A DNA stretch of 64,000 nucleotides from an uncultured Bacteroidales bacterium (lineage in GTDB: Bacteria; Bacteroidota; Bacteroidia; Bacteroidales; FEN-979), in assembly GCA_903887775.1 (NCBI GenBank), contig CAISRB010000007.1, forward strand, positions 310,001-374,000, written 5' to 3'. The position numbers and the translations under genes were made by a program. Shown here one piece after another: positions 1 to 64,000 of this stretch (the first letter of the stretch is position 1; each line of letters opens with the position of its first letter). The notes below the pieces were generated by a model. It saw only the letters and a list, made by a program, of their open reading frames with translations. It was not told where the DNA came from and ran no database searches.

Positions 1-2
1 TG

Positions 3-944
3 ATCAACGAACCGGCTTCATACCTTACTGCTACAGTATTTTCGAAAGAGATTGAGAAACTCGGAAACGATTGCGGAGCCAAGGTCGAGGTGATGAATAA
101 AAAGAAACTTGAAGCCCTGCAGATGGGCGGGATACTTGGAGTGAACAAGGGCAGTCATGAGCCGCCTACCTTTACTGTGATGGAATGGAAACCGGCTGAT
201 GCCGTGAACAGGAAACCGATAATTTTTGTTGGGAAGGGTATTGTGTTTGACAGTGGCGGGATGAACCTGAAACCGGGTGAATCGATGATGAATATGAAGG
301 ACGATATGAGTGGGGCTGCTGCTGCTGCTCTTGCAATATATGCCATAGCAAAGGCAAAGCTTCCGATACACGTACTGGGCCTTATGCCCGCTACGGATAA
401 CCGTCCGGGAACGAAAGCCATCGTGCCGGGAGATATTTTAAAAATGCATAACGGCATGACGGTTGAAGTACTGAATACTGATGCCGAAGGCAGATTGCTG
501 CTGGCTGATGCTCTTTCATATGCACGCAGGTATAAACCTGAACTGGTGATCGATATGGCTACCCTGACAGGTGCTGCTGTTCGTGCCATCGGGAAATTTG
601 CCTGTGCGGGAATGGAGGTCAAAGCATCGGAAGAATTGCTGGAGCTGATTGAAAGTGGATTCAGGACCAACGAACGGATCGTGGAACTGCCTTTATGGGA
701 AGAGTACGGCGAACTGATCAAATCTGAACTTGCCGATATTAAAAATATCGGACCAGGAGATGCAGGTACAATCACTGCCGGGAAATTCCTTGAGAAATTT
801 ACTGATTATCCTTACATACATCTTGATATCGCGGGCCCGGCATTCCTTGATAAAGCAGATTCCTACCGCGGAATAGGCGGAACCGGATTCGGGGTCAGGC
901 TGTTGTTTGATTATATGTTAAAGAGAATTTCAAATAATAAATAG
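3..944 (+). CDS. pepA: Leucyl aminopeptidase (M17 family), 5' end cut by window
   Basis: The frame is open from the first bases of the window, so the gene starts upstream and only the catalytic C-terminal part is present. It is a cytosolic zinc/manganese aminopeptidase that removes N-terminal residues from peptides. The visible part begins with the NEPASYLT segment that opens the M17 catalytic domain. It continues through the metal-binding stretch with GKGIVFDSGG and the family signature NTDAEGRLLLADAL, which carries the metal-binding Asp and Glu and the catalytic Arg. The protein ends normally at TAG. A hairpin of AAGCGAA repeats follows the stop directly, and pdxA comes next on the same strand. 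Confidence 0.95.
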   Translation: MNEPASYLTATVFSKEIEKLGNDCGAKVEVMNKKKLEALQMGGILGVNKGSHEPPTFTVMEWKPADAVNRKPIIFVGKGIVFDSGGMNLKPGESMMNMKDDMSGAAAAALAIYAIAKAKLPIHVLGLMPATDNRPGTKAIVPGDILKMHNGMTVEVLNTDAEGRLLLADALSYARRYKPELVIDMATLTGAAVRAIGKFACAGMEVKASEELLELIESGFRTNERIVELPLWEEYGELIKSELADIKNIGPGDAGTITAGKFLEKFTDYPYIHLDIAGPAFLDKADSYRGIGGTGFGVRLLFDYMLKRISNNK

Positions 945-945
945 G

Positions 946-1028
946 GAAAAGCGAAAAGTGAAAAGCGAAATCAGTATTCAAAAGATCTGATAATCAAATT
1001 TCGCTATTTCGCCATTTCGCTTTTCATA
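946..1028. repeat. AAGCGAA-type heptamer hairpin
   Basis: Left arm at 946-970 is three to four tandem copies of AAGCGAA-like units. The right arm at 997-1024 is the reverse complement (TTTCGCTATTTCGC...), and about 26 nt of loop lie between. The hairpin fills the whole gap between the aminopeptidase stop and pdxA. It could act as an attenuator or mRNA-stabilising stem, but it has no T-tract. The same class recurs at about ten places in the window. Confidence 0.85.
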
Positions 1029-1038
1029 ATTCAAAAAG

Positions 1039-2112
1039 ATGGAACCAACTCAGGAAAAAGAAAAACGGATAAGGGTCGGGATCACTCATGGCGACATGAA
1101 CGGGATCAGCTATGAGATCATTATAAAAACTTTGCAGGACCAGCGGCTGCTTGAAAACTATACTATTATCGTGTACGGATCCTCTAAAATAGCAAGCTAT
1201 TACCGCAAAACCCTGAATATTGCCGATTTTAATTTCAATGTGATCCACAAGGCTGAGCAAGCGCATCCCCACAGGCCGAATATCCTAAACATTCACGACG
1301 AGGAAGTAAAGATCGATATCGGCCAATCAACAGCTATCGCAGGCGAGCTTGCCCTGCTCTCACTTGAGGCTGCTTGCGCAGACCTGGCCAGGCATGAAAT
1401 CGATGTAGTCGTCACAGCACCGATAAACAAGAAAAATATCCAGTCGGATGCTTTCAGGTACCCCGGGCATTCGGAATATTTCGCACATAAATTTGACAGC
1501 CCCGATCATCTTATGCTGATGGTGAGCCGGGAGATACGCATTGGGATGGTTACGGGACATGTTGCCCTGAACCGTGTGAGAGAAGTGCTCACCGAGGATC
1601 TCATCATACGAAAGATAAATATCATGAACCATTCGCTGATCAGGGACCTGGGGATTGTGAAACCCAGGATAGCCGTCCTTGCCCTGAATCCGCATGCCGG
1701 TGATGATGGACTCATTGGGGATGAAGATTCAACGTTTATCCGCTCTGCGATTTCAACATGTTATAACCAGAATATTTTGGTCTTCGGACCCTATCCTGCC
1801 GATGGATTTTTCGGCGCAGCCCAGTTCACTCATTTCGATGGGATACTGGCCATGTATCATGACCAGGGAATGATACCATTTAAATTACTTTCGTTTGATG
1901 AGGGAGTGAATTTCACGGCCGGGTTGCCGGTCATAAGGACATCTCCCGGACATGGAACTGCTTATGAAATTGCCGGGAAGAATGTGGCTTCGACCGAGGG
2001 ATTCAGAACAGCTGTGCACCTGGCCTGCGATATATTTGAAAACCGGCAGAAATATGACGAACTGGTGGCAAACCCGCTGAAGCCGGCTGACCCGCCGAAG
2101 GACAATGGATAA
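1039..2112 (+). CDS. pdxA: 4-hydroxythreonine-4-phosphate dehydrogenase PdxA
   Basis: Cytosolic NAD-dependent metalloenzyme of the DXP-dependent vitamin B6 pathway. It oxidises 4-phosphohydroxythreonine, which decarboxylates to 3-amino-1-hydroxyacetone phosphate. The 357-aa length is normal for Bacteroidota PdxA. Seen in the sequence: an N-terminal GDMNGISYEI (variant of GDPaGIGpE), APINK near residue 130 and the GHSEYFA metal-site segment. Further on are ALNPHAGDDG and the C-terminal MYHDQGMIPFKLL plus RTSPGHGTAYEIAGK, which carry the metal-ligand histidines. The ATG follows the repeat hairpin after a 10-nt gap. The next gene, murF-alr, begins about 75 nt downstream. Confidence 0.95.
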   Translation: MEPTQEKEKRIRVGITHGDMNGISYEIIIKTLQDQRLLENYTIIVYGSSKIASYYRKTLNIADFNFNVIHKAEQAHPHRPNILNIHDEEVKIDIGQSTAIAGELALLSLEAACADLARHEIDVVVTAPINKKNIQSDAFRYPGHSEYFAHKFDSPDHLMLMVSREIRIGMVTGHVALNRVREVLTEDLIIRKINIMNHSLIRDLGIVKPRIAVLALNPHAGDDGLIGDEDSTFIRSAISTCYNQNILVFGPYPADGFFGAAQFTHFDGILAMYHDQGMIPFKLLSFDEGVNFTAGLPVIRTSPGHGTAYEIAGKNVASTEGFRTAVHLACDIFENRQKYDELVANPLKPADPPKDNG

Positions 2113-2187
2113 TGCAGATGGACCATGCACCGGGTACAAAATCAGAAAGATCAGAAGTTCTGGGAAACTTTCAGTAAAGAATAACCC

Positions 2188-4860
2188 TTGGGATACACTG
2201 TCGGAAAAATAGCAGAAATCATCTCCGGTAAGATCTTACCGGGAGGGGATCCTGGAACCGGGATCCTCGACCTGCTTATCGACAGCCGCCGCCTGATCAG
2301 GCCGGAAGGTACAATGTTCGTTGCGGTTGTCACGCCAAGGAACGACGGACACCAGTATATCGGGGAGTTGTATGAAAAGGGGGTGAGGGTGTTTCTTATC
2401 TCAAAAAATCCGAAGGATTTTTTGAGAAGCGAGAAGCGAGAAGCGGGAAGCGAAATTTTCGATACCTCGCTACCTCGCTGCCTTGCTGCCTTCATCATGG
2501 TCGACGATACCCTGAAGGCTTTGCAGCAGCTTGCTGCATTCCACCGCCGGCAGTTTGACATTCCGGTAGTCGGGATCACCGGCAGCAATGGCAAAACCAT
2601 TGTAAAGGAATGGCTGTACCAACTGCTGAGCCCTGATCTCAACATCATCCGCAGTCCCAAATCATATAACTCCCAGATAGGTGTGCCGCTTTCGGTATGG
2701 AAGATGGAAAAAGAACACCAGCTTGCCATTTTTGAAGCCGGAATATCCGAACCAGGAGAAATGGAAAAGCTTGAAGAGATCATAAAACCCGAATACGGGA
2801 TCATTACAAATATTGGTCACGCACATGACGAGCATTTTTCAAGCGCCATCCAGAAGACAGATGAAAAACTCAGGCTTTTCAGACATTGCAATCTGCTTGT
2901 TTATTGCTCCGATCATGAGCTGATCGACCGCTGCGTCAAATTCTGCGATCCTGCCCGCACATACACTCCTTTCTCATGGAGCAGGAGCAAACCGGCGGAC
3001 CTGTTTGTAAAAGAAGTGTCGAAAAACGCGATGAACCTGACGACCGTAACGGTAGTTACAAAAGCCGGAAAGGAGTTAAGCTTCAGTATTCCCTTTACTG
3101 ACGAGGCTTCGATTGAAAATGCCATACATTGTTTTGCACTGATCATTGCGATGCAAAATGGAAGCGAAAAGCGGGAAGCGAAAAGCGAAAAAGATGCTTC
3201 AGAGAGCATTTTGCATGAGCCGCATCAGGTGAAGCAAAGCGGAACCGTTGCGGCGTTTCAAAGATGCAAGCAAAAGCAAGATGTAAACAGTATGGAAATA
3301 GCTTCTCGTTTTGCCTCGCTTGCTCCCATCGCCATGCGTCTCGAACTGAAAGATGCCATCAACCGCTGCTCCCTTATCAATGACTCTTACAACAGCGACA
3401 TCAACTCACTGAGTATCGCTCTCGATTTCCTTCTCCGGCAAAATCAGCATGGGAAAAAAACAGTGATCCTATCCGATATCCTGCAGAGCGGAAGAGATAA
3501 GAATGATTTATATAACGAAATAGCGGCTTTGCTTGATAGCAAGGGTATTGACAAACTCATTGGCATTGGGAGGGATATGAACAAGTATGCCGACAAGTTC
3601 AACATGCAGAAGAGCTTTTTCTATACCACCGATGACTTCCTGATGCATTATCCCGTTTCATCTTTCCAGGATGAAAGCATACTTCTGAAAGGCGCACGGC
3701 TCTTCGAGTTTGAACGGATCAGCAACGTGCTTCAGCAAAAGGCACATGAAACGGTACTGGAGATCAACCTCGATGCCATGGTGCACAACCTTAACTACTA
3801 CAGATCCCTGCTGAACCCTGGAGTGAAACTTATGGGGATGGTCAAAGCCTTTTCATATGGAAGCGGGAGTTTCGAAATAGCAAACCTCCTTCAATACCAC
3901 CGGGCCGACTACCTGGCCGTAGCATATGCCGATGAAGGCGTTGTACTGCGGAGAGCGGGCATTCATCTGCCTGTCATGGTGATGAGCCCCGAAGAAAGCA
4001 GCCTGGATACCCTTTTAAAGTATAATCTTGAACCGGAGATCTACAATCTGCATATCCTGGATCAGCTGGAAGAGACTGTAAAGAGAAATCAAACCTCGAA
4101 CCAGGAAGCTATTCGTGTACACATCAAACTCGATACTGGGATGCATAGGCTGGGGTTCCAGGAAGAGGAATTGAAGAAGTTGATCGGTAGGCTGACAAAC
4201 AGTTCAGATGCATCCCGCATTTCTGTAGTATCGGTCTTTTCCCATCTCGCAGCCAGCGAAGATCCATCTGAAGATGATTTTACAACAAAGCAGATCGCCT
4301 TATTTGAAAGCATGAGCAGCAGTATCATAAAAGCACTGGGTTACCCGGTCTTACGGCATATCCTGAATTCAGCCGGCATCAGCCGTTTCCCGGAAGCCCG
4401 CTTCGATATGGTGCGCCTGGGGATCGGGCTTTACGGGGTTGGGGCAACAGTAGAAGAACAGTTAAAAATGAGGAATGTAAGCACCCTGCGTACTATCGTC
4501 ATCCAGCTGAAATATATTAAACAAGGTGAAACGATCGGCTATGGCCGAAAAGGCAGGGCGGTCAAAGATTGTGTGATTGCCGTGATCCCGATAGGCTATG
4601 CCGACGGGCTTAACCGCAGGCTCGGAAATGGAGCGGGGAAAGTATATATTGATGGAAAAGCCGCAGCTGTCATTGGGAATGTGTGTATGGACCTATGCAT
4701 GGCTGATGTGACGGGAATGAGCGTTAAGGAGGGGGATGAAGTGGTTATCTTTAATGATGCTCATCCTTTGACTGAACTTGCAACAACTGCAGGGACCATC
4801 CCATATGAAGTGATGACCGGAATCTCCGGAAGAGTTAAACGTATCTATTACCACGAATGA
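2188..4860 (+). CDS. murF: Bifunctional MurF ligase / alanine racemase fusion with two in-frame repeat insertions
   Basis: Peptidoglycan precursor enzyme. The N-terminal MurF half adds D-Ala-D-Ala to UDP-MurNAc-tripeptide; the C-terminal half racemises alanine. This fusion is characteristic of Bacteroidota. The ATP loop GITGSNGKT lies at residues 129-137 and the Mur ligase substrate segment RLELKDAINR near 380. In the racemase half, the PLP lysine is K553 (VKAFSYGSG) and the catalytic tyrosine Y785 (IGYGRKG). The start is taken as TTG at 2188, because an in-frame stop lies two codons upstream and the MurF N-terminus begins there. At 890 aa it is longer than typical fusions (about 820-840, from memory). 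The excess is explained by translated repeat DNA at about residues 80-101 and 325-368. It overlaps the next gene by 4 nt (ATGA). Confidence 0.93.
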   Translation: MGYTVGKIAEIISGKILPGGDPGTGILDLLIDSRRLIRPEGTMFVAVVTPRNDGHQYIGELYEKGVRVFLISKNPKDFLRSEKREAGSEIFDTSLPRCLAAFIMVDDTLKALQQLAAFHRRQFDIPVVGITGSNGKTIVKEWLYQLLSPDLNIIRSPKSYNSQIGVPLSVWKMEKEHQLAIFEAGISEPGEMEKLEEIIKPEYGIITNIGHAHDEHFSSAIQKTDEKLRLFRHCNLLVYCSDHELIDRCVKFCDPARTYTPFSWSRSKPADLFVKEVSKNAMNLTTVTVVTKAGKELSFSIPFTDEASIENAIHCFALIIAMQNGSEKREAKSEKDASESILHEPHQVKQSGTVAAFQRCKQKQDVNSMEIASRFASLAPIAMRLELKDAINRCSLINDSYNSDINSLSIALDFLLRQNQHGKKTVILSDILQSGRDKNDLYNEIAALLDSKGIDKLIGIGRDMNKYADKFNMQKSFFYTTDDFLMHYPVSSFQDESILLKGARLFEFERISNVLQQKAHETVLEINLDAMVHNLNYYRSLLNPGVKLMGMVKAFSYGSGSFEIANLLQYHRADYLAVAYADEGVVLRRAGIHLPVMVMSPEESSLDTLLKYNLEPEIYNLHILDQLEETVKRNQTSNQEAIRVHIKLDTGMHRLGFQEEELKKLIGRLTNSSDASRISVVSVFSHLAASEDPSEDDFTTKQIALFESMSSSIIKALGYPVLRHILNSAGISRFPEARFDMVRLGIGLYGVGATVEEQLKMRNVSTLRTIVIQLKYIKQGETIGYGRKGRAVKDCVIAVIPIGYADGLNRRLGNGAGKVYIDGKAAAVIGNVCMDLCMADVTGMSVKEGDEVVIFNDAHPLTELATTAGTIPYEVMTGISGRVKRIYYHE
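2424..2490. repeat. AAGCGAG-type heptamer hairpin inside murF-alr
   Basis: Tandem GAGAAGC/GGGAAGC units (2424-2452) are followed by a partial inverted arm of ACCTCGCT units (2463-2490). The block is read in frame as residues like SEKREAGSEIF and PRCLAAF, between the first MurF beta-alpha segment and the DDTLKAL helix. Confidence 0.75.
3161..3290. repeat. Composite heptamer plus REP-like palindrome inside murF-alr
   Basis: Three to four AAGCGAA/GGGAAGC units (3161-3192) are followed by a REP-like palindrome at 3206-3267. It is the same family as the copies at 32720, 41279, 44098 and 54265. The block is translated in frame (residues around HEPHQVKQSGTVAAF) between the MurF central domain and the C-terminal Rossmann-like domain. 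Confidence 0.75.
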
Positions 4861-6314
4861 AAGTACTGATTATAGGGGCCGGTCCGGCAGGCTTAAGCTG
4901 CGGTTATGAACTGGCGAAAGCAGGAATTGAAGTTGAGGTGTATGAAGCCTCACCCTTCGTTGGCGGGATGGCCCGCAGCTTCGATCTCTGGGGTCAGAGG
5001 GTCGACATAGGGCCTCACCGCTTCTTTTCAAAGGAAAAGCATATCAACGAGTTTTTTACGACTTTGGTGAAGGATGATTACACCCTGGTAAACCGGATGA
5101 CCCGGATCTATTACCGGAACCGCTTCTTCCATTATCCCATCAAGCTGTTCAATGTGCTGAGGAACCTGCCACCGACAACGATCTTCATGATACTCTGGGA
5201 ATACGTGAGGATCCGGATTTTCCCATACAAAGACCCGAAGACATTCGAAGAATGGGTTTCGAACCGTTTCGGGCGCAAACTGTTCGAGATCTTCTTCAAG
5301 CATTATTCAGAAAAACTCTGGGGTATTTCCACTTCAAAGATAGACGCCGACTGGGCCGCCCAGCGTATAAAATCGCTTTCTCTTTGGGAAGCCGTGATCA
5401 GCGCGATCTTCGGTAATAAGGGAGACAAACATAAGACCCTTCTCGACCAGTTTGCGTATCCCGATAACGGCACAGGTACAATTTATGAACGGGCTGCAGA
5501 TTATATCCTGAATCACGGAGGGAAGGTGAACCTGCAGACGCCTGTGAAAGGAGTGATACAGGATGCAGGGTTAGGGATTAGGGATCAGGGGTCAGGGACC
5601 AGGGATCGGGGATCAGGGGTTACGGGGATAGAATTAAAAGACGGGACTATAGTGAAGGCCGACTATGTCGTATCGACGATGCCGCTTACATTATTGCTGA
5701 AAGGCCTTAAAGATGTGCCTGCGGATGTGATTTCGGCGGCTGAGAAGCTGTATTTCCGCAATACTTTACTGGTGTACCTGGAAGTGGACTCCATGGATCT
5801 GTTTGCTGATAACTGGATATATGTGCATTCGCCTGAAGTAAAACACGGCAGGATCACTAATTTCCGCAACTGGAGCAGGGAACTGAACCGTGATAAAAAG
5901 ACAACCATCCTTTGTATGGAATTTTGGGCCTTTGACCATGACGCCATCTGGACAGATAATGATGAGAATATTGCAGAACTGGCGAAGAAAGAGATCCACC
6001 TCCTGAAACTGGTGCCTCAGCAGACGAAGATATTAAATGCTTTTGTACTTAGGGTTCCCCGCTGCTATCCTGTGTACGAAACGGGTTACCAGGTCAATCT
6101 GAAAAAGGTTGAGACTTATCTTGATACAGTCGAAAACCTTATCCCTATTGGCCGTTACGGTGCCTTCAAATACAACAACCAGGACCACTCCATTCTGATG
6201 GGCATACTGGCTGCCGACAAGATTACCCAGGGTCTCGACACCGACCTCTGGAAAATCAATACCGATGTGGAGTACCAGGAGGAAGCGAGGATCAAAGATG
6301 TACTTATACAATAA
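4857..6314 (+). CDS. FAD/NAD(P)-binding oxidoreductase, UDP-galactopyranose-mutase/protoporphyrinogen-oxidase-like
   Basis: An N-terminal Rossmann fold (GAGPAGLSCGYELAKAG, residues 7-23) followed by GGMARSF and the GPHRFF segment place it in the amine-oxidase/UGM-like flavoprotein superfamily. Members of this group commonly sit in polysaccharide loci and may reduce or isomerise a sugar or isoprenoid-linked substrate. The exact reaction cannot be told from sequence. At 485 aa it includes an insert near residues 238-259 (GLGIRDQGSGTRDRGSGV) produced by translated GGGATCA heptamers. The start ATG overlaps the murF-alr stop by 4 nt, which suggests translational coupling. It lies directly upstream of the GT-C-like genes, so a role in sugar-donor preparation is an inference from context. 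Confidence 0.75.
   Translation: MKVLIIGAGPAGLSCGYELAKAGIEVEVYEASPFVGGMARSFDLWGQRVDIGPHRFFSKEKHINEFFTTLVKDDYTLVNRMTRIYYRNRFFHYPIKLFNVLRNLPPTTIFMILWEYVRIRIFPYKDPKTFEEWVSNRFGRKLFEIFFKHYSEKLWGISTSKIDADWAAQRIKSLSLWEAVISAIFGNKGDKHKTLLDQFAYPDNGTGTIYERAADYILNHGGKVNLQTPVKGVIQDAGLGIRDQGSGTRDRGSGVTGIELKDGTIVKADYVVSTMPLTLLLKGLKDVPADVISAAEKLYFRNTLLVYLEVDSMDLFADNWIYVHSPEVKHGRITNFRNWSRELNRDKKTTILCMEFWAFDHDAIWTDNDENIAELAKKEIHLLKLVPQQTKILNAFVLRVPRCYPVYETGYQVNLKKVETYLDTVENLIPIGRYGAFKYNNQDHSILMGILAADKITQGLDTDLWKINTDVEYQEEARIKDVLIQ
5567..5627. repeat. GGGATTA/GGGATCA heptamer array inside flavoprotein gene
   Basis: About eight tandem degenerate 7-bp units (GGGATTA, GGGATCA, GGGGTCA, GGGACCA, GGGATCG and similar). 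They are read in frame as a Gly/Arg/Asp/Ser-rich loop. No inverted arm is present. The same unit class forms a hairpin at 43423-43503. Confidence 0.85.
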
Positions 6315-6424
6315 ATACCGTTCGGCGAAGCCGAAATGAGCACACAAATGAAATAAACAATAGGTGCGAATAAATAGCGAAATTGAAGAAATATTTTGCA
6401 GAAGCGAAAATTAGTTAAATTGAA

Positions 6425-7882
6425 ATGATCGTTGCGATTTCAACTTTATTGACGATAGCTGGCCTGTGGTTCGTACTCCGAAAGTACTTCACGGCGGGCG
6501 TTACTGTTGTAACCTTGCTTCTGCTCTTTGCCGGGACGAACTTCTTTGTGATGACGGTATACAGCGGAGCCATTCAGGCAAGTATATTGCTTGCCCTGAT
6601 GGTGGTCGTTGTATGGATGACACAACGCTGGTATGATAAACCGGGCTGGGTGGAAGCTGTGATGACAGGCCTGGCGATGGGAACGCTGGTGTTTATTAAA
6701 CCTTCCGGCTTTGCATCGGTTCTTCTGTTCTTTTTCTGGGGGGCATACAACAGGGAAACTTTCTCTCATAAATGGAAACTGTTTAATCAGAACCGGATCC
6801 AGGTCCTGATGATTTTAATGCTGTTTATCGTTGGTATCGCGCTGCGGCTGATCTATCCACTGGCTTTCTCAGGCAGCTGGTTCTGCGATTATGTACAACA
6901 CAAACGGGTAATTTATTTACTCGCTCCGAACCTCTGGCTGGTCCTGTTCTCGATTAAAAACGGCTGGCTCATCTATACTCCCCTCGTGTTGTTTTCCATA
7001 CCTGGATTTTATATCCTTGCCGAACGGAATAAACCCATCTTTTACGCCACCTTCCTGTATTCCCTGGTGTTCACCCTGATGCTTGCTTCTTCGCCGGATG
7101 TCGCGACACCGGATAATTTCTCACAGCAAAGGATGAGCGAAATTTTTGCCGTACTTTTCATCCCGATTGGATATTTTGTAAGCTGGGTGCATGAAGGGCG
7201 GTGGATACGCAGGTCGTTCTATGGGATACTGATCACGGCGATTTGCGGCCTCAGCCTTTTCCAGACCTGGCAATACAGGACGAAGATCCTGAACCCTTGG
7301 TTCACCACTCCTGAGTATTACGAAGCCGCTTTCCTGAAAACCGCTGTAAACGCGAAAACACGCTTGCTGCAGGAGTTCTATAACCTTGACATGTCGTCCT
7401 TCCTTTCGAATGAAAACGACTTCAAAATATCAACCATAATATTCGACGGTTTTGAAAATTCACCCGGGGGTTTTCAAGGGCATATGCAGGCTAAGATTGT
7501 CCATACCGGCAATGGAGCAATGAGGCTGGATACCGGGCTGAGGTTCACACCTGACCTGGGCCTTAAAATCTCCGGCCTGCCTAAGGACTACCCCCTGGGG
7601 ATCCGCTTTTCGATATCAGTTTATTCTGAAACTGATTTCAAAATTAATCCTGCGAACATTGTTGTTTCCCTCAGGCATCAGGGACAGCTATTCAGGTATA
7701 AAGCAATTTCACTGCAGGGAATGCCGCTATCAAAGGGAAACTGGAATATTGTGAAGCTTGATTATGTGATCCCCCGCTTATTTGATCCGGATGATGATCT
7801 TATTGCTTACTTCTGGTATACAGGAAATTCGGCGATCTACGTGGATGACCTAAGGGTTGAACTTTTTGAAAATAAAGAATAG
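6425..7882 (+). CDS. GT-C-like membrane protein with C-terminal DDL domain, N-terminally truncated relative to paralogues
   Basis: Multi-pass inner-membrane protein (about nine hydrophobic helices to residue 300), then a beta-rich periplasmic domain (about 330-480) ending AYFWYTG...YVDDLRVELF. Its first helices (GLWFVLRKYF...LLLLFAGTNFF) align with about residue 140 of the neighbours at 7885, 9740 and 23295. The catalytic-type N-terminal loop with IWxDxAxYYxYxPATF that those proteins carry is missing. An in-frame TAA at 6416 prevents a longer reading. The 110 nt upstream hold degenerate AGCGAAA-like units, so a deletion is plausible. It could be a non-catalytic partner or a decaying copy. It is 2 nt from the next gene. 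Confidence 0.7.
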   Translation: MIVAISTLLTIAGLWFVLRKYFTAGVTVVTLLLLFAGTNFFVMTVYSGAIQASILLALMVVVVWMTQRWYDKPGWVEAVMTGLAMGTLVFIKPSGFASVLLFFFWGAYNRETFSHKWKLFNQNRIQVLMILMLFIVGIALRLIYPLAFSGSWFCDYVQHKRVIYLLAPNLWLVLFSIKNGWLIYTPLVLFSIPGFYILAERNKPIFYATFLYSLVFTLMLASSPDVATPDNFSQQRMSEIFAVLFIPIGYFVSWVHEGRWIRRSFYGILITAICGLSLFQTWQYRTKILNPWFTTPEYYEAAFLKTAVNAKTRLLQEFYNLDMSSFLSNENDFKISTIIFDGFENSPGGFQGHMQAKIVHTGNGAMRLDTGLRFTPDLGLKISGLPKDYPLGIRFSISVYSETDFKINPANIVVSLRHQGQLFRYKAISLQGMPLSKGNWNIVKLDYVIPRLFDPDDDLIAYFWYTGNSAIYVDDLRVELFENKE

Positions 7883-7884
7883 AG

Positions 7885-9738
7885 ATGGGTGAAGAGCAAA
7901 AAGCGAAAAGTGAAAAGCGAAAGCTGAAGAGCGAATTTCATCGCGATTTGAGTAGCGAAAACTATTCACTCAATCACTCAATCACTTCATCTGTTAATCC
8001 ATCCCGTGACAGGATCTTATTTCTCATTCTCTTTGCCATCAGCATTTTTCTCACGATGAATTCGAACATCCGTGACGGGCATGTGAGGCATCCCGGAAAG
8101 ATATGGTCCGATGCTGCGCATTACTATGTATACATGCCGGCCACATTCATCTATGGATGGGATGCTTTCCGCTTTCCATACAAGATCGAAAAGAAATTTG
8201 AAGGCTTTCTGCTGAATGATAAAACAGGAAAGGTCGAAATAAAAGCCACCTGCGGAGAGGCTATTCTCCTTACCCCTTTCTTCCTGGCTGCCCATGCATC
8301 AGCCTGGGCTTTCAAACTGCCCATGGATGGATTTTCCTCCTTCTATCAGGTATTCATGCTCATCGGCTGCGTGTTTTACTTCGTCCTTGGTTTGTATTTC
8401 CTGAAGAAATTCCTCGACCGGTATTTCAGGCATGCAATATCCCTGGCCGTGATCCTGATACTGGCCTTCGCCACACAGCTTTATTTTTACGCATTTGACC
8501 AGGCGCTGATGTCGCATGTATACTCTTTTTTCCTGTTCAGCGCATTTATTTACCTGCTGAAGGTGTACCTCGACGGAGGCAAACGGTCAGCCACCCTCTT
8601 TGCCTTGTTAAGCCTGAGCCTGGCGCTGGCTGTTTTGCTGAGGCCCACGAATATTTTGGTTATTCTTTGGATGGCGTTTCTCGACCTGAAATCGGCTAGG
8701 GAACTTTGGCAGCGCCTGCTGTTCTTCCTGAATCCCAAACGCAGCCTTATATATATAGCCATACAGTTTATTGTCCTCGTTCCCCAATTCCTTTACTGGA
8801 AATACCTTTCGGGACATTACGTATACTATTCCTATCCCGGGGAGGAGTTTTTCTGGGGGTATCCTATGCTGCTGCAGATCTGGTTTTCACCCTTTAACGG
8901 CTTATTCCCCTATCATCCCGTATTTTTTCTTTTCCTGGCTGGAATGGTTATCATGATTTGCCGGAGGAAGCTGAACGGAATTTTTTCACTCGTTTTTTTT
9001 ATGCTGGCATCCTATGTTTTTTCGTGCTGGCATTGCTGGTTCTATGGAGGAAGTTTCGGATTCCGGCCCCTTGCCGAGTTTACGGTGTTTATGGCTTTGC
9101 CCCTGGGATACCTCATCAGCCGGATCATTGAATGGAAGAATTTGTTTCTGAAATCATCGATGGTTGTGATTTTCATGCTGCTCATCTTTTACAACCTGAT
9201 GCAGTTTTACCATTACCAGATATTCACTGCCGGCATGTGGTCATGGGACGACTTCTTCATCAAATTAAAGAATTGTGAGCTGGTTGATTATCCCCAGAAA
9301 ACCTATACCTGGAAAACCGATTTTTCAAATATATACGGGTACGAACCCGTCTTTCACACCTGGCAGCACGCACGCTCGAGAGTCATTGCAAGTTACTGCG
9401 ATAAAAACATATCCGACAATGTACATTATAAGCGCCGGCTTTCGGCCATCCTTGACCACCCGGTTGAAAGGATTAAATTGTCGGTATGGGTTTATGCCGA
9501 AGATGCCGATTCAACCCATGCAATCTGGGTCTGCCGTATCGACAGCGCAGGGACACTGATCTTTTTCAGGAGTATTTCATTTGACGATTTCGTAAATAAA
9601 AAGGATATTTACACCGAAGTTCACGGAACCATTGAGATTCCCGAATGGGTCGACCAGAATTCGGCCATCCATTTTTATATCTGGAATCCAAAAGGACGGG
9701 AATTCTATTTTGATGATATGACGATCGGATTCGAATGA
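7885..9738 (+). CDS. GT-C-like multi-pass glycosyltransferase with C-terminal DDL domain; N-tail encoded by repeat DNA
   Basis: 617-aa inner-membrane protein. Residues 1-45 are a hydrophilic tail rich in Lys, Ser and Glu. It is encoded by AAGCGAA-type heptamers and a short CAATCACT repeat, so the ancestral protein probably began near SRDRILFLILF. After the first helix comes a periplasmic loop with KIWSDAAHYYVYMPATF, whose Asp resembles the catalytic acid position of lipid-linked-sugar GT-C enzymes. About ten further helices follow. The C-terminal beta-rich domain ends HFYIWNPKG...FYFDDMTIGFE. The donor and acceptor are unknown. It is co-transcribed with the genes at 6425 and 9740 (gaps of 1-2 nt). 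Confidence 0.75.
   Translation: MGEEQKAKSEKRKLKSEFHRDLSSENYSLNHSITSSVNPSRDRILFLILFAISIFLTMNSNIRDGHVRHPGKIWSDAAHYYVYMPATFIYGWDAFRFPYKIEKKFEGFLLNDKTGKVEIKATCGEAILLTPFFLAAHASAWAFKLPMDGFSSFYQVFMLIGCVFYFVLGLYFLKKFLDRYFRHAISLAVILILAFATQLYFYAFDQALMSHVYSFFLFSAFIYLLKVYLDGGKRSATLFALLSLSLALAVLLRPTNILVILWMAFLDLKSARELWQRLLFFLNPKRSLIYIAIQFIVLVPQFLYWKYLSGHYVYYSYPGEEFFWGYPMLLQIWFSPFNGLFPYHPVFFLFLAGMVIMICRRKLNGIFSLVFFMLASYVFSCWHCWFYGGSFGFRPLAEFTVFMALPLGYLISRIIEWKNLFLKSSMVVIFMLLIFYNLMQFYHYQIFTAGMWSWDDFFIKLKNCELVDYPQKTYTWKTDFSNIYGYEPVFHTWQHARSRVIASYCDKNISDNVHYKRRLSAILDHPVERIKLSVWVYAEDADSTHAIWVCRIDSAGTLIFFRSISFDDFVNKKDIYTEVHGTIEIPEWVDQNSAIHFYIWNPKGREFYFDDMTIGFE
7893..7975. repeat. AAGCGAA-type repeat forming the 5' coding end of a GT-C gene
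   Basis: Units AAAGCGA, AAAGTGA, AAAGCGA and AAGCTGA at 7898-7935 are followed by degenerate AGCGAAT/AGCGAAA units and then by CAATCACT repeats to 7987. All lie after the ATG at 7885 and are read in frame. Confidence 0.75.
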
Positions 9739-9739
9739 T

Positions 9740-11512
9740 ATGGAAATGAAAAAAATACTGCCCCCATGGCTTGAGCCTGTTTTTTTTATTGTTGTTGCCG
9801 GCCTGGCTGTTTTCCTGTCCTTCAGCTATCATTCGGGGAAAGGTTATTTCAACTGGAAAAGCGAGATCTGGTCCGACAAGGCCGGAGCCTACATCTATCT
9901 GCCTGCGACATTTTACTATCACTGGGACCTGAAACAATGTCCTGAGAAAATGGATGAGAAAACGGGGTCAGGGTTCAGGTACGATACCATCAGCCGAAAG
10001 ATAATCACAAAAACCACCTACGGCATTTCCCTGCTTGTTTCTCCTTTCTTCATAGGGGTCCATTTAATTACAAAGGTTTTTCATATACCCCAGGACTGGG
10101 CTTTTGCGCCTGTTTATCACCGGATGACGGATATGGCTGCCGTATTTTATCTTGTGCTGGGATTGTTTTTTCTAAGGAGGTTTCTTGCAGGATATTTTTC
10201 GGAACTGCCATCCTTCCTGACCGTTTTCTTTTTGTTTGCAGGTACCGGTCTTTTTTATTATTCAACAGGAAGCGGCCTGATGCCTCCTGTTTATGCTTTT
10301 TTTCTCTCAGCCGTCTACCTGTTTTTCCTGCAGAAGTTTCTTGCCGGACCTCCGAAATACATTTATTTTCTGCTGTTTTCCCTGGCCCTGTCACTTGCTG
10401 TACTGATCTCACTATCGATGCTGCTTATGCTGGCCGTGATGTTCTTCCTGGATGTTTCAATCAGCAGCCAGTTAAAAGAACGCCTGGCCCTGTTGTTCAG
10501 GCTTAAGTATTTTCCGGTATTCCTGCTGATCCTGATCATTGTTTTTATCCCCCAGCTGTTGTACTGGAAGTACAGCAGCGGATCGATCTTTTCTTCAGAT
10601 CCGGCTTCACTTTGGTTTACGAACCTGCTTTCGCCCAGGCTGCCTGAATTATGGTTTTCCCCATTGAATGGCTTGTTTGTTTATGCCCCTCTGATGTTCC
10701 TGGTTGTTCTCGGGATGATCATGATGATCAGGAAGAAAGCCGTCAACGCCTGGCTCGGTCCGGGGATTTTTCTCATTCTGAGCTACTTTCTTGCATCCTG
10801 GTGGTGCTGGTATTTTGGCTGTTCCTTTGGACAGCCTCTTGTTATCGGATTCCTGCCGCTGTTCGGCATACCCCTGGCATTCCTGCTGCAGGAAACGATA
10901 AGCAGACGTGCATACCTGAGAACAGCTGCAATCCTTGTTTCTATGCTGCTTTTGTCAGCTTACACTGCAAGACTGAGCTTTACTTTCGAAGAGTGTTTCT
11001 TCGGATCAACCTGGGACTGGGCCCGGTTTGGCAGGATGCTGAATACCTCAAAAATACTGCCTTTCAGGCCTGCCTATTCGTACAGCAATGATTTTGAGAA
11101 CGCGGCGATGAACAACGGAGCGGCAACCACAAGGCTTGTTGCCAGGTCAGGGGATTACAGCCTGCTGTTCGACAGGGAGCATGAGTATAATGTTTACTTT
11201 TTTGAATACCTGAACAACCTGAAGCAGGCCGGCCAGCTGACGAAACTTAAGGTGACCTATCAGGTATTTAAAACAGGCAGTGCGCCGACCGGGGCCATGA
11301 TCATCTGCGAGATCCGCAACAACGGGATTACGCTTGCCTATCTGTCGAGGCCGCTCGATGTGCCCATGGCTACAACACGTAAATGGTATGCAGTGCCTGT
11401 TAATTTTGACATCCCGCAAAACCTGGATCCCTGGGCTGAGCTGAAATTGTATATATGGAACAGGGATAAAACCACGTTTTACGTGGATGACCTTCAAATA
11501 AATTCCGAATAG
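9740..11512 (+). CDS. GT-C-like multi-pass glycosyltransferase with C-terminal DDL domain
   Basis: 590 aa. After one N-terminal helix comes the loop EIWSDKAGAYIYLPATFYYHW, shared with the proteins at 7885 and 23295. Roughly ten hydrophobic segments follow (to about residue 430), then a periplasmic beta-rich domain starting near YSNDFEN and ending LKLYIWNRD...FYVDDLQINSE. This organisation fits membrane transferases that use polyprenyl-phosphate sugars on the periplasmic side, but no named family was recognised. The stop is immediately followed by the ATG of the AlgX-like gene (0-nt gap), tying glycosylation and O-acetylation genes into one transcript. Confidence 0.75.
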   Translation: MEMKKILPPWLEPVFFIVVAGLAVFLSFSYHSGKGYFNWKSEIWSDKAGAYIYLPATFYYHWDLKQCPEKMDEKTGSGFRYDTISRKIITKTTYGISLLVSPFFIGVHLITKVFHIPQDWAFAPVYHRMTDMAAVFYLVLGLFFLRRFLAGYFSELPSFLTVFFLFAGTGLFYYSTGSGLMPPVYAFFLSAVYLFFLQKFLAGPPKYIYFLLFSLALSLAVLISLSMLLMLAVMFFLDVSISSQLKERLALLFRLKYFPVFLLILIIVFIPQLLYWKYSSGSIFSSDPASLWFTNLLSPRLPELWFSPLNGLFVYAPLMFLVVLGMIMMIRKKAVNAWLGPGIFLILSYFLASWWCWYFGCSFGQPLVIGFLPLFGIPLAFLLQETISRRAYLRTAAILVSMLLLSAYTARLSFTFEECFFGSTWDWARFGRMLNTSKILPFRPAYSYSNDFENAAMNNGAATTRLVARSGDYSLLFDREHEYNVYFFEYLNNLKQAGQLTKLKVTYQVFKTGSAPTGAMIICEIRNNGITLAYLSRPLDVPMATTRKWYAVPVNFDIPQNLDPWAELKLYIWNRDKTTFYVDDLQINSE

Positions 11513-12802
11513 ATGATCGCAAAGAGACGTCTTTTCTTCAATGTGATTTTTCTTCTGGCCGTTTTTGCCATTCAGACCAGGACAGGGTTGATTCACAGCA
11601 AAGGCCTCGAAGGTTTTGTTCCGAAAGATTCGGTGCCCTCGTTCACGAACGAGAGCTGGATGAACGGGACGTACCAATCAGCATACAGCAATCATTTCAA
11701 TAATACCCTGGGCTTCAGGAGCGATCTGGTCAGACTTTATAACCAGATCGATTTTTCTCTGTTCGGCATTCCGCATGCAAATAAGATCGTTGTGGGCAAA
11801 GGGAATTATCTCATCGCCCAGCAATATATTGAAGCTTCGCTTGGATATGATTTTGCAGGGAAAGCTTCGATCGACCGAACGGTGGAGCTCATGAAAGCCT
11901 TGCAGGACAAGCTGGAGCAAACAGCTAAGGTCCATTTCCTGGTGCTGTTTGTTCCCGACAAAGGCACCTTCTACCCTGAAATCATTCCGCAGAGATACCT
12001 TAAAAAGAAACAACCGCTAACGAACTACGCATATTATACTGAGCGCTGCAAGGCCGCAGGCGTGAATCTTATCGATTACAATGCCTGGTTCCTGAAGATG
12101 AAGGATACCTCGAAATATATTCTTTACCCGAAAACCGGCATTCACTGGAGTACTTACGGATCGACACTGGCCATCGATTCGCTGATGAAATACCTGCGTT
12201 TAAAGTTCGGGCTTAACATTCCGGCCCTCATCATTGACAGCATTACGATGAGCAATAAGGCAAGGTACGAGGATGACGACATAGGGAGGACTCTCAACCT
12301 GATCAGACCTCTCTGGTATCCGCCTCTTGCATATCCTTCATTCCATTTTGTTGCTGATACCACGAAACCCAAACCCAGGGCTTTGTTCATTGGTGACAGC
12401 TTTTACTGGCAGCTGTATTATCCCGGTTTCATTGATCATATGTTCAGCAACAAGGAATTCTGGTACTATAACAAAGATGTTTACCCTGAGACTTTCGATG
12501 CGCCTAAATCGACAGGACAGCTGAACTATATTAAGGATGTCCTGAGCCAGGATCTGGTTGTTCTCATTCAGACCAATGCAGGATATGGCAATGTGGGCTA
12601 TGGTTTTGTGCAGCAGGCCTGGCAGGAGATGGGGGAGGGCAGCGACCGGGTGAAGGAGTTTGAAACACAGATACGCAATTCGCCCGAATGGTTTGAAAAG
12701 ATTAAGCAGAAGGCAGCTCAGAATAATGTCCCGCTGGATGAGCAGGTCCACCGTGATGCGGTATTTATGGCGAACCAGGAAATCATGAACAGCAAAAAGT
12801 AA
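11513..12802 (+). CDS. AlgX/AlgJ-like SGNH-type O-acetyltransferase accessory protein
   Basis: 429 aa with an N-terminal membrane anchor or uncleaved signal (residues 5-22). The SGNH-like domain shows FVPDKGTFYPE, the histidine segment GIHWSTYG (about residues 210-217) and the nucleophile segment LFIGDSFYWQ (about 290). These are the elements used by AlgX/AlgJ/DHHW proteins to place acetyl groups on exopolysaccharides in the periplasm. The next gene, 4 nt downstream, is an AlgI-like MBOAT that would supply acetyl across the membrane. This is the standard two-protein arrangement. The polymer is not identified. Confidence 0.85.
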   Translation: MIAKRRLFFNVIFLLAVFAIQTRTGLIHSKGLEGFVPKDSVPSFTNESWMNGTYQSAYSNHFNNTLGFRSDLVRLYNQIDFSLFGIPHANKIVVGKGNYLIAQQYIEASLGYDFAGKASIDRTVELMKALQDKLEQTAKVHFLVLFVPDKGTFYPEIIPQRYLKKKQPLTNYAYYTERCKAAGVNLIDYNAWFLKMKDTSKYILYPKTGIHWSTYGSTLAIDSLMKYLRLKFGLNIPALIIDSITMSNKARYEDDDIGRTLNLIRPLWYPPLAYPSFHFVADTTKPKPRALFIGDSFYWQLYYPGFIDHMFSNKEFWYYNKDVYPETFDAPKSTGQLNYIKDVLSQDLVVLIQTNAGYGNVGYGFVQQAWQEMGEGSDRVKEFETQIRNSPEWFEKIKQKAAQNNVPLDEQVHRDAVFMANQEIMNSKK

Positions 12803-12806
12803 GACC

Positions 12807-14264
12807 ATGGCATTCAGCAGCAGTTTGTTTCTTGTTTATTTCGTGCCGGCATTCCTGATCCCGCTGTTCCTGCTCGACCGGAAATTCAGGAATTACTGGA
12901 TCCTTCTTGCCAGCGTATTCTTCTATGCCTGGGGTGCCCCCTCTTTCGTGTTCATTGTGCTTGCTTCGGTACTTGTTGATTTTTATCTTTTACGGTGGAT
13001 GAGCAAGAAAGAAGGTGAAGTGCGGCAGGTCCTTTTCTGGCTTTCGCTGCTGCTTAACCTTGGGTTGCTGCTTTACTTCAAATACATGAACTTTTTCGTA
13101 GAGCAGCTCGACATACTCTTCGGCCATTTCGGCGCCAATCCTTCACCCTGGGTGAAGATCATGCTGCCGCTCGGGATCTCGTTCATTACATTCCAGAAGT
13201 TGTCCTATGCGATGGATGTGTACAAGAGGCAGTTCGCTCCGTTTGCGAAGCTTGAGTATTATGCGATGTACATCCTGATGTTCCCTCAACTGCTTTCAGG
13301 CCCTATTGTAAGGCCGAAGCAGATCGCAGCACAGATCATTGACAGGAGCGGGAATGAAAGCACGGATGACCGGCTGACAGGTTTTTTCCGCTTTGCAGTC
13401 GGCCTGGCAAAAAAAGTATTGATCGCCGATGTGCTTGGAGAACAGGTAAATGTGATCTTTGCAATGGATTCGGCCCAGCTTTCGACCGGGCTTGCATGGA
13501 TAGGGGCGATGGCCTATACATTCCAGATTTATTTCGATTTCAGCGGGTATACCGATATGGCTATAGGGATAGCCCGGATGATGGGCTTTAAACTGCCCGA
13601 GAACTTTAACAGTCCATACGTTTCAGGCTCCATCACCGAATTCTGGAAACGATGGCATATCACCCTGGGAAGCTGGTTTCGGGACTATGTGTTCCTCCCC
13701 CTGGCATATTCCACTTCAAGAAAACTGCCAAAGGAAAAATATCTGGGGATCCGCGCCGACAAAGTGATCTATCTCATAGCTACTTCAGTGACCTTCCTTT
13801 TATGCGGTTTCTGGCACGGGGCTGCATGGACATTCATCCTCTGGGGAGGCTACCAGGGAGTGTTCCTGATCTTCGACAGGCTGTTTCTCCTGAAATATTT
13901 TAAAAAGACAGGACGTATCGTAAGCGTGATCGTTACTTTCTTTATCACGATGTTCGGATGGGTTTTATTCCGCAGCGAAAGCCTGGAAGTTTTCAGGTTT
14001 TACATCAGGAGGATGTTTGCTTTCAGGGGAGGGGACAATGAGCTGTGGCTTAACCCCAGGTTTTGGACCGTGCTCGCGGTTGCAGTGGTGTTTTCGTTAA
14101 TAGGGTATAGTAAAAAGGTTGAAGGTTGGCAGGATCGTTTGTTTGATAAACCCGGGAATGCTGTCATTATCGGTTTCACAATACTTGCCATGCTGTTGTT
14201 TGTGCTTTCGCTTTCGGCAATAACTTCCACTGGCTTCAGCCCGTTTATTTACTTCAGGTTCTGA
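12807..14264 (+). CDS. AlgI-like MBOAT membrane O-acyltransferase
   Basis: 485-aa multi-pass protein of the membrane-bound O-acyltransferase family. Characteristic segments are LPLGISFITFQKLSYAMDVY, the FPQLLSGPIVRP motif and FDFSGYTDMAIGIARMMGF. Also present are FWKRWHITLGSWFRDYVF and CGFWHGAAWTFILWG, which holds the catalytic histidine. It probably moves acetyl groups from cytosolic acetyl-CoA to the periplasmic AlgX-like protein encoded just upstream. It is the last plus-strand gene of this operon; the convergent T9SS protein gene ends 1 nt beyond its stop. Confidence 0.93.
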   Translation: MAFSSSLFLVYFVPAFLIPLFLLDRKFRNYWILLASVFFYAWGAPSFVFIVLASVLVDFYLLRWMSKKEGEVRQVLFWLSLLLNLGLLLYFKYMNFFVEQLDILFGHFGANPSPWVKIMLPLGISFITFQKLSYAMDVYKRQFAPFAKLEYYAMYILMFPQLLSGPIVRPKQIAAQIIDRSGNESTDDRLTGFFRFAVGLAKKVLIADVLGEQVNVIFAMDSAQLSTGLAWIGAMAYTFQIYFDFSGYTDMAIGIARMMGFKLPENFNSPYVSGSITEFWKRWHITLGSWFRDYVFLPLAYSTSRKLPKEKYLGIRADKVIYLIATSVTFLLCGFWHGAAWTFILWGGYQGVFLIFDRLFLLKYFKKTGRIVSVIVTFFITMFGWVLFRSESLEVFRFYIRRMFAFRGGDNELWLNPRFWTVLAVAVVFSLIGYSKKVEGWQDRLFDKPGNAVIIGFTILAMLLFVLSLSAITSTGFSPFIYFRF

Positions 14265-14265
14265 T

Positions 14266-16422
14266 TCACCTCAGCAGCGTCACTGTGCCACGCACCTTGC
14301 CTGAAGTGCCGGCTGAATCGCCAAGCTCGTATGTAGCAATATAGGAATACTCGCCCATCGGGCAGGGGCCACCCTTGCATTTGCCATCCCAGCCTGTTTC
14401 CTGGTTAGTGGTTGAAAAAACCTGCTGACCCCATCTGTCGAAAACCCTGAGGGTGAAATTTACAAGAACAGGCCCGATTGGATGGAAGTTATCGTTAACC
14501 CCGTCGCCGTTGGGACTAAAGGCACCCGGAAAATATATCTGGTTGGAACAGTCATGGACGATGCAGGTGTCTTTTACCGCACATCCGTTCAGGCTTACCC
14601 TTACCCAGTATATCCCGGGCTCAGCTATCGTTAACAGTGAATCTTTCGATCCGTCCTGCCACTCGTAAGTAGCTCCGGTAACGGTGGCGTGCAGAACGAC
14701 AGAGGCATTGGAACATAATAAGGTGTCGTGAGTGAGATGTACAGGAATAGCCGGCTTCATCGTAATGGTTACTGTATCTGCCCCGGGACAGTGATTGGTA
14801 TCCGACGTATGCACCCAGTAAATGCCGGCGCTGTTAACCGTTAATGTGGGTGTCGTATCGCCTGTGCTCCAGATAAGGGAAGCGAAATTGGTACCGGGGT
14901 TAAGAAGGTATTTTTCTCCCTGGCAGATGGCCGTATCGGGTTTGATCTTTGTAGGGATAAGTGGATGGACATTGAGTTTAACCGTATCGCTTCCCAGGCA
15001 GCCGAATTTACTGATCTGGACCCAGTATATTCCTGACAGGCTCACTTCTATTCTCCGGGAAGTTTCACCGGTTGACCAGAGAATGGCGTCACAGTTTGGA
15101 CCTGCATCAAGGAATCCGCTGGTTCCGGCGCATATCGTACGGTCGGGGCCCAGCGAGATGGGTGGTTTGTCGACAACGACAATGCTTTTGCAGATATTCT
15201 GCTGGTTGGGTTGCCCTTCATTCACAGTCAGGCGGACATTGTATATTCCGGCAGAATCGTAATAATATGGAGGAGGATCAGTAAGAGATGAGGATGGGAT
15301 GGATGAATGCGTGCAGGTGATAAAGCTCAGACGGGTGATTGAAGTTGTAGGCTGGTTGCAAAGAAAAGTAAAAACAGTATCCTTGACTCTCGTGAGCTCG
15401 GAAAATTGCTGGGGCCTGTCGAGATGGCCTATATTGCCTAATGATACAGTGCTTGCCGAACCTGTAATGCCTTGGGGCATCAGCAAACGGAAAAGAATAT
15501 CGGGCCTGTCGCTGTAAATATATCGCGACATAAAGCCGTTGGTCTGCTCGCAATCCCTGATAAGCATTATGCCCATCGCATCAGATTTACATACTAATCC
15601 AAGGTCGGTCCAGATCGGGGAATTCAGCAAAGAAGAACCGAAGCTTCCACGGCTCAGTGTGCTGTTCGCTGAATTGACGACAAAACAGTAATACTTTCCG
15701 CCTTCCTGGACCAGGCTGAGTGGACCCGGGTGGCTGAATCCGAATGAATTCGAAATATCGGTAAATGCAGGAATGTTTGCAAGATTGTTTCCAAAATCGA
15801 TACGGAAAATTTTGTTCCCCAATGAGCTGCTGGTTATTCCGAACCAATGCTGGCTATCCTGCTGAACAATGACCAGTCCGTGCATACTGTATACTCCCGG
15901 AATCGGGCCTGAAGCGGTCAGAGTAGGGTTGTTTGCAAGTGAAGTCCCGAAATCCAGCCTCAGCAGTATGTCGTCGGAAACAATAAAACCATACCACAGA
16001 CCCCCGTCGTTTTTAATCTGTATTCCCTGTGTGCTGTCGCTTTTAATTCCCGCAAGGCTGATGGTGTTTCCTGAAAAGGGGTCATTCCGGAAGCTTGTTC
16101 CATGGAAGAAGCGTGTAGCCACATTTTTAAAATGGTTGGTGACAAAACTGTAACAGTTCTGCCCGTCCTGGGCAATAGTAATATATGCAGGCCCCCAAAG
16201 CAAACCACTCGTATTATTCATCACTGAACCTACAGGATCAGTCGCAGGGTTTCCGGAACAGAAACTCCAGTAGAAAGTCGACCCTCCGGTAGTCAGGTTT
16301 GTTATATTCACGAGCTTGTTTGTACAGATCGTATCAGGTATTGTAAAATCCGCAACCACCTGGGAATAAAGACGTGTGCAGGAGAGAAAAAGAAGAAAAA
16401 AAAGAATTCGTTTTATGTTCAT
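14266..16422 (-). CDS. Secreted protein with T9SS type B (gliding-motility C-terminal) sorting domain
   Basis: 718 aa from the ATG at 16422, chosen because it opens a clear signal peptide (MNIKRILFFLLFLSCTRLYSQ). An earlier in-frame start would run through the upstream GT2 gene. After a PKD-like opening comes a long region with repeated SFGSSLxNxPxxTDLG-type beta-propeller units. Three Ig-like modules follow (DTxICxGxxxxLxxG...IxWSTGETS...IYWVxxS), each about 80 aa. The last 90 residues match the CHU_C/type B sorting domain (FPGAFSPNGDGVND, FDRWGQQVFST, GWDGKCKGGPCPMGEYSY). It is likely an outer-surface or secreted protein. It starts 5 nt after the GT2 stop, in the same minus-strand operon. 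Confidence 0.9.
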   Translation of the reverse strand: MNIKRILFFLLFLSCTRLYSQVVADFTIPDTICTNKLVNITNLTTGGSTFYWSFCSGNPATDPVGSVMNNTSGLLWGPAYITIAQDGQNCYSFVTNHFKNVATRFFHGTSFRNDPFSGNTISLAGIKSDSTQGIQIKNDGGLWYGFIVSDDILLRLDFGTSLANNPTLTASGPIPGVYSMHGLVIVQQDSQHWFGITSSSLGNKIFRIDFGNNLANIPAFTDISNSFGFSHPGPLSLVQEGGKYYCFVVNSANSTLSRGSFGSSLLNSPIWTDLGLVCKSDAMGIMLIRDCEQTNGFMSRYIYSDRPDILFRLLMPQGITGSASTVSLGNIGHLDRPQQFSELTRVKDTVFTFLCNQPTTSITRLSFITCTHSSIPSSSLTDPPPYYYDSAGIYNVRLTVNEGQPNQQNICKSIVVVDKPPISLGPDRTICAGTSGFLDAGPNCDAILWSTGETSRRIEVSLSGIYWVQISKFGCLGSDTVKLNVHPLIPTKIKPDTAICQGEKYLLNPGTNFASLIWSTGDTTPTLTVNSAGIYWVHTSDTNHCPGADTVTITMKPAIPVHLTHDTLLCSNASVVLHATVTGATYEWQDGSKDSLLTIAEPGIYWVRVSLNGCAVKDTCIVHDCSNQIYFPGAFSPNGDGVNDNFHPIGPVLVNFTLRVFDRWGQQVFSTTNQETGWDGKCKGGPCPMGEYSYIATYELGDSAGTSGKVRGTVTLLR

Positions 16423-16427
16423 TTTAA

Positions 16428-17378
16428 TTAAAATTCCCCCATTGAAGACAGCGATTTTACCGGAACGTTGGAAACGTCGAAGTGCAGAAAAGCAATGAGC
16501 GACTGGAACCCCAGAATGACAGGCAATCCTGCCAGGATAACGGTCCCGGCAGTTGCAGCATGCAAGGTAATTATACTTTCCGACCATTTATACACCCCGA
16601 AGATCACACCGAACACCATAAATATAAAGGCCAGTATAAGTTCGAGCGAGCCTATATTGAAATCGCGGAGATAATAGTTATAGAATATCCGCTTGAGCAT
16701 ACGGCTGAAGTATTTAAACGGGAACTGGAAAGCAATGCGGTGTATCTTCAGATTGCTTTTTTCATTCCCGTATACGGCACGCATCGGCATCTCTGCAACA
16801 ACGGCCCTTATGGTGTTTAGCCTGAAAAGAATATCGCTTTCAAAAAAGAACCGCTTGTCGATACGCTCCAGGGGCAGGCTTTCCAGAGCATTACGATGGA
16901 TTGCTGTATACCCGTTGCTGGGGTCCATGAGGTTCCAGTAACCGCTTGCTGCCTTGTTCATGAACGACACGCCGGAGTTTCCCAGCTTGCGCAGGAACGG
17001 CATCTGGCGAAGGAAGGCCAGGTCGTAAAAACGGTTTCCCTTCACATAATCAGCCTGGGTTGTTTTGATCGGTTCTATAAGCTTAGGTATCAGTGAAGCA
17101 TCCATCTGTCCGTCGCCATCAAGCTTTACAACAATAACGGCTTTATCGGCGAGAGCCTGTTTGTAGCCGGTGATAACAGCCCCTCCGACACCCTTGTTCT
17201 TCTCATGGTACAACACCTTCACCCGGGTATCGGTGCAGTTTGCTTTCACAAAATCGCCCGAATGCTCGGGACAGTGGTCATCCACAAAATAAATACGGTC
17301 AACTTCGGGACCTATGCTTGCAATAACCTTCAGGATATGGTCCTTTACCTTATAACCCGGAATTACGACTGCTACCAT
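16428..17378 (-). CDS. GT2 glycosyltransferase, DPM1/polyprenyl-phosphate type
   Basis: 316 aa. The GT-A fold is visible from residue 1 (VAVVIPGYKVKDHI), with FVDDHCPE and the DxD-like LDGDGQMD near residue 95. A conserved GNRFYD follows. The C-terminal 80 residues contain two hydrophobic helices, as in bacterial polyprenyl-phosphate glucose/mannose synthases. It probably makes a lipid-phosphate sugar at the inner face of the membrane for the neighbouring GT-C proteins. It lies between the GT-C gene at 17393-19351 (14-nt gap) and the T9SS protein gene. Confidence 0.88.
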   Translation of the reverse strand: MVAVVIPGYKVKDHILKVIASIGPEVDRIYFVDDHCPEHSGDFVKANCTDTRVKVLYHEKNKGVGGAVITGYKQALADKAVIVVKLDGDGQMDASLIPKLIEPIKTTQADYVKGNRFYDLAFLRQMPFLRKLGNSGVSFMNKAASGYWNLMDPSNGYTAIHRNALESLPLERIDKRFFFESDILFRLNTIRAVVAEMPMRAVYGNEKSNLKIHRIAFQFPFKYFSRMLKRIFYNYYLRDFNIGSLELILAFIFMVFGVIFGVYKWSESIITLHAATAGTVILAGLPVILGFQSLIAFLHFDVSNVPVKSLSSMGEF

Positions 17379-17392
17379 GAATGTATTTTCGT

Positions 17393-19351
17393 TTACTTTG
17401 ATTCCTTTGCCTTTGCTAAAATATCAATAATAAGGTCATCAATCACCAAATCCGTTTTCCCCGTATGCCATACATAGACTTTGATCACATCATCCCTTGA
17501 TTTGATCTTCGGGAGGTCAGCATTGAGGAAGACCTGGTTCCATTGGTCTTTCACGAAGTTTCCCTTATTGAGGAACACCCCCTGGTAGGAATAGGATCCT
17601 TTTTTATCTTCGAGGGATATCACCAGGGCTGCGGCATTTGTTGTAAAAGGAGCAGAGGAGAATACGTTTACACTGGCTTTGACCCGAACAATCCCATCGG
17701 GGAAGGGCAAATCCCTGCATGGGAATATAAGCCCGGGGCTGAATTCGGTCTTCCCATCCATAAGATACGCCTGTTTCCCCGAAGCTCCGGGATAATTGAC
17801 AAGATGTGCCCCGGCATCCGGCGAAGCCTTTTCAAAATCAAACACTTTCCTGACAACAGGTGTGAAACGGCGTTCTTCTTCGTCTATGAATTTCCGGGTA
17901 AGGAAGTAATTGTCGAACTCATTGGGCACGGGATTTTTCCTGAATATATACAACTCATAAGGATAATTTCCGAATGTGAGGAACTCCCTTGCCGGCCTGA
18001 TGAGCCTGATGAGCTGAAGGTAAGGGTTCTGCATGACTGTATCGAGGGGTATCCTGCACTCGTTTGGGCCGAAATGAGAGTCCCAGATATAGACAGCGCC
18101 CACCGGGATATCCCTTAAGGCAGGTGTGAACCAGATCTGCCTGCTTATCTTTGGACTATAGGGGTCGTTGTTCAGGAAATACGGTACGTTGAAATCATTG
18201 TACACTACCAGGGGCAGGGGCTTGAAAGATGAAGTGACCCAGTCGGCGGCTTTTTTCACCTGCTTTTCTTCATCCCCAAGCGGAATGGGTATCTTGTAAG
18301 TAATAAAGTTGAATACGATTATTATTCCGGCCGCAAGTACTGTAAGTATTGAACGAAGCCATTTTCTGTTCCCTGCAATGATTGAGAAAAGTGAAAAGCC
18401 GTACAGCGCGATCATCGAAGTGAGAGGGATCACGGCGGCGATGACCCTGATCAATCCAAGCGAACCGGCCCAGCCCCTGGAAAACATGAAGGAGTGGAAA
18501 AAATAGTACACGAGAACAGGGAGTACGAACATCAGCAGGATCCAGGCTGCATTATCCCGTTTTTCGCGCTTGTTCGACCACAGCTCAACCACAAGCATGA
18601 TAATGCCCAGGCAAATCAGTACCAGGACAGGTATCCCGAAAGTGATATCAGCCTGCCTGATAAAACTCCAGAAATCGCCGGGGGTATGATAAAGGGAGTG
18701 CACCAGGGGGTAAGGATTCTTGCGGATGACCCAGAGCAGATCCCTGAACTGGTAAGCGCCGATCAGGGAAAAGAAAACAAAGCCCAGGCCCAGGAAGGGG
18801 ATGGCTTTCCATTGACGCCTGAGGAACAGGCCGAGAAAGATCACCGGGATCATAAAATACCCTTCAGAACGGGCAAATGGAAGAAAGGAAATGACGATGG
18901 CTGCGGCGATGTATCGTTTCGAAAAAAACAGGTAGAGCGAGCAGATGAACACAAAGCTGAACAGGATCTCGGTCATGGCAGTAAACAGCATGATCATATA
19001 AAGGGGAGTGAAGCAGAGTATGATAATGCCGATCCATGATGGGTTGACTTTAAGTTCCCTTGCGGTTTTCATGAGAAGCCATGCGCTGAGGGTTCCCAGG
19101 ATAACGTTGAATACCTTGATGCCCTGGAATCCGAACTGGGCGAAAGGAGAACTCAGTATAGTGTACAGAGGCCTGCCCCATGGATCCAGGAAAAACTTCG
19201 GATACAAAAAGGAATATCGCGAAAGAAAATAATGGTTGATGTTGTCGGCTCCCCCGTAGTAACCCTGTGAGAGAAACGATAAGACCAGCAATAAAATGAA
19301 GACTGCAGCCAACAGGATATATTCAGGGTTCCTTAATTTACCGGGTTTCAT
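17393..19351 (-). CDS. GT-C-like (ArnT/PMT-like) membrane protein with C-terminal DDL domain
   Basis: 652 aa. After the first helix comes QGYYGGADNINHYFLSRYS, whose Asp sits where GT39/ArnT-like enzymes carry their catalytic acid, followed by about eleven hydrophobic helices to residue 350. A periplasmic part includes a DUF-like linker, and the final beta-rich domain begins VFDFEKASPDAG and ends IKVYVWHTGK...LVIDDLIIDIL. The same terminal domain is found in five other proteins here. First gene of a three-gene minus-strand operon; it diverges from the gene at 19409. Confidence 0.78.
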   Translation of the reverse strand: MKPGKLRNPEYILLAAVFILLLVLSFLSQGYYGGADNINHYFLSRYSFLYPKFFLDPWGRPLYTILSSPFAQFGFQGIKVFNVILGTLSAWLLMKTARELKVNPSWIGIIILCFTPLYMIMLFTAMTEILFSFVFICSLYLFFSKRYIAAAIVISFLPFARSEGYFMIPVIFLGLFLRRQWKAIPFLGLGFVFFSLIGAYQFRDLLWVIRKNPYPLVHSLYHTPGDFWSFIRQADITFGIPVLVLICLGIIMLVVELWSNKREKRDNAAWILLMFVLPVLVYYFFHSFMFSRGWAGSLGLIRVIAAVIPLTSMIALYGFSLFSIIAGNRKWLRSILTVLAAGIIIVFNFITYKIPIPLGDEEKQVKKAADWVTSSFKPLPLVVYNDFNVPYFLNNDPYSPKISRQIWFTPALRDIPVGAVYIWDSHFGPNECRIPLDTVMQNPYLQLIRLIRPAREFLTFGNYPYELYIFRKNPVPNEFDNYFLTRKFIDEEERRFTPVVRKVFDFEKASPDAGAHLVNYPGASGKQAYLMDGKTEFSPGLIFPCRDLPFPDGIVRVKASVNVFSSAPFTTNAAALVISLEDKKGSYSYQGVFLNKGNFVKDQWNQVFLNADLPKIKSRDDVIKVYVWHTGKTDLVIDDLIIDILAKAKESK

Positions 19352-19408
19352 GCTGGTCTCGCTTGGGTGGAATTTGAAGATGTAAATTTACCGAACATCT
19401 TCAAACTG

Positions 19409-21307
19409 ATGAAGAAAAACTTTAAGTTTGTTGACCGAAAAGCGGCAGCAGTAATGAAAAGCAAAGGAAAGCTATACCGGAACCTCTTTATCATTGGCCT
19501 TGTTTTCCTGATCATGACCTCAGTTGTATACCGCTACCTGCCTTTCAGAAAGATACTCAGGGTAACAGCCAGCAAAGAGATGTCGTTCATCGGGGCCGCA
19601 AAAACCGGCTCAGAACCACCCAACAGCATTGCCTTTGATTTCGAAGTGGCCCCGGGAAAGGAAATCCCGAATGGAATCATCACGGGTAACGCTCATTCCG
19701 GGAAATACGCTGCAAAAGCTTTCGGGAAGAATGCATTCACCCCCGCCCTCGAGAGGACGGCTGCTGAGCTGGGGGTTAACAAGCTGAAATATATTTCAGT
19801 CTCAGCCTGGGTATTTGTGAAACCCGGAGGGGGAGATGTCACCGCCGCCCTGGTGCTTGCAGCCTCGAACAATATGGGAGTTAATATTTGCTGGAAGGGC
19901 ATAGGATTGAAAGATCCCCTGGTGCCCCGGGGAAAATGGTTTAAAATGAGCGGGCAGTTCGACCTCAGTGATGTGAAGTTCGGAAATGATACAAGGGTGC
20001 AGTTGTATTTCTGGAACAACAGCAGCACCGATATCCTCGTCGATGATTACTTCATGGTTTACGGTGGCCCTCAGCCACGCAGGGGGGATACGACATATGT
20101 CGACCTCACGAAAGGACCGTACCAGGCTAAATTCAATTATCCTCCTTTTCCTGTCAGGTTCCTGCGGATGGCAGAGATCGTCGGCATGCAGGATGCTTCA
20201 CTTACAGGGGGTGCCGGGGATCAGAAAGGGGTCGTCCTGCCTTCCGACGCGATAGTCAGCGGTAACTTCTTTGCCGGGAATGCCGGCAGGGACGTGCTTT
20301 TCGTGATACCAAAGGAAGGAAATCCAGGGATCTATGCCTATTGCCCGGAATCGAATTCATTCAGAAGATCAGCAGTCGAAGGAACGAAAGCTTTATTATC
20401 GTCAGCCCCGGGAAAACAATATTTACTGAAGGGAAAGTTCATAATCGGAGAAACCGAACAGCTTCTTTACACGGACGAAAAATCCTGCATGCTCTGTAAG
20501 TTCAGCAGCAAAGGCGGGACCTGCCGGGACGGGAACAATGCCGTCGCTGAAATTTTATGGCAGTCGGAGAAGTTCGACAACCTGAGTTTTGATCCTGAAA
20601 AGCCTTTGCTGGCTGACGATTTTGACGGGGATGGCATCAGTGAATTACTGGCTGTTGACTTAAGGGGAGCGTGGAAACTGTACAGGTTCCAAACAGGGAA
20701 AGCCGGCGGTATATGGGCCGTTATTGCTGAAGGCAAGGAAGAGATGCCCGGCTGGCAACCGTCTGCAGGAACCATACGGTTCACTTCAGGGCATTTTATT
20801 CCGGGCAGGCCCCAGGATGAATTGCTCGCTGTTGCTGAAAACGGCAGGGACGGCAAATGTTCATATACCTTAAAAGTCTACGACCCTTCCGGGAAACGGT
20901 TTGTCTCTTGTTTTCCAGGGAAATACGGGCTGTTTCAAAAGATTTTCGGGTTGGATACACTCAAGCCTGCCGACCGGTTTTACTGCGGAAGTTTCGGTCC
21001 CAATGGCTCACCCATGGTATTGCGATATAACCGCGACTGGAGGTACGATCTGAAGGAGATCAGCTTCAGCGACTCGACTTACCATATCCTTAACAACATA
21101 GATTTTGCAGGTTATTCCGCCGATCATAATCCGAAGTATTACGAAGTGCTTAAACTTATCCCCGGCCGGTTCACCGGAAACCAGTGTTCATTTATTGTAA
21201 TAGGCCGCAACTGCAAAAACAAAGATTACGACGGCATGGAATGCAGTGAATACGAGGACCTGCCTGGCCTGCCCGGTTTCATTTCGTTATATTCATTTGT
21301 GAACTGA
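19409..21307 (+). CDS. Membrane-anchored protein: DDL beta-domain plus FG-GAP/VCBS-like repeats
   Basis: 632 aa from the ATG at 19409. A GTG at 19367 would leave only 15 nt to the divergent gene. One N-terminal helix (about residues 27-45) anchors it. Next is the shared beta-domain (IAFDFEV...VQLYFWNNSST...LVDDYFMVYGG, about residues 60-210), here N-terminal rather than C-terminal. The rest looks like a beta-propeller with calcium-loop-like repeats (LADDFDGDGISELLAVD). It resembles integrin-type FG-GAP proteins, but no enzyme motif is seen. Its stop overlaps the ATG of the GH16-like gene by 1 nt, so the two are probably translated together. Confidence 0.65.
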   Translation: MKKNFKFVDRKAAAVMKSKGKLYRNLFIIGLVFLIMTSVVYRYLPFRKILRVTASKEMSFIGAAKTGSEPPNSIAFDFEVAPGKEIPNGIITGNAHSGKYAAKAFGKNAFTPALERTAAELGVNKLKYISVSAWVFVKPGGGDVTAALVLAASNNMGVNICWKGIGLKDPLVPRGKWFKMSGQFDLSDVKFGNDTRVQLYFWNNSSTDILVDDYFMVYGGPQPRRGDTTYVDLTKGPYQAKFNYPPFPVRFLRMAEIVGMQDASLTGGAGDQKGVVLPSDAIVSGNFFAGNAGRDVLFVIPKEGNPGIYAYCPESNSFRRSAVEGTKALLSSAPGKQYLLKGKFIIGETEQLLYTDEKSCMLCKFSSKGGTCRDGNNAVAEILWQSEKFDNLSFDPEKPLLADDFDGDGISELLAVDLRGAWKLYRFQTGKAGGIWAVIAEGKEEMPGWQPSAGTIRFTSGHFIPGRPQDELLAVAENGRDGKCSYTLKVYDPSGKRFVSCFPGKYGLFQKIFGLDTLKPADRFYCGSFGPNGSPMVLRYNRDWRYDLKEISFSDSTYHILNNIDFAGYSADHNPKYYEVLKLIPGRFTGNQCSFIVIGRNCKNKDYDGMECSEYEDLPGLPGFISLYSFVN

Positions 21308-23241
21308 TGAGGACAAGCTGTTTAGTACGATATTTGATTTTCACATGCTCCGTGGCCTGCCTTACTGCTTTCACAGCCTGTAAGCACGACACAAGGACAT
21401 CCGAAGTCAAAACAGAAAATTTTATAGTACGCGGGTTCAGCCCCTCGACAAACTGGGATATGAAACAGGTCCTGAACCTCGATTATGAGGGGGCTTTACA
21501 GAACGGGTTTATCATCCCAACGGTGCGGCAAACGAAGGACGGTTTTTTTGACCTGGAATTCAGCATTAAAAATACGGCTTCAGGGCCTCAGAAGTTTGCA
21601 TTCAAGATTTATTATCAGAATGAATCATACAAATTTCCTGAAGTTGATCCCACCGACAGTACCAGGCAGGGCGAAAATGCATGGGAGAATTTTTACGGCA
21701 GCTGGGAAGACACTCTGAGCGGTTTCAGGGAAACTGAGGTCATTGCAAACGACAACAGTTTTCATAAGGTAACAAGCCAGATAAGGATAGTGGGTAATCC
21801 GCGTAACGAGAAGCGGTATTTCAATGGTCCCTGGAATGACCGCTGGAAGAGAAATCCAAGGGTAGGGGAATACAGTTTTATGCTGGTTGTGACTACGCCC
21901 GGGAATATCAGCCGGAAGCTTATCCCTGATCATATTCAGTATATAAACCAGGCTTATAAAGGCGAATTTATCAACCCGTACTTCTTTTTTGTGTACGGGC
22001 CAGGGAAAAAAATTCCGAACACGATGGTGAGTGTTTCTCCCGCCCGGTTAAAAGTGATGGCGAGCCCCGATCCCGGCAGCGGGATATATATTGATCCTGT
22101 GCATTTCAAAAAAGAAGTCGTTGACAAATTCGCCACAAGCTGTTGCGGCCAGGATGACAAAACTTTCCGGAACGCCGCATTCAGCCAGTTCATCCATTTT
22201 ATAGATGCTTCGACGAAGCTGAAAAACATCCCGGTGATCGGGGATGTTTTACAAGATAATTATTCGAAAATGGATTACAACTGGAACAGCAGGTTTTACA
22301 GGAAAGAAGAACTTATCGCGGCCACTTCTCTTACTGCTCCCGAACCCTGCCAGACTGTTTTTTCTGATCCGGTGCACAGGAAGATCACAATGTTCAACCC
22401 TAAAGCTGAATTCGGAAAATGGCAGAAGCAGAACGTGGGGGTGATCACCAGGCATCCGTTCACCTATGGCAAATGGACCGTGAAAGCCAAACTCACCGAG
22501 CTGCTGAATAAAAACAATATGTGGAACGGCCTCACCAACGCGGTCTGGCTGATCACCCAGGACCAGGCTGAATGGAACTTCCGCAGGGAATGTAAAAAGG
22601 GAGGATACATGGCGAATTATTACGGGGGACAGCAGGATGTGAGGGTTAAAAATGTCGGATATTCGGAGATTGATTTCGAGATTTTAAAAACAGTACCCTA
22701 TTGCCCGCAATGGCTGCTGCCGCCTGCATACAATAACGGGCTTGACCGGCAGTACGACGTGCCTGCATGGAATGTGCCTTTTCCCGAAGAGATCACGGCT
22801 GACGACGATAAGATCACCGTGGCCTGCACGAACTGGGACATGGCCTGCTGGGACCCGTCGAAGTTCAAGGATGGCTGCCAGACCATTTCTTACGAGGGCC
22901 AGACTTTCTGGGCTCACCGCTGGGACAAGAATTACAGGGCCATTACCGAAAAAACGCCGGAGCCCGATGACGAGTTGTTTGGCTCACCATATTATTATTT
23001 CCAGATCGACTGGAAACCTACGGAGATCATATGGAGGATTGGTCCTTCGAAAGACAAGCTGCGGGTTGTGGGTTACGTGAACAGCAGCATGACCTGCATT
23101 CCCAATAACTCCATGCTGCTCATCGTGACCCAGGAATTCCATAATACAAGGTGGTGGGTGGGATCCCAGTACCTCCAGGAAAATATTCCCTTCCCGGGAA
23201 AGAATATTGTCGGGGAGATCTACGAGGTAACTATTGAGTAG
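21307..23241 (+). CDS. Lipoprotein with GH16-like glycan hydrolase domain
   Basis: 644 aa. The N-terminus is a lipoprotein signal with the lipobox TAFTAC (Cys near residue 25), so it probably sits on the outer or inner membrane. The C-terminal half has the concanavalin-A-like fold pattern of family GH16: PFTYGKWTVKAKL, NGLTNAVWLIT and the catalytic-type motif YSEIDFEIL, where E-x-D-x-E supplies nucleophile and acid/base. The N-terminal 300 residues are beta-rich and not recognised. In a polysaccharide locus it could trim or release the polymer, which is inference. It overlaps the preceding gene by 1 nt. Confidence 0.72.
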   Translation: MRTSCLVRYLIFTCSVACLTAFTACKHDTRTSEVKTENFIVRGFSPSTNWDMKQVLNLDYEGALQNGFIIPTVRQTKDGFFDLEFSIKNTASGPQKFAFKIYYQNESYKFPEVDPTDSTRQGENAWENFYGSWEDTLSGFRETEVIANDNSFHKVTSQIRIVGNPRNEKRYFNGPWNDRWKRNPRVGEYSFMLVVTTPGNISRKLIPDHIQYINQAYKGEFINPYFFFVYGPGKKIPNTMVSVSPARLKVMASPDPGSGIYIDPVHFKKEVVDKFATSCCGQDDKTFRNAAFSQFIHFIDASTKLKNIPVIGDVLQDNYSKMDYNWNSRFYRKEELIAATSLTAPEPCQTVFSDPVHRKITMFNPKAEFGKWQKQNVGVITRHPFTYGKWTVKAKLTELLNKNNMWNGLTNAVWLITQDQAEWNFRRECKKGGYMANYYGGQQDVRVKNVGYSEIDFEILKTVPYCPQWLLPPAYNNGLDRQYDVPAWNVPFPEEITADDDKITVACTNWDMACWDPSKFKDGCQTISYEGQTFWAHRWDKNYRAITEKTPEPDDELFGSPYYYFQIDWKPTEIIWRIGPSKDKLRVVGYVNSSMTCIPNNSMLLIVTQEFHNTRWWVGSQYLQENIPFPGKNIVGEIYEVTIE

Positions 23242-23294
23242 TGAAGCTGCACGATTTAAAGCTCTGAAAAACTTTGCATTTTACCTGCGGGCAT

Positions 23295-25064
23295 TTATTC
23301 AAAGCTGATGTGCAGGTCATCAATATAGAGGACTTTTCGTTTCGCATTCCAGATGTAAACCATCATTTTGTATTCTCCGTCAAGATGCTCCGGGATTGTA
23401 AAGCTTGTTTCGAGTTTGGTCCATTGATCAGGAGGCACATTGAACGAATCAACCGCAACGGATTGCCAGGTTGCCGAAGTCCCGTCCTTTTCTATGCTGA
23501 AAACAAGCAAGGCGCCGCTTCTTGCATTGAATGGTTTATTCAGCCATAAACTGACTGTTGCAAGCTTCGGGTACCTGTAAGCAAATTCCCACATAAAATG
23601 AGAGTAGTTGCCAAAATACAGGTCCTGGGGGCTGGCTTTTAAACTGTACATTCCACTATGGGATTTCTGGTCAGTAACCTGCCTGCTGCTCGTTTGTTGT
23701 TCGTTTTCATAATCATTGGTATAATCCACTGACGCAGAATACGGTGAAATGAATCCCGCACGGGAGAGCACCCTCGAATATTCACCAAAATCCCATGTTG
23801 ACCCGAAAAATGATTTGAAATTTGCTTTCAGCATCACCGAAAACGTAAGATGAACGCTGAAATACGTAAGGAATACAACCAGTAAGATCAACAACCAGCT
23901 TAAGGGCTTTTTCAATTTGATAAAAAGGTCCTGCATCAGGAATCCGAAAGGAAGACAGAACAGGCCATAAAAGTCAACAAATGCCCTGTGCCCGTATGCC
24001 CCGCCCCAGTACCAGTTCCTCCAGGCAGAAGCCATATAGGAAACGACGAGGAATATGATCATGAAATATATCCCGTTCGGTATCCGCTTCCATATCATGT
24101 AGATCATCCCGCCTACGAAGAATATAAGGACCGGGCTGTAAGTAAACAATCCGTTTACCGTGGAGAACCAGGTCTGCATAAGCCTGGGCTGATCCCAGTT
24201 CCCGAAACCGGCGCCCCCGTATGGAGGGATTGTGAAACGGCCGCAAAGATACCTCCAGTAGAGAAGCTGTGGGAAACTCAGGATGATCAGTATCAGGAGC
24301 GCAGCAAAAATATGTTTCGGCCTGAACAGCACTTTCAGACGGAGCATTATGTCTTTAAATGAGCGGATGTCCAGGAAAAGAAAAGCGGTGGCAATAATGC
24401 TGTTGGTCGGCCTTATCATAAACATCAGTGCAAAAACCAACGACATCATCAGGAAGCATTTATAATTGCTCATGTCACTGATGAACTTCTTCGCCAGGTA
24501 TAGAAATACCGAACCCAAAGAAAATGAATAGACATGCGACATCAGCGTGTCTTCAAGGGTATAGAACATAAGGTTGGTCCCAACAAAAATGACCAGGATG
24601 ACAAACCAGGAAATGTTTTGTGAAAGGTAGTTTGCAAGAAACTTTTTAAGGAACCATATCCCCAGCAGGAAGTAGAAAACTGCGGCAAAATTGAACACCC
24701 GATGATAAGGTTCAGAAAATCCCCCATCCTCGTCCCAGTGGAGTAAGCGGGATGTGATATGCGTTGCCATGAAAAATGGTGAGATCAGCAATGCTTCACC
24801 ATAATAAAAATGGGTATGGATCTTTTTGTCGTTCGGGTCACAGACAAAGCCATTGCCCGTTTTTGCGTCAAGACCGGCGGGAACTTTCGTGATATCGAAA
24901 TGATAAAAAAACGTCGCAGGAAGATATATATAATACCCTGCTTTGTCGGCCCAGATCTCGCTGCGCCAGTTAAACCTTTCCTGGCCCTGATGAATGGCCC
25001 AGGTTGTTATAAATGAATAAACCGCGAGAATTAAAAAAAATACAAGATCACGGTTTATTTTCAT
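23295..25064 (-). CDS. GT-C-like multi-pass glycosyltransferase with C-terminal DDL domain
   Basis: 589 aa and the closest relative, by eye, of the proteins at 7885 and 9740. It has an N-terminal helix, then the periplasmic loop EIWADKAGYYIYLPATFFYHF, followed by about ten helices. The beta-rich domain begins VDYTNDYENEQQ and ends MVYIWNAKR...LYIDDLHISFE. Its ATG overlaps the stop of the upstream GT2 gene by 4 nt, so the GT2 may supply its lipid-phosphate sugar. Substrate unknown. Confidence 0.78.
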   Translation of the reverse strand: MKINRDLVFFLILAVYSFITTWAIHQGQERFNWRSEIWADKAGYYIYLPATFFYHFDITKVPAGLDAKTGNGFVCDPNDKKIHTHFYYGEALLISPFFMATHITSRLLHWDEDGGFSEPYHRVFNFAAVFYFLLGIWFLKKFLANYLSQNISWFVILVIFVGTNLMFYTLEDTLMSHVYSFSLGSVFLYLAKKFISDMSNYKCFLMMSLVFALMFMIRPTNSIIATAFLFLDIRSFKDIMLRLKVLFRPKHIFAALLILIILSFPQLLYWRYLCGRFTIPPYGGAGFGNWDQPRLMQTWFSTVNGLFTYSPVLIFFVGGMIYMIWKRIPNGIYFMIIFLVVSYMASAWRNWYWGGAYGHRAFVDFYGLFCLPFGFLMQDLFIKLKKPLSWLLILLVVFLTYFSVHLTFSVMLKANFKSFFGSTWDFGEYSRVLSRAGFISPYSASVDYTNDYENEQQTSSRQVTDQKSHSGMYSLKASPQDLYFGNYSHFMWEFAYRYPKLATVSLWLNKPFNARSGALLVFSIEKDGTSATWQSVAVDSFNVPPDQWTKLETSFTIPEHLDGEYKMMVYIWNAKRKVLYIDDLHISFE

Positions 25065-25822
25065 AGTTCACCTGATTTTTTCGGTTCAAAGATCCGGAAT
25101 TTCATCAGGCCTAATTTCTGGAATGCATAAGCCCAGGCGGTTGTCATCACTCCAATGCCGTAGATCATGCTTCTCCCGAAGTTGATCGAGGATGCTTCGG
25201 GAAAGTATTTCGTAGGGCAGGTAACTTCGGCGATTTCAAATCCGGCAAAACAGATCTGGGCCAGCATCTCGTTGTCGAAAACAAAGTCATCGGAGTTTGC
25301 CTGGTAATTGATGGTTTCGAGTACTTTACGGGAAAAGGCGCGGTACCCGGTATGGTATTCCGAAAGTTTCTGGCCCATGAGGATGTTCTGGCTCAGGGTG
25401 AGTAAACGGTTAAAATAGTATTTATATAAAGGCATGCCTCCTTTTTTAGCTCCGCCTCCAAGTATCCTTGACCCGAGCACTACGGGATACAGATCCATCG
25501 CAATCATATATGACATTGAGGGAATAAGTTTTGGAGTATACTGGTAATCGGGATGCAGCATGATCACGATATCGGCTCCGAGTTCCAGGGCCTTATCATA
25601 GCAGGATTTCTGGTTCCCCCCGTAGCCCTTGTTCCGGTCATGCGTCGTTATATGACTGATACCAAGTTTCCTGGCAACATCAACTGTATTGTCACGGCTG
25701 CAGTCATCCACAAGAATAACCTCATCGACTATATCGAAAGGAATTTCAGCATAGGTGAGTTTCAGCGTTTTTTCAGCATTATACGCGGGCAGGACAACAA
25801 TTATTTTTTTATTATTCAGCAC
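25061..25822 (-). CDS. GT2 glycosyltransferase
   Basis: 253 aa if started at GTG 25822 (MLNNKKIIVVLPAYNAEKT), which fits the usual GT2 N-terminus. A longer TTG start at 25876 would overlap the divergent gene and its promoter. Motifs: VVLPAYNAEKTL, EVILVDDCSRDNT, HDRNKGYGGNQKSC and the DxD-like LHPDYQYTP. YHTGYRAFSRKVLE then leads to a C-terminal acceptor region without obvious membrane helices. It is related to dolichyl-phosphate-sugar-synthase-type transferases. It overlaps the downstream GT-C gene by 4 nt. Confidence 0.87.
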   Translation of the reverse strand: MLNNKKIIVVLPAYNAEKTLKLTYAEIPFDIVDEVILVDDCSRDNTVDVARKLGISHITTHDRNKGYGGNQKSCYDKALELGADIVIMLHPDYQYTPKLIPSMSYMIAMDLYPVVLGSRILGGGAKKGGMPLYKYYFNRLLTLSQNILMGQKLSEYHTGYRAFSRKVLETINYQANSDDFVFDNEMLAQICFAGFEIAEVTCPTKYFPEASSINFGRSMIYGIGVMTTAWAYAFQKLGLMKFRIFEPKKSGEL

Positions 25823-25828
25823 TTCCGT

Positions 25829-25836
25829 TAAATTTG
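25829..25836 (+). promoter_or_regulatory. Putative -7 element TAAATTTG for the saccharopine dehydrogenase-like gene
   Basis: Matches the Bacteroidota TAnnTTTG consensus, 28 nt before the ATG at 25865. The -33 TTTG is poorly conserved. Its position also argues for the shorter start of the divergent GT2. Confidence 0.5.
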
Positions 25837-25864
25837 TACTATCAAAAATACTTATAAAACCTGT

Positions 25865-27007
25865 ATGAAAAAACAAATTCTTGTTATGGGGGCCGGTCTG
25901 GTTGGTGGCGCTATGGCTCTTGACCTGTCAAAGGATGAACGGTTTGAGGTAACGGTTGTTGACTACAATGCCGATGCACTTGCAAAAGTCGCCGCAGCCG
26001 GCAAAATGCATGTCCTTCACCGTGATCTTAGCGATCCTTCGCAGGTCCGTGAACTGGCAGGCTCATTCGACATGGTGGTCAATGCCGTACCGGGCTTCAT
26101 GGGGTTTCAGACCTTCAAAGCCGTGGCTGAAGCAGGACGTGATATTGTCGACATCTCTTTTTTTATAGAAGATCCGTTTACGGTGGATGAGATCGCGCGT
26201 AAACAAAACATTACAGCGGTAATGGACTGCGGTGTGGCACCCGGCATGTGCAATGTGCTCATCGGGGATGCTCATCACCTGCTCGACAAGACCGAGAACG
26301 TAGTATATTATGTGGGTGGATTGCCGGAGATCCGCGAATGGCCGTATGAATACAAGGCTGTTTTTTCACCTGTGGATGTTCTCGAGGAATATACCCGCCC
26401 CGCAAGATTTATTGTTGGAGGAACCACGGTTGTCAAACCCGCCCTGAGCGACCCCGAACTGATGAACTTCCCAGGAGTAGGCACTCTTGAAGCCTTTAAT
26501 ACCGATGGCTTACGTTCGCTGGTCCGCACGATCAAGGCCCCTAATATGATGGAAAAAACCCTGCGCTACCCCGGCCATATTGAAAAAATGCGGGTGTTGC
26601 GCGAAACCGGATTCTTCTCAAAGGAAGAGATCCAGGTAAAGGGAGTAAAAATACGCCCTATTGATCTTACTTCAAACCTCCTGTTCCCAAGCTGGAAATT
26701 CACCGAAAATGATGTAGACATCACCGTGATGAAAGTGGTTGTGGAAGGCATCAAGGACAAGAAACGCACACGGTTTACCTGGGATCTTTTCGATCGCAAG
26801 GATGAAAAGACCGGTATCCATTCAATGGCCCGCACCACCGGTTACACCGCAACCGTGGCTTTGCGCATGATCGCCGATGGCGTATTCACGCAGAAAGGCG
26901 TAATTGTTCCCGAATACTTTGGAGCACATCCAAAATGCGTAGATTATTTACTCAAAGGTCTTCGCGAAAGAGGGGTCGTGTATAAAGAGAAGGTGGAGGA
27001 AATATAA
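25865..27007 (+). CDS. Saccharopine dehydrogenase-family NAD(P)-binding protein
   Basis: 380 aa. The Rossmann motif GAGLVGGAMALDL is at residues 8-20, with the family's MDCGVAPGMCNVL around 120 and a C-terminal domain with the RTTGYTATVAL segment. The family reduces or oxidises C-N bonds between amino acids (saccharopine, carboxynorspermidine and relatives). Which substrate applies here cannot be read from sequence. It stands alone between divergent GT2 and convergent PBP1A genes, and its stop is followed directly by a long heptamer array. Confidence 0.85.
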   Translation: MKKQILVMGAGLVGGAMALDLSKDERFEVTVVDYNADALAKVAAAGKMHVLHRDLSDPSQVRELAGSFDMVVNAVPGFMGFQTFKAVAEAGRDIVDISFFIEDPFTVDEIARKQNITAVMDCGVAPGMCNVLIGDAHHLLDKTENVVYYVGGLPEIREWPYEYKAVFSPVDVLEEYTRPARFIVGGTTVVKPALSDPELMNFPGVGTLEAFNTDGLRSLVRTIKAPNMMEKTLRYPGHIEKMRVLRETGFFSKEEIQVKGVKIRPIDLTSNLLFPSWKFTENDVDITVMKVVVEGIKDKKRTRFTWDLFDRKDEKTGIHSMARTTGYTATVALRMIADGVFTQKGVIVPEYFGAHPKCVDYLLKGLRERGVVYKEKVEEI

Positions 27008-27141
27008 AAAAGCGAAAAGCGAAAAGCGAAAGGCGAAAGACGAAAAGCGAAAAGCGAAAAGCGAAAGGCGAAAGGCGAAAAGCGAAAAGCGAAAGGCGAA
27101 AAGCGAAAGGCGAAAGGCGAACCATTTCGCTATTTCGTTAT
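27008..27141. repeat. Long AAGCGAA heptamer array with short inverted arm
   Basis: About 16 tandem 7-bp units (AAGCGAA, AGGCGAA, AGACGAA variants) at 27009-27120 precede a short reverse-complement arm (TTTCGCTATTTCGTTATTT, 27124-27142). The array fills the space between the converging stops of the saccharopine dehydrogenase-like gene and PBP1A. It is the longest array of this class in the window. Confidence 0.9.
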
Positions 27142-29472
27142 TTAGAATTCATCCGTATCGATCACTGTCTTCTTTTTCTTCTTCTTCACTCCCTGGTTGG
27201 GTGAAGCGATGGCATTTTCCTCGTCACCGCAGTCAAAGTCAACTTCAAGTGGTTTCTTTGGGGGATCAAAATTCTTGTCCCTTATGATATGCAGGCTGGG
27301 ATCGGCATATACCTGTTGCATATATAAGGCCCAAACGGGAAGGGCGGTATTGGCTCCCTGTCCGAGTGCCAGAGTACGGAAATGAGCGGAGCGGTCCTCG
27401 CAACCAACCCATACGCCACTTACCAGGTCGGGAGTAATTCCCATAAACCAGCCGTCGCTCTGGTTCTGAGTAGTACCTGTCTTGCCTGCGATCGGGTTGT
27501 CGAAACCGTACTTGTATCTAAGCCTTATGCCGGTTCCGTAAGTCACCACACCCTGCATCAGCTGAAGCATAAGATAAGCTGTTTCCTCGCTGATGGCTTC
27601 CTGTTTTTTTGGTTTGAATTCCTGGATAAGGTTACCATCCTTATCTTCAATTTTAGTTATGAAAATGGGTTCAGTGAAAACGCCTTTATCGGCAAAGGTG
27701 CTCATGGCGCCGACCATTTCGTAGAGGGAAATATCACATGAGCCAAGGGCAATTGAATATACCGCGGGGATGCTGCTCGTAACACCCATTTTATGGGCAA
27801 GAGCTACAACGGCGGCAGGGGAGTACTTACGGATTAGCTGACCTGAGATCCAGTTGTTCGAATTGGCCAGCGCCCATTTAAGTGTAACCTGTTCTCCCCG
27901 CCTTTCCTCACTGGTATTTTCGGGGGCCCATACGGTTCCGTTGTCAAGTTCGATCACCGGTTGAACGTTGGGATAGCGCGAACAGGGCGATTCTCCTTCC
28001 TGCATGGCAAGGGTGTAAAGAAATGGTTTAAATGTACTGCCTACCTGGCGTTTGCTGAATTTTACATGGTCATACTGAAAATGCAGGTAGTCAATTCCTC
28101 CCACATAAGCTTTGACAAATCCTGTATGCGGGTCCATCGACATCAGTCCGCATTGCAGGAAAAACTTATAATACCGTATTGAATCGAAAGGAGTCATCAT
28201 GGTATCCCTTTCGCCTTTCCAGGTAAACACCTTCATCCTGGTTTTTACCTTGAATTCATTGATGATCTCAGCTTCCTTATATCCCTGGGATTTCATGCTG
28301 GCATAGCGATCGGTGCGCCGCATGGCCGAAAGCAGCAGGCTGTTGATCTCTTTACGTTCATCTGCATTTTCAAAAACGAAGGGAGCGGTGGGAATGCCTT
28401 TCCAATGGGCATAAAAAGCAGGCTGGAGTTCTTTGCCGAGATACGCAGCTACAGCTTTTTCGGCATATTCCTGCATCTTGTAGTTAATGGTTGTATGTAT
28501 CCGCAGGCCGTCACGGTAAAGACTGAATTCGCTTCCATCCTCTTTGATATGGGTATTACACCATTCTGTCAGGTATCCCCGAAGGTATTCCCTGAAGTAA
28601 GTGGCAAGGCCCGTGGTATGGTCCTGGAGGCGATAGTCTTCCATATTCAGAGGCACTGCACGCAGTGAATCATATTCGGTTTTCGTGAGGTAGTCGTACC
28701 TCTGCATCTGGGACAGGACTGTATTCCTGCGTTCAATGGCCCTGATCGGGTTCCGTACCGGGCTGAAGAAGGTCGGGGCTTTGAGAATACCTATGAGGAG
28801 TGCAGCTTCTTCAGGTTTAAGCTGATAGGGCTCTTTATTGAAATACGTCTTCGCAGCTGATTTAATGCCGAAGGATTGGCTCCCGAAATCCACCGTATTA
28901 AGATACATGGCAAGGATCTCTTCCTTAGAATAGTTGCGTTCCAGTTTGATAGCCGTAATCCATTCCTTGAATTTGATCATTACGGTTTCCATGAAAGTGC
29001 GGTTGGGTTTTCGGGGAAAGAGGTTCTTGGCCAGCTGCTGGGTGATGGTGCTTCCTCCTCCTTTTGATGTACCGGTTGCCACACCCCAGAAGACCCTGAA
29101 GATCGCCCTGAAGTCGATGCCTGAGTGTTCGTAAAAACGTGCGTCTTCAGTAGCTATCAGTGCGTTAATAACATTGGGAGAGAGTTCCTGGAAATGGGTA
29201 TTGGAACGGTTCTCGAAATAATATTTTCCGAGGAGTTTGCCGTCTTCACTCAATATCTCCGTGGCAAGGCTGCTTTCCGGGTTTTCCAGTTCCCTGAATG
29301 TGGGCATGTTCCCGAAAACACCCAGTGCAACCATTACAAAGAATGAAGCAACAAAGATGATGCTGGCGGCGTATGCGATCCAGAAGTATAAGATATATTT
29401 CTTCGGATTCACCTGTTTCTTTGGTTTTTCTCCGGTGTTTTGTAGAATACGAATATGATCTATCCCGCTCAT
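27142..29472 (-). CDS. Class A penicillin-binding protein (PBP1A type)
   Basis: Bifunctional peptidoglycan glycosyltransferase/transpeptidase, 776 aa. A single N-terminal helix (about residues 25-50) precedes the GT51 domain with EDARFYEHSGID and KGGGSTITQQLAKNLF. The transpeptidase domain shows the serine motif STFKPF, the SNN motif and the KTGTTQNQSDGWF motif. A Lys-rich tail (KKKKKK) closes the protein. The start overlaps the gldH stop by 4 nt, and it is the last gene of the holB-ricT-gldH-PBP1A operon. The stop codon abuts the heptamer array. Confidence 0.95.
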   Translation of the reverse strand: MSGIDHIRILQNTGEKPKKQVNPKKYILYFWIAYAASIIFVASFFVMVALGVFGNMPTFRELENPESSLATEILSEDGKLLGKYYFENRSNTHFQELSPNVINALIATEDARFYEHSGIDFRAIFRVFWGVATGTSKGGGSTITQQLAKNLFPRKPNRTFMETVMIKFKEWITAIKLERNYSKEEILAMYLNTVDFGSQSFGIKSAAKTYFNKEPYQLKPEEAALLIGILKAPTFFSPVRNPIRAIERRNTVLSQMQRYDYLTKTEYDSLRAVPLNMEDYRLQDHTTGLATYFREYLRGYLTEWCNTHIKEDGSEFSLYRDGLRIHTTINYKMQEYAEKAVAAYLGKELQPAFYAHWKGIPTAPFVFENADERKEINSLLLSAMRRTDRYASMKSQGYKEAEIINEFKVKTRMKVFTWKGERDTMMTPFDSIRYYKFFLQCGLMSMDPHTGFVKAYVGGIDYLHFQYDHVKFSKRQVGSTFKPFLYTLAMQEGESPCSRYPNVQPVIELDNGTVWAPENTSEERRGEQVTLKWALANSNNWISGQLIRKYSPAAVVALAHKMGVTSSIPAVYSIALGSCDISLYEMVGAMSTFADKGVFTEPIFITKIEDKDGNLIQEFKPKKQEAISEETAYLMLQLMQGVVTYGTGIRLRYKYGFDNPIAGKTGTTQNQSDGWFMGITPDLVSGVWVGCEDRSAHFRTLALGQGANTALPVWALYMQQVYADPSLHIIRDKNFDPPKKPLEVDFDCGDEENAIASPNQGVKKKKKKTVIDTDEF

Positions 29473-29936
29473 AACTCGATTTCCAGGCCGACGTCCCTGA
29501 TCCCTTTCAGTTCGCTGGTACGCATCGCCTGTTCAAATGTGAAGGCGTAATTCCCTTTTTGTCTGAACCTTACGGCTTTCTGGAACAAAAAGCGGTTGCT
29601 TTTGATGCTTCCCGAGCCCTTACCCAGCCAGCGACCGTCATAATCGGCCAGCTGGCATTCGACGGTATCACGTGCGATCCTGCCATCAGGGAAACGGGTA
29701 TCAAGGAACATGTATATATTGGCAAACGGATAATTCACGTCATTCCTTAAATTGATGTAGAGAGAATACCGTTTTGCCGTATCGGAAATGTTTACGGAGA
29801 AAGCTACTTTTTCTTTAGAATTCCAGATTCCATCGGGGATGCGCTGCGTTTCGCGGTAGAAGCGGTTCATGTTGCAGGCAAGCAGCGCCAGGATCAGCGC
29901 AGGGACGAACAATAAGCCGGAAAAATTACCACGCAT
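29469..29936 (-). CDS. gldH: Gliding motility lipoprotein GldH
   Basis: 155 aa with a lipoprotein signal (LILALLAC, Cys near 21) and the GldH pattern NMNRFYRETQRIPDGIW...FSVNISDT...YSLYINLRNDVNYPFANIYMF. In gliding Bacteroidota GldH is needed for motility and supports the type IX secretion/gliding apparatus; in non-gliding relatives its role is less clear. The ricT-gldH-PBP1A order agrees with arrangements known in the phylum. It overlaps PBP1A by 4 nt. Confidence 0.9.
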   Translation of the reverse strand: MRGNFSGLLFVPALILALLACNMNRFYRETQRIPDGIWNSKEKVAFSVNISDTAKRYSLYINLRNDVNYPFANIYMFLDTRFPDGRIARDTVECQLADYDGRWLGKGSGSIKSNRFLFQKAVRFRQKGNYAFTFEQAMRTSELKGIRDVGLEIEL

Positions 29937-29952
29937 AGCTGGAGCAGATAGT

Positions 29953-31167
29953 TTAAAGATGATCGAAACGGGTCAGGTCATTTTCTCCACCAAGCCCGTT
30001 GTCAAACTCACGCTTTTGTTGAGTGACATTTGCGAAATCTTCCAGTTTCTCCGGTAAACGCCCGGCTTTGTTTTCTTCGATGATAAAAAGGGCGTTCTTA
30101 AGTGGGATGGCAAGCAAATTCTGCAGATCATTTACATAGGAGTACCATAGGATTTGCCCGAAGATATCGGATTTCTGGTGGATGGCATCCCCGTTCTTTA
30201 ATTTCAGGCGGATCTCGGTATTAGGGAAATCCCGGATGGCATCCAGATATGTATCGTATTCATAGGTAAGACAACACTTAAGTTTGCCGCACTGCCCGGC
30301 CAGTTTCTGTGGGTTAAGGGAGAGCTGCTGAACCCTTGCGGTGTTCGTTGAGACGGAGCAGAATTCGCTCATCCAGGTAGAGCAGCAAAGTTCCCTGCCG
30401 CAGGTTCCCAGTCCGCCAAGGCGGCTGGCTTCCTGCCGTGCGCCTATCTGGCGCATCTCTATCCTTACATGGAATTCCTCTGCAAGAACTTTAATAAGTT
30501 CGCGGAAATCAACCCTGTCATCCGCAGTATAATAAAAAATTGCTTTCGTATGATCTCCCTGGAATTCCACGTCATTGATCTTCATCTGCAGACCGAGATT
30601 ATCGGCAATCTCCCTAGATCTGAACATGGTAAGGGATTCTGTTTCCACTGAGGAAACCCACTTCTCTATATCGGCAAGCCTGGCTCTGCGGTAGACTTTC
30701 CTGATCTCCTGTGAATTCGGGTCAATTCCTTTGTTCTTCAGTTGGAAGCGAATGAGTTCGCCGCTGATCGTGACAATCCCTATATCGTGGCCGGGTGATG
30801 CTTCAACTGCAACAATATCGCCGGCTTCCAGTTCTATGTCGGGAGGCACCCGAAAAAAATCTTTACGGCTGTTCTTGAACCTTACTTCAACGATATCGGG
30901 AACTTTGTACCCCGGCGGCAGCGGGATTGTTTTGATCCAGTCGTAAGAGTCGAATTTGCCACAGCGGTGCATGTAAGCACCGTTTTGTTTCTGATGAGGT
31001 TCAGGCGAATTACAGCAACCACGGGTCAGAAAAGGGTTCTTTGAAGAATCATAAGCGGAACCTCCGAATTCAAATTCAGGCTCGGCACCGGGTACGGTAT
31101 CAGCCTGGGACTGCGTTGCCTCCGAATCCTGTTCCTTTTGAGGGAACTGGTCTTGAGTTTCTTCCAT
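29953..31167 (-). CDS. ricT: PSP1-domain protein RicT (YaaT)
   Basis: 404 aa. The PSP1 C-terminal domain is recognisable, with the cysteine set GTCGRELCCSTWM and GQCGKLKCCLTYEYD. In Firmicutes RicT is part of an iron-sulfur complex that modulates RNase Y-dependent mRNA maturation; in Bacteroidota the role is less defined. The N-terminal 60 residues are acidic and Gln-rich with CCNSPEPHQ and probably disordered. It is preceded by a good TACCTTTG -7 element and starts 15 nt after the holB stop. Confidence 0.9.
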   Translation of the reverse strand: MEETQDQFPQKEQDSEATQSQADTVPGAEPEFEFGGSAYDSSKNPFLTRGCCNSPEPHQKQNGAYMHRCGKFDSYDWIKTIPLPPGYKVPDIVEVRFKNSRKDFFRVPPDIELEAGDIVAVEASPGHDIGIVTISGELIRFQLKNKGIDPNSQEIRKVYRRARLADIEKWVSSVETESLTMFRSREIADNLGLQMKINDVEFQGDHTKAIFYYTADDRVDFRELIKVLAEEFHVRIEMRQIGARQEASRLGGLGTCGRELCCSTWMSEFCSVSTNTARVQQLSLNPQKLAGQCGKLKCCLTYEYDTYLDAIRDFPNTEIRLKLKNGDAIHQKSDIFGQILWYSYVNDLQNLLAIPLKNALFIIEENKAGRLPEKLEDFANVTQQKREFDNGLGGENDLTRFDHL

Positions 31168-31182
31168 TCGCCTAATTTTCTG

Positions 31183-32373
31183 CTACAAAGGTACGAAATT
31201 CGGTTTAAAAAGGCGCAGTATTTTCAGGGAGAGGTCAAGGAAAAGCGCCGGGGCATATGCATTACGTTCCACATGGTAGATTGCGGTGTTGAAGAGCTCG
31301 TGGAATCCGGCCAGGCCGGCAGTGTTGATAGTCGGAGCAAATTTTTCCAGGAACTTAGCTTCTTCGGCGTCGGCGCTGAGTCTGCCGGCCTGGCCGTAAA
31401 CCACAGCCGGGCAAAGTTCAAGCATATGAAGGCTGTAATGCAGGAAAGCTTTTTGTTTTTCCCTTCCCGACTTAGCCATCTCGCCCGCGAAGCTGATCAG
31501 GTCAGGAACTCTCATCCCAGCACAGTTCCGCATCCAGGTTATAAACGTCTTAAAATACTGGTTTTCAATTGCATATTCATCTCTTCGGAGTATATCCCTA
31601 TCGGGTGGAATTCTTACAAAAAGGCATCTCGACCTGATCGTGCTGATGATCTGGTCAGGATCTTCAGTCACCAGAAGGAAAAGTGTTTTCTCGGGCGGCT
31701 CCTCCATTATCTTCAGGATCTTCGGAGCGGCTGAATGAAAAAGCTTCTCCGCCATCCAGATAATCATGACCTTATATTCTGATTCGTAAGTTTTATAGCT
31801 GAGGGTTGAAATGATCTCGTTGCAGTCCTCGGCATTGATGATACCTTGTTTATTCTCAATACCAATGAAATCATACCAGTCCTGGAGGTTTACAGGAAAT
31901 GGCCTTTGCAGGAAAAACTTTCTCCAGTCTTCAATAAACAGCTTGCTTTGTGGCTTTTTAGGGACTCTCCGGGTGGTCGCAACGGGATAAATAAAATGCA
32001 GGTCCGGGTGTATGAGTTTCTGGTACTTCAGGCAGGACGGGCAGGTACCACATGAGTCTGTTGAAGTAGCGAAATAGCGAGGTAGCGAGGTAGCGAAAGA
32101 GTCAGTAGCGAGGTAGCGAGGTAGCGAGGTAGCGAAAGAATCAGTAGCGAGGTAGCGAGGTGGCGAAGTAGCGAAATCATTAGATTCTGGCGTGGCAGGT
32201 AGTTTCAGGCGGTTTTTACAATTTATGTATTGAGCATAAGCTATCGCCAGGGCAAGTTTAGCGGAGCTTTCCGGTCCGTAAAACAACTGTGCATGGCTCA
32301 CCCTCTGGTCGGTAACCGTCCGGATAAGTTTTTCTTTTATAGCCTGCTGGCCGGGTATGTCCTGGAAGCGCAT
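31183..32373 (-). CDS. holB: DNA polymerase III delta-prime-like clamp-loader subunit with in-frame repeat insertion
   Basis: 396 aa, AAA+ clamp-loader subunit. It opens with MRFQDIPGQQAIKEKLIRTV and HAQLFYGPESSAKLALAIAYAQYINC. The zinc-binding module follows (CGTCPSCLKY), then HPDLHFIYPV, a segment typical of Bacteroidota delta-prime. Sensor-1-like VMIIWMAEKLFHSAAPKILKIMEEPP follows. Between the first cysteine (residue about 52) and CGTC lie about 40 extra residues of repeated DSFATSLPRYLAT. They are encoded by AGCGAGGT octamers. The P-loop is degenerate, as in many delta-prime subunits. First gene of the minus-strand operon ending with PBP1A. Confidence 0.88.
   Translation of the reverse strand: MRFQDIPGQQAIKEKLIRTVTDQRVSHAQLFYGPESSAKLALAIAYAQYINCKNRLKLPATPESNDFATSPPRYLATDSFATSLPRYLATDSFATSLPRYFATSTDSCGTCPSCLKYQKLIHPDLHFIYPVATTRRVPKKPQSKLFIEDWRKFFLQRPFPVNLQDWYDFIGIENKQGIINAEDCNEIISTLSYKTYESEYKVMIIWMAEKLFHSAAPKILKIMEEPPEKTLFLLVTEDPDQIISTIRSRCLFVRIPPDRDILRRDEYAIENQYFKTFITWMRNCAGMRVPDLISFAGEMAKSGREKQKAFLHYSLHMLELCPAVVYGQAGRLSADAEEAKFLEKFAPTINTAGLAGFHELFNTAIYHVERNAYAPALFLDLSLKILRLFKPNFVPL
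31186..31193 (-). promoter_or_regulatory. Putative -7 element TACCTTTG upstream of ricT
   Basis: On the minus strand this reads TACCTTTG, matching TAnnTTTG, 18 nt before the ricT ATG at 31167 and inside the end of holB. It suggests an internal promoter for ricT-gldH-PBP1A. Confidence 0.45.
32064..32178. repeat. AGCGAGGT octamer array inside holB
   Basis: Around 13 direct units of GTAGCGAG/GTAGCGAA are arranged in higher-order blocks of about 43 bp separated by AGAATCA or AGAGTCA. They are read in frame on the minus strand as DSFATSLPRYLAT repeats. No inverted arm is present. Confidence 0.85.
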
Positions 32374-32421
32374 TTAGTCCGTGCAAATTCGACCGCTAAA
32401 ATAAGCAAAGTGTAATTCATT

Positions 32422-32601
32422 TCACTGCATGAATATCTCCGGAATTATAAGACCGTGGTTAATCTCCAGTTTTTCAAGGTCATTTTCGGGGACAAGGATC
32501 CAGGATTTTACAGGGATATCCTTTTCGATTTTATCTTTTCTGCAGATGTAACAGACTTTTGAATCGATTTCATAAACGATGAAACGAATTATCGGAAGCA
32601 T
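32422..32601 (-). CDS. Small protein of 59 aa with a YICRK cysteine pair, unknown function
   Basis: Open frame of 60 codons from ATG 32601 to TGA 32422, reading MLPIIRFIVYEIDSKVCYIC then RKDKIEKDIPVKSWILVPEN and DLEKLEINHGLIIPEIFMQ. It has a C-Y-I-C pair and a balanced amphipathic composition. It lies 48 nt upstream of holB on the same strand. The family was not recognised. The amino-acid composition looks coding, but no database comparison was possible. Confidence 0.5.
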   Translation of the reverse strand: MLPIIRFIVYEIDSKVCYICRKDKIEKDIPVKSWILVPENDLEKLEINHGLIIPEIFMQ

Positions 32602-32654
32602 AGGGGATTTTATTACTTAATCCGCCATGCAGGGAAAAGTGATAGGAAAAATAA

Positions 32655-32700
32655 AAAAAAGCGAAATAGAGAAATAGCGAGAGCGCAGCATTTTGTAAAA
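32655..32700. repeat. AAGCGAA/AGCGAAAT repeat remnant
   Basis: Degenerate units AAGCGAAAT, AGAAAT and AGCGAGAGCGC directly precede the REP-like palindrome at 32720-32780. The region between the small gene and sdhB holds only these repeats. Confidence 0.6.
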
Positions 32701-32719
32701 GCGGCATATCAGGAGTTAA

Positions 32720-32780
32720 GCATTTCACACAAGCCGCATCAGGTGGAGCGCAGCGAACCGTAGCGGCGGTGTGAAGATGC
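32720..32780. repeat. REP-like palindrome (about 60 bp)
   Basis: Outer stem GCATTTCACAC...GTGTGAAGATGC, inner stem AAGCCGC...GCGGC, with a conserved apical part containing CAGGTGGAGCGCAGCGAACC. It ends 6 nt before the sdhB stop codon (minus strand). It is the reference copy for the family at 3206, 41279, 44098 and 54265. Confidence 0.85.
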
Positions 32781-32786
32781 GATCGA

Positions 32787-33533
32787 TCAGTCCCAGGATG
32801 TTTTTGCACACATGAATTCAAGGTTCATGCGGGCAATGTTCGATCGCGAGATGCTTTTCGGGCATTCGGCTTCGCAGGCATAGGTATTCGTACAGTTTCC
32901 GAAGCCGAGTTCGTCCATCATTTTTACCATTTTCATGACCCTCACTTTAGCTTCTGGCCGGCCCTGGGGAAGCAAGGCAAACTGGGATACTTTCGCCGAG
33001 ACAAACAGCATTGCAGAAGCATTTTTGCATGCCGCAACGCAGGCGCCGCAACCAATGCATGCGGCAGCGTCCATCGACAGTTCAGCAGCAGGTTTGGGGA
33101 TCAGTATGTGGTTGGCTTCCATCGCACCGCCCGTATTCACAGCAATGTACCCGCCTTCCTGTATGATCTTGTCAAAGGCCGTTCGGTCAACCATCAGGTC
33201 TTTGATAACCGGGAATGGCTTCGCGCGCCAGGGTTCTATGGTAATGGTCTCCCCGTCTTTGAACTTTCTCATATGAAGCTGGCAGGCTGTAACGGCATCA
33301 TCAGGTCCATGGGGGCGGCCGTTGATATACAGGCTGCACATCCCGCAGATACCTTCGCGGCAGTCGTGATCGAACACCACCGGTTCTTCATTTTTCCCGA
33401 TCAGGCTTTCATTCAGGATATCGAGCATCTCCAGGAAAGAACAATTCGGGGAAATTCCTTCGAGCTTATAGGTCACGAATTTTCCCTTTGATTTGGCATC
33501 TTTCTGCCTCCAGATCTTGAGTGTTAGGTTCAT
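32787..33533 (-). CDS. sdhB: Succinate dehydrogenase/fumarate reductase iron-sulfur subunit
   Basis: 248 aa. The N-terminal plant-type ferredoxin domain carries [12 protein letters not shown] for the [2Fe-2S] cluster. The C-terminal domain carries [16 protein letters not shown] and CEAECPKSI for the [4Fe-4S] and [3Fe-4S] clusters. It transfers electrons between the SdhA flavin and the quinone at the inner membrane. It should follow sdhA directly, but about 600 bp containing a four-helix-bundle ORF and inverted repeats separate them. The reading frame itself is intact. Confidence 0.96.
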
Positions 33534-33555
33534 AAGTGGATTATTTTATATAAAA

Positions 33556-33591
33556 GCCATGAGCCATAAGGCATGAGGCATGAGTCATGAG
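33556..33591. repeat. Left arm of CATGAGG heptamer inverted repeat
   Basis: Five 7-bp units, reverse complement of the right arm. It overlaps the stop codon of the four-helix-bundle gene. Confidence 0.85.
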
Positions 33592-33974
33592 TTATTAATT
33601 TTAGGATTGTTTTCAATTTTCCTGATCAAGCTATTTAACATTTTACTGATTTCTTCATTCGAAACAAAAAGTGATTTCCAGTCATCATGATTAATGTAAT
33701 TAAGTTCAAGAGCAATTGTCAATAAGGTATCAAGTTCATAAAGCGACCCTCTGGAAATTTTAAGAAACTGCGTATAGTTTTTTGAACTATCTCTTCCCCA
33801 GCCTTCTGCAATATTTGCCGAAATTGAAACCACTGCTCTTCTGCTTTGACTGATCAGCCCGAATTTTTCTTTGTCAGGAAAATTCTCAGTTATACTATAT
33901 ACAACCTTGGCATATTGAATTGCCTTTTTATATACCTCCAGATCATGATATGTAATAACTTTCTTCTTTTCCAT
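33585..33974 (-). CDS. Four helix bundle protein (23S rRNA intervening-sequence protein/S23 family)
   Basis: 129 aa from ATG 33974 (MEKKKVITYHDLEVYKKAIQ). An upstream in-frame ATG at 33995 lies within the repeat boundary and is less likely. The family pattern is clear: YHDLEVYKKAIQYAKVVYSI, ITENFPDKEKFGLISQSRRA, VSISANIAEGWGR and YTQFLKISRGSLYELDTLL. Family members occur in loops of 23S rRNA intervening sequences and include the Avd accessory proteins of diversity-generating retroelements. Their function outside Avd is unsettled. The C-terminus and stop lie in the left repeat arm. No reverse transcriptase is nearby. Confidence 0.93.
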   Translation of the reverse strand: MEKKKVITYHDLEVYKKAIQYAKVVYSITENFPDKEKFGLISQSRRAVVSISANIAEGWGRDSSKNYTQFLKISRGSLYELDTLLTIALELNYINHDDWKSLFVSNEEISKMLNSLIRKIENNPKINNS

Positions 33975-33981
33975 CCCTAAT

Positions 33982-34133
33982 CCCTTATGGCTCATGCCTC
34001 ATGGCTCATGGCTCATGCCTCATGCCTCATGGCTCATGCCTCATGGCTCATGCCTCATGCCTCATGGCTCATGGCTCATGGCTCATGGCTCATGGCTCAT
34101 GCCTCATGCCTCATGCCTCATGGCTCATGGCTA
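33982..34133. repeat. Right arm of CATGAGG heptamer inverted repeat, about 20 units
   Basis: 140 nt of perfect 7-bp periodicity (33991-34130) with two alternating unit types, CTCATGC and CTCATGG. The array ends exactly at the sdhA TAG codon (minus strand). Length variation between strains is likely. Confidence 0.92.
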
Positions 34134-36068
34134 TTTATAATTCCTTGCTTTCACTTCAGTTTCTTCATAAACCAGCTGTTCTTTGTGCAGCCTGAATTCA
34201 CCTTCTTTCACATATTCCCATGCGGCTACATATTTGTAGTTCTCGTCGTCACGGAGGCATTCGCCTTCAGGGGTCTGGTATTCCTCCCTAAAATGACCTC
34301 CGCAGCTTTCATTGCGATTCAGTGCGTCAAGGGCCAGCAGTTCTCCCATTTCCAGGAAATCGGCTACACGGTTTGCTTTTTCAAGTTCCACGTTCATCTC
34401 GTCAGGTTTTCCGGGGATGCGCACATCGGTCCAGAACTTCTTGCGAAGATCCCTGATAAGGGCGATTCCACTGGTCAGGCCTTCCTTTGTACGTCCCATC
34501 CCTACATGTTCCCACATGATCTTTCCGAGTTCCTTATGGAAGTGGTCAACGCTCCTGGTCCCCTGAACAGACATCAGCTTGCTGATACGCTCCTGAACCC
34601 TCTTTTCAGCTTCTTCAAATTCCTTCTTGTCGGTAGACATCCTCTGTGTTTTGATCTCTGCGGATAAGTAGTTCTGCACCGTATAGGGAAGAACGAAATA
34701 ACCGTCGGCCAGGCCCTGCATCAGGGCTGATGCCCCCAGCCGGTTTGCGCCATGATCGGAGAAGTTGGCTTCGCCGGCCACGAATAATCCGGTGACAGTC
34801 GACATCAGTTCATAGTCAACCCATAATCCGCCCATGGCGTAATGAACAGCAGGGAAGATCATCATCGGGTTTTCATATGGATTTTCATCGACTATCTTTT
34901 CATACATCTGGAAAAGGTTGCCGTAACGCTCTTCGATCACATGCTTTCCAAGCCTTGCAATGGATTCCTTGAAATCGAGGAATACAGCTAATCCGGTCGG
35001 GCCTACTCCAAACCCGGCATCACAGCGCTCCTTGGCAGCCCGGGAGGCAACGTCGCGGGGTACGAGGTTCCCAAAAGCCGGATACCTGCGTTCAAGGAAA
35101 TAATCGCGGTCTTCTTCAGGAATATCGTTTGCTTTAAGCTTTCCCAGGCGGTTTTTCTCAGCATCTTCTTTTTTCTTAGGCACCCAGATACGGCCGTCAT
35201 TCCTGAGGCTTTCGCTCATCAGGGTGAGTTTCGACTGGTAGTCGCCATGCACGGGTATACAGGTGGGGTGGATCTGGGTGAAGCAGGGATTGGCAAAATA
35301 AGCGCCTTGTTTCATAGCCTGCCAAAGGGCGCTTGTATTGCATCCCATGGCATTTGTCGAGAGATAGAATACATTCCCGTATCCTCCTGTAGCAAGGACC
35401 ACTGCATGACCGAAATAACGTTCCAGTTTGCCTGTGATGAGGTCACGTGCTATGATGCCGCGGGCTTTGCCATCGACCATAACCAGGTCCATCATTTCAT
35501 GGCGGTTGTACATCTTCACCATGCCCAGCTTGATCTGCCGGCTCAGGGCAGAATAGGCGCCCAAAAGAAGCTGCTGCCCCGTCTGACCGCGGGCAAAAAA
35601 GGTCCTTGAAACCTGTGCTCCGCCAAAGGAACGGTTTTCAAGCGATCCACCGTATTCACGCGCAAAAGGAACACCCTGGGCCACACACTGATCAATGATC
35701 GCATTGCTCACTTCAGCAAGCCGGTATACATTGGCTTCACGGGCACGGTAATCCCCCCCCTTCAAAGTATCATAAAACAAACGGTAAACACTGTCGCCGT
35801 CGTTCGGGTAATTCTTTGCAGCATTGATGCCGCCCTGGGCAGCTATGCTGTGGGCGCGCCTGGGGCTGTCCTGGTAACAGAATATCTTTACATTGAAACC
35901 CAGTTCTCCAAACGAAGCTGCAGCGGAAGCGCCTGCAAGCCCGGTACCTACAACAATAATATCGAGTTTGCGCTTGTTCGACGGATTGACCAGGTTCTGG
36001 TGGGCCTTGTAATTGCTCCACTTCTGGGATACGGGCCCTTTCGGGATTTTTGAATTCAACTCAGCCAT
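34131..36068 (-). CDS. sdhA: Succinate dehydrogenase/fumarate reductase flavoprotein subunit
   Basis: 645 aa from ATG 36068 ([15 protein letters not shown]). The longer frame upstream runs through sdhC. It shows the FAD Rossmann motif [14 protein letters not shown] and the covalent-flavin segment [33 protein letters not shown] and the C-terminal [19 protein letters not shown] with the active-site arginine region follow. It oxidises succinate or reduces fumarate at the cytosolic face of the membrane. It begins 5 nt after sdhC. Its stop codon is contiguous with the heptamer array, so the 3' end is preserved exactly. Confidence 0.96.
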
Positions 36069-36073
36069 AAAGC

Positions 36074-36742
36074 CTAACGGATAAGTAAAAAGTAAATTGG
36101 AATGATGATAAAGCCTAAAGGAATAACGATGGAATAAATAATGCCGAACCACTCAATACATTTCGTGTATTTTGTGAAATTCAGCCCGAGGCTCTGAAAA
36201 GCAGCCTGGAAAGCATGGTTCAGGTGGAAGCCAAGCACGATAAACAGCACAATATATGACAGGGAATATGCCGGCAGACTAAACAGGTCAATTGCCCTCT
36301 GGTAAAAATTCGGATCCCCGTCGGCAAACCTGGGTCCCTCAACCCAGCCCAGCTTGATGGCGTAAAAATTCATCAGGTGGATCACCAGGAAGATAAAGAT
36401 GATGCCGCCGGTCCATATCATATACTTTGAAAGGAAAGGAGTTGTGCTTTTGTTGTTCACTGCATACCTTACCGGGCGCGACATCCAGTTCTGAACCTGG
36501 AGAATGATCCCAAGCAGAATGTGAAAAATGAAGCCGGCAAACAAAACCACTTCGAAGGTTTTCACGACATAGTTGGTGCCCATGAAATAAGCCGCGTCGT
36601 TAAACCACCTTCCGCCATCACTGCGCAGCAGGCAGAGGTTAATACTCACATGCACCACAAGGAAAATCAGAAGGAAAATCCCGAGTAATGCCATCCAGAT
36701 CTTTTTCGTAATGGACGAGAAACGTAAAAATGAAGCGCTCAT
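36074..36742 (-). CDS. sdhC: Succinate dehydrogenase cytochrome b subunit (b558 type)
   Basis: 222-aa integral membrane subunit with five hydrophobic helices and histidines placed for di-heme ligation ([45 protein letters not shown]). This is typical of the Bacteroidota/Bacillus-type single-polypeptide anchor. It binds menaquinone and passes electrons to or from SdhB. First gene of the sdhCAB operon, read leftward from a likely promoter near 36830. Confidence 0.95.
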
Positions 36743-36826
36743 AAACCAGACTTAAAAATGTTTGTCAACCCGATGAAGTGAAAGGAATATATCGTTAATT
36801 TGTCGATAGAATTAACGACAGCAGAA

Positions 36827-36834
36827 CAAAATTA
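36827..36834 (-). promoter_or_regulatory. Possible -7 element TAATTTTG for sdhCAB
   Basis: Minus-strand TAATTTTG fits TAnnTTTG, 84 nt upstream of sdhC. A -33 match is not evident, so support is weak. The 157-bp divergent region to pepP also holds an ATCGTTAATT...AATTAACGA inverted repeat (36791-36818), a possible operator. Confidence 0.3.
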
Positions 36835-36899
36835 GAAGATATTTATTTTAAAAAGGAATTAACATACAGTTTTTTTATAATTCAAAACCAGTCTAAATT

Positions 36900-38288
36900 A
36901 TGTTTCCCTCAACAATTTACTCAGAAAGAAGAAAAAAGCTCCGCTCGGAACTATCCGGCGGAATTGTATTGTTTTTAGGCAATACCGATGTAGCCTTCAA
37001 TTATCCTGCAAACCAATACACCTTCAGGCAGGATAGTAATTTTTCCTATTTTTTCGGACTTGATCATCCCGATCTGGCCGGGCTGATGGATCTGGATGGT
37101 GGGAAAGACATCATTTTTGGAAATGATCTGGATATCGACGACATCATCTGGATGGGCCAACAGCCTTCCATTGCCGAACAGGCTGCCAAAGCCGGGGTCA
37201 CAGTGACTTTCCCCCTGGTCGAACTCGCGGAATACATTGGTATGGCTGTAGCCAAGGGACGCAGGATCCATTTTGTGCCGACTTACCGTGCCGAAACCCG
37301 GGTTCAGCTTGCAGGCCTGCTTGCCAATGATCATCATAAAATACACGACCATGCATCTCACGATCTGATACGGGCCATTGTCAAGCTCCGAATGGTCAAG
37401 GATGAGATTGAAGTGAAGGAGATCGAAAAGATGATCGATGTGGCTTATACTATGCATACCACTGCAATGAAAATGGCCATGCCCGGTGTTGTTGAGCAAA
37501 AGATAGCCGGAACCATCGAAGGCATAGCACTTGCCAACGCAGGCCCGGTGTCTTTCCCGGTAATCCTTACCGTTAACGGACAAACGCTTCACAACCATTA
37601 TCACGGCAATGTCCTCAGCGAAGGCCGTATGATGGTGATTGATGCTGGTTGTGAGAACGAACTGCATTATGCTTCGGATATCACACGCACAGTTCCTGTT
37701 GGAGGGAAGTTTTCACAAAGGCAGAGGGAGATCTATGAAATTGTCCTTAAAGCCAATATGGAAGCGACAAAAGCCGTGAAACCGGGTGTACCGTTTAAAG
37801 ATATTCATATCCTTGCAGCGACGGTGATCGCAAAAGGCCTTACCGCTCTCGGGCTGATGAAAGGAGATCCAAAAGAGGCCGTTGCAAATGGCGCACATAC
37901 GCTTTTCTTTCCTCACGGGTTAGGCCATCCCCTTGGACTTGATGTTCATGATCTTGAAGGCATGGGTGAGAATTTTGTCGGGTATGACAGCGAGATCCAG
38001 AGAAGCAAGGAATTCGGACTTGGCTTCCTTCGTTTCGGCCGTAAGCTGCAGACCGGGTTCGTGATGACAATAGAACCAGGCATCTACTTCATTCCCGAAC
38101 TTATAGGGATCTGGAAGAAAGAAAACAAAAATGCTGATTTCATCAATTACGATAAAGTGATGAGCTATCTCGACTTTGGCGGCATACGTATTGAAGATGA
38201 TGTTCTGGTGACTGCGGATGGCGTAAGGGTTCTGGGCAGGCCAATACCGAAGACAGTTGAGGAGATAGAACAAATTATGGGTAAATAA
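36900..38288 (+). CDS. pepP: Xaa-Pro aminopeptidase (aminopeptidase P, M24B)
   Basis: 462 aa. The N-terminal creatinase-like domain (to about residue 170) has QYTFRQDSNFSYFFGLDHPD. The pita-bread catalytic domain carries the five metal ligands in VIDAGCENELHYASDITRT (two Asp), LFFPHGLGHPLGLDVHD (His), MTIEPGIYF (Glu) and GIRIEDDVLV (Glu). It releases N-terminal residues preceding proline in the cytosol. A heptamer hairpin follows the stop codon. Confidence 0.95.
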   Translation: MFPSTIYSERRKKLRSELSGGIVLFLGNTDVAFNYPANQYTFRQDSNFSYFFGLDHPDLAGLMDLDGGKDIIFGNDLDIDDIIWMGQQPSIAEQAAKAGVTVTFPLVELAEYIGMAVAKGRRIHFVPTYRAETRVQLAGLLANDHHKIHDHASHDLIRAIVKLRMVKDEIEVKEIEKMIDVAYTMHTTAMKMAMPGVVEQKIAGTIEGIALANAGPVSFPVILTVNGQTLHNHYHGNVLSEGRMMVIDAGCENELHYASDITRTVPVGGKFSQRQREIYEIVLKANMEATKAVKPGVPFKDIHILAATVIAKGLTALGLMKGDPKEAVANGAHTLFFPHGLGHPLGLDVHDLEGMGENFVGYDSEIQRSKEFGLGFLRFGRKLQTGFVMTIEPGIYFIPELIGIWKKENKNADFINYDKVMSYLDFGGIRIEDDVLVTADGVRVLGRPIPKTVEEIEQIMGK

Positions 38289-38290
38289 TA

Positions 38291-38365
38291 AAAAAGCGAG
38301 TAGCGAAAAGCGAAAAGCGAAATGAAAATCTCGAAATTTCGCCTTTCGCCTTTCACTTTTCGTCT
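38291..38365. repeat. AAGCGAA-type heptamer hairpin
   Basis: Left arm AAAAGCGAGTAGCG then AAAAGCGAAAAGCGAAAT (38292-38322) and right arm TTTCGCCTTTCGCCTTTCAC... (38335-38362). It lies between the pepP stop and the first codon of the broken transporter gene. Confidence 0.88.
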
Positions 38366-39109
38366 TTGATTTTGACGCGCACCTACAAATACGATGACCT
38401 CATCATGGCAGCCTTCGTTACCGTGCTGCTGTGCTCCAACCTGATAGGAGCAGAGAAAGTCATTACAGTAGGGCCGATAACCTGCGGGGCAGGGATCCTG
38501 TTTTTCCCGATCTCTTATTTTTTCAATGATATCCTTACTGAAGTATACGGCTATGCCCGGTCCCGCAAGGTAGTCTGGGCAGGTTTCACTGCATTGATCT
38601 TTGCTTCGGTGATGGCTTCCGTCGTGGTGAACCTTCCACCCGCCTCAGGCTGGGTGCATCAGCATTCTTTCGAAGTGGTGTTCGGCCAGACACCCAGGGT
38701 TGTCATTGCTTCGATCACAGCCTTTTTCTGCGGCGAGCTCTCCAATTCCTACGTCCTTGCAAAAATGAAGGTTTAGACCAACGGGAAACACCTGTGGACA
38801 CGCACGATAGGTTCAACTGTTGCCGGTGAAGCGGTGGATTCGCTGATCTTCTATCCCATGGCCTTTCTGGGGTTCTGGCCTACAAACCTGCTGATCACGG
38901 TCCTGCTTACAAACTATTCACTGAAAGTGCTCTGGGAAGTTTGTGCCACACCTGTAACCGGAGCAGGAAGCAAGCCGTTGGTGGGTCGCAGTAGTTTCGT
39001 AGCGGAGGGAGTAACCCCGATACTTCATCCTACCTGTAAAAATTCATCTCCGTTATATATTTCCATACTTTTTCGGGCAGGAAATACCGCATGTCGCGTC
39101 CTTCTTTGA
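38366..39109 (+). pseudogene. VUT-family queuosine precursor transporter, nonsense mutation and lost 3' end
   Basis: Membrane transporter of the YhhQ/QPTR family (queuosine precursor uptake). Residues 1-136 read normally from a TTG start (YDDLIMAAFVTVLLCSNLIGA, FNDILTEVYGYARSRKVVWAG, FCGELSNSYVLAKMKV). A TAG at 38774-38776 then stands where relatives have Trp. The same frame continues with TNGKHLWTRTIGSTVAGEAVDS up to VLWEVCATPVT (ends 38959). After that the usual hydrophilic C-terminus is replaced by unrelated sequence that resembles the REP-like family and overlaps the nadD tail. Two independent lesions make loss of function very likely. Confidence 0.88.
38971..39035. repeat. Degenerate REP-like sequence at the broken 3' end of the QPTR gene
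   Basis: The stretch AAGCCG...GGTGGGTCGCAG...GTAGCGG resembles AAGCCG...GGTGGAGCGCAG...GTAGCGG of the REP-like family with the spacing kept. It starts close to where the transporter homology ends. Confidence 0.5.
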
Positions 39110-39614
39110 TGCCCTTGCGGATGAAAGAGGATGAAACAGTGATGAGAGGTGCATCAACCCTGATCAGGGAGGCATGGTGGTCGAACTGGCTGGGGGCGGA
39201 ACCGGGACGGGGATAAATATAAATAGTATACTGGGAGAGAAGGGCTTCCCAGTTTTTCCATTTATGAATCGTCGGGAGATTATCGGAACCCAGTACAGGA
39301 ATGAACCGTTTCCCGGGAAATTTTTCCGAAAGATAAGTGAGGGTATCTATTGTATAGGACGGCTTCGGAAGCTTGAACTCGATATTCGAAGATTTGAATC
39401 GCCTGTCGTCCTCAACCGCCATGTTTACCATCGTCAGCCGGTGATGGCCGGCAAGCAGGGTCGATTTTTCCTTGAGCGGATTATGGGGTGAGACTACAAA
39501 CCACACCTGGTCCAGTCCGGCATATTCCACCATATAGGAAGCGATCATCAGGTGACCGTTATGGATGGGGTTGAAGGATCCGAAGAAAAGTCCGGTTTTA
39601 GCTTCTTCTTTCAT
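39030..39614 (-). CDS. nadD: Nicotinate-nucleotide adenylyltransferase
   Basis: 194 aa. Cytosolic enzyme that adenylates nicotinate mononucleotide in NAD synthesis. The nucleotidyltransferase motif GLFFGSFNPIHNGHL at residues 8-22 contains the GxFNPxHxGH signature. VVSPHNPLKEK and the C-terminal ISSS-like TVSSSFIRKGI complete the family pattern. It is downstream of gmk (51-nt gap) in the order yicC-gmk-nadD, a common Bacteroidota arrangement. Confidence 0.96.
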   Translation of the reverse strand: MKEEAKTGLFFGSFNPIHNGHLMIASYMVEYAGLDQVWFVVSPHNPLKEKSTLLAGHHRLTMVNMAVEDDRRFKSSNIEFKLPKPSYTIDTLTYLSEKFPGKRFIPVLGSDNLPTIHKWKNWEALLSQYTIYIYPRPGSAPSQFDHHASLIRVDAPLITVSSSFIRKGIKEGRDMRYFLPEKVWKYITEMNFYR

Positions 39615-39665
39615 GTTAAATCACCGTATAAGTTCCCTGCTCTCTTATGGGAAACCCGGATTCAA

Positions 39666-40235
39666 TCAGTTTATTTCAAGAAATTTGATGATCTCTTTAA
39701 CCGCGTCTGTGCAAGCTTTTTCAAGACTGTCATTGATGATCACAAGGTCGAATTTACCTGCATAACCAAGCTCAAACTCAGCTCTTGCAAGGCGACGGTG
39801 AAGCGTCTCTTCAGATTCGGTGCCCCTGTTTCTTAACCTGCTTTCAAGGACTTCGAAGGAAGGGGGCTGAATATATACTGCCAGGGCGTTCGAACCGAAA
39901 TACTTCTTCAGGCTTAGCCCGCCTTTGACATCCACATCGAAAACAGGGATCTGGCCTTCATTCCATATACGTTCCAGTTCGCTCTTCAGGGTGCCATAAT
40001 AGCTCCCCTCGTAAACTTCCTCCCATTCCACGAAGTCATCATGCCGGATCTTTGCCCTGAACTCATCCGCCGACAAAAAATAATAATCTTTACCATGGAC
40101 CTCGGATTCGCGTTTTGGCCGGCTGCAGGCTGATATAGAAAAGGCGAGCCGTGGAAGTTCGGCAAGGAGATGCTTGACAATGCTGGTTTTGCCGGCCCCT
40201 GAGGGGGCGCTGACGATAATGGCTTGACCGCTCAT
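39666..40235 (-). CDS. gmk: Guanylate kinase
   Basis: 189 aa, standard length. It phosphorylates GMP to GDP with ATP. The P-loop VSAPSGAGKTSIVKHL is at residues 8-23. The GMP-binding SRPKRESEVHGKDYYF follows, then FVEWEEVYEGSYYGT and the lid region RLRNRGTESEETLHRRLARA. Its ATG overlaps the yicC stop by 4 nt. Confidence 0.97.
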   Translation of the reverse strand: MSGQAIIVSAPSGAGKTSIVKHLLAELPRLAFSISACSRPKRESEVHGKDYYFLSADEFRAKIRHDDFVEWEEVYEGSYYGTLKSELERIWNEGQIPVFDVDVKGGLSLKKYFGSNALAVYIQPPSFEVLESRLRNRGTESEETLHRRLARAEFELGYAGKFDLVIINDSLEKACTDAVKEIIKFLEIN

Positions 40236-41116
40236 AAAATGTTCATCAGCTGTTCCTTGATCTTTTCCAGCTCATCTTTCATCTGGACCACGAGCTTCTG
40301 GATATCGGCCTGGTTGGCTTTTGATCCAAGAGTGTTGATTTCCCTGCCGATCTCCTGGGTGATAAAACCCAGTTTCTTTCCCTGGGAGGTCCCTTCATCC
40401 ATGGTATCAAGAAAATATTCGCAATGCTTCTTCAGCCTGATTTTTTCTTCTGTAATGTCAAGACGTTCAAGGTAATAGATCATTTCCTGTTCAAAACGGT
40501 TCTGGTCTGGAGCTGAACCGTTAAAATCCGACTTATAATTGACAAAATCCCTGATCATCTTATCCCTGAGATCATTTATCCTTCGAAGTTCAAAAGGCTC
40601 AATATCAAAAAGATACTGAAGGATCAGGTTTATCCTTTTTGAAACATCCTCTCCAAGTATTTTTCCTTCGCCAATGCGGAATTCATCCACCAGGGCGAGA
40701 GTATGCTCAATCCCGGCACGCACGAGCAGCCAGTCACTTTCATTCAGTTCTTCCTTCGCCGACTGGATCACATCGGGCATTTTAAGGACCAGGGGCAGAA
40801 GACCTTCGGGACAATCCTCCTTAAGCTCATGCTGCAAGGCTTTGAGCTCGTCATAGTATTTCTTTGCCAGTTCGTGGTTGATGGATAAGCCAGGTGTTTC
40901 GCTCACAGCCTCGGTACTGATGAACAGGTCAATTTTTCCGCGTTCAAGTTTCAGGCCGACCAGGGCTCTCAGTTCTGCTTCTTTTTCCCGGAACATCAAA
41001 GGGAGTTTCAGCGCCATGTCAAACTGTTTGCTGTTCAGGCTTTTGACTTCAATGCTCAGCCTGCGGTTGCCGAACTCTGCCACGGCCTTACCATAGCCCG
41101 TCATCGATTTAATCAT
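40232..41116 (-). CDS. yicC: YicC-family endoribonuclease-like protein
   Basis: 294 aa from ATG 41116 (MIKSMTGYGKA, the family's usual opening); an ATG three codons earlier is also possible. Family hallmarks are IKSMTGYG, EVKSLNSKQFD and the C-terminal DTMDEGTSQGKKLGFITQEIGREINTLGSKA with conserved acidic and His/Gln residues. E. coli YicC is an RNase that degrades some small RNAs. It is first in the yicC-gmk-nadD operon. Confidence 0.93.
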   Translation of the reverse strand: MIKSMTGYGKAVAEFGNRRLSIEVKSLNSKQFDMALKLPLMFREKEAELRALVGLKLERGKIDLFISTEAVSETPGLSINHELAKKYYDELKALQHELKEDCPEGLLPLVLKMPDVIQSAKEELNESDWLLVRAGIEHTLALVDEFRIGEGKILGEDVSKRINLILQYLFDIEPFELRRINDLRDKMIRDFVNYKSDFNGSAPDQNRFEQEMIYYLERLDITEEKIRLKKHCEYFLDTMDEGTSQGKKLGFITQEIGREINTLGSKANQADIQKLVVQMKDELEKIKEQLMNIL

Positions 41117-41278
41117 GTTTGTCATTTTATCGGATGTAAATATACAAAATCCAAATTTTGCGCCAAAACCCGGAACCTTCCCTGTTTTTTACAGATTACT
41201 GCATGCTGAGATGTTTTTTGTATTTTTGTATGAGAAGCTTTGTTCTTCTGAGCCGTTGCATTGTGTTAGTTTAGCAAA

Positions 41279-41339
41279 GCAATTTGCATAAGCGGCCTTG
41301 GGTGAGGCGCAGCGAACCCCAGCCGCGGTGCAAGATTGC
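41279..41339. repeat. REP-like palindrome with compensatory stem changes
   Basis: The outer stem is GCAATTTGCAT...GTGCAAGATTGC and the inner stem is AAGCGGC...GCCGC. Both arms differ from the copy at 32720 yet still pair. The loop retains GGCGCAGCGAAC. It lies in the 288-bp gap between yicC and the phospholipase D gene, which also holds a possible TATTTTTG promoter element at 41221-41228. Confidence 0.8.
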
Positions 41340-41404
41340 GACCGCAATCACAATAGCAGCGATGAAGGAAACAAAACAACCAACGATACAAAAATCATCC
41401 CGGC

Positions 41405-42469
41405 ATGCAGTATCAGCTCATCGATGATACGTTTAAACTTTACAACCTGATGCTAACCGACATAGCTCAGGCTAAAGATTACATCCTGCTGGAAACATAC
41501 AAGTTTGCTAACGACCATATGGGTAAGCGCTTCCGCGATGCCCTCACGAAAAAAGCAAAAGAAGGGGTCAAAGTTCGTATACTTATTGACTCCTGGGGCA
41601 AAGGTCCCATCAGTGAGGATTTTTTCACTGAACTAATCCATCATAACGGGGAACTGAAATTCTTTGAAAAAATAAAAATCAATTCCGACCTGTTCACCCG
41701 CGGCCACCGTCGCGATCACCGGAAAATCCTTGTGATCGATGATGCTGTATCATACCTGGGATCCGCTAATATAACTGGTTACAACCTGAACTGGAGAGAA
41801 CTTTCACTGAGGATGGAAGGAGATATGGCCCTGGCTTTGAAGAAAGTATTCATGGAGACTTATGAGGCCTTCAATCCATATATTATTTCAAATAAACTTA
41901 ACTTCACCCGGACGATATACCATGACAATTTCGAGATCATCAGGGACGTGCCTTCCCTGCCTTTGCAGAGAATTCGCAAGAAATACGTCCAGATGATCAG
42001 GCAGGCAAAAGAGTCGGTAGTTATAGAAACTCCTTATTTCCTTCCCGGGTACAATCTCAGGAAAGCCCTTACAGATTCAAGTAAGAGAAACGTTGAAGTG
42101 AAAATTATCATGCCCAGGAACTCTGACGTAAAGATGCTCGATATTCTCAGGAATAAATACTTGGGACTGCTGCATAAGAACAATGTGAAGATTTACTTTT
42201 ACGGCCCTTATAACCTTCATGCCAAAATGCTCATGATCGATAACTCCCTGTTTTCGATCTCCTCGGCTAATTTTGATTACCGGAGTTTTCGCTTCCAGTA
42301 TGAGATTGCGCTGATAGGGGACGAACAGGCCATTATTGACCAACTACAGGCCCATGTTGAAGAGACCTTAAGATCCTCCGAAGCTTTTAACTATGAGACC
42401 TGGGAGAAACGCTCCTGGATTGAGAAATTTTTCGAGTGGCTGCTGACCCCATTCCGCCATTTACTCTGA
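41405..42469 (+). CDS. Phospholipase D-family phosphatidyltransferase (cardiolipin synthase-like)
   Basis: 354 aa with two HKD motifs. The first is RRDHRKILVIDDAVSYLGSA (HxKxxxxD), near residues 100-118. The second is LHAKMLMIDNSLFSISSAN, near 275-292. Conserved Gly/Ser/Asn follow each. This two-HKD layout fits bacterial cardiolipin synthases, but the N-terminal membrane helices usual in ClsA are missing, so it resembles ClsB/C-type enzymes. Its 3' end overlaps the convergent EamA gene by 9 nt. Confidence 0.85.
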   Translation: MQYQLIDDTFKLYNLMLTDIAQAKDYILLETYKFANDHMGKRFRDALTKKAKEGVKVRILIDSWGKGPISEDFFTELIHHNGELKFFEKIKINSDLFTRGHRRDHRKILVIDDAVSYLGSANITGYNLNWRELSLRMEGDMALALKKVFMETYEAFNPYIISNKLNFTRTIYHDNFEIIRDVPSLPLQRIRKKYVQMIRQAKESVVIETPYFLPGYNLRKALTDSSKRNVEVKIIMPRNSDVKMLDILRNKYLGLLHKNNVKIYFYGPYNLHAKMLMIDNSLFSISSANFDYRSFRFQYEIALIGDEQAIIDQLQAHVEETLRSSEAFNYETWEKRSWIEKFFEWLLTPFRHLL

Positions 42470-43402
42470 GCGGGAGCTTCTTTCTTTGCTGATATCAGCC
42501 GGTTTGATTTCCTTTCCCGAACCGCTGTTGACCAGGGCAACACCGCTGAAAATCAATACGGCTGCCAAAATTTTCGTTGAGGTGATGCTGCCGTTGCCTA
42601 CTGTCAAAGATGCAGCTGAGGCAATAAAGGGCTGGAGATAAGTGTAATAGCTTACGATGCTGGGCATAACCCTTTCAAGAGCATAATTTATGAGGAAATA
42701 AGCCACGAAAGTATTCATGATGATCACGTAAAGGACCAGAAGCCAAACTGATGTGGAAATACCTGCAAAATTGATTTGCAGGGCGGGTTTGATCGAAAAC
42801 GGCAAGATGAATATGAACCCGAATATGGAAACCCATTTTAATATGGTTGACGTTTTGTATTTCCCCGTCAAGGGTTTAATAAGGACCAGATAAAGCGCGT
42901 AGAAAATCATATTCATGATAATCATCAGATTGCCGTAAGCATGGTTCCCGCTAAAGCTCAGTCCGCTGCTGTAAAAGATCAATAAAAGCGCACCAGAGCT
43001 TCCGAGCAGAATACCCCCTGTTTTCCTGAACGTAACTTTTTCGCCGATGAGCAGGCTTGAAAAGATCAGGACCAGGATAGGGTTGATCACGTGCAGAATC
43101 GAGGCGTCCACAGGGGAAGTCAATGCCATACCTGCATAAAACAAAGTCTGGTTAAGCCCGAAACCAATAATTCCGAGAAAGGCAAGCATGACCAGGTCCT
43201 TTCTCGCAACCTTCTCATTGACAAATAGTTTCTGGAATATATAAAAACAGATCATGCCACCCGAAAGGCGCAGGAAAATCAATTGAAGCGGGGTGAACAG
43301 CCCGGTAAGAAGGTATTTGGAGATTGCATAATTAATCCCCCAGATAAATGCTGTCGCCAGCAAGGCCATGTGGGCGCGCTGATTCTGGGAGGGGGCTTGC
43401 AT
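42461..43402 (-). CDS. EamA/DMT-superfamily transporter
   Basis: 313 aa with ten predicted helices in two EamA repeats (ALLATAFIWGINYAISKYLL at the start; the second begins near AYGNLMIIMNMIFYALYLVL). Members export amino acids or metabolites; substrate unknown. The start may be ATG 43402 or the internal ATG 43369. A perfect TATCTTTG -7 element ends only 9 nt upstream of the first, favouring a very short leader or the second start. The C-terminus is hydrophilic (KEIKPADISKERSSRSE). Confidence 0.88.
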   Translation of the reverse strand: MQAPSQNQRAHMALLATAFIWGINYAISKYLLTGLFTPLQLIFLRLSGGMICFYIFQKLFVNEKVARKDLVMLAFLGIIGFGLNQTLFYAGMALTSPVDASILHVINPILVLIFSSLLIGEKVTFRKTGGILLGSSGALLLIFYSSGLSFSGNHAYGNLMIIMNMIFYALYLVLIKPLTGKYKTSTILKWVSIFGFIFILPFSIKPALQINFAGISTSVWLLVLYVIIMNTFVAYFLINYALERVMPSIVSYYTYLQPFIASAASLTVGNGSITSTKILAAVLIFSGVALVNSGSGKEIKPADISKERSSRSE

Positions 43403-43410
43403 ACAGGGAG

Positions 43411-43418
43411 CAAAGATA
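43411..43418 (-). promoter_or_regulatory. -7 element TATCTTTG for the EamA transporter
   Basis: Exact match to the Bacteroidota -7 consensus on the minus strand, directly upstream of the EamA start and next to the GGGATTA repeat hairpin, which would occupy the -33 region. Confidence 0.5.
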
Positions 43419-43422
43419 CGTA

Positions 43423-43503
43423 ATTAGGGGTTAGGGAATAGGGATTAGGTGTAAGTTCTTTCACCCATTCCCCACTCCCCAAACCCTAATCCCCATTCCC
43501 CAT
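43423..43503. repeat. GGGATTA-type heptamer hairpin
   Basis: Left arm AGGGGTTAGGGAATAGGGAT with TAGG (43424-43448) and right arm of CCCCATT/CCCTAAT units (43467-43502), loop about 20 nt. It uses the same unit class as the array translated inside the flavoprotein at 5567. It abuts the hsp20 stop codon. Confidence 0.88.
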
Positions 43504-43928
43504 TACGATATTTTGATCTCTTTCTTCGTTTCCAGCTTTGCTTCCTGAAGCTTCGGCATGGTAACCTTGAGAATACCTTCGAGGTAGTCTGCTTTTATAT
43601 CCTCGAGATTGATGGTTTTAGGCAGCGTGAAGGAACGGCTGAATGAGCCATAATAAAATTCCTTACGGGTGTAATTCTTGCCTTCTTCTTTCTTCTCATC
43701 TTCAAGTTCGGCTGATATCGTGAGAACGCTGTTCTCAAGATGAATTTTGAAATCGTCTTTTTTCAGTCCGGGAGCAGCAATCTCCAGCATGAATGAATCA
43801 TTCAGTTCAACTATGTTTGCAGCCGGATCTGTGATCCGTTTTCCAAAAAAATCACCCAATTCGTTTTCAAAGAAATTACTCATCATGTCGCCTAAAGGGT
43901 TTCTCTGGTGCCATCTGATCAGTGTCAT
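43503..43928 (-). CDS. Small heat shock protein (Hsp20/alpha-crystallin)
   Basis: 141 aa, cytosolic holdase. The alpha-crystallin domain (about residues 35-125) shows FMLEIAAPGLKKDDFKIHLE, YYGSFSRSFTLPKTINLEDI and the closing ADYLEGILKVTMPK. The C-terminal tail has the I-x-I-like KEIKIS used for oligomer contacts. N-terminus MTLIRWHQRNPLGDM is typical of Bacteroidota Hsp20. An AGGAGGT-like stretch 6 nt before the ATG (43933-43942, minus strand) is an unusually good Shine-Dalgarno sequence for this phylum. Confidence 0.95.
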   Translation of the reverse strand: MTLIRWHQRNPLGDMMSNFFENELGDFFGKRITDPAANIVELNDSFMLEIAAPGLKKDDFKIHLENSVLTISAELEDEKKEEGKNYTRKEFYYGSFSRSFTLPKTINLEDIKADYLEGILKVTMPKLQEAKLETKKEIKIS

Positions 43929-44097
43929 AATATACCTCCTTTTTTATGTTAATTTTTTGTGTTTGCTGATGGCAAATATTCAATTTTTATACCAGTTGAA
44001 ATTTACGAATAAATTCTGCCATTATGGCTGCTGAAATGAGGTTGTGGTGACATTTTGGCGTCGTTCATTGTACAATTCCCCTTGATATTTTAGCGAA

Positions 44098-44159
44098 GCA
44101 TTTCACATAAGCCGCATCAGGTGGAGCGCTGCGACACCGTAGCGGCGATGTGAAGATGC
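44098..44159. repeat. REP-like palindrome plus partial second copy
   Basis: Outer stem GCATTTCACAT...ATGTGAAGATGC, inner AAGCCGC...GCGGC. The T:A at the stem base replaces the C:G of the 32720 copy. A duplicated right end (GATGTGAGGATGCGAGCG) continues to about 44186, 8 nt from the glnA stop. Confidence 0.85.
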
Positions 44160-44193
44160 GAGCGAAAGGGATGTGAGGATGCGAGCGGAGCGC

Positions 44194-45699
44194 TTACCCG
44201 CAGTGTAAAAATGTATTCACGAGCTTCAGTATCTCCTTTTCATTATCCTTGATCGACTCACGCAGGAACTCATCATTATAACTGCGTAGTTTTTTAATGA
44301 TGCCGTCGATCACCAGGGGCGGGAAAACGCCATCCTGCTCATAGATCGCCCGCTGTTTCTGTAAAATGCCGGCGCTTTTCCAGCAGGAATCAGGCAGGTG
44401 TTGAAGATCTTTCAGCCGCTGTTTGAATTTCTCATCAAAGATATTGATGTCAACATAGGTTTTTTTTGCATACTCCAGGGCTTCCTTCATTTTCAAGCCA
44501 TGCCTTGCAGCAACAGTAAGGCCTGCGAACAGGAGGTAGATATCGGCAGACCCGTCAGGGCATCGGAATTCGACCGTCTGGCGGCTTCCGAACCCTTTCT
44601 GAGTGTCTTTTTCATGCGGATTGGCATCGGTGATCATATCGTGTTTGCTGCCCCAGCCGAGGGGAACGCGAACAAGAACCGAACGGTTGCGATCGCCCCA
44701 GCAAATATTGGTCGGAGCCTCCTGGTGGGGAACCAGCCTGAAATATGAGGTGGGGATGGTATTGCCAAAGGCAGTGAGGGAAGGGGCAAGTTCAAGATAC
44801 CCTGCTATTGCCTGACGTGCCGTATCGGAGAGTTTCCCGTTGTCAAGCATCTGGCTCTTGTCGTTCTTCATCAGGCGGGTATGCACATGCAGGCCGCTTC
44901 CGGCTTTACCGGATGTAATCTTCGGCGCAAATGTGACAGTCACCCCGTATTTGTATGCCAGAGAACGGATGATCCATTTTGCGATCAGGATCTGTTCCGC
45001 CGCATCTTCAAGTTTCACCGGGATGAATTCGATTTCATTCTGCTCAAAACTCAGACCTGTTTCAGTGAAATTGCCTACTTCGGAATGTCCGTATTTGATG
45101 TAACCCCCGCAGTTGGCAATGGCTTTCATCGCTTCAAGCCTGAGGTTTTCCCATTTGCAGAATGGCGCCGATTCGTGATAGCCTTTCTGGTCGGCGGCTT
45201 CAAACAGGTTGTTTTTTTCCGAGATGACATAATATTCCAGCTCACCCATGACTTCAAACGAAAGGCCGGTCTCTTTTTTCAGGGCTTCATGCGACTTGCG
45301 CAGAATATACTCAGGGGAATTGGCAAAAGGCATTCCGTCTTTATCATAATAGGAGCACAGAATATCAATGGCCGGGAACTGGGAGAAGGGATTTACGAAA
45401 GCCGTCCTGTAACGCGGGATCACATATAAATCGGAAGATCCGGCCTCAACATAATGCGGGAAAAGACTGGAGCCATCAACGCGCTCCCCTGCGCTGAGTA
45501 TGCTGTCGAGGTGATTGCGGCTCTTGATCATGAAGTTCAGTGTCTTCAACCGCCCGTCGGCGCCTGCATAACGGAAATTAAGCATGCCGATTCCATTGGC
45601 TTCGATAAACCTGATGAGGTCGCTTTTTGTAAATTCTTCGGAAGGTTTGTCAAGAAACCGGATGAGGGGGTTAGGGTTCAGGTTTATCGCTTCGTTCAT
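44194..45699 (-). CDS. glnA: Glutamine synthetase
   Basis: 501 aa from ATG 45699 (MNEAINLNPNPLIRFL). This start is chosen over the ATG at 45726 because the -7 element at 45734-45741 leaves room for a leader only with the later start. The beta-Grasp N-domain contains GRLKTLNFMI and DGSSLFPHYVEAGSSDLYV. The catalytic domain has ELEYYV, KITSGKAGSGLHVHTRL (ammonium/ATP site), PTSYFRLVPHQEAPTN and RQTVEFRCPDGSADIYL. It makes glutamine from glutamate, ammonia and ATP. No adenylylation-type tail was recognised. Confidence 0.92.
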   Translation of the reverse strand: MNEAINLNPNPLIRFLDKPSEEFTKSDLIRFIEANGIGMLNFRYAGADGRLKTLNFMIKSRNHLDSILSAGERVDGSSLFPHYVEAGSSDLYVIPRYRTAFVNPFSQFPAIDILCSYYDKDGMPFANSPEYILRKSHEALKKETGLSFEVMGELEYYVISEKNNLFEAADQKGYHESAPFCKWENLRLEAMKAIANCGGYIKYGHSEVGNFTETGLSFEQNEIEFIPVKLEDAAEQILIAKWIIRSLAYKYGVTVTFAPKITSGKAGSGLHVHTRLMKNDKSQMLDNGKLSDTARQAIAGYLELAPSLTAFGNTIPTSYFRLVPHQEAPTNICWGDRNRSVLVRVPLGWGSKHDMITDANPHEKDTQKGFGSRQTVEFRCPDGSADIYLLFAGLTVAARHGLKMKEALEYAKKTYVDINIFDEKFKQRLKDLQHLPDSCWKSAGILQKQRAIYEQDGVFPPLVIDGIIKKLRSYNDEFLRESIKDNEKEILKLVNTFLHCG

Positions 45700-45733
45700 G
45701 TCAATTAGTTTTTGAAAAGTATTCAAAGGCTTG

Positions 45734-45741
45734 CAAAAGTA
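45734..45741 (-). promoter_or_regulatory. Putative -7 element TACTTTTG for glnA
   Basis: Minus-strand TACTTTTG, 34 nt upstream of ATG 45699. It is part of a back-to-back promoter pair with the terC element at 45753. Confidence 0.45.
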
Positions 45742-45752
45742 AGAATTTTCCG

Positions 45753-45760
45753 TAAATTTG
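45753..45760 (+). promoter_or_regulatory. Putative -7 element TAAATTTG for terC
   Basis: TAAATTTG, 28 nt before the terC ATG. Same motif and same spacing as the element at 25829. A TTGC at 45731 is a weak -33 candidate. Confidence 0.5.
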
Positions 45761-45788
45761 AGACACCATCAAACCATTCTGAAAGGCT

Positions 45789-46865
45789 ATGTCGGTTAAC
45801 CTGAATGAACTCGTTTTCTTTATATCTTTTCTTGTATTTATTGTAATGATGCTGATGATAGACCTTGGGGTCTTTCAGAAACATTCCCACACACTGAAGT
45901 TTAAAGAGTCTCTCGCCTGGACTCTGGTCTGGGTGAGCATTTCCTTTGCCTTCTTCCTACTCATCAGGTATCATGGCAACTGGATACACGGGGCCGACTC
46001 ACTGACCGCCATCCAGGAAAGGATAGACAAGTTCCATCATCCCATCAGCATCCAGGGCCTCAGCCTGGAAGATGCCATCAGCCGTTATAATAGAAATCTT
46101 TCTCTGGAATATCTTACGGGTTATCTTATTGAATATTCCCTTTCGGTGGATAACATTTTCGTGATTGTTCTGATCTTCATTTCCTTTAAGATCAAACCTT
46201 TTTATTATAAGAAGGTTTTGTTCTGGGGCATACTCGGCGCAGTTGTTATGAGGTTCCTTTTCATTTTTGTTTCTGCTGTGCTGATCCAGAGGTTTGAATG
46301 GTTCCTGTATGTCTTTGGGATCATGCTGGTCATCATAGGCCTTAAAATGGGATGGGAGTTTTTCCTGAGCAAAAAAGAGGAAAAAATTGATACCGAACAT
46401 CATCCTGTGGTCATCTTCATGTCAAAGTATTTCCGTGTTACGAAGGAAGATCATGATGAGAAATTCTGGATCAACCGCAGTGGTAAGATCTTCTTCACAC
46501 CTTTGTTCCTGGTCCTTCTGATCATTGAACTTTCGGATGTGCTTTTTGCCGTGGACTCAGTGCCGGCCGTTTTTTCGGTGACACTGGATCCTTACATTGT
46601 CTTTTTTTCGAACATCTTTGCCATTCTTGGCCTGCGTTCACTGTTCTTCCTGGTCATGGATGTGATGAACCGTTTTCATTACCTTAAACTCGGCCTGGCC
46701 GTTTTACTCAGTTTTGTCGGGGTGAAGATGCTGGGAACACATTTTTATAAACTCAGCACCAATTATTCCCTGCTGATCATTGCTTCAATCCTTGCCTTTA
46801 GTATAATTGCATCATTAATCCGTTCTGTTATTATAGAAAAATCTCATGAAAAAAGATTCAGGTAA
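45789..46865 (+). CDS. TerC/Alx-family integral membrane protein
   Basis: 358 aa with about nine helices. TerC signatures are DLGVFQKHSHTLKFKESLAW, EYLTGYLIEYSLSVDNIFV and ELSDVLFAVDSVPAVFSVTLDPYIVFFSNIFAILGLRSL (read as consecutive segments), with intramembrane acidic residues. Alx/TerC proteins export manganese or handle metal and pH stress. Its last 20 nt overlap the start of the hybrid kinase gene, so the two are probably co-expressed. Confidence 0.93.
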   Translation: MSVNLNELVFFISFLVFIVMMLMIDLGVFQKHSHTLKFKESLAWTLVWVSISFAFFLLIRYHGNWIHGADSLTAIQERIDKFHHPISIQGLSLEDAISRYNRNLSLEYLTGYLIEYSLSVDNIFVIVLIFISFKIKPFYYKKVLFWGILGAVVMRFLFIFVSAVLIQRFEWFLYVFGIMLVIIGLKMGWEFFLSKKEEKIDTEHHPVVIFMSKYFRVTKEDHDEKFWINRSGKIFFTPLFLVLLIIELSDVLFAVDSVPAVFSVTLDPYIVFFSNIFAILGLRSLFFLVMDVMNRFHYLKLGLAVLLSFVGVKMLGTHFYKLSTNYSLLIIASILAFSIIASLIRSVIIEKSHEKRFR

Positions 46866-49800
46866 AATAAAAAAGTTCAGGCTTTCCCCCCGAAAAAGCC
46901 TGGGCGCAAGGCTTCTGCTCTGGTTTTTCGCAGTCTCGGTTCTACCCCTGCTGATCATTATCGCCGTCGGCATGCCGTTTACCTATAAAACATCCCGTGA
47001 GGCAGCCGTCAAAACACTCACATTTTCATTCAACCAGAAATACGAACAGATAAACACCTATTTTCATGAACTTATCCAGCATACCACTGTTAGGAACCGG
47101 CTGGATTTTGTCCTTCCGTTAATAAGGCAAATCAATGCCGAAAGCGAAAAATCGGCTAAACCTTTCTCGGGTTTTGTTCAGACCGAAGAGTACAAAAAAA
47201 TTATTGGCCCATACGAAGCAGATTTTCAAAGAATCGCAAATGAAGGAGAGATCTTTAATGTTTTCCTGCTCGGTACGGATGGAACCATATTGTATACGAT
47301 AAACAACGGGGATGAACTAGGAAAGAGTATTAATGAGAATGTTTTGAGGAACTCAATACTGGGTTCGGGTTTTCAGAAAGTAAGAACAGCTAAGAATATA
47401 AGGCTTTCGGATGTCGGGTTGTTTGGGAAAAATAATCTGGCCTGCTTTTTCCTGATCAATCCTTTGATGGAAGACAACTCAGTAAAAGGATACCTTGCTT
47501 TTCAGGTGTCGATGGACAGCCTGAACAGGCTTCTTTCTTCTGAAAGCAAACTGGGTTTAACCGCCAGATCTTATCTTTTAGGCGAGGGAATGAAGGTTCT
47601 TGCCAGCAGTAATCCGGATGATCCGAAATATGCCTTGTTTAAACATATTACGAACACAGAGGCCGGAAAACAGTTTGCCATTATAAGATCAGGAAAGGCT
47701 GATAATAATAACGAAGGAAATATTGTATCGGAATACAAGGATGCCGATAATGCCGATGTCCTAGGGAGTTGTATGCCCCTGAGCGGTCTTCAGAAATACG
47801 GGCAGAATTATCTACTTGTACAGGAGATGGGAGCGGATGAGGCGAAAGGCGCAAATATGCAGATCATTATTGTGATGCTCAGCCTGATCATTACCATCCT
47901 TGTTTTTGTGATCATTGCTTCGCTGGTTCTGGCAAGACGGATTGTAAATCCGATAAACCTGTTGTCGAATTGGGCAGGCGCTGTTGCGGAAGGCGACCTT
48001 TCATATCACGATGTTATCGCTTCAGATGATGAAATAGGAAAACTAAGCTCGAGTTTTCGTTCGGTTGTTGATTCTTTCCGTGAAATTTCAGAAGTATCGG
48101 GTTCAATGGCGATAGGAGATTTTGATAAGAAAGTTACTGAAAGAGGGCCTAAAGACCTGCTTGGGAAGTCGGTCAATGAAATGCTCGAAAGCTTCAAGAC
48201 GGTTATAAAACAAGCTACCCGTATCTCTGAAGGAGATTACACCCATGAGATTCAGCCGCGTGGCGACAAGGACAGCCTGGGTATGGCGCTTCAGGTAATG
48301 ACCCGGACCCTGAGAAAAAATTCCGAAGACATGAACCGCCAGGACTGGCTGAAATCGGGCATGGCCGAGCTAAGTACGAAGCTTAGTGGTGATCAGTCGA
48401 TCAATGACCTCACACAGGAACTGATCAAATTCCTTGTGAAATATCTTGACGGACAAATGGGATTGTTTTACCTGTTCGATGAAAAGGAAGATCTCAATCT
48501 TGCCGCTACCTACGCTTTTCATGACCGTAAAGGAAATTTCAGCAGGCTGAAGCTAGGGGAAGGCCTGGTTGGCCAGGCTGCCCTGGAGAAAGAGATCATT
48601 GTTTTTAAGGATATTCCGGAAGATGCCCCAATGCTCAATTTCGGAGTGGATGAGAAAATCCCTTCGCACTTCATCATTGCGCCCCTCGTATTCGAAAAAC
48701 TTCTGCTTGGGGTAGTCCAGGTCGGGAAGCTTGAACCATTCAGCGAGATGCAGAGAAAGTTTATCGAACAGGTGATTGAACCTGCTTCTATTGCCCTGAA
48801 TACGGCCAGTTCACGGTCAAAGGTGAAAAAGCTTCTCGATCAGACCCAGCAACAGGCCGAACGTTTGCAGGTACAGCAGGAAGAACTTCGTCAGACCAAC
48901 GAAGAACTTGAAGAGCAGACAAAAGCACTCAGGAGTTCCGAGGAAGCCTTGCAGGCACAGCAGGAGGAACTGCGTGTGATCAATGAAGAACTCCAGGAAC
49001 GCACAAAGGCCCTCGAAGACCAGAGAGATGACATCCGCACGAAAAATACGGAACTCACAAGGGCAAGGAATGAAATTGAAGAAAAGGCAAAAGACCTCGA
49101 GGTGGCCAGCAAATATAAATCTGAGTTCCTTGCGAACATGTCGCACGAGCTCAGGACCCCTCTTAACAGTATTATCGTTTTGTCACAGCTGTTATCTGAG
49201 AATAAAAAACAGAACCTCACTGACAAGCAGATCGAATATGCGAACACGATCAATAGTTCGGGAAGCGACCTTCTCGACCTTATAAATGAGATCCTGGACC
49301 TGAGTAAGATCGAGGCCGGCCGCGTCGAACTTCATCCTGAGACCATCGATCTGAATGAAACGCTTACCCAGATGGATTCATTTTTCAAACCAATGGTTGA
49401 AAAGAAAGGCCTGAGTTTCAGTTTGCATATTGATGAAAAACTGCCTGCCAGTATCTTTGTGGATAACCAGAGACTGCAGCAGATCCTGAAGAACCTGTTG
49501 TCGAATGCCCTGAAATTTACTGAGAAAGGGACAGTGCAACTGGATGTCAGGAGACCGCTTGACGAGCCGGAGCTCAGACGGACCGGGCTTGACCCTGAAA
49601 CCTCGCTTGCCTTTACAGTGAGCGACACGGGGATCGGCATTCCGAAAGACAAACTCAAGATTATCTTCGAAGCCTTCCAGCAGGCCGATGGAACGACCAG
49701 CAGACGTTTCGGGGGAACCGGCCTGGGACTTACAATTTCACGTTCATTTGCCCAGGTGATGGGAGGCGAAATACAGCTGATGAGCGAAGAGGGGAAAGGC

Positions 49801-51150
49801 TCGATGTTCACGCTTCTTCTTCCGCAAAAATTTGAAGAAGGCAGAAAAAAACCAGGTGTTCAAAAACCTTCACCCCAGCCTGCTCTTATAACTCCGCCTG
49901 AGCCAAAACCAATTCTGGCAAGGGCTATGGCAAATGAGAATCCCGCGAATGACGACAGGGATACCCTTCAGACAGGTGATAAGGTACTGCTCATCATTGA
50001 AGACGATCCCTCTTTTTCAAAGATATTGTCTGACCTGGCCGAAGAAAAAGGATATAAGTGCCTGATCGCGATGGACGGGGAAAGCGGTTTATACCTGGCC
50101 GACCTTCATGTACCCAGCGCCATTATACTCGATATCGGTCTGCCTGGCATCGACGGCTGGGAAGTCATGAAGCGTTTGCACCAGGATGCCAAAACAAGAC
50201 ATATCCCGGTCCATTTTATCTCGGCGATGGATAAGTCAAGGGAAGCCCTGCAAATGGGCGCCATCGGCTATCTTACAAAACCTGTAAGCATTGACAAACT
50301 AAGGGATGCATTCGGGCATATCGAGGATGTCATCTCGAAACCCATGAAGAAGCTGTTGATCGTTGACGACGACAAAGCAACACGCATGAGCATTGTAAGT
50401 CTTATCGGCAACGGTGACGTTACAACCACATCAGTTGGAGGAGGAGTGGAAGCTTATAAGTTGCTTGAAAAGGAGAATTTCGATTGCCTGATCCTTGACC
50501 TGGGGCTTCAGGATATGAGCGGGTTCGACCTGATTGAAAAAATACGCCTGAACAACAAGCTGGCAAGCCTGCCTGTTATTATTTATACAGGCAAGGACCT
50601 TACAAGGGAAGAAGAAGACAAGCTGCAAAAATATGCCGACAGCATTATTATAAAAGGGATACGTTCGCCTGAACGACTGCTTGCCGAGACCTCGCTCTTC
50701 CTTCACAGGGTGGAAGCCAACCTGCCGAAGGAGAAGCAGGAAATGATCAGGATGATGTATAACCTGGAAGATGTTTTTCATGACCGTACTGTTTTGGTGG
50801 TGGATGACGACTCGAGAAATGTCTTTGCGATCACTGCTGTTCTGGAGGAGAGAGGGATGAAAGTCATCCCGGCGGGGAACGGGCGTGAAGGGATTGACAA
50901 GCTGCATACCCATCCTGAAATTGACCTGGTCCTGATGGATATCATGATGCCCGAAATGGATGGCTACGAAGCCATCGGGATCATCAGGAAGAGCCCGAAA
51001 CATGAACACCTGCCGATCATTGCCCTTACTGCAAAAGCAATGAAAGAGGACAGGGACAATTGTATTGAAGCCGGGGCCAACGATTACCTGGCCAAGCCGG
51101 TTGACAGTCAAAAACTCTTATCTTTGTTAAGGGTATGGTTGTATAAATGA
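46846..51150 (+). CDS. Large hybrid sensor histidine kinase with three receiver domains
   Basis: 1434 aa. Order: TM1 (about residues 22-44), periplasmic Cache-like sensor (to about 340), TM2 (344-366), HAMP plus a second HAMP-like segment (370-490), GAF (about 520-650). A coiled coil of QQEELRQTNEELEEQ-type repeats (665-755) follows. HisKA has phospho-acceptor H767 (NMSHELRTPLNS), and HATPase_c has SDTGIGIPKDK and GGTGLGLTIS (about 880-1000). Three receivers have phospho-acceptor aspartates D1096, D1218 and D1365. It probably integrates an extracellular and an intracellular cue. It overlaps terC and is followed 4 nt later by cheR. Confidence 0.93.
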   Translation: MKKDSGKIKKFRLSPRKSLGARLLLWFFAVSVLPLLIIIAVGMPFTYKTSREAAVKTLTFSFNQKYEQINTYFHELIQHTTVRNRLDFVLPLIRQINAESEKSAKPFSGFVQTEEYKKIIGPYEADFQRIANEGEIFNVFLLGTDGTILYTINNGDELGKSINENVLRNSILGSGFQKVRTAKNIRLSDVGLFGKNNLACFFLINPLMEDNSVKGYLAFQVSMDSLNRLLSSESKLGLTARSYLLGEGMKVLASSNPDDPKYALFKHITNTEAGKQFAIIRSGKADNNNEGNIVSEYKDADNADVLGSCMPLSGLQKYGQNYLLVQEMGADEAKGANMQIIIVMLSLIITILVFVIIASLVLARRIVNPINLLSNWAGAVAEGDLSYHDVIASDDEIGKLSSSFRSVVDSFREISEVSGSMAIGDFDKKVTERGPKDLLGKSVNEMLESFKTVIKQATRISEGDYTHEIQPRGDKDSLGMALQVMTRTLRKNSEDMNRQDWLKSGMAELSTKLSGDQSINDLTQELIKFLVKYLDGQMGLFYLFDEKEDLNLAATYAFHDRKGNFSRLKLGEGLVGQAALEKEIIVFKDIPEDAPMLNFGVDEKIPSHFIIAPLVFEKLLLGVVQVGKLEPFSEMQRKFIEQVIEPASIALNTASSRSKVKKLLDQTQQQAERLQVQQEELRQTNEELEEQTKALRSSEEALQAQQEELRVINEELQERTKALEDQRDDIRTKNTELTRARNEIEEKAKDLEVASKYKSEFLANMSHELRTPLNSIIVLSQLLSENKKQNLTDKQIEYANTINSSGSDLLDLINEILDLSKIEAGRVELHPETIDLNETLTQMDSFFKPMVEKKGLSFSLHIDEKLPASIFVDNQRLQQILKNLLSNALKFTEKGTVQLDVRRPLDEPELRRTGLDPETSLAFTVSDTGIGIPKDKLKIIFEAFQQADGTTSRRFGGTGLGLTISRSFAQVMGGEIQLMSEEGKGSMFTLLLPQKFEEGRKKPGVQKPSPQPALITPPEPKPILARAMANENPANDDRDTLQTGDKVLLIIEDDPSFSKILSDLAEEKGYKCLIAMDGESGLYLADLHVPSAIILDIGLPGIDGWEVMKRLHQDAKTRHIPVHFISAMDKSREALQMGAIGYLTKPVSIDKLRDAFGHIEDVISKPMKKLLIVDDDKATRMSIVSLIGNGDVTTTSVGGGVEAYKLLEKENFDCLILDLGLQDMSGFDLIEKIRLNNKLASLPVIIYTGKDLTREEEDKLQKYADSIIIKGIRSPERLLAETSLFLHRVEANLPKEKQEMIRMMYNLEDVFHDRTVLVVDDDSRNVFAITAVLEERGMKVIPAGNGREGIDKLHTHPEIDLVLMDIMMPEMDGYEAIGIIRKSPKHEHLPIIALTAKAMKEDRDNCIEAGANDYLAKPVDSQKLLSLLRVWLYK

Positions 51151-51154
51151 GGTT

Positions 51155-52000
51155 ATGAAGAAGTCCCAGGAAGAGCAGTTGGAAATCCAGGATATCGAGA
51201 TCAGGCTTTTAGTCCAGGCCATCTATGAGAAATATGGATATGACTTTCGCAATTATTCCCAGGCTCATATCAAGCGCAGGATAGTGAACCGTTTCCATCT
51301 TTCGGGAATGAGCTCCATTTCCCAGATGATTCACGAATCCCTGGTTAACCATAAGTTTGTGGATCAGTTGCTGATGGACCTCTCAATCAATGTAACTGAG
51401 ATGTTCCGTGATCCTTCCTTCTATAAAGCGATACGTGTACATGTAATCCCGTTACTGAAAACTTACCCGTTCATCAAGATCTGGCATGCCGGCTGCTCAA
51501 GCGGGGAAGAAGTGTATTCAATGGCTATACTGCTGAAAGAAGAAGGCTTATATAGCAGGACCCAGATCTATGCCACGGATTTCAACCCGGTCATCATAAA
51601 GCAGGCCAAAGACGGCATCTATCCTATAAGCCGGATGAAGGAATTTACCCTGAATTACCAGAGAGCAGGGGGCAAAGCTTCCTTCTCGGATTACTACACT
51701 GCGAATTACGAATCAGCCAAACTGCTTGATTCGTTTAAGAAAAACATCGTATTTGCGACGCACAACCTCGTCACCGATTCAGTATTTGCTGAAGTCCACA
51801 TGGTGGTTTGCAGGAATGTATTGATCTATTTCGACCGCAAGCTGCAGGATAAGGTGATCGGCCTCTTTGCAGATTCTCTTGCCGGGGGTGGTGTGCTTTG
51901 CCTTGGATCAAAAGAAAATCTGCAGTTTTCGGGTTATTACAATAACTTTGACGGACTTGTGACCGGGGAGAGAATTTATATCAAACATTACCAGGAATGA
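51155..52000 (+). CDS. cheR: CheR-type protein-glutamate O-methyltransferase
   Basis: 281 aa. The N-terminal helical CheR domain has YGYDFRNYSQAHIKRRI. The SAM-binding domain shows WHAGCSSGEEVYSMAILL and the hallmark VVCRNVLIYFDRKLQDKV, then LGSKENLQFSGY. CheR enzymes methylate chemoreceptor glutamates with S-adenosylmethionine. No methyl-accepting receptor is encoded here, so the substrate may be the coiled coil of the neighbouring kinase; this is inference. It overlaps cheB by 4 nt. Confidence 0.92.
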   Translation: MKKSQEEQLEIQDIEIRLLVQAIYEKYGYDFRNYSQAHIKRRIVNRFHLSGMSSISQMIHESLVNHKFVDQLLMDLSINVTEMFRDPSFYKAIRVHVIPLLKTYPFIKIWHAGCSSGEEVYSMAILLKEEGLYSRTQIYATDFNPVIIKQAKDGIYPISRMKEFTLNYQRAGGKASFSDYYTANYESAKLLDSFKKNIVFATHNLVTDSVFAEVHMVVCRNVLIYFDRKLQDKVIGLFADSLAGGGVLCLGSKENLQFSGYYNNFDGLVTGERIYIKHYQE

Positions 52001-52566
52001 CTCCTGCAAAGAAATATAAGGTGATTGTTATCGGATCTTCGGCAGGAGGTTTGAATGCGCTTAAAACACTGCTGAGGAACCTTGACAAAGGGTTTAGAAT
52101 TCCTGTTATCATCGTTCAGCATATTAGTCCCGACTCGGAGAATTACTTGATCCATATCCTTAATGACCTGAACCGCTTAAAAGTCAAGGAAGCCGATGAG
52201 AAGGAACATCTTCAGCCCGGTTATGCATATGTGGCACCTCCGAATTATCATTTGCTGATTGAACCTGACCAGACCTTCACTCTCACGATTGATGAACGGG
52301 TGAATTATGCACGGCCATCCATCGACGTGTTGTTTGAGACGGCTGCCGAGGTTTTCCGCGAACACCTGATCGGCATCATTCTCACCGGGGCAAATAATGA
52401 CGGCAGCCACGGGCTTAAAAGGATCAAGGAATTAGGAGGAATGGCCATTGTCCAGGACCCGGAAACTGCCGAAGTCGACTCGATGCCGAAAGCCGCTGTG
52501 GCGGCCTGCGCTGTTGATCATGTACTTTCTCTTGAAGAAATTTCAGCATTTTTGAATAAGCTGTAG
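51997..52566 (+). CDS. cheB: CheB-type methylesterase, receiver-less
   Basis: 189 aa, only the catalytic domain. The triad is visible: S15 (IGSSAGG), H42 (VQHIS) and D135 (TGANNDGSHGL). GGMAIVQDPETAEVDSMPKAA closes the active site. It lacks the N-terminal receiver that gates ordinary CheB, so control may come from protein contacts with the flanking kinases. It is translationally coupled to cheR. Confidence 0.92.
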   Translation: MTPAKKYKVIVIGSSAGGLNALKTLLRNLDKGFRIPVIIVQHISPDSENYLIHILNDLNRLKVKEADEKEHLQPGYAYVAPPNYHLLIEPDQTFTLTIDERVNYARPSIDVLFETAAEVFREHLIGIILTGANNDGSHGLKRIKELGGMAIVQDPETAEVDSMPKAAVAACAVDHVLSLEEISAFLNKL

Positions 52567-52591
52567 TTTGAATGCAATAAACAGTATATCT

Positions 52592-54184
52592 ATGAGCCCT
52601 AAACCTAAAATTCTTATTGTCGATGACAATGTCAGCAATATACTGGTCATTGAAGAATTGCTCGGCGACCTGGATGTTGAGCTGATCAGGGCCAAATCAG
52701 GCCTGGAAGCCATTGAGAAGGCCAAACAGCAGGAGTTTGCGCTGATCCTTATGGATGTGCAGATGCCGGGAATGGACGGGTTTGAAACCGTTGAAATCAT
52801 CCGCCAGGATGAAAAAACTTTATTGTTGCCGATCATTTACATCACCGCCATCTACAATGAGAATTATTACAGGACGAAAGGAATCAAAACGGGAGCTGTG
52901 GATTTTATTACGAAACCCATCATTCCCGACCTGTTCATCGGAAAGGTCACACTGTTTGTCAACCTTTACAAACAACGGATGATTCTTGAGCAGGAAGTTC
53001 AGAAAAGAAAGGAAGCGGAGGAGGAGATGAAACTGGCCCGGGACCTGGCCAGGCAGGCGGCACAGTCGAAGCAGCTTTTTTTATCAACGATGAGCCACGA
53101 GATCCGGACTCCCCTGAATGCCATAGTGAATACGGCTAAACTTCTGAAAGAGGAGAACCCAAGGGATGACCAGATTGAGGATATTGAGATCCTTGAATTC
53201 TCGGCAGAGAACCTCCTTCACCTGATCAACGACATTCTTGATTTTTCGAAGATCGATGCAGGGAAGATAGAATTCGAAGCGATTGAGTTTGAGATCAGGA
53301 AGCTGATGAATGGGATCCATCAGAGTTTTGATTACCATGCTACATCAAAGGAAATTACACTTGAATTTACTGTTGCACAGGATGTTCCCGCGGTCATTGT
53401 TGGAGATTCTGCCCGGCTTTCACAGATCCTGATCAACATCGTAGGTAATGCCATCAAATTCACAGAAAAGGGCAAAGTTCTTGTTGAAGCTGCCTTCCTT
53501 GCAAAACGGGGCAATATTGTTGATCTCGTTCTGAGGGTGTCGGATTCAGGGATAGGGATCCCCGAAGATAAGATACAGTTCGTATTTGAGAGTTTCACCC
53601 AGGCATCCTCATCCACCACACGTAAATATGGCGGTACCGGACTCGGCCTTGCGATCACTAAAAAACTGGTTGAAATGCAGGGAGGGTCGATTAAGGTGAA
53701 AAGCAGGGAGGGGGAAGGGAGTATTTTTTCAGTGACTTTACCGTTTGTACTCAGTGAAAAAGAACACCTCGACGAAGATATGCTTATGAAAGCAACCTTC
53801 CAGAGCCTGGCCGGATTAAGGGTTTTGGTTGTTGAAGATAACCTTGTGAACCAGAAGATCGTATCGAAATTCCTCATGAAGTGGAATGTGAATGTGGATG
53901 TTGCCGAGAATGGGAAGATAGCTGTTGAAAAAGCAAGACGCAGCAGGTACGACCTGGTTTTGATGGATCTTCACATGCCCGAGATGAACGGGTATGATGC
54001 CACCCTCGAGATCAGGAAGATGGAGAATAATCCGAACAAAGACATTCCGATCATTGCACTCACCGCATCGGCATTTATTGAAGACCGTGAAAAAATATAC
54101 ACTTACGGCATGAGCGGATATATCATCAAACCGTTCAATCCTTCTGAATTATACTGGAAGATTGCACCGTTCATAAAGAAATAG
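52592..54184 (+). CDS. Soluble hybrid histidine kinase REC-HisKA-HATPase-REC
   Basis: 530 aa from ATG 52592 (MSPKPKILIVDDN). A TTG 8 codons earlier is less likely. The N-terminal receiver has D55 (LMDVQMPGMDG). A short coiled coil (about 130-160) leads to HisKA H169 (STMSHEIRTPLNAI). HATPase_c has SDSGIGIPEDK and GGTGLGLAITKKL, and a second receiver has D459 (LMDLHMPEMNG). No sensor or membrane segment is present. It may receive signals from the 1434-aa kinase through its N-terminal receiver. Last gene of the signalling cluster; heptamer repeats begin at its stop codon. Confidence 0.92.
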   Translation: MSPKPKILIVDDNVSNILVIEELLGDLDVELIRAKSGLEAIEKAKQQEFALILMDVQMPGMDGFETVEIIRQDEKTLLLPIIYITAIYNENYYRTKGIKTGAVDFITKPIIPDLFIGKVTLFVNLYKQRMILEQEVQKRKEAEEEMKLARDLARQAAQSKQLFLSTMSHEIRTPLNAIVNTAKLLKEENPRDDQIEDIEILEFSAENLLHLINDILDFSKIDAGKIEFEAIEFEIRKLMNGIHQSFDYHATSKEITLEFTVAQDVPAVIVGDSARLSQILINIVGNAIKFTEKGKVLVEAAFLAKRGNIVDLVLRVSDSGIGIPEDKIQFVFESFTQASSSTTRKYGGTGLGLAITKKLVEMQGGSIKVKSREGEGSIFSVTLPFVLSEKEHLDEDMLMKATFQSLAGLRVLVVEDNLVNQKIVSKFLMKWNVNVDVAENGKIAVEKARRSRYDLVLMDLHMPEMNGYDATLEIRKMENNPNKDIPIIALTASAFIEDREKIYTYGMSGYIIKPFNPSELYWKIAPFIKK

Positions 54185-54258
54185 CGAGGTAGCGAGAAGC
54201 GAGAAGCGAAAAGCGAAAAGCGAAATAGCGAAATTTCACATTTCGCTTTTCGCTTTTA
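54183..54258. repeat. AAGCGAA-type heptamer hairpin
   Basis: Left arm passes from AGCGAGGT through AGCGAGA to AAGCGAA units and AGCGAAAT (54184-54231). Right arm TTTCGCTTTTCGC (54241-54256). It starts within the stop codon of the REC-HK-REC gene and combines octamer and heptamer unit types. Confidence 0.88.
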
Positions 54259-54264
54259 TTGAGG

Positions 54265-54318
54265 AGCATCGCCGCTACGGTTCGCTGCGCTCCACCTGAT
54301 GCGGCTTGTGCAAAATGC
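54265..54318. repeat. REP-like palindrome, minus orientation
   Basis: The reverse complement reads GCATTTTGCACAAGCCGC...GTAGCGGCGATGC with the conserved CAGGTGGAGCGCAGCGAACC part. The right outer stem is shortened. It lies between converging stops, 16 nt from the meaB stop. Confidence 0.82.
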
Positions 54319-54333
54319 TCGCTGATTACAATT

Positions 54334-55419
54334 TCAGAATTTGTTTTTTGTTAGCAGTGCCGCCGCCGCAGTATAGGGGCTCAGGTTCCCGGCCAGGACT
54401 TCTTTCTCATAATATGCCAGGGCCTGGGCGATGTTTTTTCGTCCGTAAAACTCCCGCTTCAATGCCTGGTCAATGGTTTCGGTAAGCACCTGCCTGAACT
54501 GTTCTTTCCGCTGGCGTTCAAAATACCCGTTTGATTTCGTTGTTTCCGTAAAACTGCTGATATAATTCCATACCGATTCAATTCCCATCCTCGTTTGCGA
54601 TGAACATATGTCAACAACCGGGTTCCAGCCGCTTTCAGCAGGCGGATAAAGATGCAGGGCATTCTTGTATTCCATTGTTGCAGTTTTCGCCTTGTTGATA
54701 TTATCCCCGTCGGCCTTGTTTATGATAATAGCATCCGCCATTTCCATGATCCCGCGTTTGATCCCCTGAAGTTCGTCGCCGGCCCCGGCAAGCATCAGCA
54801 AAAGGAAAAAATCAACCATCGATCTTACCGTGGTTTCCGACTGCCCCACACCCACCGTCTCCACCAGGATCACATCAAAACCAGCTGCCTCACACAGAAT
54901 GATGGTTTCCCTTGTCTTACGGGCAACGCCACCCAGCGAGCCGGCCGAAGGAGAAGGCCGTATATAAGCATCCGGATTCACCGAAAGCTCTTCCATTCTT
55001 GTTTTATCACCAAGGATACTGCCTTTGGACTTTGTGCTGCTCGGATCAATTGCAAGTACAGCAATGTGGTGTCCCTCTGAGCTGAGAAACATCCCTAAAG
55101 CTTCAATAAAAGTACTTTTCCCAACCCCCGGCACACCGGTGATGCCAATGCGAACAGATTTTCCGGAATAGGGCAGGCAGGCATTGATGATTTCCTGTGC
55201 TTTTTGCTGATGAGTATGTAACGAACTTTCTATCAGTGTGATCGCTTTGCTAAGAATCGTGCGGTTGCCCGATCTGATGCCAGAAACAAATTCTTCGGTT
55301 CTCAAAGCCTGGCCACGCTTTGCTTTCAGCTTTATTACAGCATCAGTATTGATCTTATCGGGTTGTTCCACCCCGTCCATCACATTAAGCGCCGACTTAA
55401 ACTCCTGTTTCGGATTCAT
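54334..55419 (-). CDS. meaB: MeaB-type GTPase (methylmalonyl-CoA mutase chaperone)
   Basis: 361 aa from ATG 55419 (MNPKQEFKSALNV). The open frame extends further upstream but would overlap tRNA-Lys and is not expected. The G3E-family GTPase has Walker A GITGVPGVGKSTFIEAL, LAIDPSSTKSKGSILGDKTR and VETVGVGQSE (switch/Walker B region). The guanine motif NKAD and a dimerisation C-terminal follow. MeaB protects and reloads adenosylcobalamin-dependent methylmalonyl-CoA mutase. No mutase gene is in the window. Confidence 0.94.
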   Translation of the reverse strand: MNPKQEFKSALNVMDGVEQPDKINTDAVIKLKAKRGQALRTEEFVSGIRSGNRTILSKAITLIESSLHTHQQKAQEIINACLPYSGKSVRIGITGVPGVGKSTFIEALGMFLSSEGHHIAVLAIDPSSTKSKGSILGDKTRMEELSVNPDAYIRPSPSAGSLGGVARKTRETIILCEAAGFDVILVETVGVGQSETTVRSMVDFFLLLMLAGAGDELQGIKRGIMEMADAIIINKADGDNINKAKTATMEYKNALHLYPPAESGWNPVVDICSSQTRMGIESVWNYISSFTETTKSNGYFERQRKEQFRQVLTETIDQALKREFYGRKNIAQALAYYEKEVLAGNLSPYTAAAALLTKNKF

Positions 55420-55565
55420 AGCATTATTTTCGCCATAAGCTGCAAGTCTTGAGTCATGGTTAAAATCACCCAATGCCTCAGCGTAACAAACAACAATCAA
55501 AAGTACAGAAAAATCCCGGGCCGAAATATTACATTTACAGCTGTTATCATTCAACAAAAAATTCC

Positions 55566-55573
55566 TATCTTTG
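55566..55573 (+). promoter_or_regulatory. -7 element TATCTTTG for tRNA-Lys
   Basis: Exact consensus TATCTTTG, 11 nt before the tRNA 5' end. Confidence 0.65.
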
Positions 55574-55584
55574 CACCCCCAAAC

Positions 55585-55657
55585 CTCTCCGTAGCTCAGC
55601 TGGTAGAGCAATTGACTCTTAATCAATGGGTCACAGGTTCGAATCCTGTCGGGGAGA
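55585..55657 (+). tRNA. tRNA-Lys (anticodon CTT)
   Basis: Seventy-three nucleotides fold as a cloverleaf. Acceptor CTCTCCG/CGGGGAG (one T-G pair) with discriminator A. D arm GCTC...GAGC, anticodon stem ATTGA/TCAAT with loop CTCTTAA (anticodon CTT) and T arm ACAGG-TTCGAAT-CCTGT. CCA is not encoded. The accessory region begins just downstream, which fits tRNA genes as integration sites. Confidence 0.96.
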
Positions 55658-55668
55658 CAAATAATCAG

Positions 55669-55700
55669 CCACTTACAAAGACAACGTAGGTGGTTTTTTT
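55669..55700 (+). terminator. Rho-independent terminator after tRNA-Lys
   Basis: Stem CCACTTAC/GTAGGTGG with one wobble pair and a 9-nt loop, followed by seven T residues. Confidence 0.85.
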
Positions 55701-56010
55701 ATTAGTACAAACACAAGTACAAACAAAGACACAGATATAACCTATTTTCTATATCTTGAATTTTATCTTTTAAAATACTTTTGCACTTGCCTGCCCTCTG
55801 ATTTTAAAAAAGGTTGGATTTATTCGACCAGCATGTGATACAATATAAAAGGCTCCTTTTCTTCAAGAATTAAAATGTGGGCTTTGGTGGGCATAAGAAT
55901 GGCGGTTTGATGTATTGACAGGAATATGTAGGGAAAAGTTGCTGACGGTAAATGATTTTGCTCGTTTATTATCTAACTTGCAAGGGAATTCATAACAAAA
56001 ACGAAACTTT
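55701..56010. other. Non-coding start of accessory region
   Basis: AT-rich, no convincing frame. It holds a short ACAAACA/GTACAAAC direct repeat (55708-55725) just after the terminator, where an attachment site might lie. No copy of the tRNA 3' end was found elsewhere in the window. Confidence 0.4.
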
Positions 56011-56220
56011 ATGGCTTGGGATTCAAAATATTCAAACTTCGGCGTTGTCAAAATCGAGAGAAAAAATGTCAAGGTCTTTAGTGACCAAAATGACTATATC
56101 ACGATAGGATTAGTTGATGAAGTAACTAATGCCATATGGGTTGACGATGAACTGAACATTACACTAAAAAGCGGAGAAGTAAGGAGATATAGTGACAGAA
56201 ATTATTTCATAACGATTTGA
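56011..56220 (+). CDS. Small 69-aa protein of unknown function
   Basis: MAWDSKYSNFGVVKIERKNV opens a charged beta-prone small protein without signal peptide or membrane segment. The C-terminal half has a repeat-like pattern (IWVDDELNITLKSG). The composition looks coding and the gene sits alone in the accessory region. The family was not recognised. Confidence 0.5.
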   Translation: MAWDSKYSNFGVVKIERKNVKVFSDQNDYITIGLVDEVTNAIWVDDELNITLKSGEVRRYSDRNYFITI

Positions 56221-56230
56221 TATTTCTGGT

Positions 56231-56275
56231 ATGGAAAAACTAATTTTCCATTGGGGACTTGAAAGGCGGCGATAA
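56231..56275 (+). pseudogene. 14-codon stub resembling the N-terminus of the PD-(D/E)XK-like protein
   Basis: Reads MEKLIFHWGLERRR then TAA. The LIFHWGLE part matches LLFHWGLE at the start of the protein at 56659. It is probably the leftover of a second, deleted copy of that gene. Confidence 0.45.
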
Positions 56276-56339
56276 GCCAATTATTTTGGAATTTTAGTTT
56301 CAAGGTTCACTTATCCCAATACATTAAATTTATCGAAAA

Positions 56340-56645
56340 ATGAAACTCACAACCGAAAACCTAATAAAAATAGCCCTTGCCGTCCTGTTGCTAATATGCC
56401 TATTCAATCTGCCCTACGGATATTACCAGCTCTTTAAGTACATTGCGCTGGTGGGTTTTGCCATCCTTGCCTATTACGAATATGAACGGAAGAATATTCC
56501 ACTTGTGATTGTCTTTGTTGGCTTAGTGCTTTTGTTTCAACCCATTGCGAAGGTTGCATTGGGAAGACAGGCGTGGATGGTTGTGGATCTTGTTGTGGCG
56601 GCGGGGTTGATTTTAACGGTGTTTGTACGGAAGCAAAAAAAGTAA
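56340..56645 (+). CDS. Small membrane protein, DUF6804-like
   Basis: 101 aa with four hydrophobic segments (IALAVLLLICLFNLPYGYYQ, YIALVGFAILAYYEY, LVIVFVGLVLLFQPI, MVVDLVVAAGLILTVF). The pattern LPYGYYQ...RFxA-like...YEY...LLFQPIxK resembles the DUF6804 family from memory. No function known. It lies between the stub and the nuclease-like gene. Confidence 0.7.
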   Translation: MKLTTENLIKIALAVLLLICLFNLPYGYYQLFKYIALVGFAILAYYEYERKNIPLVIVFVGLVLLFQPIAKVALGRQAWMVVDLVVAAGLILTVFVRKQKK

Positions 56646-56658
56646 CATCAATGTTGAA

Positions 56659-58068
56659 ATGAAGGAACAGCTATTATTCCATTGGGGTCTTGAAGGGGGT
56701 GGTTCTGAATTATACGGGATCACTGAAGACGGTAAGGATAGCTATATGCAGCGTTCATTATACGTGGATAAGGAAGACATTGATATCTGGCACCATAAAG
56801 AAACCAAATACCCGTCATTTGAAGCCTTTTGGGCGGAAGCCTTAACAATTGATAAATGGTTCTGGTGGCACCCCGTCTTCATTCACGACCAATGCAAGCC
56901 TATAATCAGGAAAAGTCTTGAAAAAATTGATTTGACGGGAATGACGCAAGAAGACCATGCAGCCATAGATGAATGGGAAGATATGCTCAAAGATAAAAAT
57001 CAAGTTTTTCCATATGACATTGGTAATGAATGGCAGATAAACCGCTATAGATTTATGTCTGAATATAATAGGCATAAAGGGATAACTGAGTTTGGAAAAG
57101 CAAAGCGCAAAGGGAAATCCTATTCACATATTCTTAAAGAAACTTCAAAAAACAAACTTCAAAATTTCCTTGGTGAAGATGAAATTCTGAAAGTAGTTGA
57201 AGACAGATTCAAAGAAAAAGCCGGTGATTTGCACCGCGTACGGACAAATACAGTAGCATCTCAGCCCTGTTGCTTCAACTTATTTGCACCGCTGAAGAAC
57301 CGACGTGAACTGGCAGGCAAACTCTTCAGCCTTCTGATGGGCAAAGCAGTGGAAGTTCAGCATATTGCAATTGAGTTCACTCCATGTATTGAGGAATCGC
57401 TTGGGGACCAATCAAAGTATGGGGGCACTGATGCGGATGTTGCCGTGTTTTACCAAGATGATAAGCAGAAAACGGGTGTAATACTCATCGAGTTCAAATA
57501 CATAGAAGCCGATTTTTCCGTATGTTCTTCATACAAAGAGAAGAACGGCAAAGAGAAAGATGGAATTAAAAAGAGTGATGTCAGAAAATTCTGTGATAAT
57601 CCAGGGTTCTACAAAGAACTTATCCTTTCAAATGTCGATAACAAAAAGAAACCAACCAACCCGCTGTGTGGCTACCTAAAATACAACAACTGGCAACTAC
57701 TAACAAAATCAAAGGTATTCGACCTTAATGCCATTAAAAGTGCCGACCATTGCCCGTTTCGATACTCACTTCAACAACTCTGGCGTAATATTCTGTTGGC
57801 GGAAAATGTGAAAGAAGTAAGGGGTCTTGATGAGTTCCAGTTCTGGGTGCTTTGTCCATCACAGAATAAGGCGTTATGGAAGCAAAAGGGTGACGAAAAT
57901 GTAAAGAAAGAATTGCAAAAGATCTTAAACTCGGATGGTAAGAATATCTTTTTCGTAAAAGACATCAAGATGGATTTTGTGGATAACCTGAAGGTGATGG
58001 ACCTTGAAGAAAAAGAGCTTAATTGGATAAGGAAATTTGAAGAAAGATATTTAACAAATGTAGATTGA
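56659..58068 (+). CDS. Putative PD-(D/E)XK nuclease-like protein (PGN_0703-like)
   Basis: 469 aa from ATG 56659 (MKEQLLFHWGLEGGG). A longer frame overlaps the DUF6804 gene. Around residues 250-290 is GGTDADVAVFYQDDKQ followed by GVILIEFKYIEADFS, a D...E-x-K arrangement expected for PD-(D/E)XK nucleases. A later FRYSLQQLWRNILLAE also fits the PGN_0703-like putative restriction endonuclease family. The N-terminal part (HWGLE, WWHPVF, DEWEDML) is helical and unrecognised. A defence role is possible but rests on the motif and the accessory location only. No methyltransferase partner is intact nearby. Confidence 0.55.
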   Translation: MKEQLLFHWGLEGGGSELYGITEDGKDSYMQRSLYVDKEDIDIWHHKETKYPSFEAFWAEALTIDKWFWWHPVFIHDQCKPIIRKSLEKIDLTGMTQEDHAAIDEWEDMLKDKNQVFPYDIGNEWQINRYRFMSEYNRHKGITEFGKAKRKGKSYSHILKETSKNKLQNFLGEDEILKVVEDRFKEKAGDLHRVRTNTVASQPCCFNLFAPLKNRRELAGKLFSLLMGKAVEVQHIAIEFTPCIEESLGDQSKYGGTDADVAVFYQDDKQKTGVILIEFKYIEADFSVCSSYKEKNGKEKDGIKKSDVRKFCDNPGFYKELILSNVDNKKKPTNPLCGYLKYNNWQLLTKSKVFDLNAIKSADHCPFRYSLQQLWRNILLAENVKEVRGLDEFQFWVLCPSQNKALWKQKGDENVKKELQKILNSDGKNIFFVKDIKMDFVDNLKVMDLEEKELNWIRKFEERYLTNVD

Positions 58069-58164
58069 TATAAAAATCCGGTATAAATTGTAATCCAAGG
58101 GATCTTAATCTAAATTCACTACTATGAGAAAAGTGGATATCGTTGAAAAAATTATTGTCTTAGC

Positions 58165-58221
58165 CCCTTAAATAGTTGGACATAATTTGGAAAATAAATT
58201 AGGTCTAATTACTTTTAAGGG
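58165..58221. repeat. 57-bp sequence with perfect 8-bp ends CCCTTAAA/TTTAAGGG
   Basis: Terminal inverted repeats with an AT-rich interior (AGTTGGACATAATTTGG). It ends just before the fragment at 58225. Size and ends are MITE-like or an IS remnant, but no target duplication was found. Confidence 0.35.
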
Positions 58222-58224
58222 ACC

Positions 58225-58302
58225 TCACCTGATTGAAAGCTCAGTTGAAATGCCTGTCCTATACCGGGCATTCAGCTTATCAACATAGTCGTATAGGTGC
58301 AT
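58225..58302 (-). pseudogene. Possible N-terminal fragment of a restriction-modification/N6-methylase protein
   Basis: Twenty-five codons: MHLYDYVDKLNARYRTGIST then ELSIR and TGA. The pattern Y..KLN.RY.TG..TE.S.R resembles the opening of some type IIG-like N6-adenine methylase/nuclease proteins. It breaks off next to the inverted-repeat sequence at 58165-58221. Very short, so support is weak. Confidence 0.25.
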
Positions 58303-58370
58303 TGTAGATATAAAAGCTACCTGCTAAAATAGCGAATATTTATACAGAGAGTATTTACCCTGTTAAGGTA

Positions 58371-58661
58371 CATTCAAATCGCCAGGAAGGTTATAAGGAG
58401 AATACCTTTGAGAACCGTTGCCATAAAATATCCCAGAAAATCAATCAGGATTTGGCGGTGATCGGCGGCAAGTTAAATCTGTCGGTTCCGCTTAAACTGA
58501 AAACGGCCAGAGATTCCTACGCCACCACCCTGATGCGTGGCGGTATTTCAAAGGATGATATTGGAAGTATGCTCGGTCATTCTAACAGCATCGTAACTGA
58601 ACATTATCTAGCTTCACTAGACATCGAAAAGACCCATCAGATCAATGCGGGTCTGTTCTAA
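58371..58661 (+). pseudogene. Tyrosine recombinase (integrase) C-terminal fragment
   Basis: The frame is open from about 58320 but homology starts near RQEGYKENTFENRCHKIS. Then come INQDLAVIGGKLNLSVPLKL, KTARDSYATTLMRGGISKDD and IGSMLGHSNSIVTEHYLASL. The LKTARDSYAT segment carries the Arg of box II, LGHS the His, and HYLASL the nucleophile Tyr. The N-terminal and core domains, including the first catalytic Arg, are absent. It is probably the remnant of the integrase that inserted this region beside tRNA-Lys. Confidence 0.82.
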
Positions 58662-58826
58662 ACTTTTTCCGCCAGGTTCCCGGCCAGCTTTTCGGCCAAG
58701 TAGGATGAAAACAGATGAAAACCACTGGACACTAACTGTCTAAATTTAAACAAAGTGAGATAGGTGATGGGTGGGCTCGAATATAACATTTACTTGACAT
58801 TCCATTATTTTATCGTTTATTTTCTT

Positions 58827-59039
58827 TTACAATGTTTCTCCTTGCAATTTTAAGTCATTGTCTTTAAGTATCTTAATGATCTTATAGATAGTCTTCCGGC
58901 TCATACCTTTGAAGTTAGCCAGATCTAAGAGCGAATATTGTGTTAATTCGCCCAGGTATTCAATATTGTTCACTTTCAATGTATTCAAACATCGAACTGA
59001 GAAATCGAGATCTGTTACTTTTAATGATCGTATATTCAT
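58827..59039 (-). CDS. Free-standing RNA polymerase alpha-CTD-like protein (70 aa)
   Basis: MNIRSLKVTDLDFSVRCLNT opens a protein that lines up over its length with the alpha C-terminal domain. DLDFSVRCLNTLK matches DLELTVRSANCLK of E. coli, keeping the DNA-contacting Arg265 and Asn268 equivalents. NNIEYLGELTQYSLLDLANF matches the next helix-hairpin-helix part, and KGMSRKTIYKIIKIL the final helix. The alpha N-terminal domain is absent and no rpoA is nearby. It might bind UP-element-like DNA or compete with the polymerase. It is a single gene in the accessory region. Confidence 0.65.
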   Translation of the reverse strand: MNIRSLKVTDLDFSVRCLNTLKVNNIEYLGELTQYSLLDLANFKGMSRKTIYKIIKILKDNDLKLQGETL

Positions 59040-59099
59040 ATTGTTTTCTCCTTGAAGTTTTAGGATAATTTTTGTTCACCCGAACTCACATAATCAGAT

Positions 59100-59260
59100 G
59101 TAGAAGCCGCTCAAAGTTACTACCCTTTGGCCGATTTAAGACCAGTCTTGGCCAAGGTTCAATGACCAAAACATCGGAGTTTCCCTCAACCTTTTCTTAA
59201 CCTCGCTACTCACATTGGGAACCCATTTATCCTAAACTAGTGACCTTTGGGTTATGAGCC
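59100..59260. mobile_element. Possible IS21-type end remnant
   Basis: The minus strand shows ACTGGTC...CGGCCAAAGGGTAG and TGGTCATTGAACC...TTGGCC motifs spaced about 30 bp. This resembles the repeated transposase-binding sites at IS21-family ends. No transposase gene. The rest of the 59040-59410 gap is AT-rich, with a CCTTACCTCA direct repeat at 59333-59388, and no gene was seen. Confidence 0.3.
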
Positions 59261-59410
59261 AGAATCAGATGAAAAAATATATTTCTATCTTATTGAAATA
59301 TAATTTATTACAGAAATTGAATTTTAATCTATTCCTTACCTCACCCCCAAAATCCACCCTTTTTCCTTACCTCATTCCTTACCTCGTTTGAGTGGGCCAC
59401 TTAAAATCAA

Positions 59411-60220
59411 TTATTTCATTATCCACTGAATTATTTCATTTACAACCATCTCACTCTCACACACCCCATTATGGTCTAACCCTTCATATTTTTTAATTGT
59501 AATATTATTCGTTTTCTTAATAGCTTCCAAATCCATCATAGATTGGTCAATTGCAATATTAATATCATTTTGCCCAAAAATCCATAATGAATAAGCTCTA
59601 ATTCTTTTTACATAATCATACGGAATAAATTCATAATCATGTGAATCCAATACGCTTTCTCTTAAAGAATTAAGATACGATATTCTATTTGTATCCACTT
59701 TGTTTTTTGTAAAACTTTCAACCATCCATTTGTATGAATCTTTGAATGACATTGTTTGTGTAGAAATCATTACATAGAAATCAACATTTTCCTTTACAAT
59801 CGCACGTTCAATAATCCACCCTCCCATAGACATTCCTAAAACTCCAACTTTACTAAAATTCTGTTGGGAAGACAGTGTTTTAATGGTTATTTGCAAATCT
59901 TGAGAATATATATCCACTATACTATCTTTAAAACAATTAAATCCCATAGATTTTCCAACATCTCTTGAGTCATATGTAAAACAAGCTATCCCATTGTTTG
60001 CGAAATATTCAGCAATACTCACGAAACGTGAGCTCCAACTGTTCGGAACTATTATGATCAACGGAACTTTTTTGTCCGTTTTTGGAAAAATTAGTACACC
60101 TGATAGCTGAATTCCATTGCTTTCAAATTGCAAATCTTTTTTGTCAGTTTCATAATGGTTTTGGGCAAATATTCCAATGTTTGAAAGGGAAATAATGCAA
60201 AATAGAAAAAGTATTTTCAT
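59411..60220 (-). CDS. Secreted alpha/beta hydrolase
   Basis: 269 aa with a cleavable signal (MKILFLFCIISLSNIGIFAQ). The hydrolase fold is recognisable from LSGVLIFPKTDKKVPLIIIV and PNSWSSR. The nucleophile elbow is GMSMGGW (Ser near residue 130), the likely acid Asp is in WIFGQNDINI and the His in EGLDHNG. It resembles dienelactone-hydrolase/esterase-like proteins (COG1073). The low GC content compared with the core genes suggests horizontal acquisition. Confidence 0.85.
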   Translation of the reverse strand: MKILFLFCIISLSNIGIFAQNHYETDKKDLQFESNGIQLSGVLIFPKTDKKVPLIIIVPNSWSSRFVSIAEYFANNGIACFTYDSRDVGKSMGFNCFKDSIVDIYSQDLQITIKTLSSQQNFSKVGVLGMSMGGWIIERAIVKENVDFYVMISTQTMSFKDSYKWMVESFTKNKVDTNRISYLNSLRESVLDSHDYEFIPYDYVKRIRAYSLWIFGQNDINIAIDQSMMDLEAIKKTNNITIKKYEGLDHNGVCESEMVVNEIIQWIMK

Positions 60221-60294
60221 CTTAATTTTGTTTGATTAAGTGCTGGTTTTAAAATTATATGTTTATGTTCAATCGTTCTTTCTTCAAGTACCAA

Positions 60295-60540
60295 TTATAA
60301 CACCTCTATATTGTCAGGCGGACTTTTTATCTTAACCAGGCCCTTACGGGTTATCTCGCTTTTTTCCGTACGATTTCCACCGTTTTTATCATAATTCAAT
60401 TGTTTCAACCTGGTTTGAAGGGATGATCTGTAATAACCTTCGTAAACCCATTGTTTATCTCTGTTGTTGTTGATAAAGGTACAATATTCTTTAAATCCAA
60501 TACCAAACTGGTTTATATTAATAATACCTAAAATTAGCAA
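60295..60540 (-). pseudogene. Unrecognised C-terminal-like fragment (81 codons)
   Basis: Only a TTG is available as start and the product (…FGIGFKEYCTFINNNRDKQW..., ending SPPDNIEVL) has the look of the end of a larger protein. No signal or known motif. It may be a remnant, or a real small gene; it could not be decided. Confidence 0.3.
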
Positions 60541-60651
60541 TATATCAAGTGGTTTGATTCAGTTATGACTGAAGATGGAAGGCCACTCAATACAGAGGGA
60601 AACATTGGGTGTAACCATTGAAATGAAAATTAGCTATTTGATCGGTGATAA

Positions 60652-61284
60652 CTATCTTAATTCTTTAGTTATTTGCTGGTCGTTCAACCACGATACTATC
60701 TCTTTTTCCAGGTATTCAGGTGCATATTTCTTATAATTTGTACCCAGGATGTCGGTAGCAATCTGCTCGCTTTTTTTAAAATTGTTGACGGCAAGCATGT
60801 TTCCCGATTTATCAAAGACTTCGACATCCACGTCAATGTCGATAACGGTAGCAACAACCATAACAATTTGTAATTTCTTTAATTTAATTATCATCAGGCG
60901 ATCACTGGAGGATTGAATCATCCTGGTCTTTATGTCGTCATAATTTTCTTTATAGGAGGTTGGAATTAATAACACCGTATAACCTTTGTTCTTAAATGAT
61001 TGTGAAATAACCTCCTGGATCACATCAGTAAAATTTTTCCCACTCTTTGTTCCTATTGGCCAAGCAATGCCATTACCTCCAATTTGGTACCCAACAAAAT
61101 CCGGTTTACGGTTGCCCTTAACGACCATCTCCCTTTGATCATAAACTGCAAGGGCGATGGATTTTGTTCCGGAATAATTTATTTCCACTTTCATTTTTTC
61201 ATACGGAACTTTCTTACCTACAACACAACCTATGAGAGCTAATAAAGAGATCGAATAAATCACGAATACAGATAATTTTTTCAT
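60652..61284 (-). CDS. Putative lipoprotein, unknown function
   Basis: 210 aa with signal and lipobox (LLALIGC, Cys at about 20). A beta-alpha pattern follows: SIALAVYDQREMV...KPDFVGYQIGG, then SGKNFTDVIQEVISQSFKNK. It recalls YajG-like lipoproteins, which carry an L-A-V-x-D-x-R segment and a helix before a hydrophobic strand. Function unknown. It stands alone on the minus strand. Confidence 0.7.
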   Translation of the reverse strand: MKKLSVFVIYSISLLALIGCVVGKKVPYEKMKVEINYSGTKSIALAVYDQREMVVKGNRKPDFVGYQIGGNGIAWPIGTKSGKNFTDVIQEVISQSFKNKGYTVLLIPTSYKENYDDIKTRMIQSSSDRLMIIKLKKLQIVMVVATVIDIDVDVEVFDKSGNMLAVNNFKKSEQIATDILGTNYKKYAPEYLEKEIVSWLNDQQITKELR

Positions 61285-61367
61285 AATAATGATTTTTATA
61301 GATTTTAAATGCGATTTATAAACTTTTTGATGATGTTTATTATTCTCTGTATATCTTCAGTGGTCAG

Positions 61368-62018
61368 CTACCTGAACAGTTCATCAAGCTTAGGTTGTTT
61401 GCTCAGGAAAGCATTGATTTTTTCGGGCTGAAGCAAGGAATAGAAACTCATCACCTCCTCAGGAGAAGAAAAGATCAAACCATATCCTGAGGAAATCAGC
61501 AGGGGCACCTGTGGGTCAACGAAGGCATCTGTAAAAATGGCCAAATAGTATTTTATAAGACCTTTATCCTTTGTGACCAAAAAAGAGTAAACCGGTTTCA
61601 AATGCCGGTTAATGCTCTTGGTGTCCAATGAAGTAGAATCACCAGACTTGAAGAACCCGCCTATTTTCTGCGATTTTGGTATTTCAATCTTTTTTGCAAG
61701 ATCCTCTATTTTATTTTCTTTCGCAGTTTTAGTCCACGCTTCATATTTTTGTTTTGCCACTAAAAAATCCGAAAGAAACCCTTCCAGATTCTTTTTCTGA
61801 ATGTAAAAGCCACCTGTTTGAAAGTCCGTGGTGATATGCATGCCATATACATAAATTGAATAGTCATCACCATTTGCAGTTTCAACCTGAATGTTGTATG
61901 TAACAGCGTCCATAGGATTGTAATAGGTTGCGTATTGCACCTGTGAATAGCCATTGACCAGGCTAAACAGTCCGAATGTGAGAAGGATAAATCGGTTCAT
62001 GGTGATGTTTGTTTTCAT
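61368..62018 (-). CDS. Secreted hypothetical protein
   Basis: 216 aa; ATG 62018 or the internal ATG six codons later (MNRFILLTFGLFSLVNGYSQ), which gives a cleaner signal peptide ending at YSQ. The mature part contains VQYATYYNPMDAVTYNIQVE and a Lys-rich middle. It shows no T9SS tail and no recognised domain. Probably periplasmic or secreted. Confidence 0.65.
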   Translation of the reverse strand: MKTNITMNRFILLTFGLFSLVNGYSQVQYATYYNPMDAVTYNIQVETANGDDYSIYVYGMHITTDFQTGGFYIQKKNLEGFLSDFLVAKQKYEAWTKTAKENKIEDLAKKIEIPKSQKIGGFFKSGDSTSLDTKSINRHLKPVYSFLVTKDKGLIKYYLAIFTDAFVDPQVPLLISSGYGLIFSSPEEVMSFYSLLQPEKINAFLSKQPKLDELFR

Positions 62019-62171
62019 GTTAGATTTTTAATTTGATGATTAAAGGAGCAGCAGAACTACTTTGCCAAACAATTCTAGATGAGTGATTTTTCAGGGTTTT
62101 TCAAAGATTGTTAGATTTCTAATGAATTAATTGGGTTAAAGATGCGTTAATCAGGGTCATCTGATTCAAAA

Positions 62172-62529
62172 TCAAGGCATCGGAACTCCCTTAAACCATT
62201 TATTCCATATGGTTTCGAATGTGCCATCCGCCTTCATGGCATTGAGATTATTTTGCCATAGTTGAACAGTACTTGCAGGTGTGCAAAGTGAAAACGCGAC
62301 GTAACCGTTAATATTCAATGCTTCCATATGTTGAGTCATATCGCTCATGGGCACCCCATTCATATCAGCCAGCCATTTCACCATTTTTTAGAAAGTAGTC
62401 AGGCACGAACCCGATGCTGGCAACTTGAATGGTATTATCTTCTGAACTGCCTTTTTTACAGCTGTTTATGATAAAAAATGCCGCTATCATGAAAAATGAA
62501 ACGAAAATCAGAAATAGTTTTTCCCCCAT
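62172..62529 (-). pseudogene. Family 3 solute-binding lipoprotein with internal deletion and frameshift
   Basis: The frame from ATG 62529 gives a lipoprotein N-terminus (MGEKLFLIFVSFFMIAAFFI, INSCKKGSS) and VASIGFVPDYFLKNGEMAG, the typical first strand of an SBP_bac_3 protein. It then hits TGA near 62364. An overlapping frame (62384-62172) carries the family's C-terminus (NGYVAFSLCTPAST, LNAMKADGTFETIWNKWF). About 150 central residues are missing and the two pieces are out of frame, so this is a deletion pseudogene. Confidence 0.8.
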
Positions 62530-62589
62530 AAATATTGCTTTAAGTAGTTATACGTTTTTACACCGATAACAAATGTAGCTCCTTAAAGT

Positions 62590-62830
62590 TCGAATTACTA
62601 TAGGGTAAACTCTGAAAATGAGTCAGGTGGGCCTATAAATGAGTTAGTGTAAACCCTAATGCGGAAGGATACTATCGTAACACTCAGCCGTTAAGGGTTC
62701 GCTGGGGGATAAACCTAATCCTTTGACCACCTTCGGCCGGTTTTTGTTGACCACGATATCTTCTTAACATTCAACAAGGTGAGATGGTCAGATTATTTCG
62801 GCGAAGGCCGGTCAAAGTGAGCGTTTTTTC
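62590..62830. mobile_element. Possible IS21-type end remnant
   Basis: The minus strand holds TCACTTTGACCGGCC, TCTGACCATCTCACC, GTGGTCAAC and GGCCGAAGGTGGTCAAAG spaced as in IS21-family ends. An imperfect inverted repeat TAGGGTAAAC/GTGTAAACCCTA lies at 62599-62652. No transposase gene is present. The rest of the 62530-62893 gap shows no gene. Confidence 0.35.
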
Positions 62831-62893
62831 ATCTATGACATTTATTACTCCGAAACAATAAGGAAGGAGAATTTAAGTGATTCCGCAGATACT

Positions 62894-63274
62894 TTAATGC
62901 TTAACGAACTTCTCTACCTGCACCGTTCTATCTCCCGTAAGCCGTACAAAATAAACCCCACTTGGCAGTGCGGTGATATCAAGTTGTGTTTTGGATTCGG
63001 TGATCTGGCAAGTGATTATTTCCCGACCCTGCATGTTGAAAAATGAAAATTGACCTTTCTTTGGTATCACTGTTGTTTCGATAGTTATTTTGTCTGACGA
63101 CGGATTGGGATGAATTGTGAAGGTTGTATGGTTTGATGTGGTTTCTCCAATAGAGGTGCCAAATCCAGCGTTTGTTGTTTTTAAAATTGTTCCAAAAAAG
63201 CCTCCCAGATAACCTGTATTATCATCAGTAAAGCAAACTGAATAGAATATGGCAGTATAATTGTTACTGGTTTG
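62894..63274 (-). pseudogene. 3' remnant of a T9SS-secreted BNR/Ycf48-like protein
   Basis: The frame runs from an in-frame TAA at 63275 to the stop at 62894 and lacks a start codon. It encodes one Ycf48/BNR-type unit (YSVCFTDDNTGYLGG...GTILKTTNAG). The type A sorting domain follows: FTIHPNPSSDKITIET, FSFFNMQGREI, LDITALPSGVYFVRLTGD and VEKFVKH. The upstream part of the gene has been lost. Confidence 0.8.
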
Positions 63275-63332
63275 TTAATGTCTGCTTGAAATTAATAAAA
63301 TGTCCTGTACATTTGTTATAAATCGATTATTC

Positions 63333-64000
63333 ATGAAAAAAATCTATAAAAATTTTCAGAGTTGCGGCATGACAATGAAAAGAGATGAACAGGGGGGAGG
63401 GACCAATATTCCGGGTTCAGCACGCCGGAAAGGAATCAAAACTTCTCTTATTGTTGTCCTGATCAGTATTTCCTTTATGGGTTCCGCCCAATTTTATCCC
63501 CAGGACAGCATCTTGTTCGAAGTTAACACGGTGCCGGTTCACATCTGGGACTCCCCAACCAATATTTGGCAGATAGGATCTCCTCAGAAAACATACCTTA
63601 ATGCGGCCTGGTCGGCCCCCAAAGGGATCATTACAGATACCATCATTCCCTATCCCATCAATACATACTCCACCTTCTCCTTCGTCATCAATTCAAAATC
63701 TCTGAAGCAGGATTTTGCGACCTATATCAGCTTCATGCAAAAATTCGATACCGACACCTTGCTCGATCGCGGAGTCATAGAGGCTTCGTACGACGGAGGA
63801 GGGGTTTGGTGTGAGTTGGGAAATACCGGTTGGATCTGTCCCAATGGACCGGCATTGATAACCTGGGATCAGGATTCATCCGTCAGTTCTCATCAAAAAT
63901 ACAACCATCTCGCCGTGACAAGCGGGAGGTCTGACGGATGGTTATTTTCCCGTTGCATTTTAAACTGGATCATTATTCTTAACGCTTCCGACGGGATTGT
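63333..64000 (+). CDS. Secreted protein, 3' end cut by window
   Basis: Open frame from ATG 63333 to the window end (222 codons). Translation gives a charged N-terminal stretch, then a signal peptide (RRKGIKTSLIVVLISISF, MGSAQ), so the true start may be one of the later Met codons. The mature part has FEVNTVPVHIWDSPTNIWQI, repeated aromatic and Asn residues and EASYDGGGVWCELG. It looks like a beta-sandwich surface protein as carried by T9SS cargo; the C-terminus is not visible. A TACATTTG -7 candidate lies at 63308-63315. Confidence 0.65.
   Translation, partial: MKKIYKNFQSCGMTMKRDEQGGGTNIPGSARRKGIKTSLIVVLISISFMGSAQFYPQDSILFEVNTVPVHIWDSPTNIWQIGSPQKTYLNAAWSAPKGIITDTIIPYPINTYSTFSFVINSKSLKQDFATYISFMQKFDTDTLLDRGVIEASYDGGGVWCELGNTGWICPNGPALITWDQDSSVSSHQKYNHLAVTSGRSDGWLFSRCILNWIIILNASDGI

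Follow-up and report, generated by a model that had tools for sequence, protein, structure and literature searches.

The sdhA-sdhB junction described here raises the question of why a gene of the S23 (four-helix-bundle) family should lie inside a protein-coding operon, framed by tandem repeats in opposite orientations. A sequence-only reading of the 64,000-nucleotide stretch of Bacteroidales DNA that was analyzed (the window) had described a 129-aa S23-family gene between inverted CATGAGG arrays, one reaching the sdhA stop codon and the other lying over the stop codon of the S23 gene itself. Both points are confirmed in the sequence. On the minus strand, the window contains, in order, sdhC (36074-36742; cytochrome b558 type, the operon's first gene, NCBIfam TIGR02046), the upstream host gene sdhA (34131-36152; NCBIfam NF005749/TIGR01811; a candidate start only, with a frame that overlaps sdhC), a heptad array (33987-34132), the S23 open reading frame (ORF; 33585-33974), an inverted array (33558-33591), and the downstream host gene sdhB (32787-33533; NCBIfam NF005746). 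In the sense of the mRNA, the 5' arm has a TRF period of 7 with about 20.9 units of ATGAGSC, and the 3' arm has the same period with about 4.9 units; both consist of CATGAGS-type heptads, in opposite orientations. The long array extends into the stop codon of sdhA (34131-34133), and the stop codon of S23 (33585-33587) lies within the short one. The S23 frame spans 33585-33995 with a likely start at 33974 (MEKKKV...), the longer frame beginning within the array, and its product matches PF05635 (128.6 bits, above a cut-off of 33.8) and TIGR02436 (119.6 bits; cut-off, 24). It is the sole ORF of at least 80 aa between the arms.

The arms are far from what shuffled sequence yields. A doubled heptamer with up to one mismatch has 16 matches versus 0.05 expected from shuffles, and the inverted-arm score of the locus is 71 versus a maximum of 24 among 100 dinucleotide shuffles. 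In the predicted RNA fold, the arms pair around the S23 ORF (-192.6 kcal/mol; z, -5.8 against 20 shuffles), with the extra units of the long arm folding on themselves. We propose that the locus is one copy of a mobile element of about 0.4 to 0.6 kb, composed of a heptad arm, an S23 ORF, and an inverted heptad arm, which inserts between the genes of operons; we put the probability of this reading, including the mRNA looping and RNase III steps set out below, at about 0.7.

Genes of this family are common among relatives. PF05635 has four matches in the window's genome, and arms accompany three of these; matches were present in all 43 genomes of the window's family that were searched, with up to 22 per genome (about 347 in total by table sum), and the S23 family was found in 157 of 198 sampled Bacteroidota genomes. 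We scored inverted flanks by comparing the left flank of each gene with the reverse complement of its right flank (L numbers denote S23 or junction loci, and G numbers denote genomes within the window's family). In the first family set, the window's genus was read whole and the remainder was taken from among the highest scores; it held 102 S23 entries after removal of 11 duplicate loci, and 7 short-flanked entries were set aside, leaving 95. Scores above all 100 dinucleotide shuffles were obtained for 81 of these 95 entries (0 of 8 in a single array-free lineage and 81 of the remaining 87), with no arms found in the other 14. Of two control sets, random segments gave such scores in 11 of 950 cases and other ORFs in 3 of 59. 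Because this first sample favored high scores, we added 60 lower-scoring family copies, 55 of which had full flanks; 49 of the 55 lay above shuffles, and no arms were found in 6. A copy's own flank pair scored at least 34 in 46 of the 55, and its left flank against a foreign right flank did so in 3. The random-segment, other-ORF, and swapped-flank controls reject the idea that the arrays are unrelated background at S23 flanks. As the sequence-only reading had expected, S23 ORFs in related genomes regularly lie between inverted arrays, with 130 of 150 entries in the pooled family sets having inverted flanks beyond all shuffles, although many loci in these surveys are orthologs or relatives and the counts are not independent. 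Starting from S23 genes, the bond between ORF and array is strong.

The array-free lineage (L002, L039, L040, L041, L043, L045, L048, and L049) accounts for 8 of the 20 family failures. Each of the eight genomes of the window's genus carries it at the same conserved site, and this armless gene is possibly a domesticated copy. Outside the family, after removal of four duplicates and four short-flanked entries and with 60 mononucleotide shuffles as the control, 60 of 76 named-genome entries lay above the shuffles (44 with scores of at least 34), as did 30 of 50 entries from other Bacteroidota (21 with scores of at least 34); no arms were found in the remaining 16 and 20. The named-genome set spans Rhizobiales, cyanobacteria, Planctomycetes, Acidobacteria, Methanophagales, and Bacteroidota, among others. 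A few elements, such as L128 and L422, have direct instead of inverted arrays. Plasmids carry the element as well: S23 was found in 31 of 72,556 plasmid records, 29 of them cyanobacterial, and 12 of 15 plasmid loci read scored at least 34 and beyond shuffles, two of the 12 being the same element on different plasmids of a single strain. A search of 50,697 phage records with one query protein gave no match, and carriage by phages was rejected on that result.

The arms follow a common grammar. Across 219 loci the arm period is 7, or 8 (mostly in the window's family), and of 88 loci with two clearly periodic arms, 86 have equal periods; none of 219 shuffled left flanks was periodic. The units themselves vary from locus to locus. 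Even so, 54 named-genome loci share the degenerate consensus [AC]G[GT][GC]A[GA]T, at 6.45 bits versus a maximum of 3.79 after permutation of positions. In the window's family the excess is smaller for 7-mers (3.89 bits versus 3.42 for the null) and stands at 6.46 versus 4.68 bits for 8-mers; related rows inflate all three values, which were computed without loci containing runs of N. Outside the window's family, arms often have about four heptads by TRF copy number.

We compared arms and proteins across 78 family elements, using pairs with no common flanking protein. Arm k-mers are shared by 77% of the 30 pairs with S23 similarity above 0.7, at least 13 of which derive from one TTAAGTG-type set of six elements, and by 1% of the 1,412 pairs with similarity below 0.3. 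The correlation between arm and S23 similarity (rho, 0.248) exceeds the maximum of 1,000 permutations (0.137). The TTAAGTG-type set (L127, L133, L140, L142, L148, and L159) comes from six genomes in three genera, with L127 and L133 at the same site. Similar S23 proteins thus have similar arms at sites without a common flanking protein, indicating that ORF and arms travel jointly to unrelated sites. The two arms of a copy also resemble each other beyond what a shared site would give. At nuoC|nuoD, the match between an element's own arms is 37.2 versus 24.2 against the arms of orthologs (n = 16), and at the sdh site the values are 36.6 versus 23.1 (n = 17), with 0 of 20,000 permutations as high at either site; at the sdh site the own partner was the best match in just 4 of 17 rows. 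The same comparison was marginal at two further sites (P = 0.04 and 0.05) and not significant at moxR|DUF58 (P = 0.23) or at the Fe-S site (P = 0.17). These values indicate that the arms drift as pairs at orthologous sites, with a unit common to both arms.

Reciprocal occupied and empty sites are seen on Nostoc plasmids. In Nostoc sp. ATCC 53789, a paralogous operon is present on three plasmids, pNsp_a, pNsp_b, and pNsp_c; the element lies between operon genes 2 and 3 on pNsp_a, between genes 3 and 4 on pNsp_c, and at neither junction on pNsp_b, with pNsp_a and pNsp_c sharing 93, 91, and 99% identity in genes 2, 3, and 4. Among nine operon copies read, the first junction is filled in three and the second in one, a further copy has a different small ORF at the first junction, and four copies (pNsp_b, pC052_A, pC052_B, and p057_H) are empty at both, with 0 to 3 bases between genes and no array. 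The filled first junctions begin at the gene 2 stop codon, with TAG becoming TAA; the three may represent a single insertion inherited by descent. A clean target-site duplication was not found: TTCTA flanks the Nostoc element on both sides, but it also continues the arm and may be arm sequence. By sequence comparison, near-identical operons occur both with the element and without it. A further pair of states is seen at cas10|cmr3, where Picosynechococcus PCC 7002 has 12 bases and PCC 7003 has an S23 gene whose flank score is 29, below 34 (cas, nrd, and plasmid gene names were taken from the records). S23 genes are found within CRISPR operons of cyanobacterial plasmids at both cas10|cmr3 and cas6|cas4 (L421, L417, and L422).

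Thirty genomes of the window's family were read at the junction of an Fe-S subunit with the FAD/NAD-binding subunit that follows it. Three hold full elements, whose first TAG serves as the stop codon of the upstream gene; one (L390) holds a remnant composed of an arm stub, the last S23 residues, and the right array; two are clean joints of 4 and 6 bases; and the remaining genomes have other arrays or other sequence. The L390 remnant indicates that copies of the element decay. A different, C/G-rich palindrome of about 60 to 150 bases occupies this junction in L392, L396, and L409 and is perhaps another small mobile repeat. The proposal of the sequence-only reading that the window insert is a transposable element of stem plus ORF, like an rRNA intervening sequence (IVS), is supported by the inverted-flank counts, the joint travel, and the filled and empty Nostoc sites, and it extends far beyond the window.

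The sdh junction itself gives a more complicated picture. An S23 gene is present in 9 of 36 readable sdhA|sdhB junctions of the window's family (G002 being scored from the S23 C terminus at a contig start and G007 being unreadable) and in none of 69 further Bacteroidota sdh junctions. Other Bacteroidota do have S23 copies at sdhA|sdhB (Formosa, Lacinutrix, Winogradskyella, and Chitinophaga are examples), which may go back to one old insertion or to several and in most cases have weak arms or none; no arms were found at L206, L214, L217, L223, L225, and L232, all sdh-site copies outside the family. Six genus-mates have sdhB: G002 has the S23 element, G007 is cut by a contig end, and G001, G004, G005, and G006 lack S23 but have other repeats there, and a clean empty counterpart of the window insertion was not found among the six.

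Arrays without the ORF are in fact more frequent at this junction, a result that the sequence-only reading had named as contrary to its hypothesis: 19 of the 27 ORF-less family junctions have an array of period 6 to 9 (versus 1.3% of shuffled junctions), against the 9 junctions with S23. This counts against a strict bond between ORF and array at sdh. Among the further Bacteroidota junctions, an array was detected in 6 of 67 tested, and 34 were too short for one. S23-less arrays outnumber S23 elements. Among the 43 family genomes, 6 contain CATGAG arrays, and four of these belong to the window's genus (the pattern is mirror-like, so that a count of the reversed pattern is no independent control and was unused). 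The window's genome has 11 other CATGAG sites, 2 with inverted arms and 9 in a single direction, and a trace of S23 was found in none of the 11. The window alone contains about ten ORF-less period-7/8 arrays, many of them AGCGAAA (940-976, 2421-2497, 3162-3193, 5567-5627, 7892-8000, 27000-27126, 38292-38331, 43477-43508, and 54187-54261), and one shuffled window contained none. An array of similar general type with a 39-nucleotide unit (GTAGCGAG-like; 32062-32179) lies in frame within the ORF at 31183-32373 on the minus strand, where it encodes a repeated ATSLPRYLATDSF peptide.

S23-less arrays point to a different reading, in which heptad and octad arrays are a separate class of repeats in operon gaps, produced by slippage or conversion, and S23 genes merely land in, or are tolerated between, two of them. 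The ORF-less sdh junctions and the single-direction CATGAG sites favor it, as does G005, which has 20 CATGAG pattern matches while CATGAG arms are missing from both of its listed S23 copies. On this reading, it is hard to see why the arms are mostly inverted, made of a single unit, and accompany the S23 lineage at unrelated sites, why the G-rich arm lies 5' of the S23 ORF in 75 of 80 cases, or why filled Nostoc junctions have the ORF with both arms whereas the empty junctions have no array, and we regard it as unlikely. Under the mobile-element reading, ORF-less arrays could be what earlier copies left behind, arms that were multiplied in trans, or a class of their own. The suggestion that ORF-less hairpins are minimal versions of the element fared unevenly: L390, in a relative, is such a deletion remnant and the only case in which descent of an ORF-less array by deletion was seen, but the inversion and S23 counts at the 11 CATGAG sites speak against it as a general account.

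We next considered where S23 genes sit. Location within rRNA was rejected, as the window copy lies between sdhA and sdhB and 0 of 60 named-genome loci (60 of 80 were scanned) are within rRNA. Neighbor orientation, taken from longest-ORF calls rather than annotation, could be called at 105 sites: 57 copies are in sense, 20 are antisense to a co-directional pair, and 28 lie between convergent or divergent genes; co-directional sites of the family alone show a small excess of sense copies (24 versus 16 antisense). One antisense copy lies between nrdB and nrdA. Putative nuoC|nuoD copies are present in Bacteroidota (L178 and L184) and in Rhizobiales (for example, L250) and are far apart in the S23 tree, which has 214 rows and few columns. 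The names nuoC, nuoD, moxR, DUF58, and those of the Fe-S/FAD operon come from a reading of translations, with no family search.

Such recurrence could also be expected of an immobile host module, in which an S23 protein and a hairpin tune the neighboring cistrons, such as sdhB or nuoD. In its favor, sdhA|sdhB holds S23 repeatedly across Bacteroidota, nuoC|nuoD does so in Rhizobiales and at two loci of Bacteroidota, and sense copies make up 57 of 77 co-directional sites. A regulatory role at fixed sites is, however, difficult to reconcile with S23 genes in just 9 of 36 family sdh junctions and none of the 69 others, with up to 22 matches in one genome, with 148 site clusters among the loci read (clustering splits the nuoC|nuoD site into several), or with antisense copies and empty sites; we consider it improbable. 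Presence of the element among relatives is sporadic at both the sdh junctions and the Nostoc sites.

For the mobile element, insertion would occur at or beside the stop codon of the upstream gene, between consecutive operon genes. In the polycistronic mRNA, the paired arms would form a stem of at least about 30 bp, with the S23 ORF looped out. RNase III is reported to cut the stem of the Coxiella burnetii rRNA IVS (PMC4990558), and by analogy with that work it may cut the mRNA stem and excise the operon-gap element, so that the element could sit in an operon with neither host protein broken. The four-helix S23 protein might bind the stem and, together with host enzymes, help the element to be copied or moved, and the likeness of the arms could be kept by slippage and by conversion via the hairpin. 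Solved relatives of the S23 protein, 2gsc and 2rld, are presumably pentamers.

Hairpin ends and insertion in gaps would also suit a MITE- or REP-like element moved by a Y1 transposase of the IS200/RAYT type, and Y1_Tnp was found in 34 of 43 family genomes. It was not found in the other 9, which include the S23-rich G011 (16 S23 genes), G034 (10), G021 (9), and G019 (8); help from a Y1 transposase was rejected for this reason, and we give this explanation little credence. Least credible is a retroelement in which an Avd-like accessory protein works with a reverse transcriptase in trans. In its favor is a weak likeness to bAvd (28.2 bits) and DivGenRetAVD (27.6 bits), below the respective cut-offs of 40 and 80. 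RVT_1 was found in just 26 of 43 family genomes, and not in G000 (4 S23 genes), G026 (21), G018 (15), G023 (14), or G020 (10), so that encoded RVT_1 help is largely refuted, with some margin left by draft gaps. RVT_1 and Y1 transposase are both missing from three genomes with 8 to 10 S23 copies (G034, G021, and G019), so that the mobile S23 element can do without either enzyme being encoded, with a margin for gaps in these draft genomes.

To our knowledge, no role of the S23 family outside rRNA has been described. Our survey of the open literature, which covers few subscription papers, yielded no report that connects inverted heptamer arrays with S23 genes located elsewhere than in rRNA. Tying S23 to a movable unit with inverted heptad arms gives the family an anatomy and a likely life style, that of an operon-gap element, and it offers a possible source for heptamer arrays hitherto reported without explanation; the element may thereby help to explain the repeat arrays of many bacteria. 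A wider generalization, which we advance only tentatively and hold to be rather doubtful as it stands, is that S23 proteins define a transposase- and reverse transcriptase-free class of mobile elements that recognizes heptad arrays and spreads them, with the Bacteroidota, cyanobacterial, and Xanthomonas arrays as its arms or leftovers and the rRNA IVS as a special case.

Comparison with known systems sets this element apart from several classes of repeat. Heptad arrays are unlike REPs, and the S23 arms are such arrays; further, the absence of a Y1_Tnp match from G034, G021, and G019 distinguishes the element from REP/RAYT systems. Unlike MITEs or insertion sequences with a transposase, it has S23 as its only ORF of at least 80 aa between the arms, and Y1_Tnp is absent from 9 of 43 genomes. 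Avd (bAvd) of the diversity-generating retroelements is a distant sequence relative of S23, below family cut-offs, but unlike those retroelements the S23 element occurs in a genome (G000) in which no RVT_1 was found. TAACTGA repeats, described in PMC4679880 as intergenic tandem heptamers of Beggiatoaceae, cyanobacteria, and Bacteroidetes with suspected horizontal spread, differ from S23 arms in being direct and near start codons, and S23 does not appear in the main text of that paper. Closer to the S23 arms are the G-rich heptamers of Xanthomonas (GGGAATC) and Nostoc (GGGGA(C/T)T), reported as G-quadruplex repeats in PMC4692102: those of Xanthomonas mostly have four units and form 70 and 75 inverted pairs in two genomes, and those of Nostoc form just a few inverted pairs. 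The Xanthomonas heptamers fit the consensus derived from S23 loci, and the main text of PMC4692102 makes no mention of S23. The nearest counterpart is the 23S rRNA IVS, where the same protein family is encoded in the loop of an inverted-repeat stem. In Coxiella burnetii (PMC4990558), heptamer repeats lie directly before the S23 ORF and the stem is 28 bp, similar to the arms of about four heptads seen outside the window's family. The element described here differs from that rRNA IVS in occupying gaps between protein-coding genes of operons, in being present in several copies per genome, and in having a repeat unit that differs from one element to the next.
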